Positions 1 through 24,408 are shown, counted from the first letter of the stretch. The stretch is DNA of 24,408 bases from a virus (IMGVR_UViG_3300037189_003801:1-24408); one strand, 5' to 3'. A program made the numbers and translations. Notes: a model not told the origin generated them from the letters alone.

Positions 1-1
1 A

Positions 2-1243
2 TTCGCTTCGTTCAATCAGGGCGACACAGCGCTCTCGCCAGTTCTGTATGTTAACGATGGATTGGGAACTGTAACGAAGAATGGTCAGACGTTCGGTGCC
101 GTTGCTCCTAACGATCCTAACATGCCAACAGTTCCTACGACTCCTGTTACACCACCGACGCCTCCAGCTCCAACAGTTGTGAGCACGACTCCAACGACTC
201 CTGACGTTGCATCTTCTACGACATATGGAACTGCTACGACAGCGAATCTTGTAACTGTAGGCAGCACGAATACAGGATCAGCATTCAATGTAACGAAAAC
301 TACAACTCCTGTAACTGCTACACCGTATACAATCACAACGACTACGACTCCAAAGGTTATTCAATCTTGGAGTGACAATACAACAACTACAATCGTAGAT
401 CCGAACAATCCTGCATACACAACTACACAAACAGGAACAGCGTATCAGACAGGAACTTCTTCTACAGCAACGAAGAGCGTATCTTCGACTGGTGCTAAAG
501 ATGCAGTTGCTTATAAGAATATGAATCTGTTCTTGATTGATCCACTATCCACACCAGATGGATCGTGGGCTGCTCCAGCAGGAAGCATCAACGGTAAGTT
601 TGCTCTTAGCGGTGCTGCGTTTGGTTGGCAAAGAACTATAGATAACAACACATTCGGATTCGCTTTTAGTCACCTCGCTGGTGACTCGCGCGGATACACG
701 GGATCTAAAACGTCTACAGAGTCGACCAGTGGAACAGCATATATTATGAGCCGTCAGCCCTATGCTTGGGTCAAAGGATCTGTAGGATTTAGCTCAAGCG
801 ATCACAGAACGAATGTTTCTATTCCTGAGTTTGCTCTGATCAATAACAACAAAGTGAATCAGAAGAACTTCTATGCTGACATGGCTGTATATTCACCGCA
901 GTCTTTCTATGGCTTCAGACCACTCGTTGGTGTCACTGTAAATAGAAGTGAACTGGATTCAATAGAAAGTGGATCGTCACTACTGTCGAGCAAACCAAGA
1001 AATGGATCGACCACAAAGGCTAGTCCGTATATTGGCGCAAGATATGAGATCAGCAAGAATGCAGCCATTGAAACTCGCGTGATTACTAATACAGATCAAA
1101 AAACCATTATAAGTAATCGTGTTACAGTTAGCGAAAAGATTGGCAACAATGTTGCTGTCACTGCTACGGTAGGATTTGACAAGGGAATCGGTTCACGTTA
1201 TAATAACGCTTATGGTCTTGTTGGATTGAAGTGGGTATTCTGA
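2..1243 (+). CDS. C-terminal part of a large surface protein with a beta-barrel-like end (5' truncated)
   Basis: The frame is open to the left edge, so 413 residues of a longer protein are visible; the internal TTG at 62 need not be a start. Roughly residues 35-160 are Thr/Pro/Ser-rich low complexity, like a stalk or linker. The last ~230 residues alternate polar and aromatic positions in short strands separated by Gly/Asn/Ser turns, and the protein ends GLKWVF. A terminal Phe after an alternating strand is the signature read by the Bam machinery in outer-membrane beta-barrels and autotransporter translocators. I infer a phage-encoded outer-membrane or autotransporter-like protein. Alternatives are a tail-fibre or adhesin tip. 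It is the last plus-strand gene before a convergent pair, and a consensus promoter lies inside its 3' end. Confidence 0.6.
   Translation, partial: FASFNQGDTALSPVLYVNDGLGTVTKNGQTFGAVAPNDPNMPTVPTTPVTPPTPPAPTVVSTTPTTPDVASSTTYGTATTANLVTVGSTNTGSAFNVTKTTTPVTATPYTITTTTTPKVIQSWSDNTTTTIVDPNNPAYTTTQTGTAYQTGTSSTATKSVSSTGAKDAVAYKNMNLFLIDPLSTPDGSWAAPAGSINGKFALSGAAFGWQRTIDNNTFGFAFSHLAGDSRGYTGSKTSTESTSGTAYIMSRQPYAWVKGSVGFSSSDHRTNVSIPEFALINNNKVNQKNFYADMAVYSPQSFYGFRPLVGVTVNRSELDSIESGSSLLSSKPRNGSTTKASPYIGARYEISKNAAIETRVITNTDQKTIISNRVTVSEKIGNNVAVTATVGFDKGIGSRYNNAYGLVGLKWVF
1176..1204 (+). promoter_or_regulatory. Consensus sigma70-type promoter inside a gene
   Basis: TTGACA at 1176-1181 and TATAAT at 1199-1204 are separated by exactly 17 bases. 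Transcription would start near 1211, within the 3' end of the upstream gene, heading into the antisense of the following radical SAM gene. No credible sense ORF follows. The flank reads TTTGACAAG, unlike the CTTGACA of the other promoters here, so chance coding sequence (Phe-Asp-Lys) cannot be excluded. Confidence 0.5.
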
Positions 1244-1312
1244 GGTTAGAGGGTTGTAGGTGACCTGTAGAGAGCTGGATCCGTCGAGCATGACTGGGAA
1301 CCTTCGATATTA

Positions 1313-2494
1313 TCAATAAAGTTTATATCCAAAAACGTCCTCGAATTTTTCGTTTCTTGCTAAGTCTAGTGCTTTAGTGTAAGAAACGAAAAGCTCGTGA
1401 CGTTCTGTTTTTGTGGACATCATGTGTGTTTTGATAGCCGTGAGTTCTCTTCTTAAAACTTCGAAGTTGCTCGGCGTTAGTAGTTCCAACGATTTATCGA
1501 TCTGCTCTAATGCGCGCTTTCTAAGATCTTCGTTTAGATTCACGAAATGTAATGAAAACGGTGCGGTGACTGAATAACATCTAGTACCCAAATCGTTGTT
1601 CATATCATAAAGTCTCATCAGAAACTTTGCATGATTATAAAAATCTAACAGGGTGTATGCGCTGATTGCTGAATTGAAGAATATGTGTTTGGATAGCTGC
1701 ACGAACTTCAATATGTTCTTTTCTACCGTAGCCCAATCTGTACCTGATCTCTGATACTCTGCAGTCTTACCATATGCGTCGATGCTCATGATCACGCGAA
1801 CAGTTTTGAACTTCATGATTCTATCAATGAATAATGGATTCCATACACTACAGTTCGTAAAGAACTCTAACCCTACGGTTTCATTATATCCCTGTTCAAT
1901 CATATGATCCATGAAGTCATAGTAATGCTTGATGAGCAAAGGCTCTCCGCCCGTGAAACACACCAGTCTGCAATTTTTTAAAGATAGAGTTTTCAGTTGT
2001 TCGAAGTTGTCTTGTGATGTTACAGTGTACTCAGTAAACAAATCACTGCCATTGAACTTATTCAATTCAGGAAAATTTTCTATTTCCTTCTGCCACTCGG
2101 AACTTGAATGCGATCCACACATTCTGCACTTGAAGTTGCATAGATTGCTAGATCTAAGTTCTAATCTTCTAACTTCTGTAGATTCTTCAGCATCAAACTT
2201 ATTTGGATCGACATAGTTATTAGGATATCTAATCGGATCTCTGCCTTCGCGATCGCGCGACTCAGACTGTCGAGTGCTTTTTAATCCTCGAGCTTCTTTA
2301 TCATAACAGATCTTGCAATTTGACGGCACAACACCGTTCTTCATATCAAATTTGATTTGACGAAGCCAATCGCTGTTTAAGTATTCTTGAGGACTTAACT
2401 TTTGCTTTTCTAAGCTAACATGACATGGAGAAGCTGTGTTTTCATGATAATACATGGAAGACCATGGCGCGGGACAAAAGAATGAATCAGTCAT
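1313..2494 (-). CDS. Radical SAM protein with N-terminal SPASM/twitch-like Cys domain
   Basis: 393 residues. An N-terminal block carries C7 (in FCPAPW), C24, C60 and C63 (CKIC), the pattern of a SPASM/twitch auxiliary iron-sulfur domain, here placed before the core. The radical SAM core follows with C119-x3-C123-x2-C126 (CNFKCRMC) binding the [4Fe-4S] cluster and SAM, and TGGEP at 181-185. Phage proteins with this domain order are known as twitch-type radical SAM proteins; their substrates are largely unknown. It is read leftward, probably together with the NMO-like gene, across the antisense of tRNA-Trp. No good Shine-Dalgarno precedes the ATG. The 3' end converges on the plus-strand surface-protein gene, 69 bases away, without a visible terminator. 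Confidence 0.85.
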   Translation of the reverse strand: MTDSFFCPAPWSSMYYHENTASPCHVSLEKQKLSPQEYLNSDWLRQIKFDMKNGVVPSNCKICYDKEARGLKSTRQSESRDREGRDPIRYPNNYVDPNKFDAEESTEVRRLELRSSNLCNFKCRMCGSHSSSEWQKEIENFPELNKFNGSDLFTEYTVTSQDNFEQLKTLSLKNCRLVCFTGGEPLLIKHYYDFMDHMIEQGYNETVGLEFFTNCSVWNPLFIDRIMKFKTVRVIMSIDAYGKTAEYQRSGTDWATVEKNILKFVQLSKHIFFNSAISAYTLLDFYNHAKFLMRLYDMNNDLGTRCYSVTAPFSLHFVNLNEDLRKRALEQIDKSLELLTPSNFEVLRRELTAIKTHMMSTKTERHELFVSYTKALDLARNEKFEDVFGYKLY

Positions 2495-2509
2495 GAAGAT
2501 ATTTATTAG

Positions 2510-2516
2510 CTAAATA
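2510..2516 (+). promoter_or_regulatory. Possible T4-like late promoter ahead of tRNA-Trp
   Basis: CTAAATA, close to the T4 late consensus TATAAATA, lies 8 bases before the tRNA 5' end. The decamer CTAAATAACT recurs at 24184-24193 before the last gene. CTAAATA also occurs inside coding sequence as Leu-Asn codons, so this is weak evidence. Confidence 0.3.
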
Positions 2517-2524
2517 ACTGTCAT

Positions 2525-2598
2525 ATCAGTGAAGTGTTACGGTAGCACATCGGTCTCCAAAACCGAGGGCGAGGGTTCGACTCCTTCCACTGGTGCCA
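2525..2598 (+). tRNA. tRNA-Trp (anticodon CCA)
   Basis: A complete cloverleaf can be folded by eye. The acceptor arm is 2525-2531 paired with 2588-2594 (one T-G wobble). The D-arm stem is GTGT/GCAC. The anticodon stem TCGGT/ACCGA encloses loop CTCCAAA with anticodon CCA at 2557-2559. The T-arm stem GAGGG/CCTTC encloses TTCGACT. The discriminator is G at 2595 and CCA is encoded at 2596-2598. It lies on the plus strand between two minus-strand genes, ending two bases from the stop codon of the NMO-like gene. It reads UGG only. Phage tRNAs usually supplement host decoding or replace cleaved host tRNA. Confidence 0.93.
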
Positions 2599-2600
2599 CT

Positions 2601-3554
2601 CTATGTCGTTAAACGTTTTACTATATCAGACACGCTAAGAATTTCATTCACTTGATTGATTCCGTGTCCGATATACAAATGTCCTCCAGCACCCTTGACG
2701 CCTATTTCAAGACTCTGACTAAAGTTGTCATCGTCTGGTCCATCATGTTCTTTAATCACTATGGCGTTCAATCCTAATCCTGTTCGACCGATAGCAGTTA
2801 TATCTTCACTATTTTTGAGCATCAGCATTTCTTTTGTTTTGAAATCAACTTTAGACTCCTTGGATAAAGCGAATAGAGTTCCTATACCTACTGCGATAGC
2901 TCCAGAATCTAAACACTTTGTTATATCGCTAGAAGTAGAAACGCCTCCAGATGATATGATGTGAATAGATGGATATCTTTTTTTAACCTTTTCCGTTAAA
3001 ACAAATATGTCTTCGTTGTAAGTAGAAACTTTACCAGCACCTTTTGCTGATTTTACTACGATTGCATCAATTAGATTATATCTGGCTAGATTTTCTGAAA
3101 TTGATTCAATAGGATAAGAAAGACACTTCACAATAATTTTGCATCCAATAGCTTTTACTTCTACGAGACATTTAATGTAGTTTTCTAAACTATATGATTG
3201 TTTATCCTGATTGCCGTAATATGGTAATATCTCGATGTGAGAAATACCAAATATTTCTATCATCTTCATAATTCTTTGATGATGCATCAAAAGAAAAAAA
3301 TCAGTCATACTAACGATGATGTTACAATGACCAACTTCTAACTTCATTCTTATCATGTCTATCTTAAACTTTTCTTCAAGGAACTTCTTCCCATCATTCG
3401 CACTATAAGATACCATAATGATGCTCGGTAGACAACCAGCCTTCGCTACAGCAATAGCCAAATCAATATCAGATACTCTGTTCATAGGTAAGCAAACTAT
3501 TGGATGATTGCAACCTAAAAAATTTTCATGAGTCATAGAGCTATATATTAACAT
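2601..3554 (-). CDS. Nitronate monooxygenase-like (2-nitropropane dioxygenase family) FMN TIM-barrel protein
   Basis: 317 residues, a usual length for the family. An N-terminal strand ending in LPMNRVSD is followed by LAIAVAKAGCLPSI, the 'P...SD..LA.AVAKAG' start of NMO/NPD and FabK-type barrels. SSGGVSTSSD (201-210) and AVGIGTLFALSKES (221-234) match the FMN-phosphate-binding end, and the C-terminus has the family's 'GQ...I....VAELV..L'-like helix. Where catalytic NMOs have AGGH, this protein has KGAGKVS (171-177) with no His, so true nitronate oxidation is doubtful. The first ATG overlaps the start of the divergent radical SAM gene by two bases; the ATG at 3536 (residue 7) is an alternative, and neither has a clear Shine-Dalgarno. 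The region is AT-rich. Confidence 0.75.
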   Translation of the reverse strand: MLIYSSMTHENFLGCNHPIVCLPMNRVSDIDLAIAVAKAGCLPSIIMVSYSANDGKKFLEEKFKIDMIRMKLEVGHCNIIVSMTDFFLLMHHQRIMKMIEIFGISHIEILPYYGNQDKQSYSLENYIKCLVEVKAIGCKIIVKCLSYPIESISENLARYNLIDAIVVKSAKGAGKVSTYNEDIFVLTEKVKKRYPSIHIISSGGVSTSSDITKCLDSGAIAVGIGTLFALSKESKVDFKTKEMLMLKNSEDITAIGRTGLGLNAIVIKEHDGPDDDNFSQSLEIGVKGAGGHLYIGHGINQVNEILSVSDIVKRLTT

Positions 3555-4509
3555 GACGAAAAGACCAATCGCAGTGGTTCAGAAAGATCCCTGCCTAAAC
3601 ATATATTGGACGCTTACTGATTTTTGTAATTTCAAATGTAACTATTGTCCAACCATGCTTCACAGTGGCGATTATCATCTGAAGAGAAAACTTGGATTCC
3701 CAACAGAAAAAGAAATCGAACTATTCTTAAACAATCTTGAAGAAAAGTATCTTAAGGGTAGGAAGCTGAACGTTCAGCTTAGTGGCGGAGAACCTACACT
3801 ACATCCGATGATAACATTCATTACTCAAAGACTAAAAGAACACAACGGATACATAGGTATTACCACGAACGGTTCTAAATCTATAGAGTTCTGGAAACAG
3901 ATACTTCCTATAGGAAACGTAACGATATCACTACATCCAGAGTATACTAAGATAGACAAAATAAATAAACTATCCAGAGTGATAGTAGACAGCGGAACTA
4001 AAATCGATTACAATCTTAGCGGCGATCCTAAAAATTGGGATCGAGTCATGGATCTTTATGATCAACTCGATGACGAATTCAAACCTTTCGTAAATCCTAA
4101 AGTCCTTAATCACATCGATCTTGACGGATCTATAGATAGAAGAAACTACGAATACGAACCTTATCAAGAAGAGTGGATGAGGGACAAAACAAAAAACCAA
4201 AAACGCAGATCAAATTTTGTTGAAATAACACCTTCACATTTGTTGTTCTCCGATGGCACTCGTCTTAACACCAAATCCCTCGCTGAAATAACGTTAAACA
4301 ATTGGCACAATATGAAAGGGTGGATATGTAACGTTGGTTCTGAATCAATCAACATTCATTACTCTGGATATGTGTTCGCTGGAGTATGTAAGGTGAAAAA
4401 ATTAGGTCGAATCGATGATTTCAATCTACTTTCAGAAACGGTCATTTGTCCTAAAGAACGCTGCATTTGTCCAGCTGATCTGCGCTCAAACAAAAGAAAT
4501 ATACACTAA
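3553..4509 (+). CDS. Radical SAM protein
   Basis: 318 residues. The cluster motif C25-x3-C29-x2-C32 (CNFKCNYC) comes early, followed by LSGGEP at 76-81, the SAM-binding segment, and ITTNG near residue 97, a typical core strand. The C-terminal ~60 residues hold further Cys (in WICN, GVCKVKK and the CPKERCICP cluster), suggesting a second, SPASM-like iron-sulfur site. It starts head-to-head with the NMO-like gene and leads the plus-strand run to 7082. The next ORF begins directly after its TAA. A substrate cannot be assigned; peptide or sugar modification would fit the architecture. Codon use is AT-rich compared with the gene that follows. Confidence 0.85.
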   Translation: MTKRPIAVVQKDPCLNIYWTLTDFCNFKCNYCPTMLHSGDYHLKRKLGFPTEKEIELFLNNLEEKYLKGRKLNVQLSGGEPTLHPMITFITQRLKEHNGYIGITTNGSKSIEFWKQILPIGNVTISLHPEYTKIDKINKLSRVIVDSGTKIDYNLSGDPKNWDRVMDLYDQLDDEFKPFVNPKVLNHIDLDGSIDRRNYEYEPYQEEWMRDKTKNQKRRSNFVEITPSHLLFSDGTRLNTKSLAEITLNNWHNMKGWICNVGSESINIHYSGYVFAGVCKVKKLGRIDDFNLLSETVICPKERCICPADLRSNKRNIH

Positions 4510-4983
4510 ATGAAAAATATGAATCTTGATGAAGTTCGTGAATTCATTCGCAATACTTCCGAATCAACTTGCATCTACATCGGCGCTGACAGCGAGCGAT
4601 ACTGCGGAAAAAACGATCTGTGGTATGCTGACTACACGCTCGCAGTCGTAATCCATTATGAAGGATCACGCGGATGCAAGGTGTTCGGTCGCATGGAAAC
4701 TGAACGCGACTTCGATCAACGAATGAATCGCCCAGCTTATCGCTTGATGAACGAAGTTTACAAAGTATCGCAGCTATACTTGGATCTCGCTGAAGCCATA
4801 GGAGATCGACATGCGGAAGTTCATCTCGATATTAATCCTGATATTATCCACGGTAGTAGTTGTGTAGTGCAGCAAGCTATCGGATATGTTCGAGGCGTAT
4901 GTAATGTAACTCCGCGAGTTAAACCCGAGGCATTCGCCGCATCTTACGCAGCTGATAGATTAAAGGAAATTTTAAACGCATGA
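4510..4983 (+). CDS. DUF458/YkuK-like RNase H-fold protein
   Basis: 157 residues. IYIGADSER (22-30) is the first RNase H-fold strand with its acidic residue; DYTLAVVIHYEG follows as the second strand. VHLDINPD (about 104-111) gives another acid, and PRVKPEAFAASYAADR near the end is the 'K...A...ADR' helix typical of the DUF458 group (Bacillus YkuK relatives, frequent in large phages). Nuclease activity is presumed from the fold, not demonstrated. It starts one base after the radical SAM stop and overlaps the 2OG oxygenase by four bases (ATGA-type). Its base composition is close to the rest of the genome and richer in GC than the radical SAM genes on both sides, as if they were placed around it. 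Confidence 0.75.
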   Translation: MKNMNLDEVREFIRNTSESTCIYIGADSERYCGKNDLWYADYTLAVVIHYEGSRGCKVFGRMETERDFDQRMNRPAYRLMNEVYKVSQLYLDLAEAIGDRHAEVHLDINPDIIHGSSCVVQQAIGYVRGVCNVTPRVKPEAFAASYAADRLKEILNA

Positions 4984-5570
4984 TTACAGTAGAAAATTTC
5001 ATTCTTCAATACGACAATCTTTTTTCTACGCAGGAATGTCAGCAGTTCATTGACTCATTCAATAGAATGGAACGAGCTGGATTCACTATCAGTCGACAGA
5101 AAGAAGGAACGAACTCCACAGTAAAGAAAGATGATCAGCTATTCTTTTCAGACATGCTTTCTGGAATGGAGTTAGATATTTCTGATATTGCTCCATTCCG
5201 TATGTTTGTTGAGAAGTATTGGAACACTGTATATCCTGCATATGTTGAACAATATGGTGTGTTGAATCAAATGGCCAACATGACTGTTCGTTTGGCTAAG
5301 ATTCAGAAAACTGAAATTGGTGGCGGATATCATGTTTGGCATAATGAAGATGATAGCCCACAAAATATGCGCCGTGTGGCTACATTCATTCTGTATCTAA
5401 ACGATGTGGATGAAGGCGGAGAAACAGAGTTTCTTTATTATCCCAAGCGAGTGAAGGCTAAAACTGGTAGATTGATTCTGTGGCCTGCTGGTTTCACTCA
5501 CACTCATCGCGGCAATCCACCAATTAGCAATACGAAATACATTGTCACGGGCTGGATGGAAATGACGTAG
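4980..5570 (+). CDS. 2-oxoglutarate/Fe(II)-dependent oxygenase (prolyl 4-hydroxylase-like)
   Basis: 196 residues forming one double-stranded beta-helix domain. Probable iron ligands are H121 with E123 or D124 (WHNEDD) and the distal H176 (THTHRG); K186 in TKYIVTGW should bind 2-oxoglutarate. The stretch ILYLNDVDEGGETEF (137-151) is characteristic of the P4H/PKHD-type family abundant in T4-like marine phages. The reaction is hydroxylation with release of CO2 and succinate; the substrate (protein residue or other) is unknown. The metal motif reads H-x-E or H-x2-D rather than the common H-x-D. Translational coupling to the preceding gene through ATGA is likely. It sits between radical SAM genes, suggesting joint use in one modification pathway. 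Confidence 0.85.
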   Translation: MITVENFILQYDNLFSTQECQQFIDSFNRMERAGFTISRQKEGTNSTVKKDDQLFFSDMLSGMELDISDIAPFRMFVEKYWNTVYPAYVEQYGVLNQMANMTVRLAKIQKTEIGGGYHVWHNEDDSPQNMRRVATFILYLNDVDEGGETEFLYYPKRVKAKTGRLILWPAGFTHTHRGNPPISNTKYIVTGWMEMT

Positions 5571-7082
5571 ATGGCGATCAAACGAGTTTTACTTTTTTCT
5601 AATTTCTATGATGGATTTTTAAAAAATGCCTCTAGCATGAGGTTGGGTAATGAGCTTCGTAGAGAAGGGTTCGAAGTAAAACAAATTCATCATTTCGTAA
5701 ACTTCACGGACGATGAGATTAAACTGATTATCAAAGATTTTTGCGAAAATCAGGAAACCATCGTTTGTATAAGCACGTCTTTTCTATCACAAGAAGAAGA
5801 ACGAAATACTAATCAAACTCCAACTTGGGGTAGCAACAAAGACGGCGTAGACGTTTACTCGAAGATATTGCTTATATGCAGTGAAGCTAAACAACTATTC
5901 AACGCGAAAATTATAGTTGGAGGATGGATCATTGACGCTCGAAAGTTTAAGATAAACGAACTAAAGAAAAGATGGAAATTTCACAAACTAGAACCATTCG
6001 TAGATTATTTCGTTGAAGGTATGGGCGCGAGTGCGATTAGAAAACTGGCTTTTGATTTACCACAAAATCATATAATCGGAAACTTAGTTTCTAGTGATCC
6101 GATTATAGATTACAGTGACGTTTCAACGGCACCAGCAAAAGACGATTATGTCAGTCCCAAAGAAAGTTTGTATTTCGAAATCGCTTCTGGATGCGTGTTT
6201 AGTTGTCATTTCTGTAATTTTGGTTCTTTAGGTAAAAAGAAACACGAGTACATGCGATCTTATGAAAGTTTGCGCGATGAAATCGTTAGCAACTATGAAA
6301 ACTTTGGAACGCGAGCATACAACGTAACTGATAATATCGTGAACGATTATCAAGAAAAACTAAAGATGCTTATTCGTATTAGAAATGAAACTGGCATCGA
6401 TCTGAAGTGGGCTGGATATGTTCGTCTTGATACAATCAAAAATAAAGAACAAGCAGATATGTTGCTAGAGTCTGGTATGATCGGCGCTCTTATGGGTATT
6501 GAATCGTTTACTCCATCTGTAGGGCGCTATATCGGTAAGATGACTGATAGAGAAAGATTGATTGATATTCTGCACATGTGTAGAGAATCTTGGAAAAACG
6601 AAGCTATCGTAACTGCTATGTTTATTGCTGGTCTCCCGACAGAAACAATTCCGATGCTCGACGAAACTTTCAGGTTTCTAGTTTCATCTGAAGGAAGAGA
6701 TCTTATTGATACGTTTCGATTTAATAAGTTTCATGTGACTCAAGAGTTCGACGACAAAAACGAAATCAACAAAGCAAGAAACTCACCCTTCAAAGATTAT
6801 GTAGTCAAACCTGGAGCTTATGGTTCGAATTGGACTAGTCCCTGGTCGAATTCGGATGATATTGATAAACTGGTTCGATTTTATAATGACTTCAAGCATA
6901 GAAAAACAGATATCAGCACACAATTAATGACCCAAGTAGCCAATCTTGGCTATGAGCCAGAAGAAGTCGTTTTAATGGCAAGACAAGGCAAAAAGTATCA
7001 TGAATTCAAAATGCGCAAAAAGACCGATCAGCTGATAGAAGATTATCGAGCTAGAGTTATAACAGATATAAAAAGTTCTTGA
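5571..7082 (+). CDS. Radical SAM protein with N-terminal B12-binding-like domain
   Basis: 503 residues. The N-terminal ~170 residues look like a Rossmann-type B12-binding-like domain (RVLLFSNFYD, VKQIHHF, IVCISTSFLS, KIIVGGWI, VDYFVEGMGA), but no DxHxxG cobalt-ligand motif is seen, so cobalamin may be absent or bound base-off. The core follows with C208-x3-C212-x2-C215 (CVFSCHFC); GALMGIESFTP and MFIAGLPTET are the usual later strands of this class. Such enzymes do radical methylations and rearrangements. The gene abuts the 2OG oxygenase stop (TAG then ATG). Its TGA stop lies inside the -35 box of the next promoter. It is AT-rich compared with conserved genes to its right. Confidence 0.85.
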   Translation: MAIKRVLLFSNFYDGFLKNASSMRLGNELRREGFEVKQIHHFVNFTDDEIKLIIKDFCENQETIVCISTSFLSQEEERNTNQTPTWGSNKDGVDVYSKILLICSEAKQLFNAKIIVGGWIIDARKFKINELKKRWKFHKLEPFVDYFVEGMGASAIRKLAFDLPQNHIIGNLVSSDPIIDYSDVSTAPAKDDYVSPKESLYFEIASGCVFSCHFCNFGSLGKKKHEYMRSYESLRDEIVSNYENFGTRAYNVTDNIVNDYQEKLKMLIRIRNETGIDLKWAGYVRLDTIKNKEQADMLLESGMIGALMGIESFTPSVGRYIGKMTDRERLIDILHMCRESWKNEAIVTAMFIAGLPTETIPMLDETFRFLVSSEGRDLIDTFRFNKFHVTQEFDDKNEINKARNSPFKDYVVKPGAYGSNWTSPWSNSDDIDKLVRFYNDFKHRKTDISTQLMTQVANLGYEPEEVVLMARQGKKYHEFKMRKKTDQLIEDYRARVITDIKSS

Positions 7083-7107
7083 CAATTGACGCCATACAAC
7101 ATATAAT
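7079..7107 (+). promoter_or_regulatory. Consensus early promoter; -35 contains upstream stop codon
   Basis: TTGACA at 7079-7084, 17-base spacer, TATAAT at 7102-7107: a full match to the sigma70 consensus. The stop TGA (7080-7082) of the preceding gene lies inside the -35 hexamer. The start point would be near 7114, ahead of a GAGGGG ribosome-binding site. Confidence 0.93.
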
Positions 7108-7133
7108 GAATAGTGTGATGAGGGGTCAATATC

Positions 7134-7526
7134 ATGGCTATTTTACCAATCTACTACACCACCACGAATATGCGTAAACGTAAGGCTCGTAAGCCAACTC
7201 AGGCTATGATCGAGTCTCAGCGTATCACTCAGGAACTTCTTGATAAGGTTGGATATCGTAAGCCAACCAAGCCTACTAAGAAGTTTTCATACTCACTTGC
7301 AGTTGAGTCCAACGCTGCTCCACTGTCTAATACCATTCCTGGTGGTGCAGCTGCTAAACGTGACATTCGCACAGATCATCTCTGGAAGCGTGATCGTCAA
7401 GAGTCTGCTGCTACTGTCAAAGCTATCGAGGAAAAGGCTATGCGTGTGGCTCCTGCTTATAACAAAGGTGCGACACAATATATTACTGACGGAACTGATG
7501 CTAAGTATCTTGGAAGGAAAATCTGA
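7134..7526 (+). CDS. Conserved T4-like phage protein, basic, function unknown
   Basis: 130 residues, rich in Lys/Arg, mostly without predicted strands: RKRKARKPTQ near the N-terminus, PTKPTKKFSYS in the middle, LSNTIPGGAAAKRD, and a conserved-looking tail APAYNKGATQYITD...KYLGRK. Proteins with the same 'SNTIPG...YNKGA' pattern occur in many T4-like phages, without known role. The ATG at 7134 is chosen because GAGGGG (7120-7125) lies 8 bases upstream and the promoter start point precedes it. It is first in an early operon with the WYL_2-like and GT4 genes; the next gene overlaps by one base. Confidence 0.8.
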   Translation: MAILPIYYTTTNMRKRKARKPTQAMIESQRITQELLDKVGYRKPTKPTKKFSYSLAVESNAAPLSNTIPGGAAAKRDIRTDHLWKRDRQESAATVKAIEEKAMRVAPAYNKGATQYITDGTDAKYLGRKI

Positions 7527-7771
7527 TGTGGAATAAGAATGAACTAAGTGAAATGCTGTTCAACGGGAAACTTCAAATTTCTTTCGTTAAGAAAGATGGA
7601 ACTGAACGAGTTATGAACTGCACGTTGTCAGAAAATTATCTATCGCAAGAGCGAAGAGAAGCGACTAAGAAGGAAAATCCAGATGTGCTCGCTGTTTGGG
7701 ATATAGATAATAGTGGATGGCGTTCGTTCCGCCTGGATTCGATTATTGACGTGAGGATTGTAAATGACTAA
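7526..7771 (+). CDS. WYL_2 / DUF2693 family Sm-like SH3-barrel protein
   Basis: 81 residues. The pattern 'KVSFTKKDGTERVMNCTL...NPDVLAVWDIDNSGWRSFRLDSI' is that of the small SH3-fold DUF2693 (WYL_2) family common in T4-like phages. A K-G-E-R beta-hairpin, then VWDxxxxxWRSFR, form the conserved part. A nucleic-acid or ligand-binding role is inferred from fold only. It starts at the ATG overlapping the previous TGA (TGATG), with AAGGA upstream, and overlaps the glycosyltransferase by eight bases. Confidence 0.8.
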   Translation: MWNKNELSEMLFNGKLQISFVKKDGTERVMNCTLSENYLSQERREATKKENPDVLAVWDIDNSGWRSFRLDSIIDVRIVND

Positions 7772-8765
7772 ATTGAATATCTCTGGACTCAAAGAAAGCG
7801 CAACTAAGGCTAAGGATCTTGAGCCAGCTAAGAATGGTACATATGCACATCTTGGTTCTAAAGGTGGAACTGAGCAGATGTATGAAGGTTTGATGGCACG
7901 ACTACCAAACGAGCTGACTGATCAGTTCAATATCATCTGCTCGCGCGTGCGCGAAGATAGCATCAGCAAGACAAAGAAAAACATTCTCTGGCTTCACGAT
8001 ACGTTCGACGATCCAGAGTCACAACATCTGAAGGATGCTAAGAGTCTTAACCGATTCGAGAAACTCGTATTCGTTTCACACTATCAGCAGTCTACTTACA
8101 ATCTCGGTCTTGGAGTATCATACGACAAAGGTATCGTCATTCAGAACGCAATCGTTCCTATCGAAGCTCATGACAAACCTAAGGGTACGATTAATCTAAT
8201 CTATCACACGACACCGCATCGTGGGCTTGAGCTTCTCGTTCCTGTCGTAGAGTTTCTATCTGACAAAGGTCTTGATTTCCATCTTGATGTTTACTCGTCG
8301 TTTGGTATCTACGGATGGCCTGCTCGCGACGAGCCGTATCAGGAACTGTTTGAGCGTATCAAGCGCAACGGCAAGATGACATATCATGGTTGGCAACCAA
8401 ACTCTGTTATCCGTGAAGCTCTGAAGAAAGCGCACATCTATGCGTATCCAAGCATCTGGCCAGAGACTTCTGGTATCTCAGTCATCGAGGCTATGAGCGC
8501 TGGCTGCAATGTTATCTGCCCAACGTTGGCTGCGTTACCCGAGACGTGCGCCAACTTCGCAGTTCAGTATGGCTGGACGGAAAACAATAACAAGCATGCC
8601 AATATGTTCGCTGGCATCTTGGGTATGGTAATCAAAGATTATTGGGCAGATCACAATCAGGATCGTCTCAAGTTCCAAAAAGCCTACTTTGATAACTTCT
8701 ATAATTGGGATATGCGTGCTAGCCAATGGCGGGATTTCCTAATTTCTTTGGCAAACAAGCCTTGA
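7764..8765 (+). CDS. GT4-family glycosyltransferase (GT-B fold)
   Basis: 333 residues. KGGTEQMYEGL (33-43) is the glycine-rich acceptor-side loop. The C-terminal half has HGWQPNSVIREALKKAHIYAYPS and then PETSGISVIEAMSAG, where E234 and E242 form the EX7E motif that holds the nucleotide-sugar donor. GT4 enzymes transfer sugar from NDP-donors with retention. In T4-like phages such enzymes may glycosylate DNA, capsid or host surface. The presence of a TET/JBP-TAGT module 5.6 kb downstream makes modified DNA bases a candidate acceptor, by inference. Starts with ATG overlapping the WYL_2 gene; its TGA stop is inside the next -35 box. Confidence 0.88.
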   Translation: MTKLNISGLKESATKAKDLEPAKNGTYAHLGSKGGTEQMYEGLMARLPNELTDQFNIICSRVREDSISKTKKNILWLHDTFDDPESQHLKDAKSLNRFEKLVFVSHYQQSTYNLGLGVSYDKGIVIQNAIVPIEAHDKPKGTINLIYHTTPHRGLELLVPVVEFLSDKGLDFHLDVYSSFGIYGWPARDEPYQELFERIKRNGKMTYHGWQPNSVIREALKKAHIYAYPSIWPETSGISVIEAMSAGCNVICPTLAALPETCANFAVQYGWTENNNKHANMFAGILGMVIKDYWADHNQDRLKFQKAYFDNFYNWDMRASQWRDFLISLANKP

Positions 8766-8790
8766 CAATCAGCAGTCAATGTGCTATGAT
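8762..8790 (+). promoter_or_regulatory. Early promoter; -35 contains upstream stop codon
   Basis: TTGACA 8762-8767, 17-base spacer, TATGAT 8785-8790. The upstream TGA (8763-8765) is within the -35. An inverted repeat TATGA-TAAG-TCATA (8785-8798) overlaps the -10. Confidence 0.9.
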
Positions 8791-8814
8791 AAGTCATAAT
8801 GAAAGGAGTCATCT

Positions 8815-9951
8815 ATGGCTAAGAGCTTGTTGACTGTAAAGGCAAAAAAACGTAAGACTATTCTCCCTCGTGGAGCTGATGCCAAACATTTTGGTTCAGA
8901 GCCGTCGTGGGAGGATTTGCCTTTTCTGAGTGAAAGCGAACTCCGCTCGCGCGAGATGACTGCTTTCAACTGGTACAACTATTTCTATGAAGCTAAGGAA
9001 GCTCGTGGCTTTATCTTGGAGTTCATGGAAGCTGTGAATATGCCAAAGCCCGCAGTCGTGATGTTCAAGCGCATCTCAGATTCTCAAATCAATACCACAA
9101 CGGCTGCCATGTGTCGCATGTATGTGATGGGATGGGAAGACTCTGAGAAGCGCAAGAAGATTGAATCGCGAATCATGGAGCTATGCCGTAAGGGCGCTGC
9201 TCTTGTCGAAGAAGATAAGAAGCAAGCCGCAGCTAAGTTGAACGTACCTGAGAAGTTACCATACAATGAACTGATCACTGATATCGAGCAGATGATCGAC
9301 GAAGAGTCGGAGTCGCTCTCTGGTTTCTATGAGTGGCTTAAGAATCGTAGCGCAAAGCCAGCAGACGTTCGTGGCGTGATTGACTACTATGCTGGATGGT
9401 TTGCTGAACTGACTGAAGCGTCAGAGCGCAACGTTGATCCGCAGCTCAAGGAAGCGTATGCGTATCTGACGAAAAAGCAACTCAAAGAACGAGTTGATCT
9501 TTTTTCTGGCATCATCGCTGACTGTGAATCGTATCTGTCAAACAGTCGCAAGTCAGTTGTGCGCAAGCCACGCAAGACTAAGCCAAAGACTGCGGATAAG
9601 GTTATATCCAAGCTCAAGTTCCAGAAGGAACATACCGAGCTGAAGATTGTTTCTATCGATCCTACGAAAATCGTTGGGGCTAAAGAGCTTTGGGTGTTTA
9701 ATACTAAATACAATGTTCTTGCTCACTACTGGTCAGAGCAAGGATTGTCCGTCAAGGGAACAACACTTCAAGGCGTCGATCCTGGGCGTTCTCAGCAAAA
9801 GAAACTGCGCAAGCCAGCAGATATTCTTCCACTGATTACTGGTTCAACATCTAAAGCAGCAGAACGCGCGTTCGATAATCTCAAGACAAAAGAAGCTAAT
9901 CCTAATGGACGTATCAATGAGTTCACCGTCATCCTCAGGGCAGTCAAATAA
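8815..9951 (+). CDS. Conserved T4-like phage protein, function unknown
   Basis: 378 residues, mostly helical and charged. The N-terminus is basic (SLLTVKAKKRKT), followed by a helical region with FNWYNYFYEAKEARGFILEFM, a middle rich in Glu/Lys, a very basic linker near residues 240-260 (SVVRKPRKTKPKTADK), and a beta-containing C-terminal part (LKIVSIDPTKIVGAKELWVFNTKYNVLAHYW...TTLQGVDPGRSQQKKLRKP) that may be a compact domain. No enzyme motif is seen. It is the first gene after its own strong promoter, with AGGAG 6 bases before the ATG, implying high early expression. Relatives of similar length occur in T4-like phages; DNA or RNA binding is plausible from the basic linker only. Confidence 0.8.
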   Translation: MAKSLLTVKAKKRKTILPRGADAKHFGSEPSWEDLPFLSESELRSREMTAFNWYNYFYEAKEARGFILEFMEAVNMPKPAVVMFKRISDSQINTTTAAMCRMYVMGWEDSEKRKKIESRIMELCRKGAALVEEDKKQAAAKLNVPEKLPYNELITDIEQMIDEESESLSGFYEWLKNRSAKPADVRGVIDYYAGWFAELTEASERNVDPQLKEAYAYLTKKQLKERVDLFSGIIADCESYLSNSRKSVVRKPRKTKPKTADKVISKLKFQKEHTELKIVSIDPTKIVGAKELWVFNTKYNVLAHYWSEQGLSVKGTTLQGVDPGRSQQKKLRKPADILPLITGSTSKAAERAFDNLKTKEANPNGRINEFTVILRAVK

Positions 9952-10279
9952 CAACGTCGTCGTTTTTCCAAAGAAAAATACTCGTGTTGTTCTTCCAGAC
10001 GAAGAAGAAGCTGCTCGTGAAGCTACACAACGAGCATACGTTGATGAGGTTACCGACTCGTATGCCACACACATTGCTAACAAGTTGGCTCAGCAAGGCT
10101 TTGATATCTTCAACAAAGATTTCGACAAGCACTTTGGCTTTACTGTTGAAGCCTTGCGCTCGACTCTCCTTATGACGATGGATCTACATCATCCGTTCCA
10201 AGAAGTCGTTGAACACACTGTCAAAACGATAGCCGAGTTGTCGGCCGACAACGACGACGATGAGTTTGATCCGGCTTGA
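9917..10279 (+). CDS. Small acidic-tailed phage protein, function unknown
   Basis: 120 residues from the ATG at 9917, which follows a GGA 7 bases upstream; an in-frame ATG at 9905 is possible. It overlaps the upstream gene by 35 bases. A Ser/Asn-rich start leads to VVVFPKKNTRVVLP, then a helical core (DKHFGFTVEALRSTLLMTMDLHHPFQEVVEHTV) and an acidic end NDDDEF. The 'F..DF...F.F.VEALRS.L....L.HP.Q' core resembles uncharacterised T4-like phage proteins. Its TGA stop is inside the -35 of the rnh promoter. Confidence 0.75.
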   Translation: MSSPSSSGQSNNNVVVFPKKNTRVVLPDEEEAAREATQRAYVDEVTDSYATHIANKLAQQGFDIFNKDFDKHFGFTVEALRSTLLMTMDLHHPFQEVVEHTVKTIAELSADNDDDEFDPA

Positions 10280-10304
10280 CAATCGCTCGCAGATAGTATA
10301 TGAT
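10276..10304 (+). promoter_or_regulatory. Early promoter for rnh, with palindrome over the -10
   Basis: TTGACA 10276-10281, 17-base spacer, TATGAT 10299-10304. The upstream stop TGA (10277-10279) lies inside the -35. A perfect inverted repeat, GATAGTAT-ATG-ATACTATC (10292-10310), is centred on the -10 box and could be an operator. Confidence 0.92.
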
Positions 10305-10327
10305 ACTATCATGCAATGGAGTTCGTT

Positions 10328-11188
10328 ATGATTCTCGTAGATTTCAGCCAAGTCATGATTTCTAATATCATGATGCAATTGGCTAACAATGATAGTAAAC
10401 TCGATGAGGATATGGTTCGCCATATGGTTTTGTCGAGCCTTCGTCTGTATAAGAAAAAGTTTGGCGCAGAGTATGACGAGCTCGTTATCTGCGCTGACGG
10501 TCCTTCATACTGGCGTCGTGAAATCTATCCCCACTATAAGGCTGGTCGCAAGAAGGCGCGCGAAAAGTCTTCACACGATTGGTCGTTGATCTTCAACGCT
10601 CTTCACAAGATTCGCGACGAGCTAGAAGAAAATATGCCGTATCCAGTTCTGCGCTTTGATCGTGCAGAAGCTGACGATATCATCGGCGCTCTTTGTCATG
10701 CGTATGGTCAGCACGGCGTCATCACTCAAAAGATTCTTATCGTATCTGGTGACAAAGACTTCGCACAGTTGCAGAAGTATGATAACGTCACGCAGTATTC
10801 CCCGATCGCTAAGAAATTCATCACGCCTGATGTTAATCCTGAGCGCTTCAAGCAGTATCACATTCTGCAAGGTGATAGTGGCGACGGTGTGCCTAACTTT
10901 TTGTCTGCTGACGATACGTTCGTGTCAGGCGGTCGACAGAAACCGCTTCCGAAGAAGAAGCTAGAAGAGTGGACGTTGCTGGAGCCTGAAGCATATTGTC
11001 AAGGTGAGATGCTGCGCAACTATCATCGCAACAAGATGATGGTCGATCTTGATTGTATTCCTGACGATCTGCAGAAAAAGATCGTTGATGCGTATGCTAC
11101 ATACAAGTATAATCCTCGCAACAAGATTTTCAACTATTTCATCGAACATCGTCTGCGTCAGCTGACGGAAGCTATCTCGGAGTTCTAA
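10328..11188 (+). CDS. rnh: T4 Rnh-type 5' nuclease (RNase H / FEN family)
   Basis: 286 residues from ATG 10328. T4 Rnh removes RNA primers from lagging-strand fragments and has flap endonuclease activity. Alignment by eye is clear: ILVDFSQ, YWRR...YYK..R.KARE, ADDIIGAL, ILIVSGDKDFAQLQKY, YSPIAKKFI, GDSGDGVPN, and the end LTEAISEF (T4: LTNSINEF). Metal-binding acids correspond to D5, D57, E114, D116, D117, D142, D144, D183 and D186. I prefer 10328 to the in-frame ATG at 10316 because GGAG (10318-10321) lies 6 bases before it, while 10316 falls only ~5 bases from the predicted start point. The following gene overlaps by one base. Confidence 0.95.
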   Translation: MILVDFSQVMISNIMMQLANNDSKLDEDMVRHMVLSSLRLYKKKFGAEYDELVICADGPSYWRREIYPHYKAGRKKAREKSSHDWSLIFNALHKIRDELEENMPYPVLRFDRAEADDIIGALCHAYGQHGVITQKILIVSGDKDFAQLQKYDNVTQYSPIAKKFITPDVNPERFKQYHILQGDSGDGVPNFLSADDTFVSGGRQKPLPKKKLEEWTLLEPEAYCQGEMLRNYHRNKMMVDLDCIPDDLQKKIVDAYATYKYNPRNKIFNYFIEHRLRQLTEAISEF

Positions 11189-11490
11189 TGCCAGTTGCTC
11201 GTTATCGTAAGAAACCTTCAGTCATTCATGCAGTCAAGTGGACTGGCGTCAATACCAAAGAGATTGATGAGTTTACTGGCTCTCAGTTTGTTGAGACAAA
11301 CCGTGGCGGTATTCCTATGCTGGAAATCTACACTCTAGAAGGAACTATGAAAGCGTCCATTGGTGACTATATCGTCAAAGGAATTGCTGGAGAGTTTTAT
11401 CCATGCAAACCAACTATCTTTGAAGATCTACACGAATTGGACCTAGAAGTTCCAGACGTTGACTATCACAATCAGGAGTTTGACAAGTGA
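11188..11490 (+). CDS. Conserved phage PGDYI-type protein
   Basis: 100 residues. The layout YRKKPSVIHAVKWTG...IYTLEGTMKASIGDYIVKGIAGEFYPCKPTIFEDLHE is a widespread phage family: a small beta-rich fold with the constant 'LEG.M.A..GDYI.KG..GEFYPCKP.IF' strip. The function is unknown, though it is one of the most recurrent small proteins in tailed phages. The ATG overlaps the rnh stop (TAATG) and the 3' end overlaps the GTG start of the MazG-like gene, implying translational coupling in one early operon. Confidence 0.88.
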   Translation: MPVARYRKKPSVIHAVKWTGVNTKEIDEFTGSQFVETNRGGIPMLEIYTLEGTMKASIGDYIVKGIAGEFYPCKPTIFEDLHELDLEVPDVDYHNQEFDK

Positions 11491-11894
11491 TCGATCTAAA
11501 TAAGTATGCTGATTTTGTTATGGCTGTTACGAGCAGAGAGAGCCGTGAGGTTGAGGTCTTCATCGACCGACTTAGGGAAATTCACTTTGCTAATGACAAG
11601 TTGAATGGTTCTCTTCTCCTGACTGCTATGATTGGTATGACCAGTGAAGCTGGTGAAGCACAGGAAATCGTCAAGAAGGTTCTGTTCCAAGGTAAGCCGT
11701 TCACCGAAGAAACTCGCATCCATCTCAAGAAGGAACTGGGTGACGTGATTTGGTATTGGATCAATGCTTGTAATGCTCTTGATCTTGATCCCAATGAAGT
11801 TGTTCAGCAGAATGTAGAGAAGCTTCAGGCTCGCTATCCTGGCGGCAACTTCGACGCACACTATTCTGAGAATCGCAAAAAAGGCGACATCTAA
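11487..11894 (+). CDS. MazG-like nucleotide pyrophosphohydrolase
   Basis: 135 residues. SEAGEAQEIVKK gives E54/E57/E60 and KKELGDVIWYW gives E83 and D86, the EExxE...ExxD-type Mg2+ site of MazG/dUTPase-like all-alpha NTP pyrophosphatases. The tail 'LDPNEVVQQNVEKLQARYPGGNF' is the usual C-terminal pattern. It would hydrolyse NTPs or dNTPs to monophosphate and pyrophosphate; phage members may adjust nucleotide pools or host signalling. The start is GTG with AGGAG 8 bases upstream (11474-11478). Confidence 0.88.
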   Translation: MIDLNKYADFVMAVTSRESREVEVFIDRLREIHFANDKLNGSLLLTAMIGMTSEAGEAQEIVKKVLFQGKPFTEETRIHLKKELGDVIWYWINACNALDLDPNEVVQQNVEKLQARYPGGNFDAHYSENRKKGDI

Positions 11895-12196
11895 TGAAGA
11901 AGCTGGTCTTAGTCGAAACGATCTCACAGCATCGCGTTCGTTACGTTGTGGAAGTAGAAGACAATATCGAACATGCTTGCGATGAAGTTGTCTGGCGTGA
12001 ACATGATCTTGGTTTTAAAGAGTTCAGTCAGAATCATCTTGGTAGTGTGATCGTTTCTCATAGAGAGATCAGCGAACAAGAATATATCAAGACGTTTGAT
12101 GAAGACAATGATTATCTCAGCAGCTGGACCGAAGAACAAAAGAAAACATTGATCAATGTAATTGACTACACAGAGGAGAATACTGATGGCGCTTGA
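11894..12196 (+). CDS. Conserved T4-like phage protein, acidic, function unknown
   Basis: 100 residues, acidic. Pattern: LVETISQHRVRYVVEVEDN, then EFSQNHLGSVIVSHREISEQEYIKTFDEDNDYLSSWTEEQKKTLIN. The 'QHRVRYVVEVE' and 'FDEDNDYL..W' blocks recur in T4-like phages without known function; a small alpha/beta fold is likely. It starts in the overlap TAATG with the MazG-like gene and runs 11 bases into the DUF6433 gene. Confidence 0.78.
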   Translation: MKKLVLVETISQHRVRYVVEVEDNIEHACDEVVWREHDLGFKEFSQNHLGSVIVSHREISEQEYIKTFDEDNDYLSSWTEEQKKTLINVIDYTEENTDGA

Positions 12197-12767
12197 TACA
12201 AGTAAGTGTATGGCTAATCTTATCGCTAAGATTGAAGCACAGACAACAAAGGAACGACAGGTCGATTTCCTAAAACTCTATAGCTCATATGCTCTGAAAG
12301 CAGTGCTTGGTTATGGTATGGATCCAGGCGTGAAGTGGTTGCTTCCTGATGGTGATCCGCCGTATCGACCGCTCGAAGTGAGCACTGATCAGGAAGGTCG
12401 TTTCTATGTCGAATGCAAGAAGTTGATTTACTTCGTTGATAGCCCTGACGGTCGTCAAGTCAATCAGCTCAAGCGCGAACAGCTTTTCATTCAGATTCTT
12501 GAATCAGTCGATCCGCGTGATGCCAAGCTGCTTCTTCGTATGAAAAATCGTCAGATCAAGATTATGCCTGAAGCGATTGCTGAAGCATTCCCTAATCTGT
12601 GGGAAGCATGGGGTCGTCAGGCTGCTACTCCAGTTGCTCCGCTTCCTCCTGTTGTGCAGGAGGTTGAACTTGACAAGTCGATGTTTCTCGAGTATGATGA
12701 AAGTCAAGTTCCTGTCAAGCGTGGGCGCGGTCGTCCGAAGGGTTCTACTAAGAAAGAAGTAGCATGA
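12186..12767 (+). CDS. DUF6433-type T4-like protein with C-terminal AT-hook-like tail
   Basis: 193 residues from ATG 12186, chosen because GAGGAG (12173-12178) is 7 bases upstream. Core pattern: KERQVDFLKLYSSYALKAVLGYGMDPGVKWLLPDGDPPYRP, then REQLFIQILESVDPRDAKLLLRMKNRQI. This 'ALR.VLKG.FDP.I.WLLPEG.PPY.P' layout is the DUF6433 family conserved in T4-like phages. After a Pro/Val linker the last residues read KRGRGRPKGSTKK, an AT-hook-like minor-groove DNA-binding motif. DNA binding is therefore likely, though the biological role is unknown. A promoter lies within its 3' end. Confidence 0.83.
   Translation: MALDTSKCMANLIAKIEAQTTKERQVDFLKLYSSYALKAVLGYGMDPGVKWLLPDGDPPYRPLEVSTDQEGRFYVECKKLIYFVDSPDGRQVNQLKREQLFIQILESVDPRDAKLLLRMKNRQIKIMPEAIAEAFPNLWEAWGRQAATPVAPLPPVVQEVELDKSMFLEYDESQVPVKRGRGRPKGSTKKEVA
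12670..12698 (+). promoter_or_regulatory. Intragenic early promoter for the modification region
   Basis: TTGACA 12670-12675, 17-base spacer, TATGAT 12693-12698, preceded by C as in the other promoters. It lies within the DUF6433 coding region and would drive 12764 onward, including the TET/JBP gene. Confidence 0.75.
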
Positions 12768-13342
12768 ATACAGCTTTTATCATCGGTAATGGTACGAGTC
12801 GCAAGGGATTCGATCTTACTAAACTGAAACCATACGGAACGGTGTTTGGTTGCAATGCGCTTTATCGTGATTACCCTGACAGGTCTTTTCCTGATTTCCT
12901 CGTTAGCATTGATGATGGTATCATTGCCGAGATAGAAGGCAGTGATTTCCCATCGAAGCGTTTCATCGTCCCACCGATTGATGAACGTTGGGAACCTGCT
13001 GAATGTAACATTGGTCGCCCTCGTAGTAATGCTGGTATGAACGCCATGCGCGAAGCGATCAAGATGGAACATGATCAGATTATCTGTCTTGGATTTGATT
13101 TCCTTATCCAAGATGGTAGTCAACTTCTTTCGAACGTGTATGATGGCACTGATAACTACGGAGAAAACACTCGCGCGAGCGCGGGAGACAATCCTGGGCG
13201 TGTGAACTATCTACAGTGGCTTGTGCGTAAAAATCCTGATGTTGATTTCATTTTTATCTTTCCTAGTATCGAAAACGTGACTAAGATTGTTGGTGAAAAT
13301 GTCTATTTCAACACATACGAAAATCTCCTGAAGCATACATAG
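12764..13342 (+). CDS. Rossmann-like protein, possibly GT29/DUF115-type transferase
   Basis: 192 residues. FIIGNGTSRKGFDL at the start is a nucleotide-binding-like loop; YGTVFGCNALYRDY, PDFLVSIDDGI, NAGMNAMREAI and DQIICLGFDFL follow. This 'GNG.SRKG..L..L...G.V.GCNALYRD...D.L...D' pattern occurs in phage proteins that resemble sialyltransferase-like or DUF115/MptE-like Rossmann proteins. Enzyme activity is unproven. The ATG overlaps the previous TGA (ATGA). Being directly upstream of the TET/JBP gene, it may be another transferase of the DNA-modification module, but that rests on neighbourhood alone. Confidence 0.7.
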   Translation: MNTAFIIGNGTSRKGFDLTKLKPYGTVFGCNALYRDYPDRSFPDFLVSIDDGIIAEIEGSDFPSKRFIVPPIDERWEPAECNIGRPRSNAGMNAMREAIKMEHDQIICLGFDFLIQDGSQLLSNVYDGTDNYGENTRASAGDNPGRVNYLQWLVRKNPDVDFIFIFPSIENVTKIVGENVYFNTYENLLKHT

Positions 13343-13369
13343 AGATAACAGTTTTAGGAGGAGAGGCCT

Positions 13370-14779
13370 ATGGTAAAGAAAATCTATCTCGAACACTCTA
13401 ATCTTAATAAGATGGACTATATGCTCGGTAAGTTTCTGGATCATGATTGCTATGATCTAGTGCTGACTGAAGATACTGACGTTTATGAACCACTGACTCC
13501 ACTGCAAATCGCTAATGGCGAAACACATAGCGAAAAGAATCTTCTATGTAAGTTTCGTAAGGGTGTGTTCAAAAAAGAAGTGACAGACGCAGCTTATACT
13601 GCTCTTCGTTCAGGTGCGATCATGTCCGATAATCGTGGACTTGCTGCTGGTATTGAGCGCGACACAGCTTATCAGAAACTACCAGACGGCGAAGGATCGC
13701 GTCGTTGGGTAACGCAGCGTGAAAAGGCTGTTCTTCAGTATATGGTTAAAGGCTCTCCGCTTTCTATCACTGGCGAAGACATGCTCCAGGAATTATACAA
13801 CACAACTCCTGATAAGCCATTGCAGGGTCGTGGATCTGGAGCTGATAAGAGCAAAGGTGAAATTGGCGCTGGTGCGATTTGGATCGTGAACAAATCAAAG
13901 GACTTCGTGTTTGCTGATTGGTACGATTCAGTCAAGGATAAAACGCCTAAGGATCGTAAGCTCGCCGCAGATCATATTCTGAATGACATGATCTCAGATA
14001 CAACCTATGCGAACGGCGTTCGTTCTGGTGTTGGTGGTTTCATGGATCGTTATCCACGCATTCCATTCTGTCGCGAAACAGGTTGGAGCGCAAGCCACCA
14101 CGAGCTGTATGAATCAGCTCTGCCGTTGTTCGAAGAAGCATCACGTGTGTTTCAAGAAAACGTTCCGATTCGTTTTGCTGGTCAGATGGAAGCAATGCAG
14201 AAGCTAGGTAAGGACTGGCAGATCGGTAACACGCCATATACAACTCTAACAATCAATCGCGACTTCCGCACAGCAGCACATCGTGACGTTGGCGATCTAT
14301 GCGAATCATGGGAGTCACATGAAAACCCTCGAGGCTTTAGTAATCTACTCGTGCTTGATAATGGCAAGCATTATGACGGCTTTTATCTTTGCTTCCCTGA
14401 GTTTCGTGTAGCCGCTGACATTCGTGCTGGTGATATGATCATGATGAATGCACATCGGATTCACAGCAACTCTCCTGCGTTCGACTACGAAGAAGGGTTC
14501 GAGCGTATGTCAGTCGTGATGTATTTCCGTGAGTCAATGCTTGAGTGTGGCTCTAAGAAGTATGAAGAAGCTCGTAAGAACTTCGTATACATGCGCAGAA
14601 ACAATAAGGAACATCCGCTCTGGCAAGAAAACTGGAACGGAGTATCACCAGGAATGTGGGATACAGAAGAATGGGGTGAGTATCTTGGAAACAATGGTCT
14701 CACGGATGAAGCAGAAGAAGTTCTAAATAAGATTGGTAAAGGCAGTAATCAAAACTCTCTTGAAGGTTTCTTTGCGTGA
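13370..14779 (+). CDS. TET/JBP-family 2OG-Fe(II) DNA base dioxygenase
   Basis: 469 residues. The catalytic domain lies at about 285-390: INRDFRTAAHRDVGD gives H304 and D306 as iron ligands, GFSNLLVLDNG and YLCFPEFRVAADIRAGDMIMMNAHRIHSN provide the third ligand (H365, less likely H362), and R379 in ERMSVVMYF should bind 2-oxoglutarate. This is the phage TET/JBP pattern. Family members oxidise 5-methylpyrimidines in DNA; phage TETs have been shown to convert 5mC to 5hmC for later decoration. The ~280-residue N-terminal part is unassigned and may bind DNA. A strong AGGAGGAG (13356-13363) precedes the ATG. The epimerase follows with a GTGA overlap and then the TAGT, forming a module. Confidence 0.9.
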   Translation: MVKKIYLEHSNLNKMDYMLGKFLDHDCYDLVLTEDTDVYEPLTPLQIANGETHSEKNLLCKFRKGVFKKEVTDAAYTALRSGAIMSDNRGLAAGIERDTAYQKLPDGEGSRRWVTQREKAVLQYMVKGSPLSITGEDMLQELYNTTPDKPLQGRGSGADKSKGEIGAGAIWIVNKSKDFVFADWYDSVKDKTPKDRKLAADHILNDMISDTTYANGVRSGVGGFMDRYPRIPFCRETGWSASHHELYESALPLFEEASRVFQENVPIRFAGQMEAMQKLGKDWQIGNTPYTTLTINRDFRTAAHRDVGDLCESWESHENPRGFSNLLVLDNGKHYDGFYLCFPEFRVAADIRAGDMIMMNAHRIHSNSPAFDYEEGFERMSVVMYFRESMLECGSKKYEEARKNFVYMRRNNKEHPLWQENWNGVSPGMWDTEEWGEYLGNNGLTDEAEEVLNKIGKGSNQNSLEGFFA

Positions 14780-15762
14780 AACATATTCTAGTTACTGGAG
14801 GAAGTGGGTTCATCGGCAGTGCTGTTGTCGATGAACTCCTCTACTACGGTTACACGGTTACGGTTCTTGACCGTGTAATCAACGATTGGACTAAGAAGCT
14901 CGATGTTGAGATTTTAAACTTTGACATCAATCAGTTTGGGCTTCATTCCTACTACAAAAAGTTCGACGCTATCATTCACATGGCAGCAAGCCATGTTGTT
15001 CCTGAAAGCGTTGCTGATCCAATGAAATACTATCAGAACAATCTATATTCTATGTTACGCCTTCTCGACTACGCGAAGGATAATGGCACAAAGATTGTGT
15101 TCAGTAGCAGCGCAGCAGTATACGAATCATCTGATTTGGCTATTAACGAAAAACACGAAACCAATCCACATAATCCATATGGACAGACTAAGCTGTGGGC
15201 TGAGCAGATGCTTGAGTCCATGTTCCACGCTCACGATGTCAACAGCGTTTCGTTGCGATATTTCAACGTTGCTGGTGCTGGCAAAAATCATGGCTATAAT
15301 GCTAAGAAGCCAACTCATGCTGTTCCGATTCTGCTGAAAGCTATTCTGGAAGATAAACCATTCCGTGTGTTTGGTAATGACTATCCTACTAAAGATGGTA
15401 CATGTGTTCGCGACTATCTTCATGTGACTGACGTAGCCCGTGCGCATGTGCAAGCCCTACAGTATCTCGAAAATCACAGATGCAGTGAAGTCATTAATCT
15501 CGGAACGGGCACCGGCACATCCATGCTTGATCTTATAGGAGCTACCGAAAGAGTTCTTGACAAGCAGATCAAGTTCGACTATGATAGTCGTCGGATGGGA
15601 GATCCAGCAATCCTAGTAGCCAATGCTGAAAAGGCAGAAATGATTCTAGGATGGAAACCTAAAAAAGATATTGAACGTATTATCCTTGACTCATGGAAAT
15701 GGGAAACGAATGGACTATGTAATCGCAATCCCGAGCTATCGCCGCGCAAAAACGCTGCGTGA
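14776..15762 (+). CDS. NAD-dependent sugar epimerase (UDP-glucose 4-epimerase-like)
   Basis: 328 residues, extended SDR. GGSGFIG (8-14) is the NAD-binding loop; the catalytic pair is Y135 and K139 (YGQTK) with Ser near 110-112 (VFSSSAAVYE). SLRYFNVAGAG and the later THAVPILLKAILEDKPFRVFG...DGTCVRDYLHVTDVARAH stretch are characteristic of GalE. It interconverts UDP-glucose and UDP-galactose or a related pair. The start is GTG, overlapping the TET/JBP stop (GTGA), so the two are translationally coupled. The likely role is to supply the sugar donor for the downstream TAGT. A promoter lies in its 3' part. Confidence 0.9.
   Translation: MKHILVTGGSGFIGSAVVDELLYYGYTVTVLDRVINDWTKKLDVEILNFDINQFGLHSYYKKFDAIIHMAASHVVPESVADPMKYYQNNLYSMLRLLDYAKDNGTKIVFSSSAAVYESSDLAINEKHETNPHNPYGQTKLWAEQMLESMFHAHDVNSVSLRYFNVAGAGKNHGYNAKKPTHAVPILLKAILEDKPFRVFGNDYPTKDGTCVRDYLHVTDVARAHVQALQYLENHRCSEVINLGTGTGTSMLDLIGATERVLDKQIKFDYDSRRMGDPAILVANAEKAEMILGWKPKKDIERIILDSWKWETNGLCNRNPELSPRKNAA
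15557..15585 (+). promoter_or_regulatory. Intragenic promoter for the TAGT gene, with palindrome over the -10
   Basis: TTGACA 15557-15562, 17-base spacer, TATGAT 15580-15585, within the epimerase gene. A perfect inverted repeat GACTAT-G-ATAGTC (15577-15589) covers the -10, as at the rnh promoter. Confidence 0.75.
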
Positions 15763-16492
15763 AAAAACTCTCGCGCTGCTCGAGCGTCATAATATCCCCG
15801 CAGAAAAGATCACCGTATTCGTAGGTAATCAAGAAGAATACGAAACCTATCGCAAAGAACTCCCTGAACAATATAAGATCGTGATCGGTGAAGTTGGTAT
15901 GGGTGCCATCCGTCGCTTCATTCAGCGATACTATCCTGAGGGAACTCAGGTCATGAACTTTGACGACGATCTGTCGGAAGTTCTCAAGAAGATCGATGAC
16001 AAAACTATGGTTCCAGTCGAGAATCTTGAGTATGAAGTTATCTGTCGCGGATTCGTTGAGTGTCAGAAGCACGGAGCTAATCTGTTTGGCGTTTATGCTG
16101 CTGCTAATGCAATGTTCATGAAGAATCGCGTAGCTGTTGGTCTTTACTACTGCATCGGTTCATGCTGGGGTCTCATCACTCGACACGATCAAGACTTGAC
16201 TGTTACGCTCGACGATAAGGAAGACTTCGAGCGCACGCTTCAGCACTACGTCAAGGATGGCAAGGTTGTTCGTCTCGACGATATCACTGTAAAATCTAAA
16301 TACTATACTGAAGACGGTGGGATGCAAGTCACTCGCACGAGCGAGCGCATCCACGAATCAGCTCAGATTCTTGCTGATCGATATCCTGGACTATGCACGA
16401 TGTATATCCGCGAAACAACTGGGCACGCTGAACTAAGACTTCGAGACACAAGAAAAGAAGTCGGCAACACTCTCGATTCGTTCTTCGCATAA
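15710..16492 (+). CDS. TET-associated glycosyltransferase (TAGT-like)
   Basis: 260 residues from ATG 15710 (GGGA upstream), overlapping the epimerase by 53 bases. It starts YVIAIPSYRRAKTLREKTLALL, the GT-A N-terminal strand, with VFVGNQEEYETY and GMGAIRRF; NFDDDL (84-88) supplies the DxD-type metal site. This is the layout of the glycosyltransferases found beside phage TET genes (TAGT), thought to transfer sugar onto the hydroxymethyl group created by the TET enzyme. The TET-epimerase-TAGT order supports the call. The substrate base and the sugar are not visible from sequence. It has its own candidate promoter inside the epimerase gene. Confidence 0.83.
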   Translation: MDYVIAIPSYRRAKTLREKTLALLERHNIPAEKITVFVGNQEEYETYRKELPEQYKIVIGEVGMGAIRRFIQRYYPEGTQVMNFDDDLSEVLKKIDDKTMVPVENLEYEVICRGFVECQKHGANLFGVYAAANAMFMKNRVAVGLYYCIGSCWGLITRHDQDLTVTLDDKEDFERTLQHYVKDGKVVRLDDITVKSKYYTEDGGMQVTRTSERIHESAQILADRYPGLCTMYIRETTGHAELRLRDTRKEVGNTLDSFFA

Positions 16493-16505
16493 GAAAGGAA
16501 AATGT

Positions 16506-16877
16506 ATGGATACCACTTCTTATATCGTTAACGTTCTGGTCGTCGCGTCAAGCTGGATCGTAGGCATTATGATTGCTCGATTCGTTCTTAGAAAGTTCAT
16601 GAGCATCGATCCAGATGGTATGGAAGCTGTCGGTTCTACTTCTTCTGATGATATCGTTGATTTCGATAAGAGTGATATGCCATACATTCCTGTGAAGGTT
16701 GTTCGTGAGAATGGATTGTATTATGCTTGGTTTGGTGGGAACGATAAGTTCATCGGACAGGCAAAGAAGATGGACGAAATTCATAAGCTGACTCACGAGC
16801 ATGTGTTCAAGCAGATTGGTTTGCGCTTCGAGTTCATTCGAGAAAAAGATAAGGTGATTAAAGATAAAGGGCCTTGA
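16506..16877 (+). CDS. Single-pass membrane protein, function unknown
   Basis: 123 residues. A hydrophobic segment at about residues 6-27 (YIVNVLVVASSWIVGIMIAR) should span the inner membrane, followed by a soluble part: an acidic linker with SSDDIVDFDKSD and then a small beta domain VKVVRENGLYYAWFGGNDKFIGQAKKMDEI. Similar small membrane proteins with 'GL.YAW...D.FI.Q' occur in T4-like phages; the role is unknown. AAAGGAA (16494-16500) precedes ATG 16506. Its stop TGA lies inside a -35 box, which now belongs to the inserted downstream cassette. Confidence 0.75.
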   Translation: MDTTSYIVNVLVVASSWIVGIMIARFVLRKFMSIDPDGMEAVGSTSSDDIVDFDKSDMPYIPVKVVRENGLYYAWFGGNDKFIGQAKKMDEIHKLTHEHVFKQIGLRFEFIREKDKVIKDKGP

Positions 16878-16881
16878 CAAT
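16868..16881 (+). repeat. 14-bp direct repeat, left copy flanking moron-like cassette
   Basis: AGGGCCTTGACAAT is identical to 17303-17316. It contains the -35 box and, here, the TGA stop of the upstream gene. Confidence 0.9.
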
Positions 16882-16902
16882 TATTCCTTTGCCAGCTAGA
16901 CT
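16874..16902 (+). promoter_or_regulatory. Promoter of the moron-like cassette
   Basis: TTGACA 16874-16879, 17-base spacer, TAGACT 16897-16902. The stop TGA of the upstream gene (16875-16877) is inside the -35. Confidence 0.82.
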
Positions 16903-16931
16903 TAAGAGTTAGCTACCGAAGGACCCTAAAA

Positions 16932-17216
16932 ATGTCAAACGTAAAAACGCTAGTCGCTAAGTATAACCGCCCTAAAACTAAGTTTAAAGGGGGCGCCCCT
17001 AAGTTCAGCCCCACTATTAAATGGGTCGAGTATAGTATAGATTTGATCGAAGCCAAGCGTTTACTTCAAGTAGCTGATTTTACTAGTAAATTCGACCTAC
17101 TAAAAGTAATAAATCAAATCGAAAGTAAAGTAAAGTATCACCAAAACCACGCCGATTTTAACTTAGCTAAGGCGCTAAACGATTTACGTTCAGCCCGTAA
17201 ACTGTTACGTCTGTAA
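16932..17216 (+). CDS. Small basic protein in an autonomous (moron-like) unit
   Basis: 94 residues, strongly basic (19 Lys/Arg against 8 Asp/Glu). The N-terminal ~30 residues are Lys/Pro-rich and probably flexible (KYNRPKTKFKGGAPKFSP); the rest should be two or three helices (EAKRLLQV, SKFDLLKVINQIESKVKYH, NLAKALNDLRSARKLLRL). No family is recognised. Its leucines are 8 of 12 CTA/TTA, whereas the neighbour at 17368 uses CTC/CTG, suggesting foreign origin. GAAGGA (16918-16923) gives good initiation. It has its own promoter and two hairpins behind it and sits between 14-bp direct repeats. A nucleic-acid-binding or host-takeover role would fit, but is speculation. Confidence 0.75.
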   Translation: MSNVKTLVAKYNRPKTKFKGGAPKFSPTIKWVEYSIDLIEAKRLLQVADFTSKFDLLKVINQIESKVKYHQNHADFNLAKALNDLRSARKLLRL

Positions 17217-17226
17217 CAGATTTTGT
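17202..17226 (+). terminator. First, weak hairpin at the moron gene's end
   Basis: Perfect 7-bp stem CTGTTAC-gtct-GTAACAG (17202-17219) spans the stop codon, followed by ATTTTGT. The U-run is short, so it may act as an mRNA-stabilising hairpin or weak terminator. Confidence 0.5.
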
Positions 17227-17239
17227 AACAAAAAATATT

Positions 17240-17296
17240 CCCTAGTAATATCAGTCACTTAGCAGTAAGTCATTGATTTTACTAGGGTTTTTTATT
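17240..17296 (+). terminator. Long rho-independent terminator, probably bidirectional
   Basis: Arms 17240-17261 and 17266-17287 form a ~22-bp stem (outer part CCCTAGTAA/TTACTAGGG, inner part with one T-T and one C-C mismatch and a G-T wobble) closed by a GCAG tetraloop. TTTTTTATT follows at 17288-17296. The left flank is A-rich (ACAAAAAATATT), so the reverse strand also ends in U-rich sequence. Confidence 0.92.
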
Positions 17297-17302
17297 AGCG
17301 GT

Positions 17303-17316
17303 AGGGCCTTGACAAT
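17303..17316 (+). repeat. 14-bp direct repeat, right copy flanking moron-like cassette
   Basis: Identical to 16868-16881 (AGGGCCTTGACAAT). This copy carries the -35 of the promoter for the 17368 gene. Confidence 0.9.
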
Positions 17317-17337
17317 CAGCGGGCTATGGGATAGAAT
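17309..17337 (+). promoter_or_regulatory. Early promoter for the 17368 gene
   Basis: TTGACA 17309-17314, 17-base spacer, TAGAAT 17332-17337, directly after the terminator of the cassette. Confidence 0.88.
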
Positions 17338-17367
17338 GAATATATGATGAATCGAAAGGAAAACCAA

Positions 17368-17580
17368 ATGGATACGCTCTTCAATCGCTCGCTCCTGGTT
17401 GAACTCGTCGCTCAGTATGAGCTGCTCCTCGATCAGCTCGAGTCTGCTGATCTCGCTCAGGCAGAAATCGCTGAGGGTGAGCTGGACAATTTCATGGAGC
17501 GATTCCCTGGCATCGTGAACTACGATTCCAAAGGTAACTGGATTGGAAACGTTAGTAACGAAAACGGATGGACTGCCTAA
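17368..17580 (+). CDS. Small acidic helical protein, function unknown
   Basis: 70 residues. The ATG at 17368 is preceded by AAAGGA (17355-17360), better than the in-frame ATG at 17347. The N-terminal two thirds form a Leu/Glu-rich helix pair (SLLVELVAQYELLLDQLESADLAQAEIAEGELDNF given here only as a type), then PGIVNYDSKGNWIGNVSNENG as a possible small hairpin. Codons are CTC/CTG-biased. No family is recognised. Confidence 0.7.
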   Translation: MDTLFNRSLLVELVAQYELLLDQLESADLAQAEIAEGELDNFMERFPGIVNYDSKGNWIGNVSNENGWTA

Positions 17581-17594
17581 TGAAAGGAACTGAC

Positions 17595-17690
17595 ATGACT
17601 CGTGACAATAAAATCGAATTCGCCCTCTTTGCCATCAACTGGCTTGCTGGCTTCGGCATGGGATTGGTTGTTGCAAAAATGTTGCAGTAA
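17595..17690 (+). CDS. 31-residue membrane miniprotein
   Basis: Reads MTRDNKIEFALFAINWLAG and continues FGMGLVVAKMLQ. One hydrophobic helix (residues ~8-28) spans a membrane, with a charged N-terminus. AAGGA lies ~7 bases before the ATG, and it fits exactly between its neighbours, ending 5 bases before the next -35 box. Too short for a usual gene call, but the ribosome site and position support it. Confidence 0.65.
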   Translation: MTRDNKIEFALFAINWLAGFGMGLVVAKMLQ

Positions 17691-17695
17691 CCACC

Positions 17696-17724
17696 TTGAC
17701 AATCACGCTCGCCAGTGATAGAAT
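17696..17724 (+). promoter_or_regulatory. Early promoter for the small-gene operon
   Basis: TTGACA 17696-17701, 17-base spacer, TAGAAT 17719-17724, preceded by C. It would drive 17750 and the coupled genes behind it. Confidence 0.9.
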
Positions 17725-17749
17725 AAAGTATATGATGAAAGGAAGTGAC

Positions 17750-17977
17750 ATGAACGCCATTCAAGTTCTCGCCCTCGTAGCTCGTTCTACGTTTCGTCCG
17801 TTTGATTCCTATGATCGCCAAGTGTTCGAAGGAACTGAATCGTCGAATCCGTTGGTTCACTATGCTGACGAGATTGGCGAGCAATATACGATCATCATCG
17901 ACGGTGATCGAATCTGTCTCTTCGATGAACATGGCCACGAATCCCAGTATCTTCTGGGTGAGAATCGTTTCGCTTAA
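17750..17977 (+). CDS. Small protein, function unknown
   Basis: 75 residues from ATG 17750, with AAAGGA (17738-17743) upstream. An N-terminal helix with VLALVARSTFRPF is followed by a beta-rich half (EQYTIIIDGDRICLFDEHGHESQYLL), which looks like a three-strand sheet. No family recognised. First gene of the operon behind the 17696 promoter. Confidence 0.72.
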   Translation: MNAIQVLALVARSTFRPFDSYDRQVFEGTESSNPLVHYADEIGEQYTIIIDGDRICLFDEHGHESQYLLGENRFA

Positions 17978-17989
17978 AGGAGCTATATC

Positions 17990-18190
17990 ATGTCAATCAA
18001 TGAAGCTGTTGCGCTTGCTGCGCGTTTAGAATCGCTGATCCGTCGAGCTGATATGTTTGGCAAGGATCGTCTCACCATTCTTGAAGAAGTGAACTGGATT
18101 GCGTCTGATCTCCGTGACTATGCGGATCGACTCGATGCTCAAATGGAAAAGGAACTCTTTCATGGTCGCAAACACGTTTCTCACCGCTGA
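17990..18190 (+). CDS. Small helical protein, function unknown
   Basis: 66 residues, predicted all-helical (EAVALAARLESLIRRAD, ILEEVNWIASDLRDYADRLD). AGGAG (17978-17982) is 7 bases before ATG. The last 29 bases overlap the next gene. The pattern suggests a coiled-coil or helical hairpin; no homologue recognised. Confidence 0.7.
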   Translation: MSINEAVALAARLESLIRRADMFGKDRLTILEEVNWIASDLRDYADRLDAQMEKELFHGRKHVSHR

Positions 18191-18368
18191 TCCAGCGGAA
18201 GCCAAGCAGGCTATTGTTGCTGCTTTGTATGATCGTCTGACTGAGGTGCGGCGCGCAAGTCGCGTGAAGTTTGAACTCGACGACGAGTTTGAACTGGGTA
18301 TCAATTGTCGCTTGGCTAATGAAGCTGAGTGGCTGGAAGATTTGCTCGATACAGTTGAGAGGAGCTGA
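18162..18368 (+). CDS. Small phage protein, function unknown
   Basis: 68 residues. The ATG at 18162 is chosen because AAAAGGA (18147-18153) precedes it; longer in-frame ATGs at 18099 and later lack a site. It starts ANTFLTADPAEAKQAIVAALYDRLTEVRR and ends with an acidic helix (NEAEWLEDLLDTVE). It overlaps the upstream gene by 29 bases. Function unknown. Confidence 0.65.
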   Translation: MVANTFLTADPAEAKQAIVAALYDRLTEVRRASRVKFELDDEFELGINCRLANEAEWLEDLLDTVERS

Positions 18369-18370
18369 AT

Positions 18371-18877
18371 ATGCCTAACTGGTGTTCAAACAACTTCACG
18401 GTCTATCATAAAGATCCCGAAATGATCAAGAAGTTCGCTGATGCGCTGAGCGCGCAAGAGCTTTTCACTAAGTTGGTTCCGCTCCCTACGGAAGACAACG
18501 AGTGGGACTATAATGCTGCGCTGGAAACTTGGGGCACCAAGTGGGATGCGACTCCTGGCGATGTTCAGATCGATGAAGAGGGTAAGTCATGCAGTGGTTG
18601 GTTCGAAACTCCATGGGGTCCAGGCATTCTTGCTTATGAAAAGCTGAGCGAACTTGGTTTCGAAGTTGATATCACGTTCCATGAACCAGGAATGTGTTTC
18701 GCTGGTCGATTCACTTCTCCCGATGAAGAGTATTATGTAGAATACAACTTCGAGGATGAGAACTGGCGCGACAAGATCGATGACGATGAAGTCCTTTCGC
18801 TTCTCGAATATGAATATGAAAACTGGCTTGAGTGGCAGGAAGAGCTGGCCGAAGAAGAAGATGGAAGCGACAAATGA
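18371..18877 (+). CDS. YubB/DUF1281-type ferredoxin-fold protein
   Basis: 168 residues. The start MPNWCSNNFTV and the later GKSCSGWFETPWGPGILAYEKLSE...FHEPGMCFAGRF are the marks of the YubB/DUF1281 (Api92-like) family found in phages and plasmids. In such proteins the conserved 'PNWC.N' N-terminus begins a ferredoxin-like alpha/beta fold. The biochemical role is unknown. The C-terminal ~45 residues are very acidic (EDENWRDKIDDDE, EELAEEEDGSD). GAGGAG (18358-18363) precedes the ATG. It shares ATGA with the next gene. Confidence 0.85.
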   Translation: MPNWCSNNFTVYHKDPEMIKKFADALSAQELFTKLVPLPTEDNEWDYNAALETWGTKWDATPGDVQIDEEGKSCSGWFETPWGPGILAYEKLSELGFEVDITFHEPGMCFAGRFTSPDEEYYVEYNFEDENWRDKIDDDEVLSLLEYEYENWLEWQEELAEEEDGSDK

Positions 18878-19143
18878 CTTCGCGAACAGTTACAGTTGAC
18901 GTAGATGTCGATGTGGATGTTGAAGATTTCGACGACGAGGATCTCGTTGATGAATTGCGACATCGCGGATATTCTGTTGTCAAAAAAGATCGCAGAGAGT
19001 TTTCTTGGCTGAAACAATCATACGAAGAAGAAGAGCTGGATGACCTTTTGTGGAAACTGCGTCAATCCTATCTGATCGACAACGCTGATCAGTTTCATAA
19101 ATCTTTCAAGAAAATCCTAGCAGAATATGGATATCATGTATGA
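18874..19143 (+). CDS. Small acidic phage protein with Val-Asp repeat
   Basis: 89 residues from ATG 18874 (ATGA overlap). The N-terminus alternates Val and Asp (VTVDVDVDVDVEDFDDED), an exposed acidic beta strand, then LVDELRHRGYSVV and a helical end with Glu-rich EEEELDDLLWKLRQ. The 'VDVD.D.DDFDD.DLI.EL..RG' start recurs in phages of several groups; function unknown. It resembles a DNA-mimic-like charge pattern, but that is only a remark on composition. Confidence 0.75.
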   Translation: MTSRTVTVDVDVDVDVEDFDDEDLVDELRHRGYSVVKKDRREFSWLKQSYEEEELDDLLWKLRQSYLIDNADQFHKSFKKILAEYGYHV

Positions 19144-19373
19144 CTGATCATGAAATCGTTAAGCAACGTTTCCTCAAGTTTCTCTTCGCACAGATTGACG
19201 AGATGAAAGAACAAGGTGTACCTGAACGGCAAGCTGCAGAACTTGTAATGGATACTGTGTTCTTGACTATACATAATACATGGGTCGATGCGTTTGGTTC
19301 TCGACAAATGGCTGAAGAATTTTATCAGATTGCCGATGGTCTCGTCGCGCGTTCAATGGAGGAATCTAAGTGA
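19140..19373 (+). CDS. Small helical protein, function unknown
   Basis: 77 residues, helical throughout (IVKQRFLKFLFAQIDEMKEQ, ERQAAELVMDTVFLTIHNTWVDAF, QMAEEFYQIADGLVARSM). ATGA overlap with the preceding gene and GTGA overlap with the kinase gene place it in a tightly coupled operon. No family recognised. Confidence 0.7.
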   Translation: MTDHEIVKQRFLKFLFAQIDEMKEQGVPERQAAELVMDTVFLTIHNTWVDAFGSRQMAEEFYQIADGLVARSMEESK

Positions 19374-19981
19374 TTATTGGTCTTTGCGGTTTGATTGGTT
19401 CAGGTAAGGGCACCGTAGCTGAGCATCTCATGCGAGAGCACAGCTTTATTGGCATTTCATTTGCTGAAACGCTGAAGGACGCAGCTGCGTGTATCTTTGG
19501 CTGGGATCGTGACATGCTCGAAGGAGATACAACTGAGTCACGATACGAGCGCGAGCAGATCGATGCTTGGTGGACCGATAGACTTGGTTGGGAAGTTTCG
19601 CCGCGCAAGATGCTCCAGTTCTTTGGGACAGAAGTTATGCGTGACAATCTAGATTCCCATATTTGGGCCCATGCGACTGAAAAGCGTATGCTTGATACAG
19701 AAAAGCTGTTTCTGGAGATGACTGGTCAGAAGCCACACTTTGTTATCAGCGATGTTCGTTTCCCCAACGAGATTGACATGATCCGTCGCAATGGCGGCAA
19801 GATTTGGCATGTTCGCCGCGGTCCGCTTCCTGATTGGTTTGGCAAAGACGATCCGTCGATCCACGAGTCCGAGCGGGCTTGGAATAGAGAGCCAATGGAT
19901 GCTGCGATTCACAATGATGGCACAATCGAACAGATGTGTGGCACGGCAGATGTTATTCTTGACAGTTACCTGAAACGCTGA
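19370..19981 (+). CDS. Deoxynucleoside monophosphate kinase (T4 gp1-like)
   Basis: 203 residues. GLIGSGKGT (7-15) is the P-loop; LKDAAACIFGWDRDMLEGDT and PRKMLQFFGTEVMRDN follow, then the SDVRFPNEI strand typical of the T4 gp1 dNMP kinase family. The reaction is dNMP plus ATP to dNDP. T4 gp1 acts on dTMP, dGMP and 5-hydroxymethyl-dCMP; the range here cannot be told. The start is GTG (19370) with GGAGGA (19358-19363) upstream. It probably feeds DNA precursors during replication, together with thyX. A promoter lies in its last codons. Confidence 0.9.
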   Translation: MIIGLCGLIGSGKGTVAEHLMREHSFIGISFAETLKDAAACIFGWDRDMLEGDTTESRYEREQIDAWWTDRLGWEVSPRKMLQFFGTEVMRDNLDSHIWAHATEKRMLDTEKLFLEMTGQKPHFVISDVRFPNEIDMIRRNGGKIWHVRRGPLPDWFGKDDPSIHESERAWNREPMDAAIHNDGTIEQMCGTADVILDSYLKR

Positions 19982-19987
19982 TACAAT
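19959..19987 (+). promoter_or_regulatory. Promoter at the kinase gene's end
   Basis: TTGACA 19959-19964, 17-base spacer, TACAAT 19982-19987, preceded by C, followed by GGAG and the ATG at 20011. TACAAT recurs 12 bases further on. Confidence 0.82.
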
Positions 19988-20010
19988 AGTCTATACAATG
20001 GAGTTTGGCT

Positions 20011-20379
20011 ATGAACGTAGGCGACAATGTTACGATTCGTGTGCGGGATCCGCGCAATGCTAGAGTGTTCGCTGCGGGCGTAGTCCGCGAGTTCAATGAA
20101 TACACAGGCAAGATTCTGCCTAATCCTAAGTGGGTTAGTTCAGACTCCATCTGTATCTCCACAGGCGATACTCATTTTCCTTTCCGTATCATCGACCGCG
20201 AGCGTATCCTAGAGTTGGATAATGCGCCAGTTGCTGTTTCTCGCAGTGAAACGTTCGTCGTGCAGGGTTCTAAGCCTGGATCAACTTATACAGTCACACG
20301 CGATGGTTCGCACTGGAGCTGCACTTGTGTTGGCTTTGGTTTCCGTAAAGACTGCAAGCATGTGAGGGAATGCAAGTGA
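20011..20379 (+). CDS. SWIM-type zinc-finger protein
   Basis: 122 residues from ATG 20011, with GGAG (20000-20003) 7 bases upstream; an in-frame TTG at 20005 is less likely. The N-terminal half (VGDNVTIRVRDPRNARVFAAGVVRE) looks like a small SH3/KOW-like beta barrel. The C-terminus reads WSCTCVGFGFRKDCKHVRE, the CxC...CxH SWIM zinc-binding motif used for DNA or protein contacts. Probably an early regulatory or accessory DNA-binding protein. It starts the 20011-21737 overlapping gene run. Confidence 0.82.
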   Translation: MNVGDNVTIRVRDPRNARVFAAGVVREFNEYTGKILPNPKWVSSDSICISTGDTHFPFRIIDRERILELDNAPVAVSRSETFVVQGSKPGSTYTVTRDGSHWSCTCVGFGFRKDCKHVRECK

Positions 20380-20636
20380 TGAACGATCTTATTGAAAAGC
20401 TCGCAATCCAATCAGGCTTCAAGAAATACGATAAGGATGATGGTCTCTATTTTCCGTATATCGAGGGATATGAGCTCAATGGCGAGCTTGAGGAGTTTGC
20501 TGAGCACATCATCAAAGAATGTATGAATAGAATTTCTAAGTGGAACACACTTATTATTGAAAACGATATGATTCATCATTCGAATATAGCAGATCGTATC
20601 AATAAAGACTTACGAGAACATTTTGGAGTCAAGTGA
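20379..20636 (+). CDS. Small conserved-looking phage protein, function unknown
   Basis: 85 residues from the ATG in TGATG at 20379; GAGGGA (20363-20368) precedes, so the in-frame ATG at 20370 is too close to the site. Helical, with NDLIEKLAIQSGFKKY, then ELEEFAEHIIKECMNRI and a C-terminal DRINKDLREHFGVK. The 'EKLA.Q.GF..Y......F...L..FAE.I..E' pattern is shared by small proteins of many phages; function unknown. Confidence 0.78.
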   Translation: MNDLIEKLAIQSGFKKYDKDDGLYFPYIEGYELNGELEEFAEHIIKECMNRISKWNTLIIENDMIHHSNIADRINKDLREHFGVK

Positions 20637-20803
20637 TGCGCATCAACAATCGCTGGACAATCTACTGGTTAGGATGGAAAGGTGAACTGTTCTACTGGAA
20701 TCTGTGTCGTTTCAATAGCGGTGATCCATACTGCGACTGGCGTATTGGTCCTATCAGTGTGAGGAAGTGGGGAGTACCCACTGATAAAGGTAGGGGATGG
20801 TGA
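20636..20803 (+). CDS. 55-residue Trp-rich miniprotein
   Basis: Starts at the ATG of TGATG at 20636 with GGAG (20625-20628) 7 bases upstream, and ends TGA at 20801-20803, overlapping the next ATG. Seven of 55 residues are Trp (NRWTIYWLGWKGELFYWN, CDWRIG, VRKWG, GRGW). The stop-start overlaps on both sides argue that it is real. It may bind a membrane surface or form a small beta sheet; no family recognised. Confidence 0.72.
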   Translation: MRINNRWTIYWLGWKGELFYWNLCRFNSGDPYCDWRIGPISVRKWGVPTDKGRGW

Positions 20804-21015
20804 TGGATACGGTTCGTATCGAGTTCATGCTAGTAAATGGACCAGGAGACTACGTTCTTCAGAACTGGACTACGATGGAAGGTTCTGTTCAGAACGATCC
20901 AAAGATTTACGTTCCTCGCGCGCTCTCGATGAAAAGAACCATGAGTGCAACACATACTGCTCGCGTTCGCGTAGTCAGTGAACAAACGGATCGAATTGTG
21001 GATATGTTCCCATGA
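20803..21015 (+). CDS. Small beta-rich protein, function unknown
   Basis: 70 residues from the ATG at 20803 (TGATG overlap; AGGGGA upstream). VRIEFMLVNGPGDYVLQNW, then ARVRVVSEQTDRIVDMF form a likely beta sheet. It overlaps the following gene by four bases (ATGA). No family recognised. Confidence 0.7.
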   Translation: MDTVRIEFMLVNGPGDYVLQNWTTMEGSVQNDPKIYVPRALSMKRTMSATHTARVRVVSEQTDRIVDMFP

Positions 21016-21488
21016 GCGAAGATAAGAAAGATTTCTGGGGCGCTGTCGAGAATATTCGTCAGGCGTTCAAAGATATTGACGCTGAGTATGCGAAGATGGC
21101 AGAAGAGTGCGATCCCGAACTCAAGCTCGCTGTGACTAAATGGGTAATGAAACACATCGTTGATCACGCGCGCGAGGGAGGAAGTTATCGCTATCTTATC
21201 TACGATCGTTTAGGCTTTGGTCCAGAAGCGTATGCTCCGCTCTGCTCTGATGGTATGACTATCAGCAACGAGTTCGATCTTAATATGAAAGAAGGCGTCA
21301 TAGAGTTTCTAAAAAACTATGACGTTGAAGGCGCAAAGAAATATATGGGCTATTGCGACTCAGCAGGTTGTTTTGTAGAAGCAAGCTGTGGATATCCTAC
21401 CAAAGATGGATATCGCCGTTCATGTGTCAATCACTACAATCACTATAAGAATTTGCGTTTAGATGAGGAGAAAGATAATGCAGAGTGA
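21012..21488 (+). CDS. Phage protein with Cys/His zinc-like cluster
   Basis: 158 residues. The N-terminal ~115 residues are helical (WGAVENIRQAFKDIDAEY, VTKWVMKHIVDHA). The C-terminal region has CDSAGCFVEASCGYPTKDGY followed by RRSCVNHYNHY: four Cys and a His spaced like a treble-clef or CxxC-type zinc site seen in many phage small proteins ('CD..GC...A.CG.PT..GYRR.C..HY'). A metal-bound binding module is likely. ATGA overlap with the previous gene. Function unknown. Confidence 0.78.
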   Translation: MSEDKKDFWGAVENIRQAFKDIDAEYAKMAEECDPELKLAVTKWVMKHIVDHAREGGSYRYLIYDRLGFGPEAYAPLCSDGMTISNEFDLNMKEGVIEFLKNYDVEGAKKYMGYCDSAGCFVEASCGYPTKDGYRRSCVNHYNHYKNLRLDEEKDNAE

Positions 21489-21585
21489 ACTCGAACTTCT
21501 TGTTGAATACGATATGTTCGTGAACGGTTGGGATCCGTCTAACAAAGATGATATCATCGCATACTGGGCACACATGCTGCCATGA
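21478..21585 (+). CDS. 35-residue miniprotein
   Basis: ATG 21478 is preceded by GAGGAG (21464-21469) and overlaps the upstream gene by 11 bases and the next ATG by four. Reads MQSELELLVEYDMFVNGWDP, then SNKDDIIAYWAHMLP: acidic, helical, with two Trp. Strong initiation signal; function unknown. Confidence 0.62.
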   Translation: MQSELELLVEYDMFVNGWDPSNKDDIIAYWAHMLP

Positions 21586-21737
21586 ACTTCTGGCGTCTAT
21601 GGGCTAAGGCTCTAGGTGAAAAAGCTGGCAAGAGCGATAAAGAAGCGGATAGGGTAGCACTTATCCGCACTCTTATTGTGTTGTGCTACATCATCACAAA
21701 CATATTCATCGTAGCCGGAGTGATCAGGCATTGGTAA
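21582..21737 (+). CDS. 51-residue conserved single-pass membrane protein
   Basis: Starts at the ATG within CCATGA at 21582. MNFWRLWAKALGEKAGKSDK is an amphipathic, charged start, followed by EADRVALIRTLIVLCYIITN and IFIVAGVIRHW as one transmembrane helix (about residues 29-48). This 'NFWRLWAKALGEKA...EAD.VA.IRTLI...Y.ITN..I.AGVIRHW' pattern is one I recognise as recurrent in T4-like marine phages. Function unknown. It precedes another membrane protein, suggesting a pair acting in the inner membrane. Confidence 0.83.
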   Translation: MNFWRLWAKALGEKAGKSDKEADRVALIRTLIVLCYIITNIFIVAGVIRHW

Positions 21738-21970
21738 GCAAGCGAACAGAGTTCATCGTTGAGTGGGTATCGACAGCGATTCTTATCGTTGGCGTAGCAT
21801 TGACTGCGTGGAACATCTATCCATTGAACGTATGGCTATCGCTCGCTGGTAACTTTGGCTGGTTCGTTATTGGCTGGATCTGGCGTAAGTATTCGCTCTT
21901 GACAATTCAGATCGTTGTGACTATAATATATCTAATGGGTCTGATGCAACATTATGGAGTAGGGCTGTGA
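21731..21970 (+). CDS. Small polytopic membrane protein
   Basis: 79 residues from TTG at 21731 (in the TTGGTAA that ends the previous gene); a start far upstream at 21683 would create an unlikely His/Arg-rich lead. KRTEFIVEWVSTAILIVGVA, then NIYPLNVWLSLAGNFGWFVIG and LLTIQIVVTIIYLMGLM give three transmembrane segments. The 'KRTEF..E..ST.IL..GVALT..N.YPLN...SL.GN.GW' layout recurs in T4-like phages. A consensus promoter is embedded in its 3' part. Confidence 0.75.
   Translation: MVSKRTEFIVEWVSTAILIVGVALTAWNIYPLNVWLSLAGNFGWFVIGWIWRKYSLLTIQIVVTIIYLMGLMQHYGVGL
21899..21927 (+). promoter_or_regulatory. Consensus promoter inside a membrane-protein gene
   Basis: TTGACA 21899-21904, 17-base spacer, TATAAT 21922-21927, preceded by C: a full match. 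It lies within coding sequence (Leu-Thr-Ile...) and drives the metallophosphoesterase, whose GTG is ~33 bases from the predicted start point. Confidence 0.88.
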
Positions 21971-22632
21971 AGATTGGTATCATCTCAGACTTGCATATGT
22001 ATCGTGAGCGCCCTTGGGACTTCGAGCCCGAGGACGATGTGTTCTATATCTGTGCTGGTGATATCAGCGAGCAGCACGATTTCCGTGATGAGTTCGTGCA
22101 GCGTCACGCAGATCATATGTTCGCTATCCTTGGTAATCATGATTACTACGGCTCGACGTTCAGCGACGCATATATGCACTTGCTGACGCGGACTGTTGGT
22201 GAAGTCAAGATTGCTGGTGCCACATTATGGACTGATCTGTCTAAAACCATGGACTGGGTCTACTATGTGAACGGGCTTATCGACTATCGCTACATCAAGG
22301 ATCTTAATCAAGAAGATATGATTGAGACACACGCATATCACAAGAAGTTCCTGATGACTAGCGAAGCGGATATCATCGTTTCGCATCACACGCCCACGCG
22401 CAAGTCTATTCATCCGCGATATCTGACGAGCCCATACAACACATCGTTCTCAAACGATATGGAAGAAGAAATCCTTTCCATGCGTAAGCCGCCGAAGCTG
22501 TGGATTCACGGACACACGCATGATCGCTTCGACTACATGATTGGCGAGACGCGAGTGATCTGTCATCCGCGTGGATACAAAGGCGAACACGATGATCACG
22601 GAATCTATAAGCCATTGATTGTGGAAATTTGA
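21967..22632 (+). CDS. Calcineurin-like metallophosphoesterase
   Basis: 221 residues. SDLH (7-10, D8-x-H10), GD (31-32), GNHD (56-59), SHH (139-141) and GHTH (182-185) are the five metal-binding blocks of the family, in order. Such enzymes hydrolyse phosphoesters on two metal ions; the substrate may be a nucleotide, a nucleic acid end or a signalling molecule. The start is GTG with GGAG ~8 bases upstream, overlapping the membrane-protein gene by four bases (GTGA). All ligands are intact. It is common in T4-like phages. Confidence 0.92.
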   Translation: MKIGIISDLHMYRERPWDFEPEDDVFYICAGDISEQHDFRDEFVQRHADHMFAILGNHDYYGSTFSDAYMHLLTRTVGEVKIAGATLWTDLSKTMDWVYYVNGLIDYRYIKDLNQEDMIETHAYHKKFLMTSEADIIVSHHTPTRKSIHPRYLTSPYNTSFSNDMEEEILSMRKPPKLWIHGHTHDRFDYMIGETRVICHPRGYKGEHDDHGIYKPLIVEI

Positions 22633-22633
22633 T

Positions 22634-22801
22634 ATGGAATATAACTTTGAACCTTCACCAAAGCCTGTTGGTTATTGGATTATGCCAGGAAGTGTTAGTG
22701 CACTTACAACAATAAAGTTTACTGCATTCAAGCGCCCACGCTGGTTGACGCGCAAGATGATGTTGTATGTTTTCGAATGGAAATGGGAAGACGCAAAATG
22801 A
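22634..22801 (+). CDS. Small protein, function unknown
   Basis: 55 residues from ATG 22634 (an in-frame GTG at 22619 is possible). Reads MEYNFEPSPKPVGYWIMPGS, then an aromatic/basic end (RPRWLTRKMMLYVFEWKWED). Likely a small beta sheet. It overlaps the next gene by four bases (ATGA). No family recognised. Confidence 0.62.
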   Translation: MEYNFEPSPKPVGYWIMPGSVSALTTIKFTAFKRPRWLTRKMMLYVFEWKWEDAK

Positions 22802-23334
22802 ATAGATTCATTCTCGATGAAGATCCGCAGATCGCTGCTGAATATCATTGCGACAAACACGTTGTCAAGATGATCCTCGAGGAAGCACAGATGCTTTCGA
22901 CTGCACATCGTATTCTTGACGGCAAAGAATATATCGGACAGTCTAAGAGTGGTCGCAAAGCTAAACGATGGATTCTTCCTGACGAGCGTGAAACAATCCT
23001 GTATTCAGCCACGCACGTCAATCATCCATGCACACAGTGGTCGATGCATACGAGCGCGAATTATATCTGGGGTGTGTCTTTGTTTACATGTTTGCTCGAG
23101 GAATACTCTTATCGTTACGGTAAAGAGCATAAGTGCGCAGCTCTGTATCCTACTCTACAGAAACTTCCTAAAAATATCATGAGCGCTAATCGCACATGGT
23201 TTCCACAAGCGATGCCCGACGATTGCAAGCGTGAGAATCCAGTAGACGGCTATCGCACATACTACATAGAGCACAAGAAACGATTCGCGAAATGGTCGAA
23301 TCGTCCAACACCAGGATGGTTTGATGTTAGTTAA
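22798..23334 (+). CDS. Conserved phage protein (CDKHVVKM type), function unknown
   Basis: 178 residues from ATG 22798 (ATGA). Pattern: NRFILDEDPQIAAEYHCDKHVVKMILEEAQMLSTAHR, then HVNHPCTQW, NYIWGVSLFTCLLEEY, and a C-terminal YRTYYIEHKKRFAKW...RPTPGWF. The 'DP...AA...CDKH..KM..E..Q.LSTA' start is highly conserved in T4-like and other marine phages. His/Cys content (CDKH, HVNHPC) suggests a metal site. The C-terminal aromatic run weakly recalls the end of pyrimidine-dimer glycosylases, but that is too thin for a call. Confidence 0.82.
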   Translation: MNRFILDEDPQIAAEYHCDKHVVKMILEEAQMLSTAHRILDGKEYIGQSKSGRKAKRWILPDERETILYSATHVNHPCTQWSMHTSANYIWGVSLFTCLLEEYSYRYGKEHKCAALYPTLQKLPKNIMSANRTWFPQAMPDDCKRENPVDGYRTYYIEHKKRFAKWSNRPTPGWFDVS

Positions 23335-23557
23335 GTTCACGAATGTAAACGCAAACTTCCTTGATATGCCAGTATATATCAACGCAAGAAACGTTCTGTC
23401 AGTTTATGAATCACGTCGCACCCAAGGCGCCAGTCTGACGACAACGATCTATGCCACAAATGGAAACGAATGGTTCGTCGAAGAAAGCCTAAGTGAAGTC
23501 ATAAGCAAATTGAATGAGGTATTAAATGCAAAACGTGAAGGTTGTAGCTGTAAGTAA
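23324..23557 (+). CDS. Small beta-rich protein, function unknown
   Basis: 77 residues from ATG 23324, with AGGA (23312-23315) upstream; the TTG at 23321 is less likely. VKFTNVNANFLDMPVYINARNVLSVYES, then LTTTIYATNGNEWFVEESLSEVISKLNE fit a small beta sheet with a closing helix, like 'gene-product with VY.E' phage proteins; it ends in CSCK. It overlaps both neighbours, by 11 bases upstream and 32 bases into thyX. Confidence 0.75.
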   Translation: MLVKFTNVNANFLDMPVYINARNVLSVYESRRTQGASLTTTIYATNGNEWFVEESLSEVISKLNEVLNAKREGCSCK

Positions 23558-24191
23558 TCCTACCGTCGATGGTATGGGCGTCGATGAATTCATTGCTTAT
23601 GTTGCTCGTGTAAGTAATCCCAGCAATCAGATGAATACCCAGACAGCACCAAAGCTGTTGAAGTATCTCGCGAAGCATAAGCACTGGTCGCCGTTCGAAA
23701 TGGTTTCTATCTGCATGGAAATCGACATGACCCGTGATATTGCTCGTCAGATTCTGCGCCATCGCTCGTTCTCTTTCCAAGAGTTCTCGCAGCGTTATGC
23801 TGATCCTACTCAGGACTTGGGTTTTGTTACACGCGAAGCTCGCTTGCAGGATACAAAGAACCGTCAGAACTCCATCGAAACTGATAACGGTCAGCTTCGT
23901 GAAGACTGGATGGACATGCAAGCCAAAAGCGTAGACACAGCAATCGCAGCCTACAAGTGGGCTATTGAAAAGGGTATCGCTAAGGAGCAAGCTCGCGCTG
24001 TGTTGCCTGAAGGTCTTGTTCAGTCCCGTATGTATATGAACGGAACGCTCCGCAGCTGGATCCATTACTGCGAGCTTCGTATGGGTGTAGAAACTCAGAA
24101 AGAACACCGTGAAATCGCATCCCTAGCATGGGACGAAATCATAAAGATTTTTCCGTCTTTAACAGACGTGCTTCAGCAGGATACTAAATAA
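23526..24191 (+). CDS. thyX: FAD-dependent thymidylate synthase ThyX
   Basis: 221 residues, a normal ThyX length. RHRSFSFQEFSQR (78-90) is the ThyX signature RHRxxSxxExSxR, which binds FAD and dUMP. EQARAVLPEGLVQSRMYMNGTLRSWIHYCELR is the conserved C-terminal block. It makes dTMP from dUMP using methylene-tetrahydrofolate and NADPH. Many T4-like phages carry thyX in place of td. GAGG precedes ATG 23526, and the start overlaps the preceding gene by 32 bases. It matters for deciding whether thymine is the substrate of the TET/JBP enzyme in this genome. The final TAA overlaps the CTAAATA element of the next gene. Confidence 0.96.
   Translation: MQNVKVVAVSNPTVDGMGVDEFIAYVARVSNPSNQMNTQTAPKLLKYLAKHKHWSPFEMVSICMEIDMTRDIARQILRHRSFSFQEFSQRYADPTQDLGFVTREARLQDTKNRQNSIETDNGQLREDWMDMQAKSVDTAIAAYKWAIEKGIAKEQARAVLPEGLVQSRMYMNGTLRSWIHYCELRMGVETQKEHREIASLAWDEIIKIFPSLTDVLQQDTK
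24184..24190 (+). promoter_or_regulatory. Possible T4-like late promoter at thyX end
   Basis: CTAAATA (decamer CTAAATAACT as at 2510-2519), overlapping the thyX stop. The ATG at 24197 lies 6 bases after it with no Shine-Dalgarno, which would make the late transcript nearly leaderless. Alternatively the gene is only read through from upstream. Confidence 0.35.
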
Positions 24192-24196
24192 CTCGT

Positions 24197-24408
24197 ATGC
24201 CAAGATATACTTTCGTCAATACAAAGACCAATGAAGTCTTTGATGATTTCATGACAATCTCCCAGATGGAAACCTATCTTGAGGAGAATCCCCACATTCG
24301 TCAAGAAATTGGCACTCCCCTAATCGTTAGCGGCGTCTCGTCTGGCAGAAACAAGCCCGACTCGGGATTCCGCGACATTCTTAAGACGATCAAGAAGCGC
24401 CATCCACG
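24197..24408 (+). CDS. Conserved T4-like phage protein (3' truncated)
   Basis: The first 70 complete codons are present; the rest lies beyond the window. Reads MPRYTFVNTKTNEVFDDFMT, then ISQMETYLEENPHIRQEIG and SGVSSGRNKPDSGFRDILK. The order 'MPRYTF.N..T.E.F..FM.I..ME.FL..NP.I.Q', followed by 'IVSGV....KPDSGFRD.L..I', is a well-conserved uncharacterised protein of T4-like marine phages, with an FmdB-like first half but without the zinc-binding Cys of FmdB. The N-terminus is certain because the ATG follows the thyX stop. It likely starts a late block. Confidence 0.8.
   Translation, partial: MPRYTFVNTKTNEVFDDFMTISQMETYLEENPHIRQEIGTPLIVSGVSSGRNKPDSGFRDILKTIKKRHP

Follow-up and report, generated by a model that had tools for sequence, protein, structure and literature searches.

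Slot-wise exchange of radical SAM and flavin enzymes at the 3' end of a phage tRNA array, with a candidate flavoprotein/B12-type radical SAM working pair

In T4-like cyanophages, tRNA genes coincide with non-syntenic regions of the genome and accessory metabolic genes are mobile as cassettes; tRNA genes of T4-like phages have been described as recombination sites (PMC3037559). Radical SAM genes are known as variable cargo from the host-recognition islands of pelagimyophages and from a T4-like viral genome with 12 of them, where the cassettes adjoin tail-fibre genes (PMC7029224, PMC5332604). Here we describe an enzyme island in a large aquatic phage lineage. It resembles the cyanophage regions in being variable, linked to tRNA genes and built of cassette genes, and it shares with them a 2OG-Fe(II) oxygenase, a family common there (PMC3037559). 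Its position in a tRNA array fits the role of tRNA genes as recombination sites in T4-like phages (PMC3037559). The cargo is different: cyanophages carry carbon and photosynthesis genes (PMC3037559), whereas we found radical SAM, flavin and B12-type enzymes together with large tRNA arrays, and instead of tail-fibre genes the neighbourhood consists of the tRNA array, with a pair of an NMO/FabK-like protein (NMO) and a B12-type radical SAM protein (B12-rSAM) and their PP-loop partners. Variable regions linked to tRNA genes and radical SAM cassettes are already known in T4-like phages; in the open-licence literature we found neither the NMO/B12-rSAM pair nor a PP-loop/desaturase constellation described in phages.

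The window, by which we mean the whole stretch of DNA analysed, is a virus record of 24,408 bases in a single contig, and its features are collected in Table 1. A first-pass annotation had placed six ORFs in the island and had distinguished three radical SAM types among them. All six were recovered at the same coordinates, their domain assignments hold in Pfam, NCBIfam and structural matches, and the three radical SAM types are indeed distinct. The tRNA-Trp gene inside the island and the context of the tRNA array were absent from that annotation. The plus-strand genes between 3553 and 7082 are tightly spaced, with joins of 0-4 nt, and the start codons of NMO and rSAM2 overlap by 2 nt. OMP is a signal-peptide protein of about 612 aa in relatives (full-length in L004 and L012; L numbers denote the contigs and loci compared), and Pfam and PHROG profile searches with it gave no match. 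On the 3' side of the island we found a glycosyltransferase (GT) and a MazG-like protein (named by sequence look), and, 6 kb downstream at 13370-16492, a cassette of a TET/JBP dioxygenase (PF12851), an epimerase and a TAGT glycosyltransferase (PF20691). There was no close phage in GenBank: the island DNA matched short stretches of 2OG only, and in the search of GenBank phages B12-rSAM and NMO had no match and the other island genes weak ones. A search for T4 late promoters gave 23 TATAAATA-like sites, against 24.5 by chance.

Table 1. Coordinates and assignments of the features in the window
Feature	Position	Strand	Basis or remark
OMP (label by look only), C-terminal part	2..1243	+	ORF open at window start
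rSAM1, N-terminal twitch radical SAM	1313..2494	-	NF033640, 270 bits
tRNA-Trp (CCA)	2525..2598	+	ARAGORN; Rfam RF00005, 53.7 bits
NMO/FabK-like FMN-barrel protein (NMO)	2601..3554	-	PF03060, 53 bits (cut-off 28)
rSAM2, radical SAM with C-terminal SPASM/twitch-like Cys domain	3553..4509	+	PF04055, 54 bits
DUF458 / RNase H-like, backbone landmark	4510..4983	+	PF04308, 58 bits; phrog_11311
2OG-Fe(II) oxygenase (2OG)	4980..5570	+	PF13640; phrog_61
B12-type radical SAM (B12-rSAM)	5571..7082	+	PF04055, 60 bits
Right backbone landmark	7134..7526	+	phrog_4593; 60-95% identity across the lineage

We compared the window with its lineage relatives, more than 15 IMG/VR contigs, across which the backbone flanking the island is syntenic. 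In these relatives the island region forms the 3' terminus of an array of phage tRNA genes, with as many as 28 of them at one locus (23 in L005, 24 in L007, 27 in L009 and 18 in L013). The final gene of the array is tRNA-Trp, found at the same position in L004, L005, L008, L012, L013 and L095, and in most lineage contigs this last tRNA directly precedes NMO. OMP, tRNA-Trp, DUF458, the gene at 7134 and GT are fixed landmarks with variable slots between them. In the window, the slot to the left of tRNA-Trp is occupied by rSAM1; L004 and L005 have a GDSL-type hydrolase there, and in L012 and L095 it is empty. The slot to the right of tRNA-Trp holds NMO. Between NMO and DUF458, rSAM2 is found in the window only, and L119, L120 and L233 carry it at other positions. 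The slot 3' of DUF458 contains 2OG or is empty, and B12-rSAM comes next. In a second arrangement (L012, L122 and L125), NMO and B12-rSAM lie together on the plus strand ahead of DUF458. rSAM1 was seen at three different positions within the lineage; relatives of it (50-61% identity) lie inside the tRNA arrays of L009, L010, L012, L013 and L233, and in L012 one is also present on the plus strand upstream of OMP. A 2OG gene directly 3' of DUF458 also occurs in phages lacking NMO and B12-rSAM, and its identity to that of the window is 82-92% in L122, L123, L125 and L133 and 56-76% in L010, L233 and L016; others miss it.

The sister phages differ in a characteristic way. Most backbone proteins of L122 are 92-97% identical to those of the window (OMP 88%, MazG 84%, epimerase 80%), and the values for DUF458, 2OG, GT and TET are 95%, 92%, 94% and 97%, but NMO is just 33% and B12-rSAM just 40% identical. 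L122 continues L012, with 100% identity across 4,114 bases. In L095 and L013 the backbone is mostly 80-96% identical to the window, and NMO (70%) stands alone, without B12-rSAM. Over 11 kb, L012 and L013 share 99.7-99.8% identity until the tRNA array is reached, and diverge from there on. Both are metagenome contigs, in which an assembly join is possible, but the two versions are extended independently by L122 and L095. The ORFs of NMO and B12-rSAM overlap by 11 nt in L012/L122 and in L125. These comparisons show that NMO and B12-rSAM were replaced jointly between sister phages. From the exchange pattern in L122 and L012/L013 and the positions of rSAM1, the four enzymes rSAM1, NMO, rSAM2 and B12-rSAM are cargo, DUF458 belongs to the backbone, and 2OG is backbone in part of the lineage. 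The idea that the six genes were acquired as one unit or form one pathway found no support: they occupy separate slots, NMO and B12-rSAM alone travel paired, and a single pathway of all six was rejected on the slot pattern across relatives.

The acquired enzymes are AT-rich, with 34-39% GC against about 45%. The GC content per gene was.385 for rSAM1,.341 for NMO,.371 for rSAM2 and.369 for B12-rSAM,.399 for 2OG and.447 for DUF458; elsewhere in the window most genes lay at.42-.50, and three small ones at.39-.41. The codon choice of rSAM1, NMO, rSAM2 and B12-rSAM fits the rest worse than that of most genes does, and a few small genes are equally far off. The four 60-base G+C counts of the first-pass annotation (14, 19, 20 and 30) are exact. 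Its proposal of compositionally foreign enzymes around an older DUF458 gene agrees with the per-gene GC, in which the enzymes differ from the other genes of the window, and with the identities in relatives, 70-95% for DUF458, 30-70% for NMO and 39-71% for B12-rSAM.

By their motifs all the enzymes look active, and the chemistry of NMO would differ from that of its namesake. rSAM1 lies well above the curated cut-off of its family model (170 bits), and its auxiliary and core cysteines, Cys 7, 24, 60 and 63 and 119, 123 and 126, are invariant in 12/12 relatives; relatives have 43-62% identity. In rSAM2, C25/29/32 are present in 19/20 relatives (one gap) and Cys 259, 279, 299 and 304 in all 20; its predicted model was weak (pLDDT 67) and the auxiliary-cluster Cys set was read from the sequence. 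The iron triad of 2OG is present as H(N)E at 121-123 with His 174 or 176 as the distal ligand. A QueE or other 7-deazaguanine role was rejected, as the QueE models matched weakly, far below cut-off. NMO is like FabK and nitronate monooxygenase in its FMN barrel and in the phosphate-site motifs GG (203-204) and GT (225-226), which are invariant, and its profile matched FabK/NMO structures best (E 1e-21). Unlike in these enzymes, the catalytic His is replaced: K175 takes its position after the AGG motif, the relatives have R, K, Y or others there, and in the alignment none of the 39 viral relatives retained the His.

In B12-rSAM the CxxxCxxC motif is invariant (82/82). Its AlphaFold model (pLDDT 81) has a B12-binding-like Rossmann domain ahead of the barrel and matches TsrM, OxsB and CysS over the whole length. 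The VIA-align Z-scores were 16.8 for TsrM, 16.6 for AprD4 and 16.3 for OxsB among the matches listed, and together with MgmA and CysS these were the best of those listed (Z 15-17). The predicted fold is thus that of the class B radical SAM enzymes TsrM, OxsB, CysS and AprD4, whereas the identity to them is 12-16% and their DxHxxG motif is absent (it occurs in 2/81 relatives only); the use of cobalamin is putative. AprD4 has the same fold and no cobalamin. MiaB and RimO matched with Z 14-15, and no N-terminal Cys is among the invariant columns of B12-rSAM.

We then grouped near-identical contigs into 101 groups and used as a comparison 71 loci that had been retrieved through distant relatives of rSAM1. 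NMO was present in 31 groups, B12-rSAM in 65, rSAM2 in 18 and the rSAM1 type in 8, and at the thresholds used NMO, B12-rSAM and rSAM2 were found in 0/71 comparison loci. NMO and B12-rSAM occurred together in 14 independent groups, six of which lie outside the lineage (L093, L121, L128, L216, L218 and L239; p = 1e-4 outside the lineage); these six are partly a sampling effect, because the contigs were fetched for holding one family. The enzyme families singled out by the first-pass annotation are therefore found together in other viral contigs. PP-loop ATPases accompany the pair in 6/6 of the outside groups and fatty-acid desaturases in 5/6, and twitch radical SAM enzymes were also found with it in unrelated viral contigs. 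The PP-loop family was detected in 18/31 NMO groups and 10/18 rSAM2 groups, against 2/71 comparison loci; in the lineage, its own PP-loop family was present in 7/7 searched contigs of at least 50 kb and in one 38 kb contig. The PP-loop families have SGG.DS-type motifs and barely reach the Pfam models; the Pfam assignments of desaturases and acyl carrier protein (ACP) were confirmed on example proteins. Fe-S carrier genes are present in the phages L089, L091 and L092 and in none of the lineage contigs, and for that reason were dropped as support.

Bacterial relatives were found on chromosomes of Bdellovibrionota, where B12-rSAM had a match in 9/241 genomes (E 1e-20). Of six loci inspected in detail (L104 and L261-L265), four have desaturases nearby and three PP-loop proteins. 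The clusters of L104, L261, L263 and L265 are like the phage loci in their related B12-rSAM, PP-loop and GNAT families; they differ in the presence of desaturases and the lack of a tRNA array, and an NMO profile search of the L104 genome (Bdellovibrionales) found none. A tree built from 72 B12-rSAM proteins places the window in a viral clade with 14 members and full support; this clade has no desaturase neighbours and divides into the two gene arrangements.

We consider it fairly probable that the island is a slot-organised, fast-changing 3' end of the tRNA array with the NMO/B12-rSAM pair as its working core, acting on a small molecule. The backbone genes are kept, while the accessory enzymes between them are gained, lost and replaced slot by slot. 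In the most likely mechanism, B12-rSAM would draw on SAM, probably together with cobalamin, and functionalise a carbon that is not activated; its target would be a small molecule that quite possibly resembles an acyl chain. The same molecule may undergo a redox or isomerisation step catalysed by the His-less FMN protein. Further changes could come from rSAM1, rSAM2 and the PP-loop ATPase that the lineage encodes elsewhere, as optional tailoring that varies with the enzymes occupying the slots. Joint action of NMO and B12-rSAM is suggested by their co-replacement and by the overlap of their ORFs; in the window type, NMO is convergent or divergent to B12-rSAM and the two are therefore not one transcript.

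The partner families point to an acyl-like substrate, with limited probability. The island might belong to a lipid or acyl-amide pathway carried by phages, with NMO as an enoyl-reductase-like enzyme and B12-rSAM alkylating or rearranging an acyl chain, and to this we would give about the same limited credence. L093, L128, L216, L218 and L239 pack the pair with PP-loop ATPases and one or two desaturases, and most of them add a fatty acid hydroxylase or GNAT protein; phage clusters with desaturase and ACP are exemplified by L239 and L092; the relatives in L104, L261, L263 and L265 adjoin desaturases, in L104 with an acyl carrier protein; residues 29-367 of B12-rSAM match an NCBIfam model of the ladderane-type B12-rSAM; and FabK is the best profile match of NMO. 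On the other hand, the FabK catalytic His is missing, the B12-rSAM clade of the window sits behind a long stem (1.26) with no desaturase-linked member, and no desaturase (PF00487) was found in 18 lineage records, including those of 139 kb and 158 kb, and no acyl carrier protein (PF00550) in nine, all of these records being fragments, so that the window's own phage may still encode them. As neither turned up in these lineage records, the acyl link comes from distant relatives (28-32% identity).

Modification of a host surface glycan or lipopolysaccharide for superinfection exclusion is unlikely. L010 holds GDP-mannose dehydratase-, epimerase- and aminotransferase-like ORFs (by sequence look) in the same region, lineage contigs encode a Porin_2 protein, and AprD4, which has an aminoglycoside as its substrate, ranks among the top fold matches of B12-rSAM, but L010 is a contig without NMO and B12-rSAM, and the recurring partners of the pair are PP-loop ATPases and desaturases. 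That the slot enzymes modify the phage's own tRNAs, which would explain their placement in the array, is distinctly unlikely, yet we keep it in view because rSAM1, NMO and rSAM2 are closer to tRNAs than other ORFs are. When each family was tested for lying within 100 nt of a tRNA against other ORFs in the same loci, this held for the rSAM1 type in 6/6 groups with tRNA arrays (p = 0.002), for NMO in 6/9 (p = 0.01) and for rSAM2 in 7/11 (p = 0.035), and not for B12-rSAM (8/24, p = 0.32); DUF458 lies at most 46 nt from a tRNA in six other contigs. The same arrays hold desaturases, a halogenase and hydroxylases, so the position may reflect the insertion site only, and many NMO contigs and B12-rSAM contigs have no tRNA nearby. 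MiaB is among the fold matches of B12-rSAM (Z 14), but TsrM, AprD4 and OxsB outrank it. Very unlikely, finally, is a role of the slot enzymes in supplying or decorating a DNA base made by the TET/JBP, epimerase and TAGT cassette: it lies 6 kb downstream, but TET is retained (76-97%) while the slot enzymes change freely, L004, L005, L119 and L120 have a nucleotidyltransferase in place of the epimerase after TET with the same types of NMO and B12-rSAM, and a C5 DNA methyltransferase was not found in nine lineage contigs.

To return to the paired enzymes as the working core of a changing array end, the exchange of the pair and its same partners in unrelated large phages hint at an undescribed phage-borne biosynthetic pathway. 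Tentatively, and with more doubt than confidence, we suggest a multi-enzyme pathway of the His-less FMN protein, B12-rSAM, PP-loop and twitch radical SAM proteins, with fuller forms that include desaturases; the window would then be a stripped form with a serotype-like swap of the pair, and the product during infection may be a phage-specific small molecule or an altered membrane. The flavoprotein can be named as a subfamily that has the NMO fold but lacks the catalytic residue of NMO. In such phages, radical SAM genes would not be random morons, since one specific pair is exchanged as a unit between phages that are nearly identical, and the partner families of this pair are constant across unrelated viruses and some bacteria. 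The island may thus provide a concrete candidate for phage-encoded chemistry resembling secondary metabolism.

In six viral contigs besides the window, a tRNA gene was found no more than 46 nt from a gene of the DUF458/RNase H-like family (PF04308), and because of this proximity the DUF458 protein, which the window also encodes, may be a tRNA-array protein. The arrays of related large phages (contigs L007, L009, L010, L125 and L233) contain tRNAs with CUA and UCA anticodons, which ARAGORN labels Pyl and SeC; these are possible suppressor tRNAs. A 59-base stretch of the window was 97% identical to a stretch of L125 that is flanked by two tRNA genes, and it is possibly what is left of a tRNA.

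Features of the window and of related contigs
Feature	Location	Context
Possible tRNA remains	window 1247-1305	
DUF458/RNase H-like gene	window 4510-4983	
DUF458 (PF04308) genes near tRNA	L127, L136, L146, L147, L184, L243	viral contigs
TET/JBP dioxygenase, epimerase, TET-associated glycosyltransferase	window 13370-16492	consecutive genes
Tryptophan-halogenase-family protein	L120:7392-8570	slot adjoining FMN-barrel gene (NMO), immediately after tRNA-Trp
Outer-membrane porin, Porin_2 family	L103:4349-5719	lineage phage

Tandem arrays of twitch radical SAM genes were seen at loci L018-L088 and in genome record G012 (142000-182000; loci L098 and L099), with a median of 4 and a maximum of 12 genes per locus; a single 235-kb virus record held 17 radical SAM genes. 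The neighbours of the tandem arrays were glycosyltransferase-, carbamoyltransferase- and tail-fibre-like ORFs.

No C5 methyltransferase was found in nine contigs of the lineage. The TET/JBP cassette of the window likely serves DNA base hypermodification, and the porin of the related phage hints at an alphaproteobacterial host.
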